Assembly (NCBI RefSeq): GCF_017301635.1
Contig: NZ_CP071091.1
Coordinates: 6,894,001 to 6,958,000, forward strand
Origin: Myxococcus landrumus
Lineage (GTDB): Bacteria > Myxococcota > Myxococcia > Myxococcales > Myxococcaceae
Length of the DNA: 64,000 nt
Direction of reading: 5' to 3'
The notes under the pieces: model-generated
Told to the model about the DNA's origin: nothing
The model's database searches: none
The model's input: the letters and a program-made list of their open reading frames with translations, nothing else
In this document: positions 1-64,000 of the stretch, piece by piece
How the letters are laid out: every line of letters starts with the position of its first letter
How positions within the stretch are numbered: the first letter of the stretch is position 1
Position numbers and translations under genes: made by a program

Positions 1-1
1 T

Positions 2-538
2 GACGAGTTCATCTACCTGCGCACCCGCCAGCGCTCGGAGAAGGGCGACAAGGAGAAGGAGAAGGGCCGCCACGGCGCCGCCGAGGAGGCAGGCCACGGC
101 AAGCGCGCCCGCCACGGGCGAGAGGCCACCGGCCGCGGCAGCAAGGCGGAGGGAGCCCAGGCCGCGACCAGCTCGGGAGGCAAGGCGCCCGCCAAGTCGG
201 ACGTGCCGCAGATTGCCCGCGAGGTGGTGCAGAACCTGCTCGCCCGCGCGACGGGGCCGGTGAACCCCTCGCTCATCAAGGAGACCATCGTCCGCAAGGA
301 GCCGGACTTCGACGAGAGCGAGTACGGCTTCGCCACCTTCGCCAAGCTCCTGGCCGCGCTGGAGCAGGAGGGTGTCCTGCGCCGCATCCAGCAGGGCCGC
401 CAGTGGTACGTGGTGGGGCCCGACGCGGACCTGGCCGGCGGCAGCGAGGCCAAGACCAAGAAGCCGGGCCGCGCCCGCGCCGAGGAGGAGGACGAGCTGG
501 AGTCCTACCCCGACCCGGAAGAGGACGACGCCCTCTGA
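2..538 (+). CDS. C-terminal part of a NYN / OST-HTH (LOTUS) domain protein
   Basis: The frame is open from the window edge to the TGA at 536, so only the last 178 residues are present and the start lies outside. The stretch encoded by about 203-415 looks like an OST-HTH/LOTUS winged helix: a helical start PQIAREVVQNLL, then LIKETIVRKEPDF, and a closing basic strand RRIQQGRQWYVV. The first residues, DEFIYLRTR, fit the end of a NYN (PIN-like) nuclease domain. A Lys/Glu/Gly-rich linker separates the two, and the tail is acidic (about 500-535). NYN-OST-HTH proteins are thought to bind or cut RNA. The domain call is by eye, and the nuclease half cannot be checked here. Confidence 0.75.
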   Translation, partial: DEFIYLRTRQRSEKGDKEKEKGRHGAAEEAGHGKRARHGREATGRGSKAEGAQAATSSGGKAPAKSDVPQIAREVVQNLLARATGPVNPSLIKETIVRKEPDFDESEYGFATFAKLLAALEQEGVLRRIQQGRQWYVVGPDADLAGGSEAKTKKPGRARAEEEDELESYPDPEEDDAL

Positions 539-566
539 GAGACGACGGCCGTGCCGCGGCCCCGGC

Positions 567-2609
567 TCAGGCGACGGGGCGCGGCGTGGTGGACTCGCAG
601 AGGTGCTCGAGGAACTCGGGCAGGAGCGCGGAGGAGATGACCCAGAGCTTGCCCTCTCCCAGGTCCGCGAGGGCGGCGCGCTCCACGTACTCCACGCACT
701 CCCCTTCCACGTAGTGGACGAACACGCGGCGGCCTCGCGCCCGGTACCACTCCGCCGCGTTGGCCAGGAGCGCCAGCAAGGCCCGCTGCGTCTCCGGCTG
801 TGAGTCGTCGCCCAGCGACACCATCCGCACGCCGTCGAGCACGTTGAAGAGGTTGACGCCCGGCTGCGCGGACTCCAGCACCGCCATCGCCACCGCGCGG
901 CCCTGCACCCGCGCCACGCGCAGCTCGCGCTCGCGGCCCAGGCCCGCCTCGCCCCACTTCATCCTCGCGCGCGACAGGTCGAAGCGCTCGGGCACCAGGT
1001 CCAACGCCTCGCGGTAGGCCACCGGACGCGTGCGCTCGATTTCCTGGAAGAAGCGCTCGCGCTCCGCTTCGGTGGGCGGCCCCACCTCCACGTCCTCGGG
1101 CACATCCCACTCCCGGTCCACCTCCGCCTCCATCAAGCGGAAGGGCGCCAGGCACGCCTGGCCCGTGTGCTCGTACCAGCTCGCGAAGTCGAACTTGGTG
1201 AAGCGCACCCAGCGCACGTTCGCCTCGCAGAAGGCGATGAACCACTTCACGTCCGGGTCCACCTGCGTGGGCTCGTAGCCGCGCAGGTAGATGTCTCGCA
1301 GCGCCTCGCGCGCCGAGGAGCGCTGACCGGGCACATGCTGACGCGCCAACTGGTGCGCCATCCACGTCCCCTCGTAGGGCTTCACCACCGACAGCGTGGC
1401 CTCCAGCGACTCACCCGCGGGGCGCACCACCCGGTAGCCCAGGCGCGTGCGGCCCTCCATCCGCTCCTGCGTGGCGTCGAACCAGGGGCGCTCCTCGACG
1501 AAGTCCTCGGGCGACTTGCCGGGCAGGCCGAAGTAGCCAGAGCCCTGGAAGAGCTTCCACGTCGCGTCGCCCCAGTCGCCTTCCACGCGGGTGGACGGAT
1601 GCATCTGCGCCTCCACCAGCGCGCGCCAGGCCCGAGCACCCTCCGCGTCCAGCGGACGCACGGACATGCCGCACCGGCGTCCCGCCGCGGTGCTGGAGAT
1701 GTTGCGCACCTCCGCGCGCAGCCGCACCGGCGCCATGCCCTCCATGGCCACCTCGAGCACCGGCTGACGCAGGCCCGGGTACAGCAGGTCCTCGCCCGGC
1801 TCCGTCATGAAGGCCACGCCCTCATAGGACAAATCCAACACCGGCCGCCGCACGTGGACCTGCGGCCACATGGGGTGGTTGAAAGACAGCGTGCAGGGGC
1901 TGCTGGGCGGCGCGCGGCGCAGCCAGCGGTGGCGGTAGCGCACCACCTCCGTGGGCAGGGAGACCATCACCCGGCCGGCCTCCTCATGCGCGTCGCGAGC
2001 CTCCAGGTGCACCACGCTGCTGTAGCCGAACGCCTCCACCACGAACGGGCCCGACGGCACCGGCCCGTCGAAGCGCCAGCCCATGCGCGCGTTCATCGCG
2101 TCGAAGTAGACGGCCGTCACGTTGGCCTTCACGCCTTGCGCCGTGCGCGCCACGCCACGCGCCTGACGGCCCACCAGCGCCTCGCAGATGCGAGCGACCC
2201 GGTCCTTGCGGTCGATGCGCTCCTTCCACACCGGCCGCGTCTCCGGCGGCAACAGCAGGCCGTTGTCGCGCAGCGCCTCCAGCACGGTGACGATGCGGCG
2301 GCCCGCGTCCAGCGGAGGCGAGACGAAGCGCAGGCTCACCTCGGGTCGCCCACCACGCACCTCCATCACCTCCGCGTCCAAGGACGTGGCCCACCGCTCA
2401 CCTTGACCCAGCACCACGGACGCGGCCTGTCCTGGACGCGGCATCGCGTCCGAGTCCAGGTGCAACGTCAGGTGCTCCAAGGAGAGCTGCACCAGACGGC
2501 CCGGTGCATCGCTGTTGCCGAACGAAGCCACCGCGGTCAGCTCCGTCCCCACCCGGTAGCCCAGCACCGATTCCCGGCCGCGCGTCCCGTCCCGTGTGTC
2601 CGCCTGCAT
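567..2609 (-). CDS. PilZ domain protein with a C-terminal acetyltransferase-like region
   Basis: A 680-residue protein. The start at 2609 is chosen because GGAG lies 5 bases upstream; an in-frame ATG at 2705 has no ribosome binding site. The N-terminal 110 residues resemble a degenerate PilZ-like beta domain. A second, better PilZ domain follows at about residues 210-340, with an Arg-rich RYRHRWLRR segment and LDLSYEGVAF, which fits the (D/N)xSxxG c-di-GMP-binding motif. The C-terminal third (RGYEPTQVDPDVKWFIAF and onward) has the feel of a GNAT-type fold but I see no clear acetyl-CoA loop. PilZ proteins are c-di-GMP receptors, often tied to motility or polysaccharide in myxobacteria. That this one binds c-di-GMP is inferred from the motif. 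Confidence 0.8.
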   Translation of the reverse strand: MQADTRDGTRGRESVLGYRVGTELTAVASFGNSDAPGRLVQLSLEHLTLHLDSDAMPRPGQAASVVLGQGERWATSLDAEVMEVRGGRPEVSLRFVSPPLDAGRRIVTVLEALRDNGLLLPPETRPVWKERIDRKDRVARICEALVGRQARGVARTAQGVKANVTAVYFDAMNARMGWRFDGPVPSGPFVVEAFGYSSVVHLEARDAHEEAGRVMVSLPTEVVRYRHRWLRRAPPSSPCTLSFNHPMWPQVHVRRPVLDLSYEGVAFMTEPGEDLLYPGLRQPVLEVAMEGMAPVRLRAEVRNISSTAAGRRCGMSVRPLDAEGARAWRALVEAQMHPSTRVEGDWGDATWKLFQGSGYFGLPGKSPEDFVEERPWFDATQERMEGRTRLGYRVVRPAGESLEATLSVVKPYEGTWMAHQLARQHVPGQRSSAREALRDIYLRGYEPTQVDPDVKWFIAFCEANVRWVRFTKFDFASWYEHTGQACLAPFRLMEAEVDREWDVPEDVEVGPPTEAERERFFQEIERTRPVAYREALDLVPERFDLSRARMKWGEAGLGRERELRVARVQGRAVAMAVLESAQPGVNLFNVLDGVRMVSLGDDSQPETQRALLALLANAAEWYRARGRRVFVHYVEGECVEYVERAALADLGEGKLWVISSALLPEFLEHLCESTTPRPVA

Positions 2610-2792
2610 GCCAGCTCCGTTGTCTGATGGGAGACGATTGTACGTCTTCGCGCGAAAGGAAGCAGTCCCCCGGTACGGATACGACCTGGGTGAACCGCGA
2701 TTCATATAGCCTGACCATTCATCAGGGCCGGGAAACTTGTTCCCCAGTACAAGCGCTGCGTAACCACATTCCGCGTGGCGCGCCCCTGGGAT

Positions 2793-4361
2793 TCAAGGGC
2801 AACGCGGTTCGATGACCCACGACAAACCTTCTGGACCTGCGTCGGGTCGGCTTCCACCCACGAGATGGACACTTCCACCTGGTCCGCCCACCAGGGCATG
2901 TCCCTGTCGGGGTGTCGACAGTGACACTGCGGGGGTGAAGCGCTCGGAGGCCGGGTCGAACCAGGCAGCGGGGGCTCCGTCCGTGTCCTCGACGTAAACC
3001 CAGCCATTTCCCGCGAGCACGGCGCGAGGCGCTCCACGAGCCACATCCATGGGCGTCAGCTCTCGCATGCGCACTCTTCCCGTATTCCTCTCCAATAAGA
3101 ATGCGCGAGCCGACGGCATGACACCGACTTCGCGTCCTCCGAGGACGAGGGCTCGGCCCGACTTCAGCTCCACCACCGCGGGAGCGGACAAGGGCACGGG
3201 CAACAGCGGCCCCGCTCCCAGCACACCGGATGGCTCCACCACATCCATCCGAGGCGAGCTCGCGTTGGGGGTGCACCCGCCCGCGAGCACGAAGGCGCCC
3301 CCCATGCTCGCGCTTCCGGAGGGGCAGTCCAGGGAGAGATTCCCCAAGAGCGACCAGCTCCCGGCGTCGTCACCGCGAAGTGACACACGGACGGCCGTGT
3401 CCGAGACAGCCCCGGCATCCCGCGCCAGGGTGAGCTGCCCCCCGGCCACGACGACGTCCGAGCCGAGCGGGCCCGCCAAGGCCCTGTGGATTCCTAATGG
3501 CGGCGTGAAGGAGACACGGGTGGTGCCGCCATCGGGATTCAGCCACTCCGCGCTGGGCTCGGGCTGGCCGTCGGCGCGGACGCCGCCCAGCACCACCACC
3601 TGTCCCTCCTCCAGCACCAACGCGGAGGGCTCCGCGCGAGCCACCCCGAGCTCGCCCTTCAGCACCTGGCCGGTGGCGGGGAAGAAGACCTCCACGGTGG
3701 ACACGGGGCGGCCCGTGCCATCACGGCCTCCCATCATCACCAGGCCCCCGGCGTAGGGGCCCGTGGTGGCGAACACGGCCGCGGGGTTCATGCGCGGCGC
3801 GAAGCCGGGGCGCTCGGTGATGACCCCGGTGACACCTCCGGGACAGGCGCACACGCTGTTCGCGCAGACGAGTCCTCCGGGCTGGCAGCTCGCGCCGGCA
3901 CAGTCCGGGTCGGCGCAGTCGCCCAGCCCGTCGCCATCATCATCCACGCCGTTGTCACACGCTTCCCGAGGGGGACCCGCGTCGGGCCGCTCCGCCACGG
4001 GGGGCAGGGAGAGTGACAGCCTGGAGCCGGCGCCCGGCGTGAGCGTGGTCTCTCCGGAGGCCGTGGATTGGATGGCGCCCAGCAGCTCGGCGGTGGCGCG
4101 GACGGTGACGCGCGTGCCCTCGGGGGTGGCGGGACCGGACTCGAAGTTGAAGGTGGCGGGGAGACGAAGCGCCTCACCCTCCAGCGTGGCCACGGCCAGG
4201 GCGGCGCCGTCTGGGAGCGAGGCCACCACCGAGAGCCGGTCGAAGTGCAGCCCCGGGGTCAGCGGCCCGTCCACGCTGACGTGAACACCGCCAGGGGACT
4301 TCTCACAGGCCAGCAGCGTCGACACCACGGCGAACAGGAGGACCCGGAGCCCGGAGCGCAT
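2793..4361 (-). CDS. Kelch-like lipoprotein with a MopE-type Asp-rich motif
   Basis: A 522-residue exported protein. The start at 4361 gives a clean signal peptide ending in a lipobox (STLLAC, Cys at about residue 19). After an N-terminal beta domain there is CDNGVDDDGDGLGDCADPDC, the Cys/Asp motif of myxobacterial and methanotroph MopE-like proteins, which may bind metal. The rest is a repetitive beta series with GGLVMMGGRDGTG, VVVLGGVRADG, FVLAGGC and ALVLGGREVG, which resembles kelch or Rax2-like propeller blades. It is likely anchored to the outer membrane. A longer in-frame start at 4460 would bury the signal peptide. No enzyme function is evident. Confidence 0.8.
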   Translation of the reverse strand: MRSGLRVLLFAVVSTLLACEKSPGGVHVSVDGPLTPGLHFDRLSVVASLPDGAALAVATLEGEALRLPATFNFESGPATPEGTRVTVRATAELLGAIQSTASGETTLTPGAGSRLSLSLPPVAERPDAGPPREACDNGVDDDGDGLGDCADPDCAGASCQPGGLVCANSVCACPGGVTGVITERPGFAPRMNPAAVFATTGPYAGGLVMMGGRDGTGRPVSTVEVFFPATGQVLKGELGVARAEPSALVLEEGQVVVLGGVRADGQPEPSAEWLNPDGGTTRVSFTPPLGIHRALAGPLGSDVVVAGGQLTLARDAGAVSDTAVRVSLRGDDAGSWSLLGNLSLDCPSGSASMGGAFVLAGGCTPNASSPRMDVVEPSGVLGAGPLLPVPLSAPAVVELKSGRALVLGGREVGVMPSARAFLLERNTGRVRMRELTPMDVARGAPRAVLAGNGWVYVEDTDGAPAAWFDPASERFTPAVSLSTPRQGHALVGGPGGSVHLVGGSRPDAGPEGLSWVIEPRCP

Positions 4362-4574
4362 GGGCGCACTGTAGTGCAGCCCGGCGCACGAGCGCTGGGC
4401 CCATGGACAAGACTGTCCATTCCGCGCGCCCGAGCCCCCGTGCACCAAGGCCCGCCTCACAGGGGCTTCACGGACGAGGGAGCAGGGCCTGTCTCCTCGC
4501 CTCGCCGCGATGGAACACCGTCTCGCGGCGGGTTAGGGGAGGGAGTCCGCTTCGTCTTTCGCCCGAGAGCTTCC

Positions 4575-5078
4575 ATGCCCCTGTCCACCCTCTGCTTGCG
4601 CTGCGGCATGTGCTGCGACGGGACGCTCTTCACGCATGTGTCGCTCCAACCGGAAGAGGCCTCGGCGCTGCGTCGGCACGGGGTTCCGCTGCTCCAGCGG
4701 GAGGAGGGACCTCCGGTGCTCGCCCAGCACTGCTCCGCGCTGGAGGGACGCACCTGCACCGTCTACGCCGACCGTCCGGCCAGCTGCCGCCGCTATCATT
4801 GCCAGCTCTTCTCCGCGCTCTCGGAGAAGGAGGTCTCCCTCGACGAAGCGCTGGGCCTGGTCGATGAGGCCCACGCCCGCATCGCCGCCGTCGAGCGCGC
4901 GCTTCCTCCCGCGACGGCGGAGGCGGAGGCACCTCGCTCGGTGATGCAGCGGGCCCGTCAGGCGGCGGCGAGAGCCACCCCCGACACTCCCCTCCCGCCC
5001 CAGGCCCGGGAAGCCCAGGCGAGGGCCGAGTCCTTCCTCGACAAACACTTCCGGGGGCGCTTCGGTCAACGCGGCTGA
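4575..5078 (+). CDS. YkgJ-family cysteine cluster protein
   Basis: A 167-residue protein that begins at the first ATG before the conserved Cys cluster. CLRCGMCCDGTLF, then a Cys about 30 residues on (AQHCSALEGRTCTVY) and RPASCRRYHCQLF give the spaced Cys pattern of the YkgJ/UPF0153 family, thought to hold a zinc or iron-sulfur site. The C-terminal half is Ala/Arg-rich and helical. The role of the family is unknown. The gene stands alone between a lipoprotein on the other strand and an exported protein. Confidence 0.85.
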   Translation: MPLSTLCLRCGMCCDGTLFTHVSLQPEEASALRRHGVPLLQREEGPPVLAQHCSALEGRTCTVYADRPASCRRYHCQLFSALSEKEVSLDEALGLVDEAHARIAAVERALPPATAEAEAPRSVMQRARQAAARATPDTPLPPQAREAQARAESFLDKHFRGRFGQRG

Positions 5079-5213
5079 CGCGGCCGTGAAACCCATTCGT
5101 CCGGGGGGTCCTCGTCGCTACGATGGTGCCCGCCGCGTTCGCGTCGTCCATCGTCGCCCGAGACCACCCTCCGCGGCTTCCTCCAGGGTTCGGGCCCTCA
5201 TGAGGTCTGCTTC

Positions 5214-5954
5214 ATGACGTCACACCCCTCCGTCCTCGCCGTGATGGCCTTCACGTTGCTCACCGCCCCGAGCGTCCATGCGGAGGAGCAGGCCCTGGTG
5301 CAGTCCACCTCCGCCGACCTGAACGGCGACGGGAAGCCCGAAGCCATCGCCGTGAAGGGGAACGAAAACAACGGCGACTTCGACTTCGTCCTCACGGTGG
5401 GCACCGCCACCCACCGCATGAAGGTGGGCGCTGAAGTCCTCGGCCTGTCCCTCCTCGACCTGGACTCCAGCGACAAGCTCAAGGAGGTCGCCGTCCATTC
5501 GGGAATGACGGACACGGACACCCTCGCCTTCGTCTTCCGCTACGACGGCAAGAGCCTCAAGCCCCTGGGCAGCGTGCCCGCGCTCACCGAGGTGAAGGGC
5601 AACGGCGTCATCCTCTCCGACTCGTGGCGCGGCTTCTGGAACGGCCGGGACAAGTACGCCGTGGACCCGAAGACGCAGCAGCTCGCCCTGGTCCCCCAGG
5701 AGTTCTACTACGTGGGGCAGGAGGCCACCGTGCGCGAGTCCTTCCCCATCACCCAGACGCGCTCGGACAAGAAGCCCGTGGCCCAGCTCGCGGTGGGCTC
5801 GAAGATTCAGGTGGTCGCCGCCACCCGCGTGCCCGTGCCCGGAAGCCCTCACACGGCGTTCGCCTACCTGGTGAAGTCCTCCACCGGGTTGATGGGCTGG
5901 ACGACCCCGGAGGTCCTCGCGGCGAAGACCGACGGCCTGACCTGGGCCGGCTAA
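5214..5954 (+). CDS. Exported protein with VCBS/FG-GAP-like repeat and possible SH3-like tail
   Basis: A 246-residue protein. The first 23 residues form a Sec signal peptide cleaved at about SVHAEE. The segment STSADLNGDGKPEAIAVKG matches one blade of a VCBS/FG-GAP calcium-binding propeller (DLNGDGKPE). The C-terminal 80 residues, with ALVPQEFYYVGQEATVRESF and GLMGWTTPEVLA, resemble a bacterial SH3-like fold, where GWTTPEVL recalls the usual GWV..DYL ending. It should act in the periplasm or outside. A 10-bp hairpin follows the stop directly. Confidence 0.7.
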   Translation: MTSHPSVLAVMAFTLLTAPSVHAEEQALVQSTSADLNGDGKPEAIAVKGNENNGDFDFVLTVGTATHRMKVGAEVLGLSLLDLDSSDKLKEVAVHSGMTDTDTLAFVFRYDGKSLKPLGSVPALTEVKGNGVILSDSWRGFWNGRDKYAVDPKTQQLALVPQEFYYVGQEATVRESFPITQTRSDKKPVAQLAVGSKIQVVAATRVPVPGSPHTAFAYLVKSSTGLMGWTTPEVLAAKTDGLTWAG

Positions 5955-5961
5955 TCCAGAC

Positions 5962-5988
5962 ACCGGGCTCCAACACTCGGAGCCCGGT
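5962..5988. terminator. Perfect 10-bp hairpin, likely bidirectional terminator
   Basis: ACCGGGCTCC at 5962-5971 pairs with GGAGCCCGGT at 5979-5988 over a 7-base loop. It lies 8 bases after the stop at 5954 and 34 bases beyond the end of the convergent metalloprotease gene, so it can serve both. There is no long T run, as is common in GC-rich genomes. Confidence 0.55.
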
Positions 5989-6022
5989 GAGGCGTCTTCA
6001 TCCCGCGCGGGACGAATGGGAA

Positions 6023-7267
6023 CTACGGAGTGCGGGACTCATCCACGGTGAGACAAGGCTCCATCTTGTCGGGCGCGACGACGAAGCGCTCCAGCCGCTG
6101 GAGGGCTTCCGCCCCCGGGCCACCAATCTGGCCGCCGCCGTCATAGAGCAGGGCCAGCCAGTCGTTCTGCGACGCGGGGAAGATGTCCGCCACGCCGTTG
6201 CGGTTGAAGTCGCGGCCGTAGCTGGCGGCGTCGATGACGCCATTGTTGTTGAAGTCGAGGTTGGCGCTCGCGTTGCCGATGACGAGCGCGTCATTGAAGC
6301 GCAGCCCACCCACGCGGGCGAGGTCCGCTTCGGTGGTGGGCGCCACCGGCGAGAAGGCGGCCGTCTCGTTGACGGTCAGCTCGTTGAAGCTCGCGGTCCG
6401 GACGCGTGAGTAGTCCAACACATTGGCCACGCCGCCAATGCTGAAGCCATAGAACTGGTACTCGTAGTTCATGATGCTCAGGTAGTTGGGCTTGTAGTTG
6501 GCGTCGTCCGTGCCGCCATGCCGCAGGCCGATGTTGTGCCCCAGCTCATGCATGATGGTGCCCGCGAGCTGCAGCTCCGTGACGCCCGCCCCCGCGAAGC
6601 CCAGGCTGACCACCAGGTCGTGACCCGGGATGCCTCGGGAGATGCCGCTGGAGTTGCCTCCGTTGTACCGGTTCGCCATCACCAGGTAGTGGAAGTACGG
6701 CCCGCGGTTCGCCGTGAAGTACTTCGTCTTCAGCGTGTCGAAGTCCGTCCAGACCGGGTTCAAGTCCATGTCCGCGTCCGCCGCGGCGATCTGCTGGTCC
6801 ACGACGAGGTGCAGGTTGATTCCAGTCGACCCATCCGGGTTGCTGACGGGCGCGTTGGCGAACGCCGTGATGACCCGGTTCAGCGTGCCCTGGGTCGGAC
6901 GGAGGTTGGGGTAGTAGTCCACCTCCACGAAGACGTCCTTCTTGCGCGCGTTCGCGCCCAGGGCGGACAAGTCCAATCCCCCGAACCCGAACGACTCCAC
7001 GTAGTCACTGAGCCTGTCTCCGTCCGTGTCCGCGCTGGTCGTGCTGGTGCCGAGGAGGACCTCCACGACGTCGCAGATTCCATCCTGGTCCGTGTCGAGC
7101 GCGCCAATCAGACATCCCGGCGGGAGGGGCAGGGGCACCGCGGCCGCCACACCCTGGGAGCTCGTCTCCATCCCTATCTCTGATTCGGGGAGGACCGCGT
7201 CGCCACAGCCACTCAATGCAAGAGACAACAAAGAAGCAGACAGCAACTTCCTCGGAAGCTGGCCCAT
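6023..7267 (-). CDS. Secreted lipoprotein zinc metalloprotease (HExxHxxxxxH)
   Basis: A 414-residue protein. The start at 7267 is set by AAGGAG five bases upstream; a frame start 8 codons earlier has none. A signal peptide with lipobox LALSGC puts the lipidated Cys at residue 21. HELGHNIGLRH at residues 240-250 is the extended zinc site of metzincin-like proteases, with ligands H240, H244 and H250 and catalytic E241. The Asp-rich DTDQDGICD and DTDGDRLSD (about 58-90) and a later DFNNNGVID and DFNRNGVAD resemble thrombospondin type 3 or dockerin-like calcium loops. Myxobacteria secrete many such proteases for predation. The substrate is unknown. Confidence 0.85.
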   Translation of the reverse strand: MGQLPRKLLSASLLSLALSGCGDAVLPESEIGMETSSQGVAAAVPLPLPPGCLIGALDTDQDGICDVVEVLLGTSTTSADTDGDRLSDYVESFGFGGLDLSALGANARKKDVFVEVDYYPNLRPTQGTLNRVITAFANAPVSNPDGSTGINLHLVVDQQIAAADADMDLNPVWTDFDTLKTKYFTANRGPYFHYLVMANRYNGGNSSGISRGIPGHDLVVSLGFAGAGVTELQLAGTIMHELGHNIGLRHGGTDDANYKPNYLSIMNYEYQFYGFSIGGVANVLDYSRVRTASFNELTVNETAAFSPVAPTTEADLARVGGLRFNDALVIGNASANLDFNNNGVIDAASYGRDFNRNGVADIFPASQNDWLALLYDGGGQIGGPGAEALQRLERFVVAPDKMEPCLTVDESRTP

Positions 7268-7336
7268 ACAACTCCTTTGAATTGGAATCACTCACATCCG
7301 ACGGCGGATGAAGGTCTATCCCATTCCCAGGGCGAA

Positions 7337-7381
7337 CCGAGGGGGCGGCCCTCTCATCGTCGGGAACCCGACAACCCTCGG
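7337..7381 (-). terminator. Compound inverted repeat after the RNB exonuclease gene
   Basis: An outer 7-bp stem (CCGAGGG at 7337-7343 with CCCTCGG at 7375-7381) encloses an inner 6-bp stem (GTCGGG at 7359-7364 with CCCGAC at 7367-7372). It lies 75 bases past the end of the RNase gene and about 70 bases upstream of the metalloprotease start. A terminator for the first or an operator for the second are both possible. Confidence 0.35.
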
Positions 7382-7455
7382 CCGAGAGCTCCAACCTGGT
7401 GAGTCTTTACGGGCGGGGCCGCCGCCCGATGCATGTCAGGGATTGACTCCCTCGC

Positions 7456-9351
7456 CTACGACACCAGCGCCAGCTCCACGCGGCCCAGGGACTCGTCGGT
7501 GGACGCCACCTTCACGTTCACCGGCATGCCCACCGTGAAGGTCCGCTCCTTGCCCACGAGCGACAGCTCTCGAGCATCCGGACGGAAGGGGCCTCCCGGC
7601 AGCCCTTCGGCCGGCAACACACCCTCCACCAGCATGCCGTCGATTTGCGCGATGAGACCGAAGGGACGCACGCGCACCACTCGCGCGGGGAACTCCCGGC
7701 CCACGTGGCCCGCCAGCCACCGCGCCTCCAGCACATGGTGCCGGTCCGACTCCGCGCGATTCGCCGCGCGAGCCCGCCCGTTGATGTGCACCGCGAGCGA
7801 CTCCACCTTCGGGTCCTCGTCCAGGTAGTCGCGGCGGCCGTTCAGGTAGCCCTTCAGCGTGCGGTGCACCGCCAGGTCCGCGTACCGGCGGATGGGCGAC
7901 GTGAAGTGCAGGTACAGCGGCGCCGCCAGTCCGAAGTGCGGCCCCGGCTTCACCGTGTAGCGCGACGGCCCCAGGGAGCGCCGCAACACCGAGCGCAGCG
8001 CCGGCTCCGCGGCCGCGCCCACGATTTGCCGGTCGAACGACGCCAGCGCCAGCGGCGTGAGCTCCCGGCCGAAGCCCGCGGCGAACCCGGAGTGCTCGGC
8101 GAACGCATTCAAGTCCGCCACCCGCTGCGGGTCCGGCTGCTCGTGCACGCGGAACACGCCCGGCAGGCCGCGCGCCAGCATCCACGTGGCGATGGCCTCG
8201 TTCGCCGCCACCATGAAGCGCTCAATCATCCCGTGCGCGGACGTGGGCTGCTCGCTCACGAGGCCGGAGACCTCCCCCGTCGCCTCGTTGAAGGTGAACC
8301 GCGCCTCATCTCGCGCGAACTCCATGCCGCCTCGCGCGCCACGCGCCACCGCGAGCCGCGCCGCCGCCAGTCGGAACCACGGCATGACGTCCCGCACCGG
8401 CGCCATGGCCGCGGACACCTCGCCCCGGTCGAGGAAGGCGGCGACCTCGTCGTAGTTCAGCCGCGCCCAGGAGCGGATGACGCTCTCGTACACGTCCGCC
8501 GCCGTCACCCGCCCCTGCGGGTCGATGCGCAACTCCACCGTGAGGCAGCGTCGCTCCGCCCCCGGCACCAGGCTCAGCCAGTCCGAGGACAGCGACTCGG
8601 GCAACATCGGCAGCACCCGGCCCGCCATGTACACGCTGGTGGCCCGCTCGCGCGCCTCCGCATCCAGCGCCGTGCCCTCCTTCACCGCCTCGCCCACGTC
8701 CGCGATGGACACCAGGAGGCGCAGCGCCCCGTCCGGCCCCGCGGGCAGCACTGAAATCGCGTCGTCGATGTCTCGCGTGGACGGCGCATCCACCGTCACC
8801 GTGGGCACGTCGCGCAAGTCGCGCCGGGAGCCCACCTCGTGAGGCACCTCGCGGGCGCGCCGCACGTCCTCCAGCGCCTCCGGGGAGAAGTCCTTGTGCA
8901 GCCCGTGCCGCGCGATGATGCGCTCCAGCGAGCGGTCCGCGCCGGCTTCCAGCTTGTAGAGCAGGACGACCTTGCCGTCCGCGATGCTCGCGACCACCGC
9001 GTCGCCGTGCTGCACGCGCGTCGTGCCCGGGTCCAACACCCAGTCCGCGTTGCCCACCTCGCGGTCGATGCGCAGGAACAGCGCGCCCTTGCGAGACACC
9101 ACCTCGCCGTAGACCCGCGTGCGGGGCCGCTCCACCAGCGACAGGCCGCTCGCGCTCCAGCGGCCATCCGCGCCCGCCGTCACCGTGCCAGTGACGATGT
9201 CCCCCGCGAACAACGGATTGAGGTCGGGAGGAGGGATGAAGGCGGACAGCACCTCCTGGGCACCGGGCGCCTGCACGGTGAGGAAGCCGAAGCCTCGGGG
9301 GTGGACATCGATGCGGCCGGTGACGGTGCGGGGAGAAACAGAAGTATCCAT
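7456..9351 (-). CDS. RNase II/R-family 3'-5' exoribonuclease (RNB domain)
   Basis: A 631-residue protein starting at ATG with AAGG four bases upstream. The order is an N-terminal OB/cold-shock-like region (GRIDVHPRGFGFLTV), the RNB catalytic domain from about residue 180, and an S1-like C-terminus (FPARVVRVRPFGLIAQIDG). The catalytic acidic motif is clear: TVDAPSTRDIDDAISV. HFTSPIRRYADLAVHR, the signature of the family, is also present. It degrades RNA processively. It is shorter than typical RNase R (700-800 residues) and lacks the Lys-rich tail, so the split between RNase R and RNase II is not settled. Confidence 0.9.
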   Translation of the reverse strand: MDTSVSPRTVTGRIDVHPRGFGFLTVQAPGAQEVLSAFIPPPDLNPLFAGDIVTGTVTAGADGRWSASGLSLVERPRTRVYGEVVSRKGALFLRIDREVGNADWVLDPGTTRVQHGDAVVASIADGKVVLLYKLEAGADRSLERIIARHGLHKDFSPEALEDVRRAREVPHEVGSRRDLRDVPTVTVDAPSTRDIDDAISVLPAGPDGALRLLVSIADVGEAVKEGTALDAEARERATSVYMAGRVLPMLPESLSSDWLSLVPGAERRCLTVELRIDPQGRVTAADVYESVIRSWARLNYDEVAAFLDRGEVSAAMAPVRDVMPWFRLAAARLAVARGARGGMEFARDEARFTFNEATGEVSGLVSEQPTSAHGMIERFMVAANEAIATWMLARGLPGVFRVHEQPDPQRVADLNAFAEHSGFAAGFGRELTPLALASFDRQIVGAAAEPALRSVLRRSLGPSRYTVKPGPHFGLAAPLYLHFTSPIRRYADLAVHRTLKGYLNGRRDYLDEDPKVESLAVHINGRARAANRAESDRHHVLEARWLAGHVGREFPARVVRVRPFGLIAQIDGMLVEGVLPAEGLPGGPFRPDARELSLVGKERTFTVGMPVNVKVASTDESLGRVELALVS

Positions 9352-9633
9352 GGAACCTTGTGCGCGTCTTAGCCCAGGTCCCAGAGGGGACGGGCGGGAG
9401 GGACGCGCGGAATGTGAAGGGAGAGGAGAGATGCGCTCCCCGGGCCAACGCCACGGAAGTGGCCGGTCCAGTCAGGGTGCGCGTGAAATCAAAAACCGCC
9501 GACTGGACGCGCCCCACCCTCCACTTCTGACGCGGCCTCTCTCGGGTACCCCTGGCGCACACTTCACGGCACATCCAGGCGTCTTCACGCAGGGTGCGTC
9601 ACTTCCATGGCGCGGAGTAGGGTGCCGCCCGGC

Positions 9634-10095
9634 ATGGAGGCGCGAAAGACTCGTGGCCTCGCGACGGACGAGACACATGTGAAGACCGAGCTTGGAATCC
9701 ATCTGGGCCTGTCCGCGCGTACGGCCCGCCGGAACCTGGGGATGACCCAGGCCGCCGTGGCCGAGCGGCTGGGTGTGGCCCGAGAGGTGTACGCACGCCT
9801 GGAGCGCGGCCACATGCTCCCGAGCATCCACACCCTGCGGGGGCTGTGCACCGTCCTGCGCGTGCCCCCCCACCAGTTGCTCGCCCTGGACGCGAGCATC
9901 GAGACACCCCCGGGTCGCAAACGGCCACCCCCCACCTCCCGCGCCGAGCCCCCCGCCCTGAACGACCTCCGGAAGAACCTGCGCGGCCTCTCCCGCTCGG
10001 ACTTGCGCCTGCTCAACGCGCTGGCCGTCACCCTCCCCGCCGCTCAACGCGATGAGACTTCCAGGGAACGACGTCACGAATTCACAGAAAAGTAA
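9634..10095 (+). CDS. XRE-family helix-turn-helix regulator
   Basis: A 153-residue protein. The first half holds a clear Cro/CI-type HTH: GLSARTARRNLGMTQAAVAE then RLGVAREVYARLERG, followed by PSIHTLRGLCTVLRVPPHQL. The second half is a Pro/Arg linker and a short helical tail with no known domain. Neither start candidate (9607 or 9634) has a strong ribosome binding site, so the N-terminus is uncertain. It sits just before the first kinase gene on the same strand, across an AT-rich inverted repeat, and could control it. Confidence 0.8.
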   Translation: MEARKTRGLATDETHVKTELGIHLGLSARTARRNLGMTQAAVAERLGVAREVYARLERGHMLPSIHTLRGLCTVLRVPPHQLLALDASIETPPGRKRPPPTSRAEPPALNDLRKNLRGLSRSDLRLLNALAVTLPAAQRDETSRERRHEFTEK

Positions 10096-10121
10096 GCGAT
10101 ATAGATATTCGTGGACTTTTC
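10087..10121 (+). promoter_or_regulatory. AT-rich inverted repeat between the XRE gene and kinase 1
   Basis: GAAAAGT (10087-10093) and ACTTTTC (10115-10121) form 7-bp arms around GATATAGATATTC. The left arm overlaps the XRE stop codon and TTT follows the right arm. In this GC-rich window it stands out. It may be a terminator for the XRE gene, an operator, or the -10 region of the kinase promoter. Confidence 0.4.
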
Positions 10122-10176
10122 TTTGAGCCTGACTTTCGCGTCCGTCGGGATGCCGGTGTAGATTCACTGTCTTCCG

Positions 10177-12693
10177 ATGAGTGGGACGACGCTGCCGCTC
10201 GCGACCGATGGCTCCAAGAGCCGGTCGCTGGGCAAGTATGAGGTGCTCAGCCGCCTGTCCACGGGCGGGATGGCGGAGATCTTCCTCGCGTCCCAGCGAG
10301 GGCTCGCCGGCTTCCGCAAGCTGGTGGTGCTCAAGCAGATTCTGCCGGACATCCGGGGCGAGGAAGAGTTCATCCGGATGTTCCTGGACGAGGCCAAAGT
10401 CACCGCCGCGTTCAACCACCCGCACATCGCCCAGGTGTTCGACCTGGACATCGCGGAGGGGGAGCTGTTCCTGGCCATGGAGTTCGTGCCGGGGGCGACG
10501 CTGGTGGAGGTGGCGAAGGCGTGCCGTCAGGCCAACCACCCCATCCCCATGGGCTTCAGCCTGATGTCGGTGCGGGATACGGCTGTCGCGCTGCATTACG
10601 CGCACACCTTCACGGACCCGCTGGGCCGCCCCTCGCCCGTCATCCACCGGGACGTGGCGGAGAAGAACATCATGGTGACGTACGAGGGCGTCACCAAGCT
10701 GTTGGACTTCGGCATCGCCAAGAACCTGGCGCGCGCCAGCCGCACCGCGGTGGGCATGGTGAAGGGCACCAGCGGCTACATGTCGCCCGAGCAAATCATG
10801 GGCGAGCCGCTGGACGCGCGCAGCGACTTGTTCAGCCTGGGCGTGGTGTTGCACGAGCTGCTCACCGGCATGCGGTTGTTCTACGCGAAGCAGGCCGAGG
10901 CGATGATGAACGCGGTGCTGCGGTGCGAAGTGACGCCGCCCTCGCGCACCAACAAGCAGATACCGCCGGAGCTGGACGCCATCGTCCTGCGCGCGCTGTC
11001 GAAGCGCCGAGAGGACCGGTACTCCTCCACGCTGGAGTTCGCCCGCGCCCTGGAGCGCGCGGTGGGCCCGCTCATCTGGCACCCCGAGCAGAGCAGCGAG
11101 GTGATGAGCCGCCTCTTCGCCGACCGGCGTGAGCAGACGCGTCAGCTCCTCATGGCGGGCCCCGCCAACGGCGACGCCACCAGCGAGACGAGCGTGGCGG
11201 CGATGCTGGCCAACGGCGGCCTCCCCGCCCCGGCCGCCCCCGAGGCGCCCGAGCCTCCCACCGTCAACACCAACACGGGCCCACCGGAGCCTCGCCGTCC
11301 CTCGGTGACGGTGCCCACGGTGAAGCAGCCGGGCTCGACTCCTCCGGCCACGCCTCCGCCTCCTCCGCGCCGGGCGACCACCACGCAGCCGGCGACCACG
11401 CCTCCCCCGCCGCCGCCTCCCGACCCGGAGCCCCGCAAGCCCGTGCTCCGCGCGCCGCCCCAGAAGCGGCTCGCATCCCGCGCCCCGTCGGAGCCCCTCC
11501 GTCTTCCGCCTCCGCAGGAGACGCCGCCCCTCTCGCCAGAGGCGGCCGCCATGGCCCGCACCCAGCCCGCGCGGCCCGCGCTCTCCACGCCGGCGCGCAC
11601 GCCTCCCCCTCCGCCTCCTCCTTCGGCCCAGGCCGCCAGGACTTCGGGAGCGGAGGATGCCGCGTCCCGGTCCCGCTCCGGACGCTCCGGGGACGCCCTG
11701 CGCGCCGTGCCTTCCTCGCCTCCTCCTCCCGAGCGAAAGCCGGAGGTCTCGGTGGCCCGCGCTCCCGCGCTCTCCGCGGAGCCAGGTGGACATGCCGGAG
11801 TGCCCGCGCGACGGAACGCGCCACCCGCTCCGGCGCGTCGTCGTCCCCAGGCCCAGCTCGCCGCCTCGTTCCCCCAGCAGGCCGAAGCGGAGGTCGAGGT
11901 CACCACCCGGCCCGCTCGTGCCTTCCAGGACGCCCGCCGTCCTTCCTCCGAGGAGGAGGGCCTCGAGGACGAGGATTCCCACGTCCACACCCAACGCGGT
12001 GTTCCCGCACTGGGCTCCTCGAAGGGCTGGCGGAAGGTCCTCGCCGTCGTGCTCGTCCTCCTCGTCGCGGGCGCGGCGGTGGTGGGGCTGGGACTCGACG
12101 GGGGCAAGGTGTCGTCCTTGTTGATGCCCGCGCCTGACTCCAGCGCTGCCCCCTCCAAGGTGGAGCGCATCCCGGCTCCGCCACCCAAGGCCGAGGTGCA
12201 GGCGGCACCGGAGCCCCCGCCCCAGAAGTCCAAGGCCGAGGAGGTGGTGCCTCCTCCGCGGGCCGAGCCCGTCCCCGTCCCCGAGGAGAAGGGCGCGGAG
12301 GACTCGAAGTCGCCCCCCGCCGACGAGCCCGAGGACAAGAAGCGTCCCCCTTTGAAGAAGCCCCAGACGGGCAGGTCGCGCACCAAGGAGGCAACGCCCA
12401 AGACGTCACGGTCCGTGCCTCCCAAGACGGACCCGGCGGACGAGGCGAAGGAGTCACCTCCCACGGGCGGCCCGCCGGGCTTCCTCAGCCTGTCCACCGA
12501 CCCCTACGCCCGGGTCTTCCTGGGAGGGCAGTTGCTGGGGGTGACGCCGCTCTTCAAGGTGAGCCTGCCGTCGGGCAAGCACGTGCTGAAAATCGTGGGG
12601 GAGGACGGCAAGGCGCTCAAGCTGCCCGTCGACATCAAGCCCGGGGAGACCCGCGCGGTGAATGTCCCCCTGGAGCTGCTCTCGCAGCAGTAG
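10177..12693 (+). CDS. Transmembrane Ser/Thr protein kinase with C-terminal PEGA domain (kinase 1)
   Basis: An 838-residue protein with a Hanks-type kinase at about residues 20-290. The Gly-rich loop is STGGMAEIF, the ATP lysine is K53 (VVLKQIL), the catalytic loop HRDVAEKN has D159, and the DFG aspartate is D177. A Pro-rich cytoplasmic linker spans about 300-600. One membrane helix lies at about 621-640 ([20 protein letters not shown]). A Lys/Pro-rich extracytoplasmic stretch leads to a PEGA domain at 768-838 ([30 protein letters not shown]). PEGA domains are thought to touch surface structures, so this should signal from the envelope to the cytoplasm. A paralogue lies 10 kb away. Confidence 0.92.
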
Positions 12694-12733
12694 TTCCCGG
12701 TCCGGCGGCAATCGTTCCAGCGACCCATCCGTA

Positions 12734-12766
12734 AGCCCGGCATGTTGACGGAGCCCATGCCGGGCT
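12734..12766 (+). terminator. Perfect 11-bp hairpin between kinase 1 and the DUF2807 gene
   Basis: AGCCCGGCATG at 12734-12744 pairs with CATGCCGGGCT at 12756-12766 over an 11-base loop. It begins 41 bases after the kinase stop and ends 22 bases before the next start. This suggests the two genes are separate transcription units or that the hairpin attenuates read-through. Confidence 0.55.
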
Positions 12767-12788
12767 CCACTGCCTGATGGAGTCCGCC

Positions 12789-13499
12789 ATGAAGACCGCC
12801 CGCATGACCCTGCTCGTCCCCATGCTCATGTTCGCGAGTGCCTCGTTCGCGGATGGGTCGCAGACGTCCGAGACGCGCGAGGTCTCCGACTTCACGTCCG
12901 TCGCCGTGGGCCATGGCATCAAGGCCCAGGTGAAGGTCGGCCCCAAGTCGGTCCGCCTGGAAGGGCCCGCGGACAAGCTCTCCAAGCTGAGGCTCGTCGT
13001 GAAGGACGGCCAGCTCACCACGGAGATGGAGCGGGGGAATTTCTTCAAGGGCCTCCAGTCGGGCCGCGTCACCCTCTACGTCTCCAACCCTCGCGTGGAA
13101 GGCGTGAGCGCCAGCGGCGGTAGCCACGTGGAAGCAGAGGCCTCCGCCTCCGAGGACTTCTCCGCCGAGGCGAGCGGCGGCGCCGCCCTCACCATCCGCG
13201 ACATCAACGCGGACAAGCTGGACATCGAGGCCAGCGGCGGCTCCGTCGTCAACCTCTCGGGCCGTGCCCGGGACATGGAAGTGGAAGCCAGCGGCGGCAC
13301 CATCATCAAGGCGATGGACGTCAAGGGCGTGAAGCGGCTGGAGGTCGAGGCCAGCGGTGGCTCGCGCCTGGAGGCGGACCCGTCCGAGAAGATTTCCGTC
13401 GAGGCCTCGGGTGGCTCCACCATCCAGTGCGGCGCGCGTCCTCCGCGCACCGAGGTGAAGGCGAACGGTGGCAGCCGCGTCCTCTACACGAACGACTGA
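12789..13499 (+). CDS. DUF2807-type (GIN domain) exported protein with ASGG repeats
   Basis: A 236-residue protein. ATG 12789 is preferred because GGAG lies 6 bases upstream; the in-frame ATG at 12777 has nothing. A signal peptide ends at about ASFADG. The body is a right-handed beta-helix-like series marked by repeats of ASGG (SASGGSHVEAEAS, EASGGAALTI, EASGGSVVNL, EASGGTIIKA, EASGGSRLEA, EASGGSTIQC). The family is a putative autotransporter adhesin head or GIN domain, with unknown role. It should be periplasmic or on the surface. Confidence 0.85.
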   Translation: MKTARMTLLVPMLMFASASFADGSQTSETREVSDFTSVAVGHGIKAQVKVGPKSVRLEGPADKLSKLRLVVKDGQLTTEMERGNFFKGLQSGRVTLYVSNPRVEGVSASGGSHVEAEASASEDFSAEASGGAALTIRDINADKLDIEASGGSVVNLSGRARDMEVEASGGTIIKAMDVKGVKRLEVEASGGSRLEADPSEKISVEASGGSTIQCGARPPRTEVKANGGSRVLYTND

Positions 13500-13512
13500 G
13501 GACCAGGCAGGC

Positions 13513-13534
13513 GGGCCTCACCTTCGGTGGGCCC
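13513..13534 (+). terminator. Hairpin directly after the DUF2807 gene
   Basis: GGGCC-T-CACC at 13513-13522 folds on GGTG-GGCCC at 13526-13534 with a UUC loop, one bulged T and 9 base pairs. It starts 14 bases after the stop codon. Confidence 0.5.
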
Positions 13535-13551
13535 GGAAGCAGACGAGGTGA

Positions 13552-13589
13552 CTCGGGCCCCAGGGAATCTCTTCCCCCCGGGGCCCGAG
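13552..13589 (+). terminator. Second hairpin after the DUF2807 gene
   Basis: CTCGGGCCCC at 13552-13561 pairs perfectly with GGGGCCCGAG at 13580-13589 over an 18-base loop. Together with the hairpin 20 bases upstream it would make a tandem terminator. Confidence 0.45.
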
Positions 13590-14168
13590 CAGGCCCCCCA
13601 CGCTGCAACGGAGCCGCCGCACGCCGGACCTCCAAGGTCGTCCGGGCAACCGCACTCCTTCCACACAAGCGCCGGGACCAAGGGGGTGCATCCCGGGCGG
13701 GCCTCGCATGGGCAACGTGGAACACGTCCACGTCTTTCAACGTCAACGATGGCCGAAGAATATCGGGTACGCGGGGCATGTCCACCCGCAGGGTCGGTGG
13801 CGCGGTAGGTGCCGTGTCAGGCTGGGTTCCAGAGCGGCCGAGGGCGGGTCGTATTCACCACCGGTCCGGAAAATACTTCGTGGATTCCCAGCACGAGCAA
13901 TTGACAGCGCACCACCACTCCCGCTACCCGCGCGCGAGCCTCACTCGACAGTTGATGCGTGATTCATGACGCACCCTGGCTCCGGGCCGCGCATCCGGTG
14001 AAACACACCCAGACGCCGCGCCCTGTGGAGAAGTTGGGGATGACCTCGACGTTGTCGGTCCTGTCCACGGCGTTGACGCCAGCAGCACATCGCCTGCTCG
14101 AAGTCCTGGCGGATTGAAGGCTTGCATCGCTCAGGAGGGATGGCCGAGCCGTTGCAATCCAGCCGGGC

Positions 14169-15344
14169 ATGAGCGTCGCCTTCTACCTGCTGCTCCTCAT
14201 CGGCCTGCTGGGCGCCTTCGACGTCGTCTACTTCCACCTCTGGCGCGGCCGACTCCAGGAGCGTGCCGAGTGTCAGCGCGAGGTGCTCTGGCACACGGCG
14301 CGGCACCTCATCTACGCGCTCCAGTTCCTCTGGGTGCCGCACGTGCGCTTCCAGGGATGGGCGCTGGCGGTGCTCGCGCTCCTCTACGCCGCCGATGTGC
14401 TGGTGGCCTTCGCGGATGTCTGGGAGGAGCGCGACAGCCGGGCCTCCCAGGGCGGTGTTCCCCGAGGTGAGTACTTCATGCACGTGGTGCTCAGCGTGCT
14501 GGTGGGGCTCTACCTCATGGCCACGTTCCAGGCCGTGTGGGTGGACAGGCTGCTGCCCACGGGCGTGCGCATCGAGCCTCCCGCCGTGCCCGTCGCCTTG
14601 CGCCTGCTGATGACAACCCTGGGGGTGACGGCGCTCGTCACCTTCTGGAACGACCTGGCGCGGTGGCGGGCCTTCCGACTCAACCCTCGGCCGACTCCAA
14701 CGCGGCAACACCCGCTCCAACGGATTGTCGTGGAGGTGCTCATCCCCGCGCCCGTGGAGACTGTCTGGGAACGCACCCAGGACCCCGAGCTGCACACGGC
14801 CTGGGACATCCGCTTCACGTCCATCCGCGCCTTGCCGGAGCAGGATGCGCGAGGCTTCCACCTGCTGGACTACCGGACGCACCTGGGCTTCGGGCTCGAG
14901 GTCATCGGGTGGGGCCGCTACCTGGCGAGCAACCTCCACCAGCGCTCCATCTTCGAGTTCGGTGCCGACGACTGGCGCAGCCTCATCCTGCGAGGCCGCG
15001 GCCTGTGGCTCTATGAGCGCCGGCCCGAGGGGACGTTCTTCAAGACGGTCTTCGACTACGAGACGCGCCACGGAGTGCTGGGGGAGATGGTCGACGCGGT
15101 GCTGTTCCGCCCTCTCCTGCGACTGGGCACCGAGTGGGGCTTCGAGACACTTCGGCGGTGGTGCGCGGGGGATGCGCTCGCGACGAAGCAGCGCCGCTCG
15201 CGGTGGCGCTTTGGCGCGTTCTTCGTGGCGCGGTGTCTGGGCAAGCCTCCCGCTCCGGGCGCGGCGCGAAGCTGGCTGGGACGAGGAGCTGCCATCGAGG
15301 GACAAGCGCGTCCCTGTGGAGAACTTGTGGAGGTCTCGTCATGA
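14169..15344 (+). CDS. Integral membrane protein with SRPBCC-type lipid-binding domain
   Basis: A 391-residue protein. Four hydrophobic segments fill the first 165 residues (FYLLLLIGLLGAFDVVYF, WALAVLALLYAADVLVAF, VVLSVLVGLYLMATF, ALRLLMTTLGVTALV). A soluble domain from about 180 (IVVEVLIPAPVETVWERTQD to RGLWLYERRPEGTFF) has the layout of a START/SRPBCC hydrophobic-ligand fold. Its stop overlaps the next start by four bases (ATGA), so the pair is translationally coupled. A joint role in handling a lipid or quinone-like ligand is inference. Confidence 0.7.
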   Translation: MSVAFYLLLLIGLLGAFDVVYFHLWRGRLQERAECQREVLWHTARHLIYALQFLWVPHVRFQGWALAVLALLYAADVLVAFADVWEERDSRASQGGVPRGEYFMHVVLSVLVGLYLMATFQAVWVDRLLPTGVRIEPPAVPVALRLLMTTLGVTALVTFWNDLARWRAFRLNPRPTPTRQHPLQRIVVEVLIPAPVETVWERTQDPELHTAWDIRFTSIRALPEQDARGFHLLDYRTHLGFGLEVIGWGRYLASNLHQRSIFEFGADDWRSLILRGRGLWLYERRPEGTFFKTVFDYETRHGVLGEMVDAVLFRPLLRLGTEWGFETLRRWCAGDALATKQRRSRWRFGAFFVARCLGKPPAPGAARSWLGRGAAIEGQARPCGELVEVSS

Positions 15345-16645
15345 GCATCGAGCTTCGTCACCGCGCCTGCCGTCGGGCTTTGGGGTTGCTCGCGGACTTC
15401 TACCGCGCGAATCCGTGCCGCATGGCGCGGGTGCATCTGCTGGCCGCGAGCGCCGTCACGCTGGGCCGCTTCTGGGGTGTGTCGGAGCCCTTCGCCCGCT
15501 TGGGCGCCGCCGTCATGCCCGTGAATGAATGGGGAAAGCCTCGCACGCCGGAATGGACGTCCTATGCGAAGGCTTGCGCGGACAACCTCCCCTTGGAGGT
15601 CCGGGACGAGCGCTGGATTGAGGCACACATCCGGGACGTCGCGAGGGCTCGGGAGCTGGGCCACGAGGCGGCGTTCCTCGAGGAGGCTCGGGCCCATGCG
15701 CATGAGCCCTTGTGGCGCTTGCTGGTGCAGCACGTGGAGATGACGCTGGGCGCGCGCTTGTTCGACCAGCCCGCCCTCGCGGGTGCCGTCCCCGGTGAGA
15801 CAGCCATTGCCCACGGCCTGGCGCTGTCCTTGTCGCGCATGCTGAGCGCGTGCTGGAGCCTGCTGCGTCACTACGCCTTCGTCACCATGCGCGCGCTGTG
15901 TTCGCCGCGTGAGCTCGATGACGAGGGCATGGTGGGTGAGCGGCGCGCGGCGTGGCTGCTCTTGTGGAGCTTCCTCACCGCGTGGACCGCGGCCAGTGTC
16001 TACCGTCGAGGCGTGAAGGCCGTGCACCGAGGACAGAGCACCCTGCCTTCGGATGTGTGGCCCTTGCTCGCGTCGGCGTTGGGCCCAGAGGTGGCGCGCG
16101 TGGACCCTCGCGTCCGCCGCTTCTACGCCAACCCGGGTGCCTGGAACACGCGGGCGTCGGTGGCGTTCTCATCGCTGCCGGCGCGGATGATGGCCTGGGT
16201 GGCCACGCGGTTGTTCGGTCAGGGCCTCTTCGAGCAGGGCCCCTGCACCTTCCCGGGACGCTTCCGCACCTTTCGCCGCGCCGATGGCTCCATGCACTTC
16301 ATCCGGGAGCTGTACTGCGACGGCGTGCTGCGCAGGTTCGACTCGGACTTCATCGTGCGCGGTGGCCGGCTGCACGAGGTGTTCGTCGAGCAGGGGTTGG
16401 ACCTGGAGCTGGACGTCTCCGTGCTGGAGGACGGTGGCATCCGCTTGCGAGGCGGGACGCTGCGCTGGCACGGGCTGCGGCTGCCTCCCTTCGGACGCGG
16501 CGTCGAGTTTCGCATCCACCCCGCCCCGGACGACGCCGAGCGCGTGGACATCATCGGCACCTTGGGCCGCGGCCCCGTTCCTGAAACCCCGCTGGGCCGC
16601 ATCCACTACGAGGCCTGGCTCACGTCCGTGGCGAGCCTCGGGTGA
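15341..16645 (+). CDS. DUF4166 domain protein
   Basis: A 434-residue protein. ATG 15341 is chosen because it overlaps the upstream stop and GGAGG sits 7 bases before it. Residues 1-220 are helical with no recognised domain. From about 235 the DUF4166 pattern runs to the end: LASALGPEVARVDPRVRRFY, GPCTFPGRFRTFRRADGSMH, then FDSDFIVRGGRLHEVF, ending GRIHYEAWLTSV. DUF4166 has no assigned role and is often found with SRPBCC-like or epimerase partners. It ends 6 bases before the convergent lipoprotein gene. Confidence 0.8.
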   Translation: MSIELRHRACRRALGLLADFYRANPCRMARVHLLAASAVTLGRFWGVSEPFARLGAAVMPVNEWGKPRTPEWTSYAKACADNLPLEVRDERWIEAHIRDVARARELGHEAAFLEEARAHAHEPLWRLLVQHVEMTLGARLFDQPALAGAVPGETAIAHGLALSLSRMLSACWSLLRHYAFVTMRALCSPRELDDEGMVGERRAAWLLLWSFLTAWTAASVYRRGVKAVHRGQSTLPSDVWPLLASALGPEVARVDPRVRRFYANPGAWNTRASVAFSSLPARMMAWVATRLFGQGLFEQGPCTFPGRFRTFRRADGSMHFIRELYCDGVLRRFDSDFIVRGGRLHEVFVEQGLDLELDVSVLEDGGIRLRGGTLRWHGLRLPPFGRGVEFRIHPAPDDAERVDIIGTLGRGPVPETPLGRIHYEAWLTSVASLG

Positions 16646-16651
16646 CACGCT

Positions 16652-18844
16652 TCAGCGGTCAGCGCCCTCGTGGTGGTCATGCCCCGGGCCACCAAACGTC
16701 CCGGGCCAGGGCTCATGGGCGGGGAGCAGGCCCGGCATGGGGAAGCGATGGAAGCGGGTCTGCCCGCTGTAGGCGAATGGCGGGTCGCATTCTCCGCACG
16801 TCTCCGCGCCATCCATCAGCAGCAGCGCTCCAGGAGCCAGCTCCAGCAACTGCGGAACCGTGCGCGCCCCGTAGTCGAGCCGGCACTGGAAGGCCTCTCG
16901 CCCGTCCGTCACGTGGATGCCCACCAGCAGCGCCTGCTCATCGCGGGTGTCCTTCGCCGTCGTGAGCACCACGGTTCGAGGGGGCAGCCCGGGTGCCTCG
17001 GGCCAGGTGGCCAGCCGCAGCTCCTTCGAGGTGAAGCTCTGGTGCGCGTGCAGTGAGTATGTCCACGCGGGCTGCAACCCTGGCAGCGTGAAGCCCTGGA
17101 GCTCGGTGACGACGGGAAGCGGATTCACCTCGGCGTTCACCGTGGTGCCGGGCGCGCTGGGCACCACGCGCTCTCGCGTGGCGACGACGCGGCCAAAGGG
17201 CTTCTCCACCACCGCCTTCACCGAGCCATCCCGCGTGCTCAGGGCCTGCATCCCCCGCTCGGGGAAGAGCAGCCCGTTCACCACCGCGAGCTCCCCCGAT
17301 TCCATGGGCTGCGTCGTGCGCCAGCGAGGCACTCCGTCCGAGGAGAACGCCATGAACAGCGAGGGCGCACCGGGGCGCAGCGGCGCCTCCAGGTTCAGCG
17401 TCGGACCGAAGGAGACATACAAGTCCCCCACCGCGTCGGAGACGACGCCGAAGGGGTGCGGATGGTCACACTCGGACAGCAGCGGATCCGCGAGCTCCTG
17501 CGCGGACACCATCTGCCCGTGGGCATCCAGCACCACCAGGAAGTACACGCGGCAGCGCGTGTCTCGGCCCCGGTCCGCGGGGTAGGCCTCGAAGAGCGCG
17601 GCCAGCCGGTCCGGAGCCATCACCGCGAGGCGGGCCAGGAAGAGGCTGGACGTGCGCTGTCCGATATCAGGCCGCGCCGCCGCCAGGGTGAAGGTCCACC
17701 GAGGCACCCCCGTGTAGCGCTCCACCAGCGACACCTTGCCGTCGTCCGGCAGGTCCATGCACAACAGCCGGTCGTTCCACAGCATGCAGCGCCGGGCCGC
17801 CTCGCTGCTGAGCAGCGGCGACGGTGCCGACGCGTCCAACAGCGCCGACTCGTAGAAGCCCGACAGCGTCACGTCACCCTCGGGCCCCACCAGCAGGTCA
17901 TGCAGGTTCCTGTGCATCGCGTGGGCGTCGAGGTTCCAGTCCGTCGACAGCGCCACGGCCGGGGGGCGCTCACACACGGACCCTCGGCAGCGTCCCTCCG
18001 CCTGGCAGGGGCTGGCCGCCTCGCACAAGAAGCCATCCGGAAGGTTGCGCCGGGCACACGTGCCCTCCACGCACACGTCGGCGGCGTCACAGCCGCGCTC
18101 CGTCCCGCAGAAGGTCCCGTCCGGCGCATCCACGAGGGCACACCCGAGCTTCGGGTCACACGTGCCCACCTGACACGCTCCCGCCCCGGGACACGGCGGC
18201 GCGGGCACCACCGTGCAGCCATCCAACACATGGCACACGTCCGTGGTGCAGGCGTTGCCGTCATCACAGGGACGCTCGAGTCCCTTGCACCGCCCCTGCT
18301 GACAGGTGGCCGTGGTGAGACAGGCATTGCCCGGATCACACCCAGTGCCGTCCGGAAGCAGCGTCTCCACGCAGCGCTCGGTGACGGGGTCGAAGGCCGC
18401 GGTGGCACACGTCGCGGCGACGCAGTCCGGCACCGGCCTCGCCTCGCCCCACAGCACCAGCTCCACGCGTCCCCCGTCGGACGCGGTGCCGGAGAGCCGC
18501 GTCTCGAAGGTCCCCATCGCCTGGGGACTGAAGCGCAGCCGCACGGGCACTTCATCCGACGCCACGCGCACGGGTGGCACATCCACCAACGAGAAGGGCG
18601 GCTCCACCTGGGTCCAGGTGACATCCAGCGGAGCACGCCCCGCGTTCATCACCCGGACCTCGGCCTCGCGGACGCCACCGGGGTAGGCCACGGGGAACTC
18701 CAGCCGCTCGTGGGACAACCGCAGGCGGCCCTGTGCCCCCGTCAGGCCCCCCTCCTCGCGGCACGCCGTGGCGCCGGTGCCCAGCATCGCCGCCAGCAGG
18801 AGGAGCTTCCATCCCATCCCGACCGCTCTCGTCGCGCGTGCCAT
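16652..18844 (-). CDS. Large Cys-rich lipoprotein with ASH-like N-terminal domain
   Basis: A 730-residue protein starting at 18844, where GGGAGGG lies four bases upstream. The signal peptide ends in a lipobox-like TGATAC. Residues about 40-135 look like an Ig-fold ASH/HYDIN-type domain (LEFPVAYPGGVREAEVRVMN to GTFETRLSGTAS). Next comes a block of about 160 residues with some 20 Cys in CxxGxC patterns (GNACLTTATCQQGRC, DDGNACTTDVC), typical of surface proteins in myxobacteria. The C-terminal 430 residues resemble a PQQ-like propeller with WRTTQPMESGE and similar blades. It is likely an outer-membrane surface protein. The function is unknown. Confidence 0.75.
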   Translation of the reverse strand: MARATRAVGMGWKLLLLAAMLGTGATACREEGGLTGAQGRLRLSHERLEFPVAYPGGVREAEVRVMNAGRAPLDVTWTQVEPPFSLVDVPPVRVASDEVPVRLRFSPQAMGTFETRLSGTASDGGRVELVLWGEARPVPDCVAATCATAAFDPVTERCVETLLPDGTGCDPGNACLTTATCQQGRCKGLERPCDDGNACTTDVCHVLDGCTVVPAPPCPGAGACQVGTCDPKLGCALVDAPDGTFCGTERGCDAADVCVEGTCARRNLPDGFLCEAASPCQAEGRCRGSVCERPPAVALSTDWNLDAHAMHRNLHDLLVGPEGDVTLSGFYESALLDASAPSPLLSSEAARRCMLWNDRLLCMDLPDDGKVSLVERYTGVPRWTFTLAAARPDIGQRTSSLFLARLAVMAPDRLAALFEAYPADRGRDTRCRVYFLVVLDAHGQMVSAQELADPLLSECDHPHPFGVVSDAVGDLYVSFGPTLNLEAPLRPGAPSLFMAFSSDGVPRWRTTQPMESGELAVVNGLLFPERGMQALSTRDGSVKAVVEKPFGRVVATRERVVPSAPGTTVNAEVNPLPVVTELQGFTLPGLQPAWTYSLHAHQSFTSKELRLATWPEAPGLPPRTVVLTTAKDTRDEQALLVGIHVTDGREAFQCRLDYGARTVPQLLELAPGALLLMDGAETCGECDPPFAYSGQTRFHRFPMPGLLPAHEPWPGTFGGPGHDHHEGADR

Positions 18845-19041
18845 GGGTCCCTCCCCCGAGTCCCCGTGTCCCGAGTCAAAGTCCGCCTATAGCCCCGGCC
18901 CCAGGGGGATGCGAGGGGTAGGCCCCACCGTGCTGTCCTCCAGCGTTGCTCCACGCCATTCCGAGGCCCCGCGGATTTCGGATGCTGAACGCTCGCGGCA
19001 TAGACTCCCCCGCGCCGCCCCTCTCCCGTCGTGGAGCCCTC

Positions 19042-19971
19042 ATGCCCGTTCGACCCGTCCTCGTGCTCGTGTCCGTGCTCGTGCTGGTGTTGCTCACGGT
19101 GGGGACACGTCCCGTGTTCGCGCAGGAGGCGCCGCGGACCATGGCCTTCCAGGGGCGGCTGGTGCGCGCGGATGGCTCGCCCGAGGGCTCACCGCAGGAC
19201 ATCACCTTCGCCCTCTACGCCACGGCCACCGGCGGCGCGCCCCTCTGGCAGGAGAGCCACGTGGGCGTGCCGGTGACGAACGGCTACTACGCGGTGGTGC
19301 TGGGGGCGTCGGTGCCCCTGCGCGATGACGTGATGAAGCGCAACGAGCTGCACCTGGGCGTCACGCTCGCGGGCCAATCCGAGCTCATCCCCCGGCTGCC
19401 GCTGACGTCGGTGCCCTTCGCCCTGCGCGCCAATGACAGTCAGCGGCTCGCGGGCTCCCTGCCCTCCGCCTTCGCGCCGGCGCTCCACTCCCACAACGCC
19501 GCCTCTCCGACGGCCCAGGGCTTCATGAGCGCGGGGGACAAGGACAAGCTCGATGACATCCCGGGCAAGTTCGGAGACGGGCTCATCATCACCACCGTGG
19601 GGACGCAGCCCACCTTGAGCGCTCGCCTCTCCCCGACGGGGGGCACCAACGGCACCTCCGTGACGGTGGCCCGCGCGGACCACCAGCACACGGCGCCGAA
19701 GCTGTCCTGCACCTATCCCAAGAGCGCCCCCAGCAGCGACCCATCGGGCGCCGTGGCCTGGTGCATTCCAGGCGAGCTCCTGATGGGCGGTGGTTGTGAG
19801 GGAATCCATGACGCCAACGCCAGTCCGGGCGCCACGTTCATGCCGATGGGGGTCTCCACAACCACCAGCCCCACTCAGCAACCCCCGAACGCGGCGGGCT
19901 ATCGCTGCCAGGGCACCCCCAACGGCGCCGCTCCCACCACGGCGTACGCCATCTGCTGCCAGCTCAAGTGA
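19042..19971 (+). CDS. Exported protein with tail-fibre-like segment
   Basis: A 309-residue protein. The start at 19042 has GGAG five bases upstream and gives a clean signal peptide ending RPVFAQE. The N-terminal 110 residues (MAFQGRLVRADGSPEGSPQD, ITFALYATATGGAPLWQESH) form a beta domain common in myxobacterial exoproteins. The segment HSHNAASPTAQGFMSAGDKD then KLDDI matches the short repeat seen in phage tail fibres and collagen-like adhesins (GFMSxxDKxKLD). The C-terminus holds paired Cys (CEGIHDANAS, YRCQGTPNG, ICCQLK). A surface or adhesive role is inferred from the fibre motif. Confidence 0.65.
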   Translation: MPVRPVLVLVSVLVLVLLTVGTRPVFAQEAPRTMAFQGRLVRADGSPEGSPQDITFALYATATGGAPLWQESHVGVPVTNGYYAVVLGASVPLRDDVMKRNELHLGVTLAGQSELIPRLPLTSVPFALRANDSQRLAGSLPSAFAPALHSHNAASPTAQGFMSAGDKDKLDDIPGKFGDGLIITTVGTQPTLSARLSPTGGTNGTSVTVARADHQHTAPKLSCTYPKSAPSSDPSGAVAWCIPGELLMGGGCEGIHDANASPGATFMPMGVSTTTSPTQQPPNAAGYRCQGTPNGAAPTTAYAICCQLK

Positions 19972-20145
19972 TATCCCTCGGGTAGCAGGGCAGGCGAGCA
20001 CTCGCGGGCCACGCCACCCGGTCAACACTTCAGGATTCTTCAGGGAAGGGCCTGTGACTTTTTCAGACATTCGTCACGGCCCTGGCGCAACCACGCGGAA
20101 TGGTTGAGTCGTCAAAAGGTACGATTCTCGCAGTGGGCCCCCGTC

Positions 20146-20433
20146 ATGACCTCCGTCGCCGACGCGGACTCCACGGCCTGCTCGAATGCCTTCACCGTGC
20201 TCATCCCACGCGGCCTGCGAGGCAGCGTGGAGGGCCTGCCTCCCCAGACGCGACAAGCCCTGTACTCGGAGCTGTTTCGCATGGCCTCACGGGCGCACCC
20301 GGAAGAAGGCCCGCCCTCCCTGCCCCGGATGGCCTGCCTGGAGCTGGAGGGCTGTCATGCCACCGTCGAAGTGGACACGTCCCGCTCCCGGCTGACGCTG
20401 GCCGGCCTCACCCGGATACGCGTGCTGGGATGA
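20146..20433 (+). CDS. Small protein, possibly RelE/ParE-like
   Basis: A 95-residue protein starting at the ATG at 20146. I do not recognise it with certainty. A helix (PPQTRQALYSELFRMASRA) is followed by strands LPRMACLELEGCHATVEVD and SRLTLAGLTRIRVLG, a layout like the C-terminal half of RelE/ParE toxins. The gene is followed 22 bases later by another small gene on the same strand. A toxin-antitoxin role is a guess. The longer in-frame ATG at 20104 lacks a better ribosome site. Confidence 0.5.
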   Translation: MTSVADADSTACSNAFTVLIPRGLRGSVEGLPPQTRQALYSELFRMASRAHPEEGPPSLPRMACLELEGCHATVEVDTSRSRLTLAGLTRIRVLG

Positions 20434-20455
20434 GTCCCAGTGGCATGGGGGAGCG

Positions 20456-20752
20456 ATGGCTCGGCGACCCAGCTACGAGGAGTCCTGGAACCTCACCTAC
20501 CTGGTGGAACAACTCCGCGAGCTCATCAGCCTGGACTTCCCATTGGATGACACGCTCTCCCATGAATTGGAGGGCACCCTCACGCGACTGGTGACGCGTC
20601 ACCAACAACTGCGAGGCCTCCACCACCTGGCCAACGCGGAGCACCCGGCCGAGGACCTCCAGGTCCTGCATGAGGACCTGGAGCACACGGACCACGAGCT
20701 GCTCACGACCTTGCCCGGGCTCCTGGAGAAGCTGCGCGACGTCCTCCTGTGA
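20456..20752 (+). CDS. Small all-helical protein of unknown function
   Basis: A 98-residue acidic protein with GGGGGAG just before the ATG. It is predicted helical throughout (SWNLTYLVEQLRELISL, LHHLANAEHPAEDLQVLHED) with no DNA-binding motif that I can see. It pairs with the upstream 95-residue gene and ends 15 bases before the convergent lipoprotein gene. It could be a partner protein of the upstream product. Confidence 0.5.
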   Translation: MARRPSYEESWNLTYLVEQLRELISLDFPLDDTLSHELEGTLTRLVTRHQQLRGLHHLANAEHPAEDLQVLHEDLEHTDHELLTTLPGLLEKLRDVLL

Positions 20753-20767
20753 GCAGGCGCTCCCCTC

Positions 20768-21661
20768 TCACGGAACCACTCCGGGATGAAGCGTATGCGT
20801 GGGGCCTCGGGCCGGGCCTCCGCCCACGCCGGGGCTCACCGCGCCGGGCCCCACCGGGAGCACTCGCGCGCCGGGAGTCAGGCCCTGGGCCTCCGCCCGC
20901 ACCGGCCCTTCGCAGACACCAGCGCGGCAGCTCTCCAGCCCCTGGCATGGCCGGCCCGCGCCACACTCCACCGGGCGGCAAGCCCCTTCCCGGCACACCT
21001 GCCCCGCGGCACAGGGGCCCTGCTTCGCGCAGGCCTCCGTGTTGGACAGGCACGTGCCCGAGCGGCACACCTCTCCGGGTCCGCACTGCGCCGCGCTGGC
21101 GCAGGAGAGCACCTGGCACGCCCCCTCTCGGCACACCTGCTGCGAGGGGCAGCTCACCGCCGCGCATCCAGAGGCCGACACGCAGCGACCATCCGCGCCG
21201 CAGCGCTCGTCCGAGGCACAAGCGGAGTCGGAAGCACACGCGACGCTCCGGCACTGCCCTCCCGGCCGGCACACCGTCCCCTGGGGACAGGCCACACCCC
21301 GGCACGTGTCCTTCACGCAGGCCGAGTCCAGGCAGCGCTCCATCGGGAGACACGCCACGGTGGCGCCACAGCTCACACGGCCGCAGGTGCCCTCGCGGCA
21401 CACCTCCCCTCCCGCGCACGTGGTCCCCAGGCACGAGGCCTCCTTGCACGCGTCCTGCTCGCAATACCGTCCAGTGCCACACGCCACGCCCTGGCACGCG
21501 GTGGCCAGGCACCGGCCCTCCAGGCACCCCTGCCCTTCCGGACACACCACGCTCGCGCACAGGTCGGGCGGCACCAGGGCGGGGACGTCCTCGCACGCGG
21601 CCAGCACGAGCGCCCCCAGGGTCACGAGCAGCAGCCACCCGCGCGAGCACTCTCGTCTCAT
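20768..21661 (-). CDS. Cys-rich lipoprotein with EGF/TIL-like repeats
   Basis: A 297-residue protein with lipobox LVLAAC. About 36 Cys occur in repeating units of roughly 20 residues of the form C-x3-C-x2-G-x2-C-x3-G-x-C (CASVVCPEGQGCLEGRC, CGTGRYCEQDAC, CAGGEVCREGTC). These suggest a string of small disulfide-linked modules on the cell surface. The last 50 residues are Gly/Pro-rich without Cys. The start ATG overlaps the stop of the upstream TPR gene by four bases, so the two are coupled. Such proteins are frequent in myxobacteria and have no fixed role. Confidence 0.75.
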   Translation of the reverse strand: MRRECSRGWLLLVTLGALVLAACEDVPALVPPDLCASVVCPEGQGCLEGRCLATACQGVACGTGRYCEQDACKEASCLGTTCAGGEVCREGTCGRVSCGATVACLPMERCLDSACVKDTCRGVACPQGTVCRPGGQCRSVACASDSACASDERCGADGRCVSASGCAAVSCPSQQVCREGACQVLSCASAAQCGPGEVCRSGTCLSNTEACAKQGPCAAGQVCREGACRPVECGAGRPCQGLESCRAGVCEGPVRAEAQGLTPGARVLPVGPGAVSPGVGGGPARGPTHTLHPGVVP

Positions 21662-22473
21662 GGCAATCGCTCCGAGCGGTCCGCGACCGGCAAGGCCAGT
21701 GACTCCGGCCGCGTCAGCACCACACCCAGCACCACGCCCGCCGCGGCCAGTCCGACTCCGCCCACCACATAGGGCCAGAGCCCTCGGCGCGGTGCCTCCT
21801 CCACGGACGAGGCCACCGGCGGCAGCGCCCCCTCCCGCGCCGAGGCCACCGCCGCGGGCAGCTCGCTCATGGCCTCCAGCCGCAGCGGAGCGCGCGCCGT
21901 GCCCTGCTCGAACAGGATGACGCCACCGGCGTCGCGCGCCACCGCGTAGGCCTCCACGGCCCGCTCCGGCGGGGCCTTCATCGACACGGGCCCTGGCGGA
22001 GGGCGCACCACGGCGGAGAAGCCCGCCGCGCCCGGCTCACGCACCGCCACCATCACCTCCGTGGCCACGTTCCGCGGCTGCTCCAGCAGCGCCACCACCC
22101 GCCCATCCGGCATCCGCGTCACCGTGAGTGTGGCCCGCTGCCCCATGAGGGCCGTCTTCGCCGCCTGGAAGGGCACCTGCACCTTGGGTCCCAGGGAGCT
22201 CTTCACCTCGGTGCCGGGCTCCAGGACGAGCAGCGCCTCGAAAGCCGCCTGGGCCTCCTGACGCTGTCCCAGGACCGCGTGGCATATCGCCAGCCCCCGC
22301 CATGCCCGCGAGCGCTCCTCGCGGGTCCCAGGGGCCTTCAGGGCCGCCTGGAAGGCCGTGGCCGCCTCGTCGAACGCCAGCGCATCGAAGAGCTGCTCGG
22401 CTCGCCTCAGCGGGGGCTCCGCGCCCCAGGCCTGGGTGGCGAACAGCCAGAGGAGGAGGGTGAGTGCTCGCAC
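21658..22473 (-). CDS. TPR-containing exported protein with C-terminal membrane anchor
   Basis: A protein of about 271 residues. GTG 22473 is taken as start because it gives a compact signal peptide (VRALTLLLWLFATQAWGA); an in-frame GTG at 22509 adds 12 residues, and neither has a good ribosome site. TPR-like helices lie at about residues 22-95 (AEQLFDALAFDEAATAFQAA, AWRGLAICHAVLGQRQEAQA). A beta-rich middle part follows. One membrane helix lies near the end (VVGGVGLAAAGVVLGVVL). It leads a two-gene operon with the Cys-rich lipoprotein. Confidence 0.65.
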   Translation of the reverse strand: MRALTLLLWLFATQAWGAEPPLRRAEQLFDALAFDEAATAFQAALKAPGTREERSRAWRGLAICHAVLGQRQEAQAAFEALLVLEPGTEVKSSLGPKVQVPFQAAKTALMGQRATLTVTRMPDGRVVALLEQPRNVATEVMVAVREPGAAGFSAVVRPPPGPVSMKAPPERAVEAYAVARDAGGVILFEQGTARAPLRLEAMSELPAAVASAREGALPPVASSVEEAPRRGLWPYVVGGVGLAAAGVVLGVVLTRPESLALPVADRSERLP

Positions 22474-22835
22474 GGCCCAGGACTCTACAACCGTGTTGCA
22501 CCCGTCCACAGGCTCTGTCCCCAGCGGCCTGCTGCTTCTTCAAAAGCTTAATGGAGGTATTGATCAAATGGTGGAAGCGGTAGAGGGCGCGGACTTGGGG
22601 ACAAGTCAGCAAGCTCGCGAGATGACTCACGAATTCGCTCAATGCTACATGTGGGTAAACTGGCGGTTTCCCCCGGCTTCCCACAGGCGCTGATCCACGC
22701 CACCGTTTCTCCACAGCCGCCCCCCAGCTATCCACAGGCCATCCACAGGTCTCCAGTGGATGAGGGGGCGACCTGGCGTGACGGCGCATTCACACCCCAC
22801 GTCCACGCCCTACAAGCCTGTTATCCTCCGCCGCG
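22474..22835. other. Candidate chromosomal replication origin (DnaA-box cluster plus AT-rich stretch)
   Basis: The gap lies between divergent genes. At 22536-22569, 24 of 34 bases are A or T, striking here and suited to strand opening. From 22650 to 22829 seven 9-mers match TTATCCACA or its complement at 7 or 8 of 9 bases: 22650-22658, 22691-22699, 22707-22715, 22728-22736, 22739-22747, 22755-22763 and 22821-22829. The pair at 22728 and 22739 is phased at exactly 11 bases and the one at 22707 is 21 bases away. If base use were uniform, about half such a match would be expected by chance in this span. Promoters for both flanking genes must also lie here. Confidence 0.5.
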
Positions 22836-24548
22836 GTGCTGCTCCGGTTGCGGGGCGCTGGCGAGGAAGGTGCACCCATCGATTTCTATCGCGGCGAGCG
22901 CATCGGGAAGTACGAGGTCGTCACGCAGTTGTCCGTGGGTGGCATGGCCGAGCTGTTCCTCGGCTTCACTTCTGGTCCGGGTGGTTTTCGCAAGTACGTG
23001 GTCGTCAAGCGCATCCTTCCGGATGTCCGCGACAACGCGCAGTTCGAGCGGATGTTCTTGGATGAGGCCCGCATCACCGCGGCCTTCAACCACCCCAACA
23101 TCGCGCAGGTCTTCGACCTGGGGCAGGAGGACGACGGGCTCTACCTGGCCATGGAGTTCATCGCCGGGCAGAACCTGAACCAGCTCACCGGCGCGTGCCT
23201 GCGTCGCAAGCAGCAGGTGCCGCTGGGCTTCACCCTGTCGGTGGTGCGCGACGTCTGCATGGCGCTGCACTACGCGCACACCTTCACCGCGCCCTCGGGC
23301 GAGCCCAGCCCCGTCATCCACCGCGACGTCGCGCAGAAGAACGTCATGGTGACGTACGACGGCGTGGTGAAGCTGCTCGACTTCGGCATCGCCAAGGCGA
23401 AGGGCAGCTTGGAGCGCACGCACGCGGGCACGGTGAAGGGCACCACCGGCTACATGTCTCCGGAGCAGGTGCGCGGCGAGAAGCTGGATGGCCGCAGCGA
23501 CCTGTTCTCCGTGGGCGTGATGATGCACGAGATGCTCACGGGCGCGCGCCTGTTCGCGGGGAGCACCGAGCGCGACGAGATGATGAAGATTCTCGAGGCG
23601 CCCATCCCCTGGCCCTCCCACGTCGCGCCCCACGTGCCGGAGCAGGTGGGCCGGGTGGTGATGCAGGCGCTGGAGCGCAGCCGCGAGAAGCGCTTCGCCA
23701 ATGGCCGGGACATGGCGCGCGCCATCGAGGCGGCGGCGAGCTCGCTGATTCAGGACGCGGACCATCGCGCCTCGATGATGCGCGAGCTCTTCGCGGAGCG
23801 GATGGCGGCCACGCGCGCGCTCCTGGAGAGCGCGGAGGGCACGGCGAGCACCCACATGGTGGACTCCGCCAAGCGCGCCCTCCGGGGAGATGACGGGCCG
23901 TACCTGCCCGTGCGCGAGGACACCGCCACGCCCAAGAGCGGGAACGAGCCGGTGCCGGGCAAGAAGCCCTCGCGCCGGGTGGCGACGGTGAAGAAGTCGC
24001 AGCAGGCTCCGCCACCGGCGGACGAGGAAGCGCTCACGTCCGCGCAGCGCACGCGCTCCAACGTGCTGTGGGGAGTGGTGCTGCTCGGCATCCTCGGAGG
24101 CGGAGGCTATGGCGCCCTGCGCTTGAGCAGCGCGCTGGACTCGACGGTGGAGCCCATCCCGGAGGTGCAGCCCTACGACTCCCGGCTGGCCGTCTTCCCG
24201 GAGCCCGGAGACGGCGGCACGGTGGTGGCGAAGAAGCCGCCCGAGCCCGTCAAGGCAGTGCCTTCGCGCAAGGAGCCGGTGGATGACGAGCCGAAGACGG
24301 AGCGGACCGTCGCCGTGCGCCCCGGCCGCGCCACGGGGAAGCTGTCGCTCAACGTGAAGGGGCAGTCGGCGCCCATCTATCTGGGGAAGCAGAAGCTGGG
24401 CGTGATGCCGCTGCTCGGCGTGGAGCTGCCGGCGGGCAAGCACACGCTGAGGATTCTCGACCCCCAGGGCGAGAAGCGCTCACTCGTCGTGGTGATTGTC
24501 GCGGGGGAGACGACCCGGTTGAACTTCGAGAGCTGGCAGGACCTGTAG
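22836..24548 (+). CDS. Transmembrane Ser/Thr protein kinase with C-terminal PEGA domain (kinase 2)
   Basis: A 570-residue protein with a GTG start; other starts a few codons on are possible. Kinase motifs: Gly-rich loop SVGGMAELF, ATP lysine K58 (VVVKRIL), catalytic D164 in HRDVAQKN, DFG aspartate D182, and GTTGYMSPEQV in the activation segment. A short basic linker leads to one membrane helix at about 410-430 (VLWGVVLLGILGGGGYGAL). A PEGA domain follows at about 495-570 (LSLNVKGQSAPIYLGKQKLG). It matches kinase 1 closely in the catalytic half but lacks its long Pro-rich linker. Its start is next to the candidate origin. Confidence 0.92.
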   Translation: MLLRLRGAGEEGAPIDFYRGERIGKYEVVTQLSVGGMAELFLGFTSGPGGFRKYVVVKRILPDVRDNAQFERMFLDEARITAAFNHPNIAQVFDLGQEDDGLYLAMEFIAGQNLNQLTGACLRRKQQVPLGFTLSVVRDVCMALHYAHTFTAPSGEPSPVIHRDVAQKNVMVTYDGVVKLLDFGIAKAKGSLERTHAGTVKGTTGYMSPEQVRGEKLDGRSDLFSVGVMMHEMLTGARLFAGSTERDEMMKILEAPIPWPSHVAPHVPEQVGRVVMQALERSREKRFANGRDMARAIEAAASSLIQDADHRASMMRELFAERMAATRALLESAEGTASTHMVDSAKRALRGDDGPYLPVREDTATPKSGNEPVPGKKPSRRVATVKKSQQAPPPADEEALTSAQRTRSNVLWGVVLLGILGGGGYGALRLSSALDSTVEPIPEVQPYDSRLAVFPEPGDGGTVVAKKPPEPVKAVPSRKEPVDDEPKTERTVAVRPGRATGKLSLNVKGQSAPIYLGKQKLGVMPLLGVELPAGKHTLRILDPQGEKRSLVVVIVAGETTRLNFESWQDL

Positions 24549-24626
24549 GAGGCCCGCTCGAATGTGCGGCGGTGTAGAGGGGCCCTGTTATCTTCCGGCA
24601 CCTCTCACCCCCACCCTCCCGAGACC

Positions 24627-25595
24627 ATGGCCGCGCTCACCATTGCCTTCCTGATGGACCCGCTCGAGACGGTGCGGGTGGACCACGATTCCACCTTCGC
24701 GCTGATGCTGGAGGCGCAGAAGCGGGGCCACCGGGTGCTCTACTTCGAGCAGGGGTGGCTGCGTTTCAACGGCCGGGCGGCGGAGGCGCGCATGCGCCAT
24801 GTCACTGTGCGCCGGGAGGTGGGGCAGCACTTTGACGTGCTCGACGAGGTGCCGCGCGAGCTGTCGGACGTCGACGTGCTCTTCCTGCGCAAGGACCCGC
24901 CGGTGGACGTGGAATTTCTCCACGCCACGCAGATGGTGGAGCTGTGTCCGGAGCGTCCGCCCGTCTACTTGAACCACCCCGCGGGCATCCGCGACGCGAA
25001 CGAGAAGCTCTTTTCGCTGCGCTACGCGGACTTGATGCCGGACACGCGCATCACCCGCGAGCTGCCGGTGCTGCTGGACTTCATCGCTCGCAACGTGCAG
25101 GGCACCATCCTCAAGCCCGTGGATGGGTTTGGTGGGAAGGGCATCCTCTTCCTGTCGCCGGGAGACCGGAACGCGCGCTCGGCGGTGGAGCTGCTCACGC
25201 AGGGGGGCCGCGAGGCCGTCGTCGCGCAGGCGTACATCCCGGAGAGCCGCCAGGGCGACAAGCGCATTCTCATGGTGGATGGCGAGCCGGTGGGCGGCGT
25301 GCTGCGAGTGCCCTCGGGTGATGACCACCGGGGCAACATGGCCGCCGGTGGCACGCCCCACAAGGCGGTGCTCACCGCCCGGGACCGTGAGATTTGCGAG
25401 CGCCTCAAGCCCGAGCTCCGCAAGCGTGGGCTGCTGTTCGTGGGCATCGACGTGCTGGGCGACTACCTCACTGAGGTGAACGTCACGAGCCCCACGGGCG
25501 TGGTGGAGGCCAACCTCCTGGACGACGTGTGCATCGAGGCCCACGTCATCGACCTGGCCGAGCGCCTCGCCGCCGAGCAGCGCCCCGCGCGCTGA
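24627..25595 (+). CDS. gshB: Glutathione synthetase
   Basis: A 322-residue ATP-grasp ligase, close to the usual length of GshB (about 315). It joins gamma-glutamylcysteine and glycine using ATP in the cytoplasm. Recognisable segments are AFLMDPLETVRVDHDSTFAL at the N-terminus, LFLRKDPPVDVEFLHATQM, YLNHPAGIRDANEKLF, the ATP-grasp KPVDGFGGKGILFL, then RGNMAAGGTPHKAVLT and the C-terminal EVNVTSPTGVVEAN. The ATG at 24627 starts right at the conserved N-terminus. It follows kinase 2 by 78 bases. No gshA is seen in the window. Confidence 0.95.
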   Translation: MAALTIAFLMDPLETVRVDHDSTFALMLEAQKRGHRVLYFEQGWLRFNGRAAEARMRHVTVRREVGQHFDVLDEVPRELSDVDVLFLRKDPPVDVEFLHATQMVELCPERPPVYLNHPAGIRDANEKLFSLRYADLMPDTRITRELPVLLDFIARNVQGTILKPVDGFGGKGILFLSPGDRNARSAVELLTQGGREAVVAQAYIPESRQGDKRILMVDGEPVGGVLRVPSGDDHRGNMAAGGTPHKAVLTARDREICERLKPELRKRGLLFVGIDVLGDYLTEVNVTSPTGVVEANLLDDVCIEAHVIDLAERLAAEQRPAR

Positions 25596-25781
25596 CGCAC
25601 CAGTGCGGAACTTGAAGAACGATTCAGGTTCCATGGAATTCGACGCGACGCGCTGAACTGAATCCTGGTTCAGGTTTCACCGTCGAGGCGACGCGGCGCG
25701 CCTTGAACCCGGTAGAGGCGGGAGATTCACGTTGCGCCCCGTGGCCGTCGTCCCCTTCCCCCTGACGGCCCGGGAGGCACC

Positions 25782-27632
25782 ATGTCCTCGTGGCGTTCTC
25801 GACTGGCATTCCTGTGGCTGGGCCTGCTCCCCGCGGGCTGTGGCGAGGTGGACGTGGCGCCCGCCCCGGTGGCAGGACTCGAAGAGGCCCGGCAGGGGCT
25901 GACGCAGGTGACGGGCTTCGGGAGCAACCCGGGCAACCTGCTGATGTACCGGCACGTGCCCTCGGGGATGCCGGCCAACGCGCCGGTGGTGGTGGTGCTC
26001 CACGGCTGCACGCAGAACGCGACGGGCATGGAGCTGAGCGGCTGGACGGCCGCGGCCAACGTCTACAAGTTCTACCTCGTGTATCCGCAGCAGCAGGGCA
26101 GCAACAGCGGCACTCAGTGCTTCAACTGGTTCGAGCCCGGGGACACCTCGCGCGACTCGGGTGAGGCGCTCTCCATCAAGCAGATGGTGGATGCGATGAA
26201 GGCCACGTACTCCGTCGACGCGTCGCGGGTGTACGTCGCGGGCTTCTCGGCGGGCGGGTACATGACGTCCGCGCTGCTGGCCGTTTATCCCGACGTGTTC
26301 TCCGCCGGCGCCATCAACGCGGGAGGGCCCTTCCAGTGCGCCACGTCCATGACGTCGGCGCTCTCCTGCATGAGCCCCGGCACGGACAGGACGCCCACGG
26401 CCTGGGGGAACCTGGTGCGCGGTGGGTACCCAGCGTACTCGGGCCCTCGTCCCCGGGTGTCCATCTGGTACGGCACCAGCGACTTCACGGTGCGGCCCCT
26501 GAATGGCACGGAGGCCCTGGAGCAGTGGACGGACGTGCATGGCATCGACCAGACGCCAGACACGGTGGAGACCGTCTCGGGCTTCCCGCACAAGGTCTAT
26601 CGGGACGGCGCGGGGATGGCTCGGGTGGAGACGTGGGAGCTCACGGGCATGGGGCACGCGGTGGCCTTCGATGCGCAGTTCAACTTCCCGGGCAGCACCA
26701 CGGCGTGTGGCTCCACCGGCGCGTACATGACCGATGTGAACCTCTGCGCCGTGTACCACCAGGCCACGTTCTTCGGACTCACCGGTGGCGGTGGTGGCCC
26801 CGGGGGAGACACCACTCCGCCCACGGTCCAGGTGACGTCTCCAGTGGAGGGGGCCACGGTGCGAGGCACCGTGACGGTGGCGGTGAGTGCCTCGGACGAC
26901 GTGGGAGTCGCTCGCGTGGAGCTGCTGGTGGATGGGAGCCCCGTCGCGACGGACACGGTGGCTCCGTACGAGTTCGCGTGGAGCAGCGAGGGCGTGGGGA
27001 ATGGGGCGCACACGCTGGGGGCTCGGGCGTATGACGGCGCGGGCAACGTGGGGTTGGATGAAGACACGCACGTCACCGTGGACAACACCGGTACGCCGAC
27101 GCCCGTGACGGCCACCTTCACGAGCCTTGCCGCGGAGGACGGCTACCTGAAGGCCAACGCGGACGGGAGCGGCGTGGCGCTGGGGACGCTGTCGAACCTG
27201 GCGCTCGGGCGGGGGACGGATGGGAAGTCCAACCGCGCGTTCCTCTCGTTCGACACGTCGAGCCTCCCGGATGGGGCCACCGTCACTCGGGCCTTCGTGA
27301 CGGTGAGCTACTCCTCGGGCTCCGGGGACCCCTGGTCGACGCCCGTGGGCAACACGCTGGTCGTCGATGTGAACGCGGGGACGTTCAACGCCGCGGCCAC
27401 GGAGGTCTCCGACTGGGCGGCGGCCGCGAGCGCGAGCGCGGTGGCCAGCATCGACCGCTTCACCACGGGCGCGAAGAGCTCCGGGGACTTCAGCGCCTCG
27501 GGGCTGGCCGCCATCCACCGGGCGGGGAGGACGCAGCTTCGGCTGCGCTTCAGCCAGGAGCAGACGGCGACCCAGTACCTCTTCGTGAAGGACTCGACGA
27601 ATGCCGTGCTCACGGTGGTGTACACACCGTGA
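25782..27632 (+). CDS. Secreted PHB depolymerase/feruloyl-esterase family protein with Ig-like and DNRLRE domains
   Basis: A 616-residue lipoprotein or secreted enzyme with GGAGG four bases before ATG and a signal ending LLPAGC. The catalytic domain (about 40-335) has PVVVVLHGCTQNA (oxyanion region) and the nucleophile elbow GFSAGGYM with S156. FHF-type triad partners are probably the Asp in YGTSDFTV and the His in ELTGMGHAV. After a Gly hinge come a bacterial Ig-like domain (PPTVQVTSPVEGATVRGTVT) and a C-terminal DNRLRE-type domain (ALGRGTDGKSNRAFLSFDTS). It likely hydrolyses an extracellular polyester or ester-linked polymer. The true substrate is not fixed by sequence. Confidence 0.85.
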   Translation: MSSWRSRLAFLWLGLLPAGCGEVDVAPAPVAGLEEARQGLTQVTGFGSNPGNLLMYRHVPSGMPANAPVVVVLHGCTQNATGMELSGWTAAANVYKFYLVYPQQQGSNSGTQCFNWFEPGDTSRDSGEALSIKQMVDAMKATYSVDASRVYVAGFSAGGYMTSALLAVYPDVFSAGAINAGGPFQCATSMTSALSCMSPGTDRTPTAWGNLVRGGYPAYSGPRPRVSIWYGTSDFTVRPLNGTEALEQWTDVHGIDQTPDTVETVSGFPHKVYRDGAGMARVETWELTGMGHAVAFDAQFNFPGSTTACGSTGAYMTDVNLCAVYHQATFFGLTGGGGGPGGDTTPPTVQVTSPVEGATVRGTVTVAVSASDDVGVARVELLVDGSPVATDTVAPYEFAWSSEGVGNGAHTLGARAYDGAGNVGLDEDTHVTVDNTGTPTPVTATFTSLAAEDGYLKANADGSGVALGTLSNLALGRGTDGKSNRAFLSFDTSSLPDGATVTRAFVTVSYSSGSGDPWSTPVGNTLVVDVNAGTFNAAATEVSDWAAAASASAVASIDRFTTGAKSSGDFSASGLAAIHRAGRTQLRLRFSQEQTATQYLFVKDSTNAVLTVVYTP

Positions 27633-27732
27633 CGACTGCTCGCTCGAGCACGTGACGAGAAAGGGGCGTGCGGGCGAAAAGGGGTTGCCCGCGTTCCGTC
27701 TCCAGGAGGAAAAGCGAGCCCTGGATTCTCAC

Positions 27733-28512
27733 GTGCCCGACTCCATCCTCCAGCCCGGTCCGGACGAGACACTCGACTCGATTGGCACCTCGGGTGTCCG
27801 CGTGCTCCAGCGGCGCAACGGCTACCGCTTCACGCTGGATGCCGTGCTGCTCGCGCACTTCGCGGCCTCGGAGTCCGTGGGCTCCGGTGGCACGCTGCTG
27901 GAGCTGGGCGCGGGCAGCGGCGTGGTGTCGTTCCTGCTCGTGAAGCAGTTCGGCCTGGGGCCGGTGGACGCGGTGGAGCTTCAGCCCGCCGTGCATGCGC
28001 GGCTCGTGCGCGCCGTGGCGCTCAATGCCTGTGAGGCCCAGGTGCGGCCGGTGCTGGGAGACCTGTGCCGCATCCGCGAGCTCGTCCCGGGGGGCGCGTA
28101 TGCGCACGTCGTATCCAATCCCCCCTTCCGCCTCGCCGACGCGGGTGTCCGCAGCCCGGATGACGAGCGCGCCATCTCGAAGTCAGAGGTGGCCTGTGAT
28201 GCGCGGGCCGTCATCCTGGCGGCGCGTCATGCCCTGGCTCCCGGTGGCACGGTGAGCCTGGTGTACCCGGCGGCGCGCGTGGCGGAGGTCCTGAGCCTCT
28301 TGGGACAGGCGAAGCTGCATCCACGCGTGCTTCGCTTCGTGCACTCGCGGGTTGACGCTCCCGCAACGCGGTTCCTCGTGCAGGCGGTGCGAGACAAGGA
28401 CCGGGGGCTCTCGGTGCGTCCGCCGCTCGTCGTCCATGGCTCGGGGCCTGGAGGGTATTCCTCCGAGGTGGCCGCGCTCATGGATGCGCCCCTCGCGGAG
28501 CAGGGCGACTGA
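27733..28512 (+). CDS. TrmN6-like tRNA1(Val) adenine-37 N6-methyltransferase
   Basis: About 259 residues from a GTG at 27733. An AGGAGG lies 24 bases or more upstream, so a start between could be real and the N-terminus is uncertain. The Rossmann SAM site is LLELGAGSGVVSFLL. The N6-adenine catalytic motif (D/N)PPF is VVSNPPFR. The leader GVRVLQRRNGYRFTLDAVLL matches the start of the YfiC/TrmN6 family. It should methylate A37 of tRNA1(Val) in the cytoplasm. It converges on the PEGA-like gene with only 5 bases between the stops. Confidence 0.8.
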   Translation: MPDSILQPGPDETLDSIGTSGVRVLQRRNGYRFTLDAVLLAHFAASESVGSGGTLLELGAGSGVVSFLLVKQFGLGPVDAVELQPAVHARLVRAVALNACEAQVRPVLGDLCRIRELVPGGAYAHVVSNPPFRLADAGVRSPDDERAISKSEVACDARAVILAARHALAPGGTVSLVYPAARVAEVLSLLGQAKLHPRVLRFVHSRVDAPATRFLVQAVRDKDRGLSVRPPLVVHGSGPGGYSSEVAALMDAPLAEQGD

Positions 28513-28517
28513 CGCGG

Positions 28518-29477
28518 CTACTCGAAGCCGATGGGCCGGGTGTTCGTCACCACGATGCCCTGGTCCGCGGACGCGGTGATGAACACCTCGCTCCGGGGCG
28601 GCACGTTCAGTGACAGGCGCCGGTTCCGGTCGCTGAGCGAGAAGGACGCCTCCAGCGTGTGCTGTCCGAAGGGCACGTCCTGGATGACCACTCCCGAGCC
28701 TCCGGCCTCGCCCTTGCGCGCGCCATCCAGTCGCACGGTGCAGGACTTGGGGCAGCGGACGTGGAGGCGAGAGGACTCCGTGAGGCCCGCCTTCGCGCGT
28801 GCGGCCTCCACCGAGGTGAGCAGTTGCTGCTTCGTGAGCCGGAGCAGGTTCTTGGACTCACCCTGGTAGGTGAGCTCCATGCCCGCGGGCACGTCGACGT
28901 AGACGAGGAAGAGCCTGCGCAGGAGGAGCTCGCCGATGCCCTCGATGCGATGCTTCCCCGGCTCCACGTTCCGGAACTCCCACGTCAGTCCGTCCCGGCG
29001 AATCCCACGTCGTCCGTCGAGCACCACCGAGCAGTTGTCCTGGCAGCGCACGATGACGGTGCTCTTCTCGGGGGGAGTCAGGGGCGGGGGTGGATGGGTG
29101 GAGGGCGGAGTGCTCGGGGTGATGCGAGTGACTTCCCGCTCCCACTCGGGAGTGCCGGGCTCCGAGGTGCCGCCCTTGCGAGCGACGACGCGCTCGTTGC
29201 TGATGAGATAGACGTTGGCCTGATCCGCATCTGGAATCTCGGCGAGGCCGCTCACCAGGGGCTGGCCCTTCGGGTCCACGGCCTCGACACGGCGAGCTCC
29301 GGGGGCGATGCCTGGGAACTCCCAGAGGGACTCGTTCACGGCGCGGCCCGGTTTGCCGTCGAGGACCACGGCGCACGGGTCCATGCAGTGCACGCTCACG
29401 GTGACGCCCTCGTCTTCGGCGAGCGCCGGGGCGGACAGCGACAAGGCCAGGGACAGGAACACGCCGCGAGAGAGCAT
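28518..29477 (-). CDS. Exported protein with three PEGA-like repeats
   Basis: A 319-residue protein from ATG 29477, which gives a signal peptide ending at about ALAEDE. Three related beta modules carry a Cys pair and VxLDG: SVHCMDPCAVVLDGKPGRAV (about 25-100), VRCQDNCSVVLDGRRGI and VRCPKSCTVRLDGARKGEA, each closing with a PGxHxxE-type strand (PGARRVEA, PGKHRIEG, FGQHTLEA). This is the PEGA plan with an added disulfide. It may bind envelope structures. The frame runs further upstream but has no sensible start there. Confidence 0.65.
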   Translation of the reverse strand: MLSRGVFLSLALSLSAPALAEDEGVTVSVHCMDPCAVVLDGKPGRAVNESLWEFPGIAPGARRVEAVDPKGQPLVSGLAEIPDADQANVYLISNERVVARKGGTSEPGTPEWEREVTRITPSTPPSTHPPPPLTPPEKSTVIVRCQDNCSVVLDGRRGIRRDGLTWEFRNVEPGKHRIEGIGELLLRRLFLVYVDVPAGMELTYQGESKNLLRLTKQQLLTSVEAARAKAGLTESSRLHVRCPKSCTVRLDGARKGEAGGSGVVIQDVPFGQHTLEASFSLSDRNRRLSLNVPPRSEVFITASADQGIVVTNTRPIGFE

Positions 29478-29658
29478 GGACGCGCCAGTCTGGCGCCGGT
29501 CGTGCGCCAGGTCGAGCCACCCGAGAGATTGAGCGCCCTCCGAGGTTGCCTGTCCTCCGGGGGAGGAGGTGGGGGCTCCTGGGCCACGGGCTGGGGCCGT
29601 TCCCAACGTACCCAGGTTTCCCGAAGGGGCTTCACGCTTCTCACAAGGAGGACAGGAC

Positions 29659-30165
29659 ATGAGCGCGGTGATGCTGTCCGAGCAACCCGACATCTTGAAG
29701 GCAGCGGCCCTGCTTCCGCCGCGTCTGTCGTTGGGCTCGACGATGGTGGTGCATGGGCTCGCGAAGCTGCGGAAGGAAGGCACCGAGACGCATGTGGGCT
29801 TCTTCGAGCAGCTGGGCATCCGGCCCTCGCGGCCCTTCGTGTTGGCCACGGGGGTGACGGAGCTGCTCTCGGGAGTGAGCGCGATTTTGGGGTTCGCCAC
29901 CCGGCCCGCCGCGCTGGCGGTGCTCGTCACGCAAGCGGTGGCCATCGCCAAGGTGCATGGCTCGAAGGGCTTCGACGTCACGAAGGGCGGCTACGAGTTC
30001 AACCTCGCCATGAGCGCCATCGCCCTGGGGTTGCTGGTGCGGGGGCCCGGGCGACTGTCCTTGAGTGAGGCCCTGGGAGCGTGGGCAAGGCGACGGGAGC
30101 GGAGGCGGCTGCGATGGCTGCCCCGTCAGCGCCGAGCCTCCCGGATGCTCGACCTGCTGGGATAG
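29659..30165 (+). CDS. DoxX-family membrane protein
   Basis: A 168-residue protein with AAGGAGGA seven bases before ATG 29659. Hydrophobic helices and the family pattern RLSLGSTMVVHGLAKLRK, LATGVTELLSGVSAILGF, FNLAMSAIALGLLVRGPG identify DoxX. These inner-membrane proteins have four helices and are linked to redox or quinone chemistry in some species; here no partner gene indicates a role. The C-terminus is a basic Arg-rich tail (RRRERRRLRWLPRQRR). Confidence 0.85.
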   Translation: MSAVMLSEQPDILKAAALLPPRLSLGSTMVVHGLAKLRKEGTETHVGFFEQLGIRPSRPFVLATGVTELLSGVSAILGFATRPAALAVLVTQAVAIAKVHGSKGFDVTKGGYEFNLAMSAIALGLLVRGPGRLSLSEALGAWARRRERRRLRWLPRQRRASRMLDLLG

Positions 30166-30398
30166 GCCCCGCGAGGACGGAGGCACCCCGGGTGGATCCG
30201 CCCGCAGGTCCCTGTTGGGCACAGGGGGGCGAGCAGGATCGACAGTTGTTGCTGCCCCGTCAGTGCCTGGCCCCCGGGTGAGGTGCGGGGGCAGAGCGAC
30301 CTCGTTTCAGGCGGGGCGCTTCGTCCCCTGCCCGGACATGGGTCGAGCACGTGAGGGCTGTCCCCGGACGGCCCGGAGCCTCGTAAGATGCGCGGCAC

Positions 30399-32144
30399 AT
30401 GCTTCCGTCCGCCTTTGTTCTGCTGGCGCTCGCCACCTCGCCGGGTGCTTCTCCCGCCCACAAGTTCTCCACAGCGCCGCTCGCGGAGAGCGCCGAGCTG
30501 TTGTCCTCGGCCGGCTCACAATCCGTGCGCTCCGCGCTGAAGGGCGAGGACTCCGTCATCACCGCCGCGAAGCGCGCGGGTGACGGAGCCGCGACGGCGG
30601 GAGGCGCGCTCGCGGATGCGGCGTCCGCCACCTCGAACACGGGAAGCGAGTCCCCCGCGAACGGCGGCGCCACGCGCCAGGACACCCGCACCGCCGCGCC
30701 GGACGCGAACCCGCAGGCCACCGGACAGTCCACGACGGGCACCCCCGCTACCCCTCTCGACCTCAAGGACCCCGCGAGCGCGGCCTCCCTGGCCGGAGCC
30801 GGCGCCCTTCGTGCCGCGGCCTTCACCCTGGGCGCCGAGTCCCACTTCCAGCGGGGCCTCGAAGCCCTCAAGGCCAAGGACACCACTACCGCCATCACCG
30901 AGCTCTCCACCTGCGTCACCGCCCTCCCCTCCCGCGTCGACTGTCGCTGGGAGCTGGGCTGGGCCTACTCCGTCGAGGGACGCTGGACGGACGCCCTCAC
31001 CCAGTGGACCGAAGTCCAGAAGCTCGCCCCCGAGCACCCGGACCTCGAGACCGCGCTCGCCCAGGCCCAGGGCCAGGCCGCGCTCCAATCCAAGCTCGCC
31101 CAGGCACCTCAAGCCCAGAACCGCCCTCCCCCTCCCGCCGACGCGAAGGTGCGCATCCGCGCCGTGGGCGACATGATGCTCGGCACCACCGTGCCCGAAG
31201 GGAACCTGCCACCGGAGGGCGGCGGTAGCGTGATTGCAGGTGTTCGCGCGTTGATGGAGGACGCCGACCTCACCTTCGCCAACGTCGAGGGCCCGCTGTG
31301 CGACAACGGCAAGACGACCAAGTGCCGCTCGTCGCGCAACTGCTACGCGTTCCGCTCCCCCACGGCCTACGGCCAGTTCTTCAAGGACGCGGGCGTGGAC
31401 CTGGCCTCCACCGCGAACAACCACTCGGGTGACTTCGGCGAGCTGTGCCGCCGCGAGACAGAGGCCACGCTCGACGCGCTCGGCATCGCGTGGAGCGGCC
31501 CGCCGGGCTCCGTGGCCACCGTGGAGCGCAACGGGCTGCGCATCGGCATGGTCGCCTTCCACACGTCGGCCTCCTGCAACCACCTCAACAACACCGCCAC
31601 GGCCACCGCCCTGGTGCGCGCGGCGGCGGTCGAGCACGACATCGTCATCGTCTCCTTCCACGGCGGCGCCGAGGGCGGCAAGGCCCTCCACGTCCCCAAG
31701 GGCCGCGAGGTGTTCCACGGCGAGGACCGAGGCGACCTGCGCCTCTTCACCCACGCGGTGGTGGACGCGGGTGCCCACGTCGTCATCGGCCACGGCCCGC
31801 ATGTCGTGCGCGGCATGGAGTTCTACAAGGGCCGCCTCATCGCGTACTCGCTCGGCAACTTCGCCACCTACGGCCGCTTCAACCTCCAAGGTCCACAGGG
31901 CCTGGGCATGGTGCTGGAGGTCGAACTGGACCGTGAAGGGCGCTTCACCACCGGCCGGGTCCTCCCCACGAAGCAGGTGGACCAGGGCCTCGCCATCCCC
32001 GACGAGCGCGGCGCCGTCCTCAAGCTCCTGAGGGACCTCACCGCCACCGACTTCCCAGACTCCGGAGCCCACATCTCGGAGGACGGCACCATCCGCCCCT
32101 CGGGCCGGGGCCCCGTCTCCGCGCGCTTCCGTCCCCGCCGTTAG
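30399..32144 (+). CDS. CapA-family (PGA_cap) metallophosphoesterase-like protein with N-terminal TPR region
   Basis: A 581-residue protein with a signal peptide (MLPSAFVLLALATSPGA). Residues 25-140 are an Ala/Thr-rich spacer. One or two TPR-like motifs lie at about 145-215 (FQRGLEALKAKDTTTAITEL). From about 247 comes the CapA domain: RIRAVGDMMLGTTVPEG, DLTFANVEGPLCDNG, DLASTANNHSGDFG, IVIVSFHGGAEGG, VVIGHGPHVVRGMEFYKG and LIAYSLGNFATYG. CapA proteins act in poly-gamma-glutamate capsule export or in cleaving surface polymers. A TPR front end is less common and may recruit a partner. A 7-bp hairpin follows the gene. Confidence 0.85.
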   Translation: MLPSAFVLLALATSPGASPAHKFSTAPLAESAELLSSAGSQSVRSALKGEDSVITAAKRAGDGAATAGGALADAASATSNTGSESPANGGATRQDTRTAAPDANPQATGQSTTGTPATPLDLKDPASAASLAGAGALRAAAFTLGAESHFQRGLEALKAKDTTTAITELSTCVTALPSRVDCRWELGWAYSVEGRWTDALTQWTEVQKLAPEHPDLETALAQAQGQAALQSKLAQAPQAQNRPPPPADAKVRIRAVGDMMLGTTVPEGNLPPEGGGSVIAGVRALMEDADLTFANVEGPLCDNGKTTKCRSSRNCYAFRSPTAYGQFFKDAGVDLASTANNHSGDFGELCRRETEATLDALGIAWSGPPGSVATVERNGLRIGMVAFHTSASCNHLNNTATATALVRAAAVEHDIVIVSFHGGAEGGKALHVPKGREVFHGEDRGDLRLFTHAVVDAGAHVVIGHGPHVVRGMEFYKGRLIAYSLGNFATYGRFNLQGPQGLGMVLEVELDREGRFTTGRVLPTKQVDQGLAIPDERGAVLKLLRDLTATDFPDSGAHISEDGTIRPSGRGPVSARFRPRR

Positions 32145-32452
32145 CGAGTCATCACCCGAGCCGGAGCCAGGGCCCGCGCGCACGCGAGCCCTGGTGCCCC
32201 GACAGGCGCGCACCCTCGCCCACGCAATTCCTCACAGGACTTCCGTGAAATGCCGCGTATCAAGGCGCACGGACTCCGCCGCGAGTTCCAGGAACGGACA
32301 CGTCGCGGAAACGTGAGCCCGCTGTGCCTTCGTTGCCCCGTGCACGTTGAAGCGCGGCTGTTGGTCCCACCGCGCCGGGCGTGATTGCGGCACCAAGCAT
32401 GACGCATCGCTGGAGAGCGCCGTGTCAGTCCCCGCGTTACAAGGGATTGTCC
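32145..32452. other. 308-bp gap between capA-like and MFS genes
   Basis: It holds the CapA terminator and the MFS promoter region. A short open frame of 76 codons on the minus strand (32232-32462) has no ribosome site and I do not count it as a gene. Nothing else stands out. Confidence 0.5.
32167..32194 (+). terminator. Hairpin after the CapA gene
   Basis: CCAGGGC at 32167-32173 pairs with GCCCTGG at 32188-32194 over a 14-base GC-rich loop, starting 23 bases after the stop. Confidence 0.5.
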
Positions 32453-33697
32453 GTGCGCGCACTTCGACTGCCTCAGCTCTCCTCGCTTCGCGCCTTCGAG
32501 CACCCCGGCTATCTCGCGGTCTGGCTGGGCGCGCTCATCTCGAACATCGGCACCTGGATGGAGACGGTGTCGATGGGCGTCTACGTCACGCAGGAGACGG
32601 GACGCGCCGAGTGGACCGGGGGCATCGTCGCCCTCTCCTTCCTGCCCTCGGTGGTGTTGTCTCCGTTGGGGGGCGCGCTCGCGGACCGGTTCGACCGACG
32701 GGCCTACGTCGCGGTGGGCATCACCCTGCAACTGGTGCTCGCCGCGGTGCTGACGGTGCTGGCCTTCACCGGAAAGCTCAGCGTGCCCATCGTCGGAGTC
32801 GTCTCGCTGCTCAACGGCTGCGCGAGCACCCTCACCAACCCGGCCTTCTCCGCGATGCTCGCGGAGCTCGTCCCGCCTCGTGATTTGCACAGCGCCATGA
32901 GCCTGAACTCGGCGCAGTTCAACCTGGGGCGCATCGTGGGTCCGCTGTTCGCGGCGCTGGTGCTCCAGATGGGCGGCGCGCCGTGGGCGCTGTTCGTCAA
33001 TACGCTGTCCTTCGTCGCGGTGCTCGTGGCCCTGTCTCGTGTGCGGCTGCCCGCGCGCGACGCCGAGGCGAAGAAGGAGACCCTGTGGGCGGGCATCACC
33101 CGTGGCATCTCCGTGGCACGGGGTGACGAGGACATCTCGCTGGTGCTCTGGGGCACGCTGTTCGTCGCCGCGCTGGTGGCTCCGTTCATCGGCCTGGTCC
33201 CCGTCTTCGCCATCAACGTCTTTGGGCAGGGCGCCGCCGCGACCTCGCTCCTCGTCGCCTGCCAGGGCGCGGGCGCGGTGACGGCGGCCGTGGTGGTGGG
33301 CACCCTGGCGGATGCGCTGGGTCACCGGAGGCTGCTGGGCCTGGCCGCGACGTCCATCGGCGTGGTGTCCGCCCTCTACTGGCTGTCCCCCACCCTCACG
33401 GTGGCCGCCGCCGGCATCTTCGTGCTCGGCGCGAACTACCTGATGCTGATGAGCGGCCTGCACGCCTTCGCGACGTCTCGAGTCCCCCGCGAGCTCCAGG
33501 CCCGGGTGAGCAGCCTCTACAGCATGGTGCTGGGCGGAGGGTACGCGGCGGGTGTCTGGGCCCTGGGGGCGCTCGCGGACCGGGTGGGGGTGCGCTTCGT
33601 CACCATCAGCGCCAGCGTCCTGTTCCTCGCCCTGGTGGTGACGCTGCGCCTGCTCAGCCCCCGCAGCTTCGCAGGACCTCAGACCTCCCAGGGCTGA
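32453..33697 (+). CDS. MFS transporter, enterobactin-exporter-like (MFS_3)
   Basis: A 414-residue inner-membrane protein with 12 hydrophobic segments. GTG 32453 is preferred: AAGGGA lies six bases upstream and the protein then begins VRALRLPQLSSLRAFEHPGY, as MFS_3 members do. An in-frame GTG at 32381 would add 24 polar residues. Motif A appears as GGALADRFDRRAYVAVG between helices 2 and 3. Members export siderophores or drugs, or are of unknown use. No siderophore genes are nearby, so the substrate is open. Confidence 0.88.
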   Translation: MRALRLPQLSSLRAFEHPGYLAVWLGALISNIGTWMETVSMGVYVTQETGRAEWTGGIVALSFLPSVVLSPLGGALADRFDRRAYVAVGITLQLVLAAVLTVLAFTGKLSVPIVGVVSLLNGCASTLTNPAFSAMLAELVPPRDLHSAMSLNSAQFNLGRIVGPLFAALVLQMGGAPWALFVNTLSFVAVLVALSRVRLPARDAEAKKETLWAGITRGISVARGDEDISLVLWGTLFVAALVAPFIGLVPVFAINVFGQGAAATSLLVACQGAGAVTAAVVVGTLADALGHRRLLGLAATSIGVVSALYWLSPTLTVAAAGIFVLGANYLMLMSGLHAFATSRVPRELQARVSSLYSMVLGGGYAAGVWALGALADRVGVRFVTISASVLFLALVVTLRLLSPRSFAGPQTSQG

Positions 33698-33849
33698 ACC
33701 CGACCCCTGGGGTCTACCCGCCAGGTCCTGTGGGTAACTTGGGGATGCGGCTCGCACTCCCCGCATGGCCTCCCCCTCTCCGCCCCCCGCGTTCCAGACT
33801 AGAGTCCGTGAATCCTGGACTCGCGGTCCTCGAATGACTTGGGGGGAAG

Positions 33850-35577
33850 ATGAAGAAGCTCCTGGGGCCCATGCTGTACGCGAAGGACCAACGGTCGAAG
33901 GACACCTGGTCCTTCTTCGTGAACCTGTACGTGGGCGGCGTGGACCCGGCGCACCCTCCTCCGGTGAAGCTGCGCTTCCGCACGCTGGAGGGCCAGGAGC
34001 TCCCGGACGTGGTGTCCCCCCAGGTGACACGGGTGGCGGACTTCTCCGCGCTGAAGAGTCGGGTTGCGGGGGTGTTGTGGCGGTGGGAGGTGACGCTGCC
34101 GCGCGCGGAGACCCACGTCCGGGTGACGTACCGCTTCGAGCCCGTGGAGGGAGGCCCCGCGCTGGAGGAGGTGGACTACGCCGGGCCGACGGACACGGTG
34201 AGGCCGTGGGGCACGGAGGACGTGAAGACGGTGGTGGTGCCCGCGAAGGGCGCCCTGCCCCGCGCGGCCTTCTTCTCCTGCAATGGCGCCAGCGACGCGA
34301 GGACGTGGGGCGCGGTGATGCGGATGAAGCGTCCCTTTGGGTGCTGGACGGACATGCTCACGCAGCACGAGGAGCCCCATGAAGGAGGCTTCGAGCTGCT
34401 GATGGGAGGAGGAGACCAGGTGTACGCGGACTCGCTCCTGGACCATGAGCCGATGGTGGAGTTCCGCAAGCGGGAGCTGGAGCAGAAGCTGAACCGGGAC
34501 TTCGGCCCGCCCCAGGGTTTCCATGAGGCGATGCTGGCGCGCTACGTGGAGCTGTACTGCGAGCGCTGGAGCGGCTCGGTAGGCATCGCGCCCATGCTGG
34601 CGCGAGTGCCGGGCCTCTTCACCTGGGACGACCACGACATCTTCGACGGCTGGGGCTCACACGAGAGCTTGCAGTCCTGCGAGTGGTTCGAGTCCCTCTA
34701 CAGCGCCGCCGCGCTCGCCTTCGAGGCCTTCCAACTGGGGGCGCTGAGAGGCGGAGACATGCCGACCAGGCGCAAGCCCTGTGACATGCACTACCTCCAG
34801 ACGCGTCACTTCGTCGGCGACGAGTGCGACATGGACGTGGTGGCGTTGGACCTGCGCAGCGGGCGCACCTACTGCAAGCAGCCGAACGGGAGGATGGCGC
34901 ACGAGGTGATGAGCCGGGGGCAGTGGGCGGCGCTGGATGCGTGGCGGCTGGCGCACGCGAAGGACGCGGGCCTCAAGCCCCGGCACGTGCTGCTGTTGTC
35001 CTCCATCCCGCTGGTGCACCTGCGCTTCGGCTCCGCGGTGGAGTCGATGAGCGCGGACACGGAGATGCACGACGACATGATGGACCAGTGGGAGTCCCTG
35101 GTGCATCGAGGCGAGCGCATCCGGTTGATGGTGGACCTGCTCCAACTCGCGAAGGCGTCCTGCTGCGCGGTGACGGTGGTGTCCGGCGACGTGCACGTGG
35201 GCGCACGAGGTCTCATCCGCTCGCGCAATCCGGAGCACATCCCCGCGGGGCTCGCGGAGGCGGCGATAGAACAGGTGACGTCCTCTGGCATCGTCCACCC
35301 GCCGCCCGACATGCTCCAGTTCATGGGCATGCGGATGCTGGCGGAGGACGCGGTGGATGACCTGCCGTCGTACATGCAGACGGAGATGCTCCCGGTGGGC
35401 AAGGGCCGCTACCTGCGCGAGCGCAACTGGCTGTCATTGAGGGTGGAGCCCGCGCGCACGAAGACCTCGCGCCCCAAGCTGTGGCTGCGCTGGGAGGCCG
35501 AGCACACCGCGCTCTCCATGCAGGTGGTGGTGGAGCCTCCGCCGCTCGTCCCGGCTGCTCCTGCTTCGGGGGGCTGA
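33850..35577 (+). CDS. PhoD-like metallophosphatase
   Basis: A 575-residue protein with GGGGGAAG just before ATG. PhoD-type metal and active-site motifs are present: FFSCNGASDARTWG, LLMGGGDQVYADSLLDHEP, TWDDHDIFDGWGS and VVSGDVHVGARG. No signal peptide is seen, so it may be cytoplasmic, unlike the Tat-exported PhoD of Bacillus. It probably cleaves a phosphodiester or phosphate ester. The next gene begins 13 bases on and likely shares its mRNA. Confidence 0.82.
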   Translation: MKKLLGPMLYAKDQRSKDTWSFFVNLYVGGVDPAHPPPVKLRFRTLEGQELPDVVSPQVTRVADFSALKSRVAGVLWRWEVTLPRAETHVRVTYRFEPVEGGPALEEVDYAGPTDTVRPWGTEDVKTVVVPAKGALPRAAFFSCNGASDARTWGAVMRMKRPFGCWTDMLTQHEEPHEGGFELLMGGGDQVYADSLLDHEPMVEFRKRELEQKLNRDFGPPQGFHEAMLARYVELYCERWSGSVGIAPMLARVPGLFTWDDHDIFDGWGSHESLQSCEWFESLYSAAALAFEAFQLGALRGGDMPTRRKPCDMHYLQTRHFVGDECDMDVVALDLRSGRTYCKQPNGRMAHEVMSRGQWAALDAWRLAHAKDAGLKPRHVLLLSSIPLVHLRFGSAVESMSADTEMHDDMMDQWESLVHRGERIRLMVDLLQLAKASCCAVTVVSGDVHVGARGLIRSRNPEHIPAGLAEAAIEQVTSSGIVHPPPDMLQFMGMRMLAEDAVDDLPSYMQTEMLPVGKGRYLRERNWLSLRVEPARTKTSRPKLWLRWEAEHTALSMQVVVEPPPLVPAAPASGG

Positions 35578-35590
35578 AGTACGGTGAGCC

Positions 35591-36493
35591 ATGCCCTCGT
35601 GGGACTCTGAGATTGTTCGCCGTCGCCGGGTGCTCAGCAAGCGTCGCGCGCGCTCCGTGGAAGCACGGGCATCCCTCGACTCGGCCTTTGCCTTTCTCCG
35701 CGTGGCGTACGAGGTGTATCGCTGGCACTCGGAGGCGTCGCTGACGACCCCGAAGGCGCAGGTGCTCGAACACCTGCGACACTTCGAGCGCTGGCGGGCG
35801 GAGTTCGAAACCCAGTTCATCAAGGTGCGCTACCGATACAGCTCGGACTATCTCAACCCGGATGAGCTGCATCCGCTGGGGCTCTACGTCATCAGCAGCC
35901 AGTTCGCCTGGCACCAGTACAAGCTCCAGGAGGCGGGTCCCCACCTGAAGGACTCGATGGAGCTGGTGCGCTCGCTCATCCCCAGGCGCCCCCTCGAGGA
36001 GCGCTTCGAGGATGGGGACCCTGTCCTCGCCGAGAGACTCGAGGACCCGCGCTTCTACGTGGCGAATCATTTCTACCCGGGTGAGCTGTCGGAGAACTCT
36101 GGCGCCGAGGCCGAAGCCCTCCAGCACTACCTCACGTTCATCGAGCTGGAGCCCGCGTTCTCACCGCGCAACGCCCATCGTCTGGACAGGGACTTCTACG
36201 AGCGGAGCTTCTTCTACCCGAGCACGGTCGAAGCACTCCGGCGCGTGGGGCTGTTGTCTCTGCGCTCCAACAACACCCAAGGCCGCGAGAGGGCGAGGTC
36301 CTGCTTCAAGAAGGCACTGTCACTCCCTGCCTCGCACCACTCACCGTTCCGCGAATACGCCACGCTGTTGCGAGAAGACGGAGACGACACGCGCGCCCTG
36401 CATCTCGAGGAGGAATGGCGGAAGGTCCTCGCCTCCTACCCTCCGGAGATGTCCCGGACGTGGTCGCGGCACTACGGCCTCTCCGAGGCGTGA
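35591..36493 (+). CDS. Helical-repeat protein of unknown function
   Basis: A 300-residue basic-to-acidic protein that I cannot place in a family. It is helix-rich, with pairs of helices typical of TPR-like folds (ALQHYLTFIELEPAFSPRNA, RERARSCFKKALSLPASHHS, YATLLREDGDDTRALHLEEE). No signal peptide or membrane helix. Its spacing to the PhoD-like gene (13 bases) suggests co-expression. A perfect 7-bp hairpin follows its stop. Confidence 0.6.
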   Translation: MPSWDSEIVRRRRVLSKRRARSVEARASLDSAFAFLRVAYEVYRWHSEASLTTPKAQVLEHLRHFERWRAEFETQFIKVRYRYSSDYLNPDELHPLGLYVISSQFAWHQYKLQEAGPHLKDSMELVRSLIPRRPLEERFEDGDPVLAERLEDPRFYVANHFYPGELSENSGAEAEALQHYLTFIELEPAFSPRNAHRLDRDFYERSFFYPSTVEALRRVGLLSLRSNNTQGRERARSCFKKALSLPASHHSPFREYATLLREDGDDTRALHLEEEWRKVLASYPPEMSRTWSRHYGLSEA

Positions 36494-36498
36494 ATCAC

Positions 36499-36519
36499 CC
36501 CGCCCACGCACCGGGCGGG
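36499..36519 (+). terminator. Hairpin after the helical-repeat gene
   Basis: CCCGCCC at 36499-36505 pairs with GGGCGGG at 36513-36519 over a 7-base loop, starting six bases after the stop codon. Confidence 0.5.
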
Positions 36520-36638
36520 CAGGCCCCCCGGTCCTCGCCCGGAGCTTGGTGCGGACCGTCTCCGCTCCGACATTGAGGCCCGTGGGGACATGGACGGGGG
36601 GATGGACTCCTCGCCCGGCCCCTCGATGAGGAAGGCCC

Positions 36639-36926
36639 ATGGGCACCCGCAACCAGAAGAGAGACCCCTCGAAGGGTGGCCACCCCACGCCCTCCTTCGC
36701 GAAGGACCGCGTGGAGCGAGGCCTGCAAGCAGACGACACCCTGCCCCTCTACGCGGCCGACTCGATTCACAGCACCCGGGAGATGAAGTTCGCGCTCGAC
36801 AGCGACGGGCCCGCCGGAGGGGACGTGCCCGACATCCGCAGCCCCATCGACGAGGCGGATGAGCTGGAGCGTGAACGCGAGGGGCGCGAGAAGTCCCTGG
36901 AGCGCCAGGTCGAGGAGAGCGACTGA
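36639..36926 (+). CDS. Small charged protein of unknown function
   Basis: A 95-residue hydrophilic protein with AGGAAGG a few bases before ATG. It is rich in Lys/Arg at the start (MGTRNQKRDPSKGG) and in Glu/Arg at the end (ELEREREGREKSLERQVEES), probably disordered with a helical tail. I see no domain. It converges on the M16 operon across a strong shared hairpin. Confidence 0.55.
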   Translation: MGTRNQKRDPSKGGHPTPSFAKDRVERGLQADDTLPLYAADSIHSTREMKFALDSDGPAGGDVPDIRSPIDEADELEREREGREKSLERQVEESD

Positions 36927-36940
36927 CGTGCTTCCAGGAG

Positions 36941-36975
36941 GGGCCCGGCGCGCGAAGGTGCTGCGCGCCGGGTCC
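36941..36975. terminator. Strong bidirectional terminator between convergent genes
   Basis: GGGCCCGGCGCGC at 36941-36953 pairs with GCGCGCCGGGTCC at 36963-36975 over a 9-base loop, 13 pairs with one G-T. It sits between the stop of the small gene (36926) and the stop of the M16 gene (36986), as expected for a terminator used from both sides. Confidence 0.65.
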
Positions 36976-36985
36976 ATGTCCGGGC

Positions 36986-38497
36986 TCAGCGGGTCGCGCG
37001 AGTCTTCCCGGGCTCCGTGTCCGGCTCCACCGGCATCAACTTGCCCAGGTTGAGCGGAGACACCTGCTCCTGGATGAGGAGCGGGTCTCCCACGAGGACG
37101 ATTTGCAGCGTCGCCGGGTCCAGGTACTTCTCCGCCGCGCGCTGCACCTCGGCCGCGGTGGCCGTGCGCAGGCCCTCCACGGTGCGGGTGAACTCATCCA
37201 GCGGCTGGCGCTTCATGAACAGCACCGCGGCGCTGGAGCCCAGTCCCTCCACCGTCTCGAAGGAGCCCGGGAAGGCGCGGATGAGTCCCTCGCGCGCCGC
37301 CTCCAGCTCCTTCTCGGTGATGGGGCGCGACTTCAGCCCGTTGAGCTCCTTCATCGTCTCACCGAGCGCGGGCCCGGTGACGTCCGCGCGCACGGACGTG
37401 TACGCGCTGAGCGGGCCCACGCCCAGCCGAGGGTCGATGCCCGCGCCGGCGCCGTAGCTGTAGCCCTTGTCCTCGCGCAGGTTCATGTTGAGCCGGCTGC
37501 CGAAGAAGCCGCCGAACACGGTGGTGGCCAGGTCCAGGGCGAACTCATCCGGGTTCCCCGCGGCGATGGCGGGCCGGCCCAGCATCATCACCGTCTGGTC
37601 CAGGCCGGGCTTGGGCACCACGTACACCGCCTGACGCGTGGACGCGGGCGGCGCGGGAGGCGCGGGAGGCAGCGCCGCCGGAGCCTTCCAGGTGCCCAGG
37701 TGCTTCCGGGCGAGCGCCACCGCGTCCTCCAGGGAGATGTCCCCCGTCAGCACGAGCGCCGCGGCGGCCGGGCCCACCTGCTTCTTGTAGAAGCCCTGCA
37801 CATCCTCCAGCGTGAGCGCCTGCACCGAGTCGGGCGTCCCCGTCGCGCTGTGCCCGTAAGGGTGGGTGCTCCCGAAGGTGGAGGAGAGGAACACCAACTG
37901 CCCCAGCGCGTTGGGGTTGCCCAGCCGGCGCACCAGGTCCGCGAGCTGCTGCTTCTTCCGACGCTCGAACGCCCTGGGCGCGAACGTCGGCCGCAGGGCC
38001 ATGTCCGACAGCAGCGCCAGCGCGGAGTCCAGGTTGCGCGTCAGCACGCGCACGCCCAGCCGCGAGCCGTCCGGGGACACGTCCTGGATGGCGGAGGCGC
38101 CCAGGTCTCCCAGGGCGTTGTCCAGCGCCACCGTGTCGCGGCTGCCCGCGCCCTCCAACAACATCCGATACGTCAGGTCGGCCAGGCCCGGCTTGCCCGC
38201 CGGGTCCTGCGCGCTCCCCGCGGCGAAGACGAGCCCCGCGTAGACGAGCGGCAGCTCCCGCCGGGTGCTCACCAGCACGGTGAGCCCGTTTTCGAGCGTG
38301 GCCTTCTGGAAGACGGGCAGCACCAGCTCCGGGGGCTTGCCGGGCTGGGGCGCCGCGGCGCGGAAGGCCTCCGCGTCGGCGGGGGCCGCAGGCGTGGTCG
38401 GAGCGGGCGCCGGCGCGGGCTCCGGGGTCGCGGGCTTCTGCTGACTGGCGCAGCCGGCCAGCGAGAGGGAGACGAGGGCGGTGATGAGGCGGCGCAT
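36986..38497 (-). CDS. M16-family peptidase lipoprotein, inactive-type subunit
   Basis: A 503-residue lipoprotein (MRRLITALVSLSLAGC, lipid Cys at residue 16) with a Pro/Ala linker. It has the M16 fold: ATLENGLTVLVSTRRELPLV, VFGGFFGSRLNMNLREDKGY and SYGAGAGIDPR. The zinc motif HxxEH is missing; the matching place reads LADLTYRMLLEG. It is therefore likely the non-catalytic partner of the M16 gene just upstream, as the alpha subunit is in mitochondrial processing peptidase. Its ATG overlaps that gene's stop (TGATG). Confidence 0.88.
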   Translation of the reverse strand: MRRLITALVSLSLAGCASQQKPATPEPAPAPAPTTPAAPADAEAFRAAAPQPGKPPELVLPVFQKATLENGLTVLVSTRRELPLVYAGLVFAAGSAQDPAGKPGLADLTYRMLLEGAGSRDTVALDNALGDLGASAIQDVSPDGSRLGVRVLTRNLDSALALLSDMALRPTFAPRAFERRKKQQLADLVRRLGNPNALGQLVFLSSTFGSTHPYGHSATGTPDSVQALTLEDVQGFYKKQVGPAAAALVLTGDISLEDAVALARKHLGTWKAPAALPPAPPAPPASTRQAVYVVPKPGLDQTVMMLGRPAIAAGNPDEFALDLATTVFGGFFGSRLNMNLREDKGYSYGAGAGIDPRLGVGPLSAYTSVRADVTGPALGETMKELNGLKSRPITEKELEAAREGLIRAFPGSFETVEGLGSSAAVLFMKRQPLDEFTRTVEGLRTATAAEVQRAAEKYLDPATLQIVLVGDPLLIQEQVSPLNLGKLMPVEPDTEPGKTRATR

Positions 38498-39903
38498 CAG
38501 TGGCGCTCCTTCGATTCGGCGGGGGCCTGCTTCCGGGGGGCGGGCACGGCGTGGAGGATGACGCGTGCGTCGGGGCGCAGCGTGTCGCGGGCGAACTGCT
38601 TCACGGCTTCGGGCGTCACCGACTCGTAGCGCGCCAGGTCCTGCGCCACGTAGCTGGGCTCACCGACGAAGTGGTTGTAGCTCTGGAGCACGTCCGCCTT
38701 GCCGCCGAAGCCACCGATGGACTGGAGGCCCGCCAGCGTGCGCGTGTCGATGCGGGTGCGCGCGCGCTGAATCTCCTCGGCGGTGATGCCGTTCTTGCGC
38801 ACGTCCTCCAGCACCGCGTCCACTTCCTTGAGCAGCGCGTCGGTGGACACCCCGGGCCGCGCCGTCACGTCGATGTTGAAGACAGACTGCGCGCCCTGGC
38901 TCTGCTGCGCGACGGTGACGCTCTGGGCCAGCTGCTTCTCCAGCACCAGGCGGCGGTAGAGGCGGCTCGCCTTGCCCGTGCCCAGCACGGTGGCCAGCAC
39001 GTCCGCGGTGGCGTCGCCGTTCTCGAAGTAGGCCGGCGTCAGCCACTGGACGGACAGGAGGGGCAGCGTCGCGACGCGCTCCTCGAAGCGGATGACCACC
39101 GGCTTGGTGGTCTTCACCGGCGCCACCTGGGGCCTGGCGGGCTTGGGGTGGCTGGGCAGCGAGCCGAAGTACTTCTCGATGAGGGCCTTCGTCTTCGCCA
39201 CGTCGAAGTCACCGACGACGGCGAGCGTGGCGTTGGAGGGCGCGTACCACTTGCGGAAGAAGTCCTTCACGTCATCCACGGTGGCGGCGTCCAGGTCCTT
39301 CATCGAGCCGATGACGGCCCCGTGGTACGGGTGCGGCAGGGGGAACAGCGCGTGCCACGCCTCCTCCTGGGCCAGGCCGTACGGCGCGGCTTCGGTGCCC
39401 TGGCGGCGCTCGTTCTTCACGACCTCCTTCTGGGTGGCCAGCTTCTCGGGCGTGAGCGCGTCGAGCAGGAAGCCCATGCGGTCGCTCTCCAGCCACAGCG
39501 CCGTCTCCAGGTGGTGGGTGGGCACCGTCTCGAAGTAGTTGGTGCGGTCGAAGCTGGTGGTGCCGTTGAGGTCCGTGGCGCCCAACTGCTCCAGCATGGA
39601 GATGTGCACGTCGTCCGCCACGTTGCGCGAGCCCTGAAACATCATGTGCTCGAAGAGGTGGGCGAAGCCCGTGCGGCCGGGCTGCTCGTTGTACGCGCCG
39701 ACGTGGTACCAGACGTTGACGGAAACAATGGGCAGCTTGCGGTCCACGGACAGGATGACCTCCAGTCCGTTGGGCAGCGTGTACTTCTCATAGGGGATGG
39801 CGAGCGCTTCGCGCCCGGGCTCCAGCGGCTTCGCCTCTTGTGTTGCTTGGGCGAGTGCCGGGAGCCCGAACAGGACGAGCGCTGCGGCGGCGAGGGCCTT
39901 CAT
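38497..39903 (-). CDS. M16-family zinc peptidase, active subunit
   Basis: A 468-residue exported protein. ATG 39903 gives a signal peptide (MKALAAAALVLFGLPALAQA). The zinc site is HLFEH at residues 82-86, and the third ligand lies in the ENERR-like stretch VVKNERRQGTE. Typical C-domain segments follow (FGSLPSHPKPARP, GTGKASRLYRRLVLEKQLAQ). It should degrade peptides in the periplasm together with the inactive partner encoded next. The two genes overlap by one base. Confidence 0.9.
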   Translation of the reverse strand: MKALAAAALVLFGLPALAQATQEAKPLEPGREALAIPYEKYTLPNGLEVILSVDRKLPIVSVNVWYHVGAYNEQPGRTGFAHLFEHMMFQGSRNVADDVHISMLEQLGATDLNGTTSFDRTNYFETVPTHHLETALWLESDRMGFLLDALTPEKLATQKEVVKNERRQGTEAAPYGLAQEEAWHALFPLPHPYHGAVIGSMKDLDAATVDDVKDFFRKWYAPSNATLAVVGDFDVAKTKALIEKYFGSLPSHPKPARPQVAPVKTTKPVVIRFEERVATLPLLSVQWLTPAYFENGDATADVLATVLGTGKASRLYRRLVLEKQLAQSVTVAQQSQGAQSVFNIDVTARPGVSTDALLKEVDAVLEDVRKNGITAEEIQRARTRIDTRTLAGLQSIGGFGGKADVLQSYNHFVGEPSYVAQDLARYESVTPEAVKQFARDTLRPDARVILHAVPAPRKQAPAESKERH

Positions 39904-40043
39904 TCGGGACAAGGTTCCTCCGGGGCTTCCGTGCCTGGGTCTCACCTCTCGCGCTTAGCACGCGTCCCTCTCCAGGTGGACAAGGAATGACCCGTGCAAC
40001 GGAGACAGATGGCACCGGGGGTGCTCCATGAGACAGTGGGGCC

Positions 40044-40835
40044 ATGGCCCCCATGGTTGGTGTCACGCCGCGCTGCGCGGTCCATCCGGATGAGGAAGCC
40101 GACGCCACGTGTCAGCGCTGTGGCGCCTTCGTCTGTGGCACCTGCGCGACCTGGGTGATGTCCGTGTTGTATTGCACGGACTGCGCGGCTCGGCCGGAGG
40201 TGAACTACCTGGAGGTCTTCCGCCTGAAGTTCTGGGGGAAGCGCGACGCCAACGCGTGGGTGGTGGGCATCGTCTCGCTGGGGCTCATCGCGGGCGCGGC
40301 GTTCGCGGCGTCCCAGGGGGAGTGGCTCGCGGCCGTGGTGATGCTGGGGGCCGCGGGGGTGGGCGGGGGCTTCTTCCTGGGGCAGCGCTGGGCAAGGCCC
40401 GCGCTGGTCCTCACGCCCATCACGGCGGGGCTCGTGGCCGCGTCGGTCCATGGGCCGGGCGCGCTGGTGCTGAGCTTCCTGGTGTTCGTCTCCGCGCTGC
40501 AGACCTTCCTCGACGCCCGGAACCGGCTCTTCTTCCGGGTGGAGGTGTCCGAGAAGGACCTGCGCCGGCTGTGGGACCTGCGCGTCAACAATCCGCTGGC
40601 CCGGAACGCGCTGTCGCTGGGCATCACGTCGTTCATCATCCCGGTGTTCGCGCCCTTCGCCGTGCTCGTGGGCGCGCTGGCCTTGCGGAAGGTGGACCTC
40701 AACGCCAGGCCTCCCATCGGCCGCAAGGGACAGGCGATGGCGGCCATCGTGCTGGGCGTGGGCGCGGTGGTGTTCTGGGTCCTGGTGGTGATTCCCTACC
40801 TCCAACGTCTCACGAACGGACGGCTGTTCCTCTGA
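40044..40835 (+). CDS. B-box zinc-finger membrane protein with DUF4190-like tail
   Basis: A 263-residue protein. The N-terminus has a B-box-like zinc site (CAVHPDEEADATCQRCGAF, VCGTCATWV, YCTDC). After a hydrophilic link, several membrane helices follow (WVVGIVSLGLIAGAAFAAS, PALVLTPITAGLVAASVHG). The last 90 residues fit DUF4190 (NPLARNALSLGITSFIIPVF, PPIGRKGQAMAAIVLGVGA). It sits in the inner membrane with the zinc domain in the cytoplasm. The role is unknown. Confidence 0.8.
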   Translation: MAPMVGVTPRCAVHPDEEADATCQRCGAFVCGTCATWVMSVLYCTDCAARPEVNYLEVFRLKFWGKRDANAWVVGIVSLGLIAGAAFAASQGEWLAAVVMLGAAGVGGGFFLGQRWARPALVLTPITAGLVAASVHGPGALVLSFLVFVSALQTFLDARNRLFFRVEVSEKDLRRLWDLRVNNPLARNALSLGITSFIIPVFAPFAVLVGALALRKVDLNARPPIGRKGQAMAAIVLGVGAVVFWVLVVIPYLQRLTNGRLFL

Positions 40836-40975
40836 GCCGAGCGCGGAGGCGCCTGTGCCCCGCCTCGCCATCCCGGCGCGCGGCGGGGGTGTGGTGTCTT
40901 CTTTCGCGAAGGGTGCCCACGCTGACGAGAGGGAGACAGCAGCGGGTTTCCGCATCAGCGAGAAAGGGTGACGAC

Positions 40976-41458
40976 ATGGCGAATGAATCCGAGGGGCGGG
41001 AAGAAGCGGGCGTCCGCCCGAGCGCCACCGAGGACCTCCGCGCCCAGCGGCACGAGTCGAGGACGTCGCGGACGTATGAGTTCTTCCTCAGGGACCTCGA
41101 GGCGAGGGTGGGAGGCGACCGTGCCCTCGCGCAGCGGGCGGCGGAGTCGGTGCTCTGCACGCTCGAGCAGCGGCTCATGGGGACGGAGGTGAAGCAACTG
41201 GAGGCGCAGCTTCCGGCCAAGGTGCGCGACTTGTTGAAGCGCTGCCCGCGCCATGAGGGCTTGCCTCCGCGCAAGTTCAAGCTGCTGGAGTTTCTCCAAC
41301 GGGTCGGTGAGGACCTGGACACCACGCCCAACGAAGCCGAGCGCCTCAGTCGCGCCGTGTTCGCCACGGTGCGAGGGCACATCTCCGAAGGCGAGGCCGA
41401 CGATGTGATGGGCCAGCTTCCCGCGGACCTGCGCGCGCTGTGGATTCCCGAGGCGTGA
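40976..41458 (+). CDS. DUF2267 domain protein
   Basis: A 160-residue cytoplasmic protein from ATG 40976, with AAAGGGTG five bases upstream. The DUF2267 pattern is clear: FLRDLEARVGGDRALAQRAA, SVLCTLEQRLMGTEVKQLEA, AQLPAKVRDLLKRCPR and FATVRGHISEGEADDVMGQL. The family is often tied to stress or envelope genes but has no known activity. It converges with the HEAT gene, 13 bases apart. Confidence 0.85.
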   Translation: MANESEGREEAGVRPSATEDLRAQRHESRTSRTYEFFLRDLEARVGGDRALAQRAAESVLCTLEQRLMGTEVKQLEAQLPAKVRDLLKRCPRHEGLPPRKFKLLEFLQRVGEDLDTTPNEAERLSRAVFATVRGHISEGEADDVMGQLPADLRALWIPEA

Positions 41459-41471
41459 GCCGCGAGCCCCG

Positions 41472-43391
41472 CTACCTGGCGAGGAAGGACGAGGCCAGGC
41501 GGCGCACGTCCTCCGAGCCATCACTCGAGGCCACGTCGCGCAGCAGCTCCAGGACGAGCGGCTCCATGGTCGGCAGCGGCCCCAGCATCCGCACCACTTG
41601 AGCGCGGACCTGGGCCACGGGCTCCGTGCGCAGCGCTTGGGTCGCCGCACGGAGGTGAGGCGCGGCCACGCGTCGCGATATCACCTCCGCGGCCTTCTCC
41701 CGGACGAGTGCGTCCGTGTCCTCGAGCAGCACCGTGTCCAGGAGCACGTCCACGTCCGCGCCGTCGATGGCCCCCAGGGCTTCCGTGGCCGCGGCCCGGA
41801 TGTGCGGGGAGGGATGGGAGCGCGCGGTGCTCGCATAGGCGAGGCTTCGAGGAGACCCCATCCTCGCCATCGCGCGCAGGCAGGGCTCCACGTCGAGGGG
41901 CCTGGCTTCGCAGTGCTTCAACAAGTCCTCGACCAGGTCGAGCGCATGTCCTGGCTCGAAGCGCTCCAGGTTTCGAGCCACCGTGCCCAGTGCCATCATC
42001 GCCGCGTGTCTCAGCTCTGGCTTGCGCGCGGACTCCAGGGCGCGTGTCAGCGCCAGGGCCAGCTCCACGGTGGGGCGCCCCACCCTTCCCGCCGCCGAGA
42101 GGGCGCGCAGGTGGGCGTCTCGCCGTGACGGGAGGAGCAGCGACGCCAGCGCGTGTTGTGCCTCGGGTGTCCCCGCGTCTCCCAGGGCGTCGAGTACGTC
42201 GCTGGCCACCGCGTCATCGAGGAGCCTTGAGCGAAACCACCGCGCCGCGTCCTTCGCGCTCGAGGGCTTCCATCGCAGCAGGGCCGACAGTCGCTCCCGG
42301 AGGAGGACGTGGACACTCTCGTCCTCCCGGGGCGTGTCCTCCAGCGCGTGGATCAGCTCCTCCAGCGTCGCGTCTCCCACGAGGAGCCGGTCTCGCTCCG
42401 GCGTGACGGTGCTCTGGGACGCGGACAGGGGCTCGGCGCCCAACCGGGCTCTTGTCTCGCGAAAGGCAACCATCGAGAGCGGTGGCCCCTGTCGCGAGTC
42501 CCATCGCGTCAGCGCCACCCGTGTCTCCGTGCGCAGCAAGGGCAGGCCCAGCGCGCCACCCCCTGTCTCCACCACCTCCGAGCCCGTGACTTCACGCACC
42601 AGCCCCTCCTCGTCGAGCGTGAAGTCCAAGTGTCCTCGCAGCCGGGGCACCATGAGGCCCGGTCCCCTGGGTCCCAAGGGCGCCCACAGCGGAAGGGCCG
42701 TCCGCAGGTAGCGCCGCTGGGTCTTCACGTAGGTGTTCGCGCTGCCACCGGCGCGGTACTCGGATTCGAAGTCCCCCGTCGTGTCCGTCTCCTCGGTGCT
42801 CCAGCTCCGCCCGTCCTCCGCGACGAACTGGGTGGTGGACAGGAGCAGGCTCACCAGGTGCCTCGCGCGATGTTTCAGCGTCGCATCGGAGTACACCGTG
42901 AGGATTCGACCTCTGAGGTCCTGTGCCAGATACACGGGCTGCTCGAGCGCGGTGCCCAGCTCCCTCAGCGAGGCTTCATCGGGAAGTCCATTCTCCTCCA
43001 CGCGAGTCAGGCTCAACCGGCCCGCGAAGAAGTGCCGCTCTCCCTCCAGGCCCACGTACGTGAGCTCCAGCGTCCCGCTCCACCCGAACTGCCGCCAGCT
43101 TCGGCCCGCTTCCGCGCCGGGGAGCTGCTCGGCCGTCCGGGTGTCCAGGTCGAAGTGGTAGCGGTGCTCCAGTCCCGGCGTCAGCACGCGGTGGCGGCCC
43201 TTCACGCCCTGGAGGACAGGGGCCTGCGGGACCTCGGGGACGGGCAGCTCGGGGGGAGGTGCGGGGAGGACCGGAGGCTCGTCGGGGAGCTCGATGCTCC
43301 ATAGGCTGACCATCACCAGCACGGCGAAGAGGGTCAGCAGGCTCTTCAGACGAGGGCTCACGACGCCAGGGATACGGGCCCAAGGCCCCAT
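41472..43391 (-). CDS. HEAT-repeat protein with vitellogenin-like N-terminal beta domain
   Basis: About 639 residues from ATG 43391; a GTG at 43403 is an alternative and neither ribosome site is ideal. An N-terminal membrane anchor ([19 protein letters not shown]) is followed by a Pro linker. The beta-rich segment [20 protein letters not shown] and on to about residue 300 recalls the N-terminal sheet of vitellogenin and other large lipid-transfer proteins. From about 330 come some eight HEAT-like helical pairs ([40 protein letters not shown]). The lipid-transfer link is a tentative reading of the architecture. It lies just downstream of dnaA on the same strand. Confidence 0.7.
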
Positions 43392-43464
43392 CCTGGTCGT
43401 CACGACTCCGTGACGCGGTGTCTCAACTGGGCTGCGGGTGTAACAAAAGACTCAGCGAGCCGAC

Positions 43465-44817
43465 TCAGTGGCCGCCGAGCCTCAGCTCCAGCTCCGCCAG
43501 CTCACGCTTCACGGTGGGGTCCGACTCGCGAAGTCCCTCCACCTTGCGGACGGCGGAGATGACGGTGGAGTGGTCCTTGCTGAAGCGCGACGCGATTTCA
43601 GGGAACGAGCTCTTGGTCAGCTTGCGGCTCAGGTACATGGCCACCTGGCGGGCATGGGCCAGGGCCTTGTGACGGCGGTCCTCTTTCAAGGACTCCACCG
43701 TGACCTTGTAGAAGCGGGCCACCTCGCGCTGGATGGCTTCGACATCCACCGCGTGCTGGGCGGGGAGGATGTCGCGCAACACCTCCGCGGCGAACTCCTC
43801 CGTCACGGGCTGGCGCGTCAGGCTGTGCACCGCGGACAGCTTCACCAGCGCGCCCTCGAGCTCCCGCACGTTCTTCTGGATGTGCTTGGCGATGAAGTGC
43901 GCCACCGAGTCCGGCAGGTGCAGGTTCTCCGCGACGGCCTTCTTCTGGAGGATGGCCACCCGCGTCTCGTACGTGGGCTCGCGGATGTCCGTCATCAGGC
44001 CCATGGTGAACCGGCTGCGCAGCCGCTCCTCCAGGCCCGGAATCTCCGCGGGCACCGTGTCGCTGGTGAGGATGATGGCCTTGCCCAGCTCGTAGAGCGT
44101 GTTGAAGGTGTAGAAGAACTCCTTCTGCGTCTCCTCGCGCTTGCCCAGGAACTGGATGTCGTCGATGAGCAGCACGTCGCACTCCTCGCGGAACTTCCGC
44201 CGGAAGTCCGTCATGCGGTGCTCGCGAACGCTCTCCACGTACTCATTGGTGAACTGCTCGCTCGACAGGAACACCACCCGCTGCGAGGGGTCCTTCTCCC
44301 AGATGTGGTTGCCCACCGCCTGGAGCAGGTGCGTCTTCCCCAACCCCGTGCCGCCATAGATGTAGAGCGGGTTGTAGTGATGGCCCGGCTTGTCGGACAC
44401 CGCCTGGGCCGCCGCCGCGGGGAGCTGGTTGCTGTCCGCCACCACGAAGGTGCTGAAGGTGAAGCGGCTGTTGAGCCGCGAAGGACGGCCCACGCTCACC
44501 TTCACGGTGGGTGTGGGCGGAAAGGTGCCTTCGGGGACCAGACCTTCCACCACCTCATAGGCCACGGAGACCAGACCGTCGCCCATCCGGGCGAGGTGTC
44601 CTTCGAGCAGACTCCGGTAGTGGTCATCCACCCAGTCGCGGAAGAAACGGTCCGGAACACCCAGGACGAGGGTGTTGTCGCGCACCTCCAGGGCACGCAC
44701 CCGATCCAACCACTGGAGCGCATACTGACGACCTTCCTGACGGATGGCCTCCAGCAATTTGTTCCAGAGAATTCCAGCACTTGGAATGGGAGATGCGGCC
44801 TGGGCGAGGGCGTTCAA
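43465..44817 (-). CDS. dnaA: Chromosomal replication initiator DnaA
   Basis: A 450-residue protein, the usual size, with a TTG start at 44817; no nearer ATG or GTG fits the conserved N-terminus. Domain I (residues 15-95) binds DnaB, and domain II is short. Domain III has Walker [11 protein letters not shown] (155-164), Walker [10 protein letters not shown] (216-224) and the arginine-finger region [15 protein letters not shown]. Domain IV binds DNA through [17 protein letters not shown]. The usual dnaN does not follow; the HEAT gene does. dnaA diverges from rpmH across 407 bp. Confidence 0.98.
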
Positions 44818-45224
44818 GAGTGTCTCAACCGTGCAAAAGCGGGAGGGGCTGCGAGCGTCCGGCCGTGCTAACAGAGGGGTTGGGGTGGATCAAGCTATCG
44901 ACCCAAAGCCGCGCCGCTGAAGGATCTTTTCAGGGGGTGGATGATCGGCAACGGGCATGCCGATCCGCGACGGTTGTGGAGATCCGATCTCCTCCCCCCA
45001 ATGGATGGGGGCCGCCTGCTCCGGGTTGACTGGCGGTGCGGAATGCAAAACCTCCGCGAGGCGAAAGAGGGCCTCGGAGGTCGCCGCGAGGGGTGAAATG
45101 GGGCGGACGGAGGTGATCCTCCGTTGACTTACCCCGGAAATGGGGTTACGGACCCGGCCCTTTCCCTAGTTCAGGTCGCGCCGAAGCCGTAGGAGGCGCC
45201 ACCCCTCATCAAGGAGTTCAAGCC
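44818..45224. promoter_or_regulatory. dnaA-rpmH divergent control region
   Basis: Within 44884-44992 there are six GATC sites and two perfect inverted repeats: GATCGGCA/TGCCGATC (44943-44950, 44958-44965) and GGAGATC/GATCTCC (44978-44984, 44986-44992). Three 9-mers match the DnaA box at 7 of 9 (44884-44892, 44936-44944, 44975-44983), which would suit DnaA autoregulation. At 45051-45062 and 45071-45080 CCTCCGCGAGGC and GCCTCGGAGG form a stem with a 2-base bulge. No perfect DnaA box is present, so it looks more like a control region than an origin. Confidence 0.5.
45124..45151 (+). promoter_or_regulatory. Possible rpmH operon promoter
   Basis: TTGACT at 45124-45129 fits a -35 box, and TTACGG at 45146-45151 is a weak -10 at 16 bases. 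ACCCC and GGGGT (45131-45135, 45142-45146) form an inverted repeat between them. The transcript would have a leader of about 65 bases. Confidence 0.3.
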
Positions 45225-45377
45225 GTGTCCAAGCGCACGTACCAGCCGTCGAAGCTGCGCCGCAACCGCACCCACGGGTTCCGCAAGCGCAACGGAACCA
45301 AGTCCGGCCGTGATGTCCTCAAGCGCCGCCGCGCGAAGGGCCGCAAGCGGCTGGTCGTGTCGGCTGCCAAGAAGTAA
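45225..45377 (+). CDS. rpmH: Ribosomal protein L34
   Basis: A 50-residue protein with a GTG start and AAGGAG eight bases upstream. The L34 signature [18 protein letters not shown] opens the protein and [20 protein letters not shown] follows. It is part of the large ribosomal subunit. It heads the operon rpmH-rnpA-yidD-yidC-jag and starts 407 bp from dnaA on the opposite strand, a very old arrangement near bacterial origins. Confidence 0.98.
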
Positions 45378-45389
45378 GCGAGTCTGCTT

Positions 45390-45812
45390 GTGAGGGCCGA
45401 GGGTGCGACGCCGGGCCAGACTGGCCCGGCAGACCAGCGCTTCCCCAAGGCCCTTCGCCTGCTCAGCAGGCGTGAGTTCCTCGAGGTGCAGGACGGTGGG
45501 CAGAAGATTCCTTCCGACTGTCTCCTCGCCCTCTACAAACGCAATGGCCGGACGTACTCCCGTGTTGGCCTCACCGTGTCGAGCAAGGTGGGAAACGCGG
45601 TAGTGCGCGCGCGCCTCAGGCGCGTGCTGCGCGAGTTGTTCCGCAAGCGCCGCATGCAATGGCCCTCGGGCCTGGACGTGGTGTTGGTGGCGCGCTCATC
45701 CGCGAAGGAAGCCTCCTTCATGGACTTGTCCCGCGCCTTCGACGGTGTCACCCGTAAGCTGCAGCGGCTCCCGCCGGCCGCCGAGTCGAAGCCGAAGGAG
45801 CCTCCCAGATGA
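45390..45812 (+). CDS. rnpA: Ribonuclease P protein component
   Basis: A 140-residue basic protein with a GTG start 13 bases after rpmH. After an N-terminal extension of about 20 residues come [35 protein letters not shown] and [20 protein letters not shown], which contains the RNR-type motif that binds pre-tRNA leaders. Together with RNase P RNA (not in this window) it matures tRNA 5' ends. Its stop overlaps the yidD start by four bases. Confidence 0.95.
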
Positions 45813-46027
45813 GCCCGCTCGCCTTCGTCATCTCGCTGCCCATCCGCTTCTATCGGAAGTTCCTCGGGCCGCTTTTGCCGAAGGTGTGCCGCTTCTATCC
45901 CTCGTGCTCCACCTACGCCATGGAGGCGCTGGAAAAGCACGGAGGGCTCAAGGGTTCCTGGCTCACCGTGTGGCGCTTGTTGCGCTGCCAGCCCTTCCAC
46001 CCCGGTGGCATCGACCCGGTGCCGTGA
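45809..46027 (+). CDS. yidD: Membrane protein insertion efficiency factor YidD
   Basis: A 72-residue protein with the family hallmark [33 protein letters not shown] and [17 protein letters not shown]. It is a small membrane-associated helper of YidC-mediated insertion. ATG overlaps the rnpA stop (ATGA), so it is translationally coupled. Confidence 0.96.
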
Positions 46028-46075
46028 CGGGGCTTTCACCCCTTGCCGCACCCTCCCCCGTGGGGAGGGAACTCT

Positions 46076-47899
46076 ATGAACGATCCGCTCTCGCCCCAGT
46101 CGAACGACTCCCAGAAGCGGCTCCTGGTCGCCCTGCTGCTCTCCTTCGCCATCACCGCCGGTTGGATGTTCCTCTTCCCGCCCCCGCCCGCCACGCCTGG
46201 CGCCGAGGACGGAGGAGTGGCGGCGGCGGGCCCCCAGGACGCTGGCACCCAGCAGGCCCAGGCTGCTCTCCCACCGTCGGGTGAGGCCACGCCTCCCACC
46301 TCGGGCACCCCCACGGAGGCCACCCCTCCCCCGCCCGCCCGCAAGGTGGACCTGACCCGCAAGGAGGCCGTCTACCAGTTCTCCTCCCAGGGAGCGGGCC
46401 TGACGTCGGCGGTGCTCCAGGGCGTGAAGATGCGCGAGCAGGGCTCGCTGTCGGTGGCCCAGGGCTTCCAGCTCCTCGTGGGCAAGGAGGTCCCCCCCGC
46501 GCCGCAGATGAACCTGGCGCAGCCGGTGCCCAACCAGCCGCTGCCCCTGTCCGTCACCATCGAGGGCTCAAGCCCCCTGCCGGCCAACGTGTCCTACGCG
46601 GTGGAGGAGAAGACGGGCGGCGCCGGGCTGGACTCCGTCACCTTCACGGGCCGCCAGGGTCCGTGGGAGGTGGTGAAGGTGTTCCAGTGGCCGAACGAGG
46701 GCTTCGAGATGCTCTACACCATCCAGGTGAAGAACATCTCCGGCCAGCCGCAGAACGGCGAGCTGCAGGTGCACTACTCGCGCGCCATCGACCCGAACTT
46801 CGAGCACGCCCCGTCCTTCTTCGGCGGCGTGGGCAACCTGAGCCGCTCCTCGTGCCAGGTGGACGACAAGCTCCACAACATGAACCCGGGCGACGACAAG
46901 CCCGAGGACACGAAGGGCAACATCTCCTTCTTCGGCATCAACCAGCAGTACTTCGTCTCGGCGCTCTACCCGCTGGACGGCCCGCGCCCCGGCCACTGCA
47001 TCCTCACCGCCACGCCCACCGCGCGGCAGGCGACGGCGGCCTTCCCGCTGAGCGTGGCCGCCGGTGAGACGATGACGCTGCGGCTGGGCGGCTACCTGGG
47101 CCCCAAGGACCCGGACCTGATGGCGAGCGTGCCCGGCACGGAGCTGGTCCAGGCGGCGAACCTCAACGCGCAGAACACGTTCCGCCCGGCGCTCACGGAC
47201 ACCGTGGACTTCGGCATCTGGGCCGTCATCTGCAAGCTGCTGCTGACCATCATGAAGTTCTTCCACGGCCTCACGGGCAACTGGGGCGTGGCCATCATCC
47301 TGCTCACGGTGGTGGTGAAGATGGTGCTGCTGCCGCTCACCTACCGCTCCATGGTCAGCATGGAAGAGGTGAAGAAGCTCCAGCCGCGCATGGAGGAGAT
47401 CCGCAAGAAGTACGCGGACAACCGCGAGCAGCAGAACCTTGAAATCATGAAGCTGTACCAGGAGGCGAAGGTGAACCCCCTGGGCGGCTGCCTCCCGCTG
47501 CTCATCCAGATGCCGGTGTGGATTGCGCTCTTCACGGCCCTGCGCAACAGCTTCGACCTGTACGGCGAGCCCTTCTTCGGCCCCATCTGGAGGGACCTGA
47601 CCTACAAGGACCCCACGTACCTGCTGCCCCTGGCGCTGGGCGTGTCGATGATCATCACCCAGAAGATGCAGCCGCAGATGATGGATGCGACCCAGGCGAA
47701 GATCATGACCTGGTTCGTGCCCGGCATCTTCACCCTGACGCTGCTCCAGTACCCGGCCGGTCTGTCGCTCTACATCTTCACCAACAACATCCTCTCCATC
47801 GCGCAGCAGTACGGGTTGAGGAAGTGGCTGGACCGCAACAAGCCCCAGACGGGTGGGGGAACGCCCGCGGTGGTGGCGGCGGGAGGAAAACGCAAGTGA
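46076..47899 (+). CDS. yidC: Membrane protein insertase YidC
   Basis: A 607-residue protein of Gram-negative type. ATG 46076 has GGGAGGGA upstream. The first membrane helix (LLVALLLSFAITAGWMFLF) is followed by a Pro/Ala linker, a large periplasmic beta domain (about 100-365), then the conserved insertase core with GLTGNWGVAIILLTVVVKMV, LPLTYRSMVSMEEVKKLQPR, NPLGGCLPLLIQMPVWIALF and MTWFVPGIFTLTLLQYPAGL. It inserts and folds inner-membrane proteins alone or with SecYEG. Its last bases overlap jag (GTGA). Confidence 0.97.
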   Translation: MNDPLSPQSNDSQKRLLVALLLSFAITAGWMFLFPPPPATPGAEDGGVAAAGPQDAGTQQAQAALPPSGEATPPTSGTPTEATPPPPARKVDLTRKEAVYQFSSQGAGLTSAVLQGVKMREQGSLSVAQGFQLLVGKEVPPAPQMNLAQPVPNQPLPLSVTIEGSSPLPANVSYAVEEKTGGAGLDSVTFTGRQGPWEVVKVFQWPNEGFEMLYTIQVKNISGQPQNGELQVHYSRAIDPNFEHAPSFFGGVGNLSRSSCQVDDKLHNMNPGDDKPEDTKGNISFFGINQQYFVSALYPLDGPRPGHCILTATPTARQATAAFPLSVAAGETMTLRLGGYLGPKDPDLMASVPGTELVQAANLNAQNTFRPALTDTVDFGIWAVICKLLLTIMKFFHGLTGNWGVAIILLTVVVKMVLLPLTYRSMVSMEEVKKLQPRMEEIRKKYADNREQQNLEIMKLYQEAKVNPLGGCLPLLIQMPVWIALFTALRNSFDLYGEPFFGPIWRDLTYKDPTYLLPLALGVSMIITQKMQPQMMDATQAKIMTWFVPGIFTLTLLQYPAGLSLYIFTNNILSIAQQYGLRKWLDRNKPQTGGGTPAVVAAGGKRK

Positions 47900-48705
47900 G
47901 CGAGCAGCAGGTTCCGCAGCAGGCTCCGGTGGCCGGCACTCCGGCCCCGGGGGGCGCGGGTGCCGACCTCCGGCCCCGCGTGGAGAAGCTCCTGGGCGAC
48001 ATCCTCGGGCTGATGGGCTTCCCCGCTCGCCTGGACATGCAGGACGCGGCGGATGGCAGCCTGTCCGTCGCGCTGCACTTCGAGGCGGGCCCGCCGCCGG
48101 GTGTGGAGCAGGGCCGCCGCAGCCAGGTGCTGGATTCGCTCCAGTTCCTGCTCAACAAGATGCTGCACCGTCCCGGCGTCGAGCGGCGCTGGGTGGTGCT
48201 GGGCTCGGGCGCGCACCCGGAGCCGCGTCAGCGTCGTGAGCCTCAGCAGGCTCCCGCCGCGCAGGCCGCGGCGCCCGTGGTGGCGGCTCCCGTGGCGGCG
48301 CCTCGGGCTCCCGCGCCGCAGCAGCAGGCTCCCGCCAGGCAGCAGGCCCAGCGGGGGGCGGCGGCGCAGCAGCAGGCGCCCGCGGCTCGGTCGGCGGCTC
48401 CGGCTCGGGCCGCTGGTGAGGCGGATGAGCGCTCGATGCCCGTGGAAGAGGATGCCGCGCTGCGAGAGGCGGTCCGTCAGCTCGCCGAGAAGTCCGCCAG
48501 CCTGGGGCGCTTCTACGCGCTCGCCGCGATGAAGCAGGAAGACCGCGCGCGGGTGATGAAGGCGGTAGAAGGAGTGGCGGGGTTGAAGGTGTCGGCCGAG
48601 GGTGAGGGCCGCAACCGCCGCGTGGTGTTCACTCCGGAGAAGCCGGCGCCGCTGCCCAAGCGGAGCCTGTTGCCGGATGATGACGAGGACGATTTCGACG
48701 AGTGA
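47896..48705 (+). CDS. jag: RNA-binding protein Jag/KhpB-like, with degenerate motifs
   Basis: A 269-residue protein with GTG start and GGAGG upstream, overlapping yidC by four bases. Its place after yidC is typical of jag. A KH-like domain spans about 20-105 (LLGDILGLMGFPARLDMQDA to RRSQVLDSLQFLLNKML) but the GxxG loop reads GRRS. A Gln/Ala/Pro-rich linker follows. The C-terminal 65 residues match the R3H domain, yet the R-x3-H core is DRARVMKA, with Met where His belongs. The Jag_N domain is absent. RNA binding may therefore be altered. Confidence 0.85.
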   Translation: MSEQQVPQQAPVAGTPAPGGAGADLRPRVEKLLGDILGLMGFPARLDMQDAADGSLSVALHFEAGPPPGVEQGRRSQVLDSLQFLLNKMLHRPGVERRWVVLGSGAHPEPRQRREPQQAPAAQAAAPVVAAPVAAPRAPAPQQQAPARQQAQRGAAAQQQAPAARSAAPARAAGEADERSMPVEEDAALREAVRQLAEKSASLGRFYALAAMKQEDRARVMKAVEGVAGLKVSAEGEGRNRRVVFTPEKPAPLPKRSLLPDDDEDDFDE

Positions 48706-48716
48706 GAGGGTAGTGC

Positions 48717-48944
48717 ATGGGCAAGGCGAAGGGTCTCAAGGACAAGCTGTACGGCGCGGCGGTGCTGAAGATGAGCTTCCGTCTGCGCGGAGACGAGGAG
48801 TCTCCTGCCTTCCGCTTCGTCTACCCGGGTGTGCTCCGGGATTTGGATATCGAGGACGCAGCGGTCGAGAAGTACATCGAGGAGAACCGGGAGGCCGTGG
48901 AGAAGGCCGCCCGAGGCTCCACGCCTCCCATGGGTCCTCGATAG
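48717..48944 (+). CDS. Small protein of unknown function between jag and mnmE
   Basis: A 75-residue charged protein (MGKAKGLKDKLYGAAVLKMS, VEKYIEENREAVEKAARG). I do not know a family for it. It starts 12 bases after jag and ends 51 bases before mnmE on the same strand, so it is likely part of the operon. Composition and third-base GC fit a real gene. Confidence 0.6.
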   Translation: MGKAKGLKDKLYGAAVLKMSFRLRGDEESPAFRFVYPGVLRDLDIEDAAVEKYIEENREAVEKAARGSTPPMGPR

Positions 48945-48994
48945 GGATTCGTCTCGAGGGCCGCGCGGTGCTCGTTGCCGCGGCTTGAGTCGAC

Positions 48995-50731
48995 ATGACG
49001 TCCGCCTCTCCCACGATTGTCGCCCTGGCCACCGCGCCCACCGCGGGGGCCGTGGGCATCATCCGGTTGTCGGGCCCCGCCGCACTCGAAGTCGGCCGCC
49101 GGCTGGCTCCGGGGGTGCCGCCCTCCCCCACTCCGCGCCATGCGTACCTCGCGAGCTTCGTGGACGCGCACGGCCGCGTGCTGGACGAGGGGCTCTTCCT
49201 CTACTTCCGCGCGCCCGCGTCGTTCACGGGTGAGGACGTGGTGGAGCTGCAGGCGCATGGAGGTCCGCGGCTGTTGCGGTTGTTGTTGGAGCGGACGCTG
49301 GAGGAGGGGCTCGCGCGTCTGGCGACGCCGGGTGAGTTCACACGTCGCGCCTTCTTGAATGGCCGCATCGACCTCACGCGCGCGGAGGCAGTGGCGGACC
49401 TGGTGGCGGCGGACTCGGAGTCCGCGGTGCGTGCGGCGGCGGCGGGGTTGTCCGGGGCGCTCACCGGGCGGGTGCGCGCGCTGGAGGAGCCGCTGCGCGA
49501 GCTGCACGCGGACCTGGAGGGAGTGCTCAACTTCCCCGACGAGGCCGAGGGCGCCGATGAGGACGCGGAGTCGCGAGTCCAGGCGCTGCGCGCTCAAGCG
49601 GAGGCGTTGATTGCCGAGGCGGGACAGGGGCGCCTGGTGCGCCGGGGCGCGCGCGTGGCGATGTTCGGCCCCGTCAACGCGGGCAAGTCCACGCTGTTCA
49701 ACCGGCTGGTGGGGGAGGCGCGGGCGTTGGTGGACGATGAGCCCGGCACGACGCGCGATGCGCTGGAGGCGCGGGTCGAGTGGAACGGGCTCGGCGTGAC
49801 GTTGTTCGACACCGCGGGCCTGCGCGAGACGCCAGGGCGAGTGGAGGCGCTGGGCATTGCCCGGACGCGCGAGCTGCTCTCGGGGGTGGACCTGGCGGTG
49901 CTCGTGCTTCCGCCTGGGACCTCGGTGGAGGACGCGGAGCGCTGGCGCGACGAGGCGGGCTCGACGCCCGTGCTGATGGTCGACGGCAAGTGCGATGTGG
50001 CCTCTTCGCATTCACGTGTTCGCGAGACCGCGGACGAGGGTGCGGAGCGCAAGCGCGGCGATGTGAGTGCCCCGTCAGTGCCGACGGTCGACGGCAAGAG
50101 GGGTGTTGCTCCTCCTCATCCGGATGTTCCCGAGACTCCGTCCGCGGGTGTTGAGCGCAAGCGCGGCGTGGAAGACACCTCGTCCGTGTGGACTGTCGCC
50201 GGCAAGAGTGGCGTGGCTTCTCTTCATCCTCACGCTCGTGAGGCCCTGGCCGAGGATGCGGAGCGCTCGCACGAAGTGGCCGGCATCACGCCGATGCGGA
50301 TGGTCATGTCTGACTCATCCGTGCGCTCACCTCGCTTCGAGGTGGAGCGCAAGCGCGGCGATGTGAGTGCCCCGTCCGAACGGAAGGCCGATGCTCCGGG
50401 TGCATCCGGCACGCCCCCTCCCCTCCCGCGTCCGCGTGTCAGCGGGCTCACGGGCGAGGGCGTGGAGGCACTGCGCGAGGTGCTCCTCTCCCGTTTGTGG
50501 GGCGCCGGCACGCCCTCGGCGGTGGCCCTCGTGTCCGAGCGTCACGCCGATGCCTTGCGTCGCGCCTCCGAGGCACTGTCCCGCGCGGAGTCCGCTTCAC
50601 GCCTCTCAACCTTGGAGGTCGTGTCCGGCGAAGTCGCCATCGCCCTGGAAGCCCTCGGCGAGCTGTCCGGAACGTCTGCTTCCGAGGCGCTCATCGACGC
50701 AATCTTCCAGCGATTCTGCATCGGCAAGTGA
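48995..50731 (+). CDS. mnmE: tRNA modification GTPase MnmE with a repetitive insertion in the G domain
   Basis: A 578-residue protein against about 455 normally. With MnmG it places the carboxymethylaminomethyl group on U34 of certain tRNAs. The N-terminal folate domain (TIVALATAPTAGAVGIIRLS) and helical domain are normal. G1 is GPVNAGKST (about 225-233), G2 TTRDALE, G3 DTAG (272-275), and the C-terminal FCIGK with its active Cys is intact. G4 should be NKxD but reads GKCD (331-334). Directly there, about 120 extra residues made of 36-residue repeats (329 to about 458) split G4 from G5 (VSGLTGEG, from 482). Confidence 0.96.
   Translation: MTSASPTIVALATAPTAGAVGIIRLSGPAALEVGRRLAPGVPPSPTPRHAYLASFVDAHGRVLDEGLFLYFRAPASFTGEDVVELQAHGGPRLLRLLLERTLEEGLARLATPGEFTRRAFLNGRIDLTRAEAVADLVAADSESAVRAAAAGLSGALTGRVRALEEPLRELHADLEGVLNFPDEAEGADEDAESRVQALRAQAEALIAEAGQGRLVRRGARVAMFGPVNAGKSTLFNRLVGEARALVDDEPGTTRDALEARVEWNGLGVTLFDTAGLRETPGRVEALGIARTRELLSGVDLAVLVLPPGTSVEDAERWRDEAGSTPVLMVDGKCDVASSHSRVRETADEGAERKRGDVSAPSVPTVDGKRGVAPPHPDVPETPSAGVERKRGVEDTSSVWTVAGKSGVASLHPHAREALAEDAERSHEVAGITPMRMVMSDSSVRSPRFEVERKRGDVSAPSERKADAPGASGTPPPLPRPRVSGLTGEGVEALREVLLSRLWGAGTPSAVALVSERHADALRRASEALSRAESASRLSTLEVVSGEVAIALEALGELSGTSASEALIDAIFQRFCIGK
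49979..50386 (+). repeat. 108-bp tandem repeats inside mnmE
   Basis: Units run 49979-50086, 50087-50194, 50195-50302 and a shorter one 50303-50386. Encoded units begin VDGKCDVASSH, VDGKRGVAPPH, VAGKSGVASLH and then VMSDSSV, and three carry ERKRG near residue 23-27. A 33-base stretch is identical at 50044-50076 and 50344-50376. All units keep the reading frame. Confidence 0.85.
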
Positions 50732-50734
50732 CGC

Positions 50735-50753
50735 GTCCCGCCGAGCGCGGGAC
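50735..50753 (+). terminator. Hairpin directly after mnmE
   Basis: GTCCCGC at 50735-50741 pairs with GCGGGAC at 50747-50753 over five bases, starting four bases after the stop. No T run follows. Confidence 0.45.
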
Positions 50754-50808
50754 ATGTCAGACCCCTTCCTAGAATGCCGCCCTCAACCGCAGCACTTTCG
50801 GAGGCGCT

Positions 50809-51420
50809 GTGACGGAAGGCATCATCCACCTGGCGAACCACTCCATGCTTTCGGCCCTGCCCGCGGGATGGGTGGGAGAGATTCTGGACGAAGAGCTCGT
50901 GGCCTCTCCCAGGCTGACTCCCGCGCAGACGCGCGCCGCCTTCATGCTGGGGGTGGAACTGGGCGAACAGCTCGACAAGCGCCGGGGCGGCAGCGGCCGC
51001 TGGTGCTTCCTGCGAGCCCCCGAACTGCGTCTGGGTCACGACGTGCTCGTCCCCGATGTCGCCGGTTGGCGCCGCGAGCGCGTGGCGTCCCCCATCGACC
51101 CGGATGTCCCCTTCCTCACCCTGGCCCCGGACTGGGTCTGTGAGGTGATTGCGCCCACCACCGCGGCGCTGGACCGCACCCGCAAGCTCCCCCTCTACGC
51201 ACGCCAGGGTGTCTCCCATGTCTGGCTGGTAGACCCCGCCGCGCGCACGCTGGAGACGTACCAGCGCGTCAAGCGCGGCTGGCTCCTCACCGGCTGCTAC
51301 GAGTCCGACGCCTTGGTGCGCGCCGAGCCCTTCTCCTCCGCGCCCGTGGAGCTCGAGTCCCTGTGGCTCCCCGAGTCCTCCATCGTCGGCGACCACTCCC
51401 TGTTCGCCACGGCGCCTTGA
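50809..51420 (+). CDS. Uma2-family (DUF820) restriction-endonuclease-like protein
   Basis: A 203-residue protein with GGAGG four bases before GTG. The PD-(D/E)XK fold is suggested by HDVLVPDVAGWRRER (catalytic Asp), DWVCEVIAPTTAALDRTRKL (Glu then Lys region) and YARQGVSHVWLVDPAARTLE. Uma2 proteins are very common in some phyla, of unknown target, and are thought to be nucleases. It converges with the MshEN gene, 21 bases apart. Confidence 0.88.
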   Translation: MTEGIIHLANHSMLSALPAGWVGEILDEELVASPRLTPAQTRAAFMLGVELGEQLDKRRGGSGRWCFLRAPELRLGHDVLVPDVAGWRRERVASPIDPDVPFLTLAPDWVCEVIAPTTAALDRTRKLPLYARQGVSHVWLVDPAARTLETYQRVKRGWLLTGCYESDALVRAEPFSSAPVELESLWLPESSIVGDHSLFATAP

Positions 51421-51441
51421 TTCAGGGGAAGTCCGCGCCGC

Positions 51442-52485
51442 TCAACTGGCGCGTCTGAGAAACGTGGCGTTGGCCGCCGTCGGCGCAAGCCGGCGCACCG
51501 CGCGCAACATCAAGTCGGGGTCGACCGGGGCCGCCAGGAAGCCTCGGGCCCCCACTGCCTGGGCGCGAGGCAGGTCCACCTCGGGCGTCTTTCCCGCCAC
51601 CACCACCTGGGCCAGCACCTTCCGTCCCAGGGCCTCCATCGACGGCAGCGGCGTCACCACCACCTGCGTCTCATGCGACGCCAGGAGCTCCTCGGTGTTC
51701 GCCACCCGCGAGCTGAACCCCTTCCCCGTCAGCACCTTCACCAGCCCCGCGGCGGCCTCCGCGCCCCAGCCGTAGACGAGCACCTGCGCCATGGGCTCCG
51801 GACGGGCCGCCGTCAGCGTGGGCAGCTTCGTGTGCGAAGGCGCACGAGGCGCGGGAACGACGGGCTGAGGACGTGCCGTCGCCTCCTCCAGCGAGGACAA
51901 CAGGGGCAGCTCCACCGAGTCCTCGGCCGGAGCCTCCATGTTCGTCAGCTCCGCCATGCTGCCACTGAGCACCAGGGGCATCTGCTCATCCGTCTCCGGC
52001 AGCGAGAAGCCCTCCATTCCAGGACGGCGCTGCGTCGTGCTCGTCTCGCCCCGGTACATGCGGCCGATGGCGCGGCGGATGGACGCGTCCGTGGCCAGCT
52101 TCGCCACCACGCGCACCCTGCCCGTGACACTCTTCACCGCGTCCAGGGACGCGAGGCTCGCGGGAGCGGCCATGGCCACCACCAGCGTGTCGCGAGGCGC
52201 CTGTCCCTCCAGCCTCAGCGGCACCACGCGGTGTGCTTCCGCCACCCGCTCGGGAATCAGTCGGGCCAGCGCGGACTCGGGAGGCTGCGCATCCAGGTCC
52301 ACCGTCTGCATTCCCGCCTGCTCCGCCAACGCCTCCAGCACCTGCTCCGCCGTGCAGAAGCGTTGATCCACCACCACCTGCCCCAGCGGCACGCCCCACT
52401 TCCGCTGATACGCCAGCGCGGAGTGGAGCTGCAGCGCATCCACCACCCCACGCGCCAACAGGATGTCCCCCAGTCGCTTCTTCAT
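51442..52485 (-). CDS. MshEN/T2SSE_N domain protein with receiver-like C-terminus
   Basis: A 347-residue protein from ATG 52485, with GAGGAG about 6-9 bases upstream. Residues 1-65 (MKKRLGDILLARGVVDALQL to VPLGQVVVDQRFCTAEQVLE) match the MshEN c-di-GMP-binding motif of type II/IV secretion ATPases (RLGxxLxxxG...LGxxL), and the next 70 residues complete a T2SSE_N-like domain. No ATPase domain follows. After a Pro/Thr linker the last 110 residues look like a degenerate response-regulator receiver (VLVYGWGAEAAAGLVKVLTG, ending GARGFLAAPVDPDLMLRAVR) without a clear phospho-Asp. Confidence 0.75.
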   Translation of the reverse strand: MKKRLGDILLARGVVDALQLHSALAYQRKWGVPLGQVVVDQRFCTAEQVLEALAEQAGMQTVDLDAQPPESALARLIPERVAEAHRVVPLRLEGQAPRDTLVVAMAAPASLASLDAVKSVTGRVRVVAKLATDASIRRAIGRMYRGETSTTQRRPGMEGFSLPETDEQMPLVLSGSMAELTNMEAPAEDSVELPLLSSLEEATARPQPVVPAPRAPSHTKLPTLTAARPEPMAQVLVYGWGAEAAAGLVKVLTGKGFSSRVANTEELLASHETQVVVTPLPSMEALGRKVLAQVVVAGKTPEVDLPRAQAVGARGFLAAPVDPDLMLRAVRRLAPTAANATFLRRAS

Positions 52486-52829
52486 CCTCGGCTCCTCAGG
52501 CCCCCCACGGCGGCCACCTGCCCCTGGGAACACATTCGTCCAGGAAGATTGAACAGCTCTACGCCCGCACCTTCTTCGCGGCTACCTCGCCGACGACAGA
52601 TGCTTCCGTCGCCACGCCACCTGCAAGGCAGGGGCCCGATGGCGCTCCTCCCTCCGTGACGCATCACCGCGTCTCCTCTCGAAGACGCGGGGCGTCTCGA
52701 GGAGGACGGCAACCGTGTGAGGTGGCTTTGAAACGTGCGAGAGGGGTCGAAGTTCTGGGAACCCAGGCGTCTGGACATCACGCCCGTGCGTCCGGATGGC
52801 ACGCACGGGCGCGGAAACCGGACAGCCGG
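52486..52829. other. 344-bp gap between sppA and the MshEN gene
   Basis: It contains the sppA terminator at 52781-52811 and an imperfect inverted repeat at about 52674-52706. Promoter sequence for the MshEN gene should lie near 52490-52600. I see no gene on either strand. Confidence 0.5.
52781..52811 (-). terminator. Terminator of sppA
   Basis: CGCCCGTGCGT at 52781-52791 pairs perfectly with ACGCACGGGCG at 52801-52811 over a 9-base loop. It lies 18 bases past the end of sppA in the direction of transcription. Confidence 0.6.
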
Positions 52830-54617
52830 TTACCAGCGTGCTTCGGGCACGGGCGCGTAGAGGGTGCCGCGCTGGGGCGCGAAGACGCCCATCCGCACAC
52901 CCAGCTCATTCACGATGCGGGCGGCCTCGACCAGCGGGGCCCATGGCGTGACGAGCGCGGTGACCGAGGCGTCGTCGCTGTTGTCGCCCGTCTCACCCAG
53001 GAACGAGGACAGCACCTCCGCGGGGCTCTTCCGACGCGGGTACTCCTCGACCCTCACGTCGGCGTCGGCGGGAATCTTCGCGGCCTCCTTGGCCAGCGCC
53101 AGCGCCTTGGGGTAGCCGCCCAGCGCGTCCACCAGGCCGTTCGTCAGCGCGTCCTCACCCGTCCACACGCGGCCCTTGGCCAGGCCCTGGAGCTTCTCCA
53201 GCGGCATCTTCCGGCTGGCCGCCGCGCGCGTGGTGAAGTCCGTGTAGATGCGGTCCAGCTCCGCGTCCACGCGGGCCTGCTCCTCCGGCGTATACGTCGC
53301 GTCCGTGCTGGTCAGCATGGCGTTGCGGCCGAAGGACACCGTGTCGAAGTTGACGCCCAGCTTCTCCCAGAACGCGTGGGTGACGAACTTGCCGTTGTAC
53401 ACGCCAATGCTGCCCGTCAGCGTGCCGGGGTGCGCGACAATCTTGTCCGCGTCCATGGCGACGAAGTAGCCGCCGCTCGCGGCGAACGTGCCCATGGTGG
53501 CGATGACGGGCTTGCCCGCCTCGCGAGCGCGCTGCACCTCGCGGCGCACGGTGTCGCTGGCCACGTAGCTGCCGCCGGGGCTGTCCACGCGGAAGAGGAT
53601 GGCCTTCACCCGCGAGTCGTCCACCGCCTTGCGCAGCGCCGCCGCCACGCTGTCGCTGCCCAGGGACTGCTCACCGAAGGGGCTCGAGTCGCTCTTGCCG
53701 CGATTCACCGTGCCCACCGCGTACACCAGCGCGATGGTGTCTCCCGTGGTGTTGGGGCGGCCCGCGCGCTCCAGGTACTTCTTCACGTACAGGAGCTCCG
53801 CGTTGGAGCCAGCGGCCTTCTTCTGCTCGGCGTAGACCTCGTCGCGGTAGCGCAGGCCGTCCAGCAGCTTGCTCTCCACCGCCTCCGTCGCGAGCAGCGG
53901 CGCCCGGTCGATGAGCGCGCGCACCGCGTCCTCCGTCAGCTCGCGCTCCTCGGCGATGCCGCGCACCATCTGTCCGAAGAGGCTGCCGGTGAACTGCTTG
54001 GTGGCCTCGAGGTGCGGCCCCGTGTAGCCCTGCTCCGTGTAGGAATTGACGGCGTTCTTGTACTCGTAGCGCTTGTCGAACTGCGGCTTGACGCCCAGCT
54101 TCTCCAGCGCGTCCCGGGCGAAGGGCGTCTCGAAGGCGATGCCGAGGATGTTCAAGCTGCCGGACGGCTGCATGTAGATTTCGTCGAAGACCGACGCGAA
54201 GTAGTACGTGCTGGTGCCGTTGCCCTCCTCGCCGAACGAGTCGGTGAACGCCACGGCCTTCTTGCCCTTCGCGCGGAAGGCCTTCACCGCGTCGCGGACC
54301 TCCTGCGTCGTCGCCGGGCTGCCAGGGCTGGTGCCCACGCGCACGAGCAGCGACTTCACCCGGGAGTCATCCCCGGCCTTCTCCAGTGCATCCACCACGT
54401 CGCGCACGGTGAGCGGCTCCTCGCCAAAGGCGCTCGACAGGGACGCCTCCGCGACGTGCTCGGGCAGGGGCCGGTCCAGGTCCATCTCCAGCACGAGCTG
54501 GGAGGGCACACTCGGGCGGCTCATGGAGGCCAGCACGATGAGGGCAATCAAGCCCATCACGAAGAGAACGGACATCGCGCCGATGAAGGCGAGCGCGCCG
54601 ACTAGAAATCGTTTCAT
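52830..54617 (-). CDS. sppA: Signal peptide peptidase SppA, 67-kDa type
   Basis: A 595-residue inner-membrane protein. ATG 54617 has AGGAG nine bases upstream and starts just before the membrane helix (FLVGALAFIGAMSVLFVMGL). The two SppA halves are present. The catalytic lysine is probably K187 (RYEYKNAVNSY) in the N-terminal half, and the serine is S381 in TFAASGGYFVAM, as in the Lys/Ser dyad of the E. coli enzyme. It cuts leftover signal peptides in the membrane. The phosphoesterase gene upstream is on the same strand, 179 bases away. Confidence 0.95.
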   Translation of the reverse strand: MKRFLVGALAFIGAMSVLFVMGLIALIVLASMSRPSVPSQLVLEMDLDRPLPEHVAEASLSSAFGEEPLTVRDVVDALEKAGDDSRVKSLLVRVGTSPGSPATTQEVRDAVKAFRAKGKKAVAFTDSFGEEGNGTSTYYFASVFDEIYMQPSGSLNILGIAFETPFARDALEKLGVKPQFDKRYEYKNAVNSYTEQGYTGPHLEATKQFTGSLFGQMVRGIAEERELTEDAVRALIDRAPLLATEAVESKLLDGLRYRDEVYAEQKKAAGSNAELLYVKKYLERAGRPNTTGDTIALVYAVGTVNRGKSDSSPFGEQSLGSDSVAAALRKAVDDSRVKAILFRVDSPGGSYVASDTVRREVQRAREAGKPVIATMGTFAASGGYFVAMDADKIVAHPGTLTGSIGVYNGKFVTHAFWEKLGVNFDTVSFGRNAMLTSTDATYTPEEQARVDAELDRIYTDFTTRAAASRKMPLEKLQGLAKGRVWTGEDALTNGLVDALGGYPKALALAKEAAKIPADADVRVEEYPRRKSPAEVLSSFLGETGDNSDDASVTALVTPWAPLVEAARIVNELGVRMGVFAPQRGTLYAPVPEARW

Positions 54618-54796
54618 CCGATGAAGCTCCTGAGTCCTCTGGTGGACCGGACATGCATCCGCCCTGCGGTCCTTACTACTTAACGGGCCCAGGTGCCGAT
54701 GCTTGCACACGCCCCGAGGCCCCCTCGCCTTCCGAGCAACATTCCCGAGGTGACGGGCCGCCTCGCCCCCTCACCCGATGGGAGGGGACGTCCTCG

Positions 54797-55465
54797 TCAC
54801 GGCGTCGACGTCCTGTCCATCACGGCCTGGGGCTCCAACTCCACCGTCACGGGTGGACGCAGTCCGAACGGGAGCAGGTGGCAGTTGGCCACGTTGAGGA
54901 ACCGGGTGGGCACGTCGGGAACGGAGTGCTCACCAAAGGACTCGTGGATGTGGCCGAAGACATGGAGGCGCGGACGGACCTGGTGCACCCGGGCGAGCAG
55001 GTCCGAGCAGCCCACGTGCGCGCCCAGGAAGGTGCGGTCCCCCACGCCCTTGGGAGGGCCGTGGGTGATGAGGATGTCGAGCCCCTCCGGGATGAGGTTC
55101 CAGCGGGCCAGGATGGGCGCGCCCCGGTCGTAGTTGAACGCCATGCCGCCGAAGCGAGGCGTCACGGGTGAGCCCCACAGGCGCAACCCGGAGACCACCA
55201 GCTCCTCGTCGTCGAGGTAGTGCACCCCGGCCTGGCGCGCGAGCTCCCGCGTCAACCCCGGCTCCCGCTCGCAGATGAAGTCATGGTTGCCCGCGACGAA
55301 CACCTTCTCGCGGGCGGGCTGGGCCGAGAACCAGGAGAGGAAGGACTCCAGCTCCGGCTGCTTCCCGCGCTTGGAGAAGTCGCCCGCATGGATGAGCACG
55401 TCACATGCGGGGACCTCCAGCTCCTCATGTCGTCGGTGGGTATCGGAGATGAGCACCAGCCTCAT
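54797..55465 (-). CDS. Calcineurin-like metallophosphoesterase
   Basis: A 222-residue cytoplasmic protein; ATG 55465 has AAGGGA upstream. The metal-binding blocks are all there: LVLISDTHRRHEE, DVLIHAGDFSKRG, VFVAGNHDFICER, ILITHGPP and HVFGHIHESFGEH. The group resembles the YfcE/MPPED family, which has two metals and hydrolyses phosphodiesters. The substrate is not known. Confidence 0.88.
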   Translation of the reverse strand: MRLVLISDTHRRHEELEVPACDVLIHAGDFSKRGKQPELESFLSWFSAQPAREKVFVAGNHDFICEREPGLTRELARQAGVHYLDDEELVVSGLRLWGSPVTPRFGGMAFNYDRGAPILARWNLIPEGLDILITHGPPKGVGDRTFLGAHVGCSDLLARVHQVRPRLHVFGHIHESFGEHSVPDVPTRFLNVANCHLLPFGLRPPVTVELEPQAVMDRTSTP

Positions 55466-55564
55466 ACGTGTCCCTTCGTGGCCCCTCGTTTTCGAAGCTA
55501 CACCGACGCTGGCTGGAGCGCCGCGCCGACCTTCATGACGGCGCTCCAGCAGGGGCTCACGCAC

Positions 55565-56605
55565 TCAGTTCTTGAGGAGCTTCCTCAGGATTCGCTCGTG
55601 GTCCTCCAGCCGTATCCGGGTGGAGCCCCAGTCGACGGTGAGCCGGGCGACCTTGCCGTTGACGTGGAACAACCCCTTGCGAAGCATCGAGGAGTCGACC
55701 CCCATCTGCCGGGCGAGTCGGGCCAGCGTGTCGACGGACTCCTCGAAGCCTCCGCGCAGCACCTCCGTCTCGCGGGAGGAGACGTTCAACTTCTCCTCGA
55801 GAGACTGGAACCGATGATCCACCGCCTGGAACTTCGAGTCGGTGGTCCGGCCGTGCTCCTCCAAGGAGTGGACACGGGTGTCCATCGTCCCCACCCGCTC
55901 CTCGACGGAGTGGACCTTCACTTCGAGCAACTCGGTCCGCTGAGTGACGGCGTCGACGTCATGCCTGATGGTATCAACCCTCTTCTCGAGCACCTCCGTC
56001 CTCGCTTCGACGGTATGCATCTGTTGCTGGAGCGTGCCGACGTTCTGCTGAAGCGTGCCGACGTCCTGTTGGAGCGTGGCGACGTTCCGTTGGAGGATGT
56101 CGACGTCTCGTTGGAGCGTGGCGACATCCCGTTGGAGGACGTCGACGTCCTTCCTCACCACGTCGACCTGTTTCTCGACGACGTACACCTGCTGCTTGAG
56201 GACTCCGACCTCGTGTTTGAATGAGTCGACCTCCTCCTTGAGCGCGCCGACGTTCTTCTTCAGCGTCACGTAATCCTGCTTGAGCGCGCCGACGTCCTGC
56301 CTCACCTCGGCGATGCCTTGCTTGAGCGCGCTGGAGTCTGCCTTCAGCGCGCTCAGCTCGACCATGTAATCCTGATGCGCGCCCCGAAGCTCCCGGAACG
56401 CCTCGCGGACGTCCTGGAGGGCATGCTTGACCTCCCCCTGACTCCGTTCGAACGCATCCAGGTTCCCCCGCGTCCTCTCCATCTGCCGCGAGAGCACATG
56501 CAGGGTGGCGCGCGTCTCCTCCTGCCCCTGCCTCAGCCGCCGGTCCAGCTCCTCCAGCTCCCTTTGATACCGCGCGTCAAAGTCCCCACCGTCATGCCTC
56601 GCCAT
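55565..56605 (-). CDS. Long coiled-coil protein
   Basis: A 346-residue protein. ATG 56605 is fixed by AAGGAGG four bases upstream. Nearly the whole length (about 15-300) is heptad coiled coil, with runs such as LQRDVATLQRDVDILQRN that repeat DV(A/G)TLQ every 7 residues. The last 50 residues (MLRKGLFHVNGKVARLTVDW) may form a small globular end. No membrane helix or signal is present. It could be a structural rod or scaffold. Related sequences are often built up by repeat expansion. Confidence 0.75.
   Translation of the reverse strand: MARHDGGDFDARYQRELEELDRRLRQGQEETRATLHVLSRQMERTRGNLDAFERSQGEVKHALQDVREAFRELRGAHQDYMVELSALKADSSALKQGIAEVRQDVGALKQDYVTLKKNVGALKEEVDSFKHEVGVLKQQVYVVEKQVDVVRKDVDVLQRDVATLQRDVDILQRNVATLQQDVGTLQQNVGTLQQQMHTVEARTEVLEKRVDTIRHDVDAVTQRTELLEVKVHSVEERVGTMDTRVHSLEEHGRTTDSKFQAVDHRFQSLEEKLNVSSRETEVLRGGFEESVDTLARLARQMGVDSSMLRKGLFHVNGKVARLTVDWGSTRIRLEDHERILRKLLKN
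56032..56157 (-). repeat. 21-bp tandem repeats encoding heptads
   Basis: Six consecutive 21-base units (starting at 56032, 56053, 56074, 56095, 56116 and 56137) share the form gcgtgccgacgttctgctga with substitutions. Each encodes one coiled-coil heptad of the gene on the minus strand. Confidence 0.7.
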
Positions 56606-56871
56606 CCAGCCTCCTTCGAGCGGCCCCATGCCTTGCTCCCAGGTAGAGACACCCTATCAATCCGACCTGACATGGAGGAAATGTGCCAGACAACCTGGAA
56701 GGTAGCTATGAAAGCCCAGACGACCCGGACGGTTCAACCCCATGGATCCGCCCTCCCCCTGCCCTGTCTCGTCGCGGATGCTTGCTTGAAGGATTTGCGG
56801 GGTTACGGGATGGCGGACGCACCTTGGCGGGTTAGAAGCGCCATTCAATTCCTGTTCCCCGCGAGGACCGC

Positions 56872-59688
56872 ATGAAGCGCCGTACCCGGCTTTCCCTGTT
56901 GGCTCCCCTGATGTTGGTGGCGACCCCACCGGTATGGGCTCAGGCCCCTGCCCCCCCCCCGGCCGTCGCCCCCTCGAAGGCCAAGGCCCGCGGTTCGGCG
57001 CTTGCCCCCGTGACGAGCGTGGAGGGCATCACCGAGTACCGCCTGCCCAATGGCCTGCGCGTGCTCCTCTTCCCGGACCCGAGCAAGCCCAACGTCACCG
57101 TCAATGTGACGTACTTCGTGGGCAGCAAGCATGAGGGCTACGGCGAGACGGGCATGGCCCACCTGCTCGAGCACCTGATGTTCAAGGGCACGCCCACCAC
57201 GAAGAACGTGCCCCAGGCGCTCACCGAGCGTGGTGCCCGCCCCAACGGCACCACCTGGCTGGACCGCACCAACTACTTCGAGACGCTGCCCGCCTCGGAC
57301 GAGAACCTGCGCTGGGCCCTCTCCTTCGAAGCCGACCGCATGGTCAACAGCTTCATCGCGAAGAAGGACCTCGACAGCGAGATGACGGTGGTCCGCAACG
57401 AGTTCGAGTCCGGTGAGAACGACCCGGGCGGCATCCTCCAGGAGCGCGTGCTCAGCGCCGCGTACATCTGGCACAGCTACGGCAAGTCGACCATCGGCGC
57501 CCGCTCCGACCTGGAGAACGTCCCCATCGACCGGCTCCAGGCGTTCTACCGGAAGTACTACCGTCCGGATAACGCGATGCTGGTGGTGGCCGGCCGCTTC
57601 GACGAGGCGAAGGCCCTGGGCCTCATCCAGAGCACGTTCGGCAAGCTGAAGAAGCCCGCGGAGCCCCTGCCCGCCACGTACACCCTGGAGCCCACCCAGG
57701 ATGGTGAGCGCGAAGTGACGCTGCGCCGCGTGGGCGACATCCCGATGATTTCCAGCGTGTACCACGTGCCCGAGGGCGGCCACCCGGACTTCGCCGCCAT
57801 CGACGTGCTGACGCAGGTGCTGGGCGACAACCCCTCGGGCCGGCTCTACAAGTCGCTGGTGGAGACGAAGAAGGCGGCCAAGGCGCGCGCCTACAACTTC
57901 CAGTTCCGCGACCCCGGCATCATCGGCTTCGACGTGGACCTGCGCGAGGGCCAGTCGGTGGCGTCCGCTCGCGAGGCGCTGCTGAAGACGGTGGAAGAGG
58001 CCTCTCGCACGCCCTTCACCGAGGAGGACGTCACGCGCGCGAAGACGACGCTCCTCAAGATGATGGAGCTGACGCTGAACAACTCGGAGCGCGCCGCCAT
58101 CGGCCTGTCCGAGTGGGCCGCCACGGGTGACTGGCGCCTGATGTTCCTGCACCGCGACCGCATCGAGGCGGTGAAGCCCGCCGACGTCGCACGCGTGGCG
58201 GAGACCTATCTCAAGTCCTCCAACCGCACGCTGGGCACGTTCATCCCCACGGCGAAGCCGGAGCGCTCGGAGATGCCGGCGCCGGTGGACATGGCGAAGA
58301 TGATGGACGGCTACAAGGGCCGCGCCGCGGTGGCGCAGGGCGAGGCGTTCGACCCGTCCCCCGCCAACGTGGAGGCGCGCGTGCAGCGCGGAGAGCTGGC
58401 GGGCGGCATGAAGTACGCGCTCCTGTCCAAGAAGACGCGCGGAGAGATGGTGAGCGCGTCGCTCTCCTTCCACTGGGGAACCGAGGCCGCGCTGAACGGG
58501 AAGTCGGACGCGGCGGCGTACGCGGGCCGCATGCTGATGCGGGGCTCGAAGAAGCACACGCGGCAGCAGCTCCAGGATGAGCTCGACAAGCTCAAGGCGC
58601 GGGTGATGGTGGATGGTGGGCTCACCGGCGGTTCGGCGTACGTCGAGTGCCCGCGCGCCAGCCTGCCCAAGGTGCTGGAGCTGGTGGCCGAGGTACTGCG
58701 TGAGCCGGCCTTCGACGAGAAGGAGTTCGCCATCCTCAAGCAGGAGCGGCTGACGGACCTGGAGTCGCAGCGCAGCGAGCCGCAGACGCAGGGCAGCATC
58801 GCGCTGTGGCGCACGCTGTCGGCCCACTACGCGAAGGGCCACCCGTACTACGTGCCCACGCTCGACGAGCGCATCGCCGGAGCGAAGGACACCACGCTGG
58901 AGCAGGCCCGCGCCTTCCACAAGGCCTTCTACGGCGGCTCGCACGCGGAGCTGGCCGTGGTGGGTGACTTCGAGCCGAAGGACATCGTCGCGCTGTCCGG
59001 CAAGCTGTTCAACGACTGGAAGAGCCCCGCGGCGTACCAGCGTGTGCCGGAGGTGTTCGCCAACGTGGGCGCCAAGGCCGTCGCGGTGGAGACGCCGGAC
59101 AAGGCCAACGCGTTCTACTTCGCGGGCCAGTCGCTCCAGCTTCGCGAGGACGACGCGGACTGGCCGGCGCTGATGCTGGGCAACTTCGTGCTGGGTGGTG
59201 GCTTCCTCAACTCGCGGCTGGCCACGCGCATCCGCCAGAAGGACGGCCTGTCCTACGGCGTCTCCAGCAACATCGACCCGGGAGACCTGGACGCGGTGGG
59301 CATGTTCACCACGTTCGCCATCTACGCGCCGGAGAACGCGGCCAAGTTGGAGCTGGCGATGCGCGAGGAAGTGACGAGCGCGCTCGAGAAGGGCTACTCG
59401 GCCGAGGAGCTGGAGAAAGCCCGCTCGGGTCTGCTGGAGTACCGCCAGGCGGCGCGCGCGCAGGACGGTGGACTGGCTCGCAAGCTGTCCAACTACCTGT
59501 TCCTCGGGCGCACCCTCACCTTCGACGGGGCGCTGGAGCAGAAGCTCTCCAAGCTCAAGCCGGAGGACGTGCGGCAGGCCATGGCGCGGCACGTGGACTG
59601 GGCGAAGGTCACCCAGGTGAAGGCGGGCGACTTCGTGGGCGCGGACAAGAAGGCCAAGGCCTCCGTGAAGGCTCCGCCCGCGCAGTGA
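56872..59688 (+). CDS. Fused double M16-family peptidase
   Basis: A 938-residue exported protein with a signal peptide (LSLLAPLMLVATPPVWAQ). The first M16 unit (about 45-470) has the zinc site HLLEH at 97-101 and VVRNEFESGEN as the third-ligand region. The second unit (about 480-930) has the fold, for example GNFVLGGGFLNSRLATRIRQ, but its zinc position reads AAAYAGRMLMRG, so it is inactive. One polypeptide thus carries what the operon at 37-40 kb encodes as two proteins. It should work in the periplasm on small proteins or peptides. It diverges from the coiled-coil gene. Confidence 0.92.
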   Translation: MKRRTRLSLLAPLMLVATPPVWAQAPAPPPAVAPSKAKARGSALAPVTSVEGITEYRLPNGLRVLLFPDPSKPNVTVNVTYFVGSKHEGYGETGMAHLLEHLMFKGTPTTKNVPQALTERGARPNGTTWLDRTNYFETLPASDENLRWALSFEADRMVNSFIAKKDLDSEMTVVRNEFESGENDPGGILQERVLSAAYIWHSYGKSTIGARSDLENVPIDRLQAFYRKYYRPDNAMLVVAGRFDEAKALGLIQSTFGKLKKPAEPLPATYTLEPTQDGEREVTLRRVGDIPMISSVYHVPEGGHPDFAAIDVLTQVLGDNPSGRLYKSLVETKKAAKARAYNFQFRDPGIIGFDVDLREGQSVASAREALLKTVEEASRTPFTEEDVTRAKTTLLKMMELTLNNSERAAIGLSEWAATGDWRLMFLHRDRIEAVKPADVARVAETYLKSSNRTLGTFIPTAKPERSEMPAPVDMAKMMDGYKGRAAVAQGEAFDPSPANVEARVQRGELAGGMKYALLSKKTRGEMVSASLSFHWGTEAALNGKSDAAAYAGRMLMRGSKKHTRQQLQDELDKLKARVMVDGGLTGGSAYVECPRASLPKVLELVAEVLREPAFDEKEFAILKQERLTDLESQRSEPQTQGSIALWRTLSAHYAKGHPYYVPTLDERIAGAKDTTLEQARAFHKAFYGGSHAELAVVGDFEPKDIVALSGKLFNDWKSPAAYQRVPEVFANVGAKAVAVETPDKANAFYFAGQSLQLREDDADWPALMLGNFVLGGGFLNSRLATRIRQKDGLSYGVSSNIDPGDLDAVGMFTTFAIYAPENAAKLELAMREEVTSALEKGYSAEELEKARSGLLEYRQAARAQDGGLARKLSNYLFLGRTLTFDGALEQKLSKLKPEDVRQAMARHVDWAKVTQVKAGDFVGADKKAKASVKAPPAQ

Positions 59689-59719
59689 TGTGCTGAGCCC
59701 CTGAGTGGGGCGGTCATCG

Positions 59720-59756
59720 AGCCCCGGGGTGCCCACGCGGCGCCTCGGGGCTTTTT
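59720..59756 (+). terminator. Rho-independent terminator of the fused M16 gene
   Basis: AGCCCCGGGGTG at 59720-59731 pairs with CGCCTCGGGGCT at 59741-59752 over 9 bases with two G-T pairs, and T5 follows at 59752-59756. It begins 32 bases after the stop and ends 44 bases before the convergent MFS gene. Confidence 0.75.
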
Positions 59757-59799
59757 CATGTCCGTGCGAGGACCTGGGAGACAGGCATTGCCCGGTGTG

Positions 59800-61029
59800 T
59801 CAGGCGCTTGTCCGCGAGGGCTCCGCGCTCGCGGCCCGAGCGCGCGCCCGATGCCCCACGAACCCGGCGAGCCACGCCAGCACCGCCGCCGCCGCCACCA
59901 CGATTCCCATGGGACGGGCGCTGCCGTCGTTGAGTGCGCTCACCGCCCAGGACGCGGAGGCCGCCGCGGCGAACTGCAGCGCGCCCAACACCGCCGACGC
60001 GAGCCCCGCATGCGCGGCATGCCGCTCCAATGCGATGGCCGCGGCGTTGGGCCCCACGAGCCCCAGCGTCGGCACGAAGAGGAACAGCGCGGCGGCCAGC
60101 CCCCACAGTCCTCCGATTCCACTCCAGGCCACCACCAGCACCACCGCGGCCCCCAGCGTGTACAGCGTCAATGCCAGACGCAGCATCCGATGCAGCGGGA
60201 TGAAGCCCAGGAGTCTGCGATTGAGTTGCGCCATCACCACCAGCCCCACCGCGTTGGCGCCGAAGAACCAGCCAAAGCCTTGCTCCGTCACGCCATACAG
60301 CGTGATGAAGACAAACGGTGAGCCGGCGATGTACGCGAACATCCCCGCGTACGCGAAGCCACACGCCAGCGCGGGCCCCACGAAGTCCGCGTCGCGCAGC
60401 AACTCACCCACGCGCGCCCAGAGGCTCTTCGCATTCGAGTGCGCCGGCGCCGTCTCGGGCAGCACCTTGCGCGTGAAGACCCACGCCACCGCGCCAATGA
60501 CAGAGAGCAGGACGAAGATGGCGCGCCAGCTCGTGTGCTGGAGCACGAAGCCGCCCAGCATCGGCGCCAGCACGGGCGCCACGCCCACCACCAGCATCAA
60601 CCGGGACATCGTCTTCGCCGCCTCGGCGCCGGACCACAAGTCCCGCACCACCGCGCGCGGAGTCACCAGCGCCACCGCGCCGCCCAGCGCCTGGAGGAAG
60701 CGCATGGCCACCAGCGCCGTCGCCGTGGGCGCCAGGGCACAGCCCAGCGAACCCAACACATACACAAACAATCCCGCATACAGCGGGCGCGTGCGGCCGT
60801 ACCGGTCAATCAACGGACCCGTGCAGAGCTGGCCCAACGCCAACCCCGCGAAGCACGACGCGAGCGTGAGCTGCACCACGGACTGTGTCGACTGGAGGTC
60901 CTCCGCGATGCGCGGCAGCGCGGGCAGGTACATGTCGATGGACAGCGGCGCGAACGCGGTGAGCGCCCCCAGCAGCAGCTCCAATGACAACGTGCCCGAC
61001 GTGGGCGGCTTCTTCGTGAGCGTGTTCAT
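59800..61029 (-). CDS. Bcr/CflA-family multidrug MFS transporter
   Basis: A 409-residue protein with 12 membrane segments. The Bcr/CflA start LLLGALTAFAPLSIDMYLPA followed by LPRIAEDLQSTQSVVQLTLA is distinctive, then motif A GQLCTGPLIDRYGRTRPLYA and motif C VVGVAPVLAPMLGGFVLQHT. It should expel drugs such as bicyclomycin or chloramphenicol, or amino-acid derivatives, by proton antiport. It is alone, with a 775-bp gap before mnmG. Confidence 0.93.
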   Translation of the reverse strand: MNTLTKKPPTSGTLSLELLLGALTAFAPLSIDMYLPALPRIAEDLQSTQSVVQLTLASCFAGLALGQLCTGPLIDRYGRTRPLYAGLFVYVLGSLGCALAPTATALVAMRFLQALGGAVALVTPRAVVRDLWSGAEAAKTMSRLMLVVGVAPVLAPMLGGFVLQHTSWRAIFVLLSVIGAVAWVFTRKVLPETAPAHSNAKSLWARVGELLRDADFVGPALACGFAYAGMFAYIAGSPFVFITLYGVTEQGFGWFFGANAVGLVVMAQLNRRLLGFIPLHRMLRLALTLYTLGAAVVLVVAWSGIGGLWGLAAALFLFVPTLGLVGPNAAAIALERHAAHAGLASAVLGALQFAAAASASWAVSALNDGSARPMGIVVAAAAVLAWLAGFVGHRARARAASAEPSRTSA

Positions 61030-61497
61030 TCAGTCCCAGGCCCGAGGCACCCCCGGCCGCCTGTCTGGCCGCGCGGGCGAGACTCCAGCCATCTCGAGAG
61101 GGCACCGCTCGCGGGCACCGCGAGGGACTCCTGGCTGGTTCTCCGAAACCTCGTCATCGAGTGCGGTGGATAGCGGGGTGGCCGGGTCCTGGCCAGTGCT
61201 CCGTCAGCCCACGGGTGTGGGCGCTGGAAGGACGTCTCCCCGCTGGGGCACCCCCCACCCACCACGCCGCCGGGGGAGGGGAGGGGGCACCGCTCCCGCG
61301 TAAGCCGGCATGTCAGACCCTCCGGTTATTCATATCCCCGTCGCGCACACGGGGGTGCAGGGCCGCTTCGAGACACGAGCTCTCGTCCTCCGTCGCGCCC
61401 TCACCGCACGGTCCGGTCCTCCCTCCGTGTGTGCGACGCCATGAAGGGGGAGCATGCGAGGGGGCGGGGGGCCGCCCCATCGTCACCAGGGGGACAT

Positions 61498-61536
61498 GGT
61501 CCGCCGCGCCGAGGACGCCGCGGACCCGACATTTTT
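61498..61536 (+). terminator. Orphan terminator-like hairpin with T5
   Basis: GGTCCGC at 61498-61504 pairs with GCGGACC at 61520-61526 over 15 bases, and TTTTT follows at 61532-61536. No plus-strand gene precedes it within 1.8 kb, so it may end a short unannotated RNA or act as an attenuator in the mnmG leader. Confidence 0.45.
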
Positions 61537-61603
61537 CGACTGCCATCCAGGCCTGAGGGGGAAGCCCGTCGCACGGGACTGAACCTTCCGGAGGGTGGCC
61601 GGT

Positions 61604-61654
61604 GCGCGCGAGGCAGGCAGCTCCTCAACCCCTCCCACTGCCCGCCTCGCGCGC
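61604..61654 (+). promoter_or_regulatory. Large 17-bp hairpin in the mnmG leader
   Basis: Bases 61604-61620 pair with 61638-61654 with a single A-C mismatch (at 61615 and 61643) over a 17-base loop. A small hairpin CCCGT/ACGGG at 61565-61577 lies just before. The stem is far stronger than others in the window and sits 150 bases before the mnmG start. It may be a terminator, a regulatory leader or part of a structured RNA. Confidence 0.5.
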
Positions 61655-61804
61655 TCCCGTAAACCTTCCCTTTGCTTGCCAAGGGCGCCCACCGGAGACA
61701 TACGGACAGCCGCAGGTCGCGGCGCGCGGAGCCAGGGTGCTCGGTGCCATGACGGAGCGGGTGCCGCGTCAGGCCTCGAAGCCCTCCGGCGACCCGTGTG
61801 AGCG

Positions 61805-63652
61805 ATGGGACTCCGGTACGACGTCATCGTGGTGGGCCTGGGCCATGCGGGCTGTGAGGCGGCGCTCGCCTGTGCGCGCCTGGGCCTGGCCACGCTGGGA
61901 ATCACCCTCAAGCGCGAGCGCTCCGCCGTCATGAGCTGCAACCCCGCCGTGGGTGGCACCGCCAAGGGCCACCTGGTGCGGGAGCTGGACTCGCTGGGCG
62001 GACAGATGGGCCGGGTGGCGGACCTCGCCGGCACGCACTTCAAGACGCTCAACGCCTCCAAGGGCCCCGCAGTGCAGGCGACGCGCATCCTGTGCGACCG
62101 CGAGCAGTACGCGGTGCTGATGCAGTCGTTCCTCTTCAATCAACCGAACCTCACGGTGCGCGAGGCCGAGGTGTCCTCGCTCGTGGCCGAGGGCGGACGG
62201 GTGAAGGGCGTGGTGCTTGGCGACGGGACGCAGGTGTCCGCGTCGGCGGTGCTGCTCACCACGGGCACCTTCCTCCAGGCGCTGATGCACGTGGGCGAGA
62301 AGAAGGAAGTCGGCGGGCGCCTGGGCGACGACGCGGCCCGAGGCCTGTCTGATTCGCTGCGCGCGCTGGGCTTCTCGCTGGGCCGCTTCAAGACGGGGAC
62401 GCCGGCGCGGCTGGCGCGAGCGAGCATCGACTGGGACGCCGTGGAGCCGCAGCCCGGGGACTTTCCGCCGCGTCCCTTCTCCTGGCGCACGCGCGAGGAG
62501 GGGGCGGCCGGCACGCCGTTTCCCCGCCAGCCCGCGGTGATGTGCGGGATGACGCAGACCACGCTGCGCACGCACCAGGTGCTGCGCGAGAACCTGCATC
62601 GCTCGCCGCTGTATCAGGGGGAGATTGTCGGGCGGGGGCCTCGGTACTGCCCGTCGCTCGAGGACAAGGTGGTGCGCTTCGCGGCGCGCGAGCGGCACCA
62701 GGTGTTCCTGGAGCCCGAGGGACCGGACTCGCCGCTGGTGTATCCGGCGGGCCTGTCGACGAGCCTGCCCGCGGACGTGCAGCTCGACTTCTTGCGCACG
62801 ATTCCAGGGCTGGAGAAGGTGGAGGTGGTGCGGTTTGGCTACGCGGTGGAGTACGACTACGCGCCGCCCACGCAGCTCAAGACCACGCTGGAGACCAAGG
62901 CCGTCGAGGGCCTGTTCTTCGCGGGGCAGCTCAACGGCACCTCGGGTTACGAGGAGGCGGCCTTCCAGGGACTGTGGGCGGGCCTCAACGCGGCGCTCCA
63001 GGTGAAGGGCGAGCCGCTGCTCCTCCTGGGCCGGGACGAGGCGCACGGCGCGGTGCTGGTGGATGACCTGGTGACGAAGGGTGTGGACGAGCCGTTCCGC
63101 ATGTTCACCAGCCGCTCCGAGCACCGCCTGCGCCTGCGTGAAGGCAACGCGGACCTGCGGCTCGCGAGGCATGGGCATCGGGTGGGGTTGTTGCCGCGCG
63201 AGGCGCTCGAGCGGGCGGAGGCGCGTCAGCGCGCGGTGACGGACGAGGTGACGCGGCTCAAGCGCACGGGGTTGGCGGCGCGACTGAAGCGGCCCGAGGT
63301 GACGTATGGGCAGCTGGGGGAGGGGCGCGAGGACTGGCCGGTGGTGCCGGAGGACGTGGCCGAGGAGGTGGAGGTGGAGGTGAAGTACGAGGGCTACATC
63401 GCGCAGGCGGCGCGTGCGGCGGCGCGTGAGTCGGAGGCGGTGGACCGGTGGGCGATTCCGGACGGCTTCGTCTTCCGGGACGTGCGGGGGTTGAGCACGG
63501 AGGCGGCGGAGAAGCTGGCGGCGCACAAGCCCTCGACGGTGGGGCAGGCGCGGCGGATTCCCGGGCTGACGCCGGCCGCGGTGTCCTTGCTGCTGGTGGC
63601 CCTCAAGCGCTTCTCGGGGCCTTCCACGGGGGGCGAATCCCCCCAGGGTTGA
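61805..63652 (+). CDS. mnmG: tRNA U34 modification enzyme MnmG (GidA)
   Basis: A 615-residue FAD enzyme, normal length. The dinucleotide-binding [17 protein letters not shown] is at residues 11-27. The family motifs [34 protein letters not shown] (first Cys-bearing signatures elsewhere are kept), [10 protein letters not shown] and [20 protein letters not shown] are intact. The C-terminal helical domain that meets MnmE is present ([13 protein letters not shown]). It works with MnmE, encoded 11 kb upstream and not adjacent. The ribosome site is weak. Confidence 0.97.
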
Positions 63653-63665
63653 TCAGAACTGGGGG

Positions 63666-63758
63666 TGTGGGAAACGTGTGGATAACTTTGGGGATAGAAA
63701 TCCCCTGAATGATTCCGGAGGGTTAGGGCCCAGCCGGCGGTGGAGGTGCTGTGGATAA
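63666..63758 (+). other. DnaA-box array between mnmG and rsmG
   Basis: Two perfect boxes TGTGGATAA lie at 63677-63685 and 63750-63758. Two 7-of-9 matches, TGTGGGAAA (63666-63674) and TGGGGATAG (63689-63697), flank the first at 11 and 12 bases, all in one direction. The last perfect box covers the rsmG start codon and codons 2-3. GGGGAT and ATCCCC at 63690-63695 and 63700-63705 form an inverted repeat. It may be an origin part, a DnaA-titration site or a DnaA-controlled operator. Confidence 0.6.
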
Positions 63759-64000
63759 CACGCGATTCGTAGATCTGCTGGCAACGGGGAGTCGGGCGCT
63801 GGGCGTGTCGTTGGGGGCGGACGTGGGGCCCCTGTTGCAGCGGCTGATGGCGGAGCTGCTGAAGTGGAACGCGAAGGTGAACCTCACGGCGATTACGGCG
63901 CCGGAGGAGGTGTTGGAGAAGCACTTCTTGGACTCGCTCGCGGTGCTGCCGGAGGTGACGGGGGCGGCGTCGTTGTTGGATTTGGGGGCGGGTGCGGGCT
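63751..64000 (+). CDS. rsmG: 16S rRNA G527 methyltransferase RsmG (GidB), 5' part
   Basis: The frame starts at GTG 63751, with GGAGG four bases upstream, and runs off the window after 83 codons. The conserved stretch [20 protein letters not shown] then [10 protein letters not shown], and the beginning of the SAM site LLDLGAGAG, identify RsmG. The complete enzyme methylates N7 of G527 in 16S rRNA. The usual order mnmG-rsmG-parA-parB suggests the segregation genes lie just beyond the edge. Confidence 0.93.

Follow-up and report, generated by a model that had tools for sequence, protein, structure and literature searches.

A conserved DnaA-box element at a distance from dnaA as candidate chromosomal replication origin of Myxococcus landrumus

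The gap that separates a TPR-repeat gene (-) from a divergent Ser/Thr kinase gene (+) at positions 22510-22836 of the window is well supported as an oriC-type element, hereafter element A, because it unites a conserved noncoding core and DnaA boxes with an AT-rich stretch, a trio-like repeat in many relatives, positional homology to a site 3′ of dnaA and an in silico oriC call for the orthologous locus in M. hansupus. On balance, we favour the interpretation that element A is the DnaA-dependent chromosomal replication origin of this genome. The window denotes the whole 64,000-nucleotide stretch analysed (G000:C1:6894001-6958000, + strand), and G000 the source genome, whose chromosome is a single contig of 10,367,529 bp; other G-numbers denote relatives and g-numbers genera (g1, g3, g4, g6, g7 and g8). 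From coordinates of A and dnaA that match published ones, we infer that g1 is Myxococcus and that G060 is M. hansupus. An origin in this gap had been put forward in an original prediction; its oriC-type character was upheld by the conserved core, the boxes and the position, whereas replication start at this site has to be weighed against a corrected strand skew that favours a second DnaA-box cluster in the mnmG-rsmG gap, hereafter element B. Homology, position and anatomy point to A as oriC; the skew points to the side of B in g3 and perhaps here. The question matters given that M. xanthus is a model of chromosome segregation, with an ori whose position, in the published passages available, rests on prediction or on tracking of ParB/parS, or is given with no method named.

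Table 1 Features of the window discussed in the text (window numbering).
Feature	Start	End	Strand	Remarks
TPR-repeat gene, flanking	21658	22509	-	PF07719, 27.1 bits (cut-off 27)
AT-rich stretch, likely DNA unwinding element	22536	22569		24/34 AT
Element A, conserved noncoding core, proposed oriC	22560	22750	+	191-193 bp in 50/50 aligned sequences
DnaA-trio-like array, TGG AAG CGG TAG	22572	22583	+	central A in only 2/4 triplets here
GC-rich 12-bp spacer, trio-like array to first DnaA box	22584	22595		published spacer peak 10-13 bp
DnaA box TTGTCCCCA	22596	22604	-	2 mismatches; ≤2 in 50/50 aligned
DnaA box TTACCCACA	22650	22658	-	1 mismatch; ≤2 in 50/50 aligned
DnaA-like box TGATCCACG	22691	22699	+	2 mismatches; ≤2 in 27/50 aligned
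DnaA box TTCTCCACA	22707	22715	+	1 mismatch; ≤1 in 48/50, ≤2 in 50/50 aligned
DnaA box CTATCCACA	22728	22736	+	1 mismatch; ≤2 in 47/50 aligned; next box 11 bp on
DnaA box CCATCCACA	22739	22747	+	2 mismatches; ≤2 in 37/50 aligned
Weak DnaA-like 9-mer, outside core	22755	22763	-	≤2 mismatches in 8/50, poorly conserved
Weak DnaA-like 9-mer, outside core	22821	22829	+	≤2 mismatches in 10/50, poorly conserved
Ser/Thr protein kinase gene, flanking (longest ORF)	22836	24548	+	PF00069
dnaA, ORF from TTG	43465	44817	-	PF00308, PF08299, PF11638
mnmG (gidA)	61805	63652	+	PF01134
Element B, mnmG-rsmG gap, rival origin or putative DnaA-binding site	63653	63758		box cluster

Element A contains a dense and rigidly spaced DnaA-box cluster

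Searching with the DnaA box consensus TTATCCACA and allowing up to two mismatches, we identified eight DnaA-like 9-mers in the gap (Table 1), three of which carry one mismatch and none of which is perfect. The first seven span 168 bp, in agreement with the seven originally reported within 180 bp, a length for which uniform base usage predicts 0.46 sites, close to the half site that had been estimated; the phasing claimed for the boxes at 22728 and 22739 is likewise exact, at 11 bp. In 500 Markov-1 shuffles of positions 22516-22835, sites with up to two mismatches averaged 0.54 with a maximum of 3, against the eight observed, and sites with at most one mismatch averaged 0.02 with a maximum of 1, against three. 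Moreover, the gap proved to be the densest DnaA-box cluster within 444 kb around the window, as expected of a bacterial oriC; the runners-up, at four sites per 250 bp each, were the mnmG-rsmG gap and a cluster near -41273 (window numbering). On the ranking over 444 kb and the shuffle counts, we reject a chance cluster of DnaA boxes.

We aligned 50 sequences, comprising 30 loci from a DNA search with the gap and 20 picked from the 86 genomes matched in that search. The core measured 191 bp in 38 of them, 192 bp in 11 and 193 bp in one. Given its location between divergent genes, the gap could simply serve the TPR and kinase genes as a promoter, perhaps under DnaA control, and be devoid of origin function, yet such rigid box spacing over 191-193 bp, together with the placement of the element beside dnaA instead in more divergent genomes, makes this explanation very improbable.

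Several minor box occurrences lie outside the gap. The cluster near -41273 consists of 9-mers with up to two mismatches and is situated 41 kb to the left of the window, and three such 9-mers fall within 250 bp near 44884, adjoining the dnaA start. The phased pair TCCACA-N5-TCCACA (11 bp) occurs twice in the genome, compared with one occurrence of the reversed control pattern; the other copy, at 15315-15331 (-), is inside a predicted ORF 7.4 kb from A and may have arisen by chance, the control pattern also being found once.

An unstable AT-rich stretch and a trio-like array flank the first box

The 34-base stretch at 22536, originally described as 71% AT, indeed has this composition, which is reached by three 34-bp positions across the 64 kb. 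Among non-overlapping 34-bp stretches of the window, it ranks second in instability, and the third is located in the mnmG-rsmG gap. By composition and nearest-neighbour stability, the stretch corresponds to the unwinding element expected of an oriC.

Between this stretch and box 22596 lies a trio-like array (Table 1), which reads TAG TAG AAG CAG in some relatives; among the 50 aligned sequences, the array contains four central-A triplets in 6, three in 33 and two in 11. The repeat, 12 bases left of box 22596, has G at nearly every third base. For the DnaA-trio unwinding system, a published spacer peak of 10-13 bp is given in PMC8287927, and the BUS rule was coded after the same source as a box with up to two mismatches plus (NAN)3+ within 16 bp. 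The rule was satisfied anywhere in the gap in 35 of the 50 aligned sequences and specifically at box 22596 with a spacer of 12 in 24 of the 50, against 0.012 per shuffled zone. It was also satisfied once in the mnmG-rsmG gap of the window and therefore discriminates little. Similar to the BUS of B. subtilis and H. pylori, element A has a box, a 12-bp spacer and, in most aligned relatives, central-A triplets; unlike the BUS, the copy in the window has a central A in only two of four triplets, and no match to the published rule was found in its gap.

The presence, conservation and spacing of the boxes, the unstable stretch and the position in relatives are read directly from the genomes. Building on this anatomy, we propose that DnaA-ATP would occupy the rigidly spaced boxes from 22596 to 22747, that a DnaA filament starting at box 22596 would run left across the 12-bp spacer onto the trio-like strand (22572-22583), and that this filament would melt the AT-rich stretch (22536-22569), where the helicase may load and from which forks may depart both ways in this strain.

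Element A is conserved across the family

In the DNA search with the gap, 86 of the 96 genomes of the family gave matches, although for many of the distant ones the matches listed cover only the start of the kinase gene. R1, a sequence-only model of 191 positions built from 29 of the 50 aligned sequences, located element A at E ≤ 0.01 in 82 of the 96 family genomes at one main place each, with a second, weak match in five of the 82. The element is accordingly conserved and present as a single main copy, as expected of an oriC, and conservation of the gap in related genomes, proposed originally as a check, was borne out, boxes 22596, 22650 and 22707 being kept in all 50 aligned sequences. Outside the family, R1 matched three of 49 genomes from the same order, all weakly (E 8e-4 to 8e-3); one of the three, G130 from another family, was examined for gene position.

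Other identities for the element were considered. A coding sequence is unlikely, since the best reading frame was open in 20 of the 50 cores and no frame was open in all 50. A plasmid origin was rejected after a blastn search with window positions 22400-22960 gave zero matches among 72,556 plasmid records. Among 23 intergenic stretches of at least 100 bp that were tested, four match g3 genomes, namely A and three that score higher; judging by position in the gene order, the latter three probably hold genes overlooked by the crude ORF caller.

Element A probably descends from an origin between dnaA and dnaN

In the source genome, dnaA is located 20.7-22.1 kb from the core of A and the rsmG domain match 41 kb from A, consistent with the distances of about 22 and 41 kb given originally. 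We determined the positions of dnaA and rsmG in 30 genomes, comprising assemblies of one to three contigs that contain a match and further genomes matched weakly; the samples used for dnaN (n = 18) and for perfect boxes (n = 15) were subsets of these 30 or were chosen along similar lines. The ends of Pfam domains, and not stop codons, served to measure the distances to dnaA and dnaN, and a more divergent relative means one with a weaker match to A, not one placed by a tree.

In 27 of the 30 chosen genomes, A and dnaA occupy different strands of one contig, and dnaA has its 3′ end toward A. Less than 3 kb separates A from the end of the dnaA domain in five genomes, all more divergent relatives (0.08 kb in G130, 0.10 in G049, 0.33 in G081, 1.85 in G044 and 2.9 in G045). 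The distance is 20-38 kb, in the same orientation, in eight Myxococcus genomes, 22-26 kb in three g6 genomes, 23 kb in G001, 60 kb in two g7 genomes, 60 and 105 kb in two g4 genomes, 73-97 kb in four g3 genomes, and 95 and 146 kb in two g8 genomes. G091 has a single A match, weak and partial, on the 5′ side of dnaA; G012 and G047 carry a full match on a contig other than that of dnaA; and G047 and G011 have an additional weak partial match adjoining the 5′ side of dnaA. Whichever element proves to be the origin, the family presents an origin at successive degrees of separation from dnaA, with distances between 0.1 kb and 146 kb.

Furthermore, dnaN was found close to A on its far side, on the strand of dnaA, in two of the 18 genomes searched for it (G130 and G081). 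The gap between dnaA and dnaN is the classical place of oriC. The oriC of Bdellovibrio is located there (PMC5124646). The dnaN of the source genome (G000:C1:6627380-6627739) lies 289 kb beyond A, on the same side and strand as in G130 and G081; in G028, dnaN is on the other side of A. The indicator genes dnaA, dnaN and mnmG do not adjoin A in the source genome, and the association is found through descent, in relatives in which A is near dnaA. Because A lies near the 3′ end of dnaA, and between dnaA and dnaN, in divergent relatives, it is probably the ancestral dnaA-dnaN oriC, drawn apart from both genes. The simplest reading of the positions would be an ancestral dnaA-oriC-dnaN order, as in Bdellovibrio, that was later split. 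Gained DNA may have produced the present separations of 20 kb between A and dnaA and 289 kb between A and dnaN; the order and orientation of dnaA, A and dnaN are unchanged in the source genome.

The interval between A and rsmG, and hence B, also varies. It is approximately 5-12 kb in G130, G049 and G044, 41-65 kb in four Myxococcus genomes and 138-184 kb in G003 and G006, and reaches 252 kb, by coordinates, in G036. Hits from the A-rsmG zone of the g3 genomes to the source genome keep the same order and orientation in its own zone in 13 of 14 cases (G003) and 17 of 20 cases (G006); the exceptions are one out-of-order, reversed hit in each and two G006 hits elsewhere. Most genes in these zones, 92 of 106 in G003 and 94 of 114 in G006, have no match in the 444 kb of the source genome, which fits a gain of DNA.

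The source genome contains two further partial matches to the DnaA ATPase domain (G000:C1:4261506-4261805 and 4269398-4269697), 8 kb apart on opposite strands. In the G081 assembly, which has 4% contamination, contigs C32 and C382 hold two dnaA and two dnaN matches, which reflect either mixing of genomes in the bin or duplication of the origin region.

Raw and corrected strand asymmetry favour different elements

The three boxes listed for element B are all on the - strand, one with two mismatches at 63666 and two perfect ones at 63677 and 63750, the last at the presumed start of rsmG; the boxes at 63666 and 63677 are 11 bp apart. The original prediction did not mention the two perfect boxes. 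Perfect boxes number three in the 10.37 Mb (reversed control pattern: four), of which two are in B and none in A. Among 15 complete or nearly complete relatives, a perfect box was present in B in 14 (the exception being G034), compared with three for A, and all 33 aligned B sequences have a perfect box where rsmG presumably starts. Model R2, built from 16 of these 33, detected B in 73 of 96 family genomes. Beyond the window, an array of 38 parS-like 16-mers with up to two mismatches extends over 68506-74304 (window numbering), starting about 5 kb past B and 46 kb past A; the parS counts given for M. xanthus, 22 or 24 by other criteria, are lower. The M. xanthus background of the original prediction also agrees with published data: parA and parB carry tags near the end of the numbering (MXAN_7477 and MXAN_7476), and parS was said to lie tens of kb from oriC, the parAB locus being about 35 kb from it (PMC3899335).

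GC skew of the source chromosome, sampled in 20 stretches of 20 kb, was predominantly negative between about 2.1 and 6.5 Mb and predominantly positive from 7.3 Mb on, with exceptions at 3.1 and 8.6 Mb. Over the surrounding 444 kb, which include 10,000 N bases kept in the GC denominators of the raw skew of G000, the cumulative skew reached a shallow minimum at window position 23322, beside the gap. The raw minimum lay at most 0.65 kb from A in four of seven genomes (G000, G060, G071 and G028); in G063, G006 and G003, it lay to the left of B by 2.9-3.5 kb. Raw skew was rejected as sufficient evidence for A, because it is too shallow and the A-B zone is nearly flat.

We next considered a corrected skew, in which the GC3 skew of each gene was fitted with its direction as a covariate and genes were taken from a crude ORF caller, in seven genomes, namely four of Myxococcus (of which G000 and G071 are closely related), one of g6 and two of g3 (G006 and G003). 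In the A-B zone and the right arm, respectively, it amounted to -0.011 and +0.109 in G000, +0.006 and +0.082 in G060, -0.030 and +0.024 in G063, -0.004 and +0.111 in G071, -0.019 and +0.011 in G028, -0.056 and +0.112 in G006, and -0.067 and +0.248 in G003. The zone (M) was below the right arm (R) in six of the seven (bootstrap P(M≥R) ≤ 0.028), the value for G028 being 0.262. The best-fitting switch lay to the left of B by 1.8 kb in G003, 3.8 kb in G006, 2.1 kb in both G000 and G071, and 1.8 kb in G063; in G028, the best-fitting change had the opposite sign and lay 57.9 kb left of A, and this genome was treated as uninformative. Across six variants, a switch at B was preferred over one at A decisively in the g3 genomes (11.6-23.1 lnL units), moderately in G000 (+3.0 to +6.4) and G071 (1.6-5.9), and by -0.9 to +1.9 in G060, G063 and G028. 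In the GC-skew check proposed for the gap, for which a skew switch elsewhere had been named as refuting, the raw minimum lay beside the gap, but the corrected switch was better placed at mnmG-rsmG. In the g3 pair, even the shared backbone genes of the A-B zone had left-arm skew (-0.154±0.057 and -0.213±0.062, with 17 and 14 genes). The collinear hits described above give no support to a rearrangement of the A-B zone, by inversion or translocation, as the source of this conflict. The corrected skew weighs most heavily against A as the site of initiation over the long term, at least for g3, where forks appear to have long arrived from the B side, as perhaps they did here.

These data bear on whether B is the main origin and A an accessory DnaA-binding site, for titration or DnaA recycling, left from the ancestral oriC. 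We regard this as a credible alternative, albeit one that we doubt. The corrected switch near B (although it hardly distinguishes the two in G063), the left-arm skew of the shared g3 backbone genes, the frequency of perfect boxes in B and the proximity of the parS array all speak for it, as does the E. coli origin, which adjoins mnmG. Nevertheless, B is short (approximately 100 bp), its listed boxes all point in one direction, and it was found by its model in fewer family genomes than A. Moreover, the A-B zone of Myxococcus is intermediate in skew and not left-like (G060, P(M≤L) 0.004), G060 shows no preference for B, G028 provides no usable signal, and the g3 pair, having backbone orthologs in common, does not represent independent cases.

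The intermediate skew of the Myxococcus zone, between those of the two arms, and the conservation of A and B alike are also what would be seen if both fire, or if a changeover was recent, so that the zone between them is copied from either side and its skew cancelled. Bacterial chromosomes usually use one origin, however, and an intermediate value could equally reflect the few genes available (26-45 per Myxococcus genome) or slow equilibration; we consider this scenario quite unlikely. A broader and tentative proposal, rather unlikely in our estimation, is that the compact ancestral origin cluster of Myxococcaceae (oriC-dnaA-...-mnmG-rsmG) was stretched from about 5-12 kb to lengths of up to 252 kb and that its ends became alternative origins, the dnaA-type A and the mnmG/rsmG-side B, with B used in g3 and A or both in Myxococcus, yielding a series in which an origin changes place within one family. 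Under the favoured reading, with A as the origin, ori, parS and dnaA would be physically uncoupled, and strand skew would misplace the origin in one genus; were B the origin, the database origin would be wrong.

Relation of element A to known origins

Element A itself is not new, as it is already the predicted oriC of M. hansupus. The in silico oriC of that species (8,613,829-8,614,077) coincides with A of G060 (8613889-8614076) and, like A, is away from dnaA, by about 31 kb. It was located by BLAST against DoriC (PMC4765838), which holds in silico oriC entries for M. xanthus (ORI92210206) and M. fulvus (ORI94030396). These Myxococcus database origins are predictions, and the records available lacked the box anatomy, the dnaA-dnaN descent and the conflict with corrected skew. 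In the open-access literature searched, we found neither this descent nor this conflict and noticed no measured Myxococcus origin, which does not prove the absence of one.

The closest parallel is the oriC of Bdellovibrio bacteriovorus, which is experimentally supported, occupies the dnaA-dnaN gap and has the DnaA box NN(A/T)TCCACA (PMC5124646). Like A, it combines eight putative boxes of this type within some 250 bp of intergenic DNA, an unwinding region at one end (predicted for A) and a location 3′ of dnaA. In contrast, the B. bacteriovorus oriC, which is bound and unwound by DnaA, still lies between dnaA and dnaN, whereas A is 20 kb and 289 kb away from the two genes. A further comparison is with E. 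coli datA, a site of DnaA titration and ATP hydrolysis and thus a non-origin DnaA-box cluster, which could be a model for whichever of A and B is not the origin. datA comprises two consensus boxes and an IHF site, whereas A has an AT-rich, unwinding-like stretch and lies beside dnaA in relatives.
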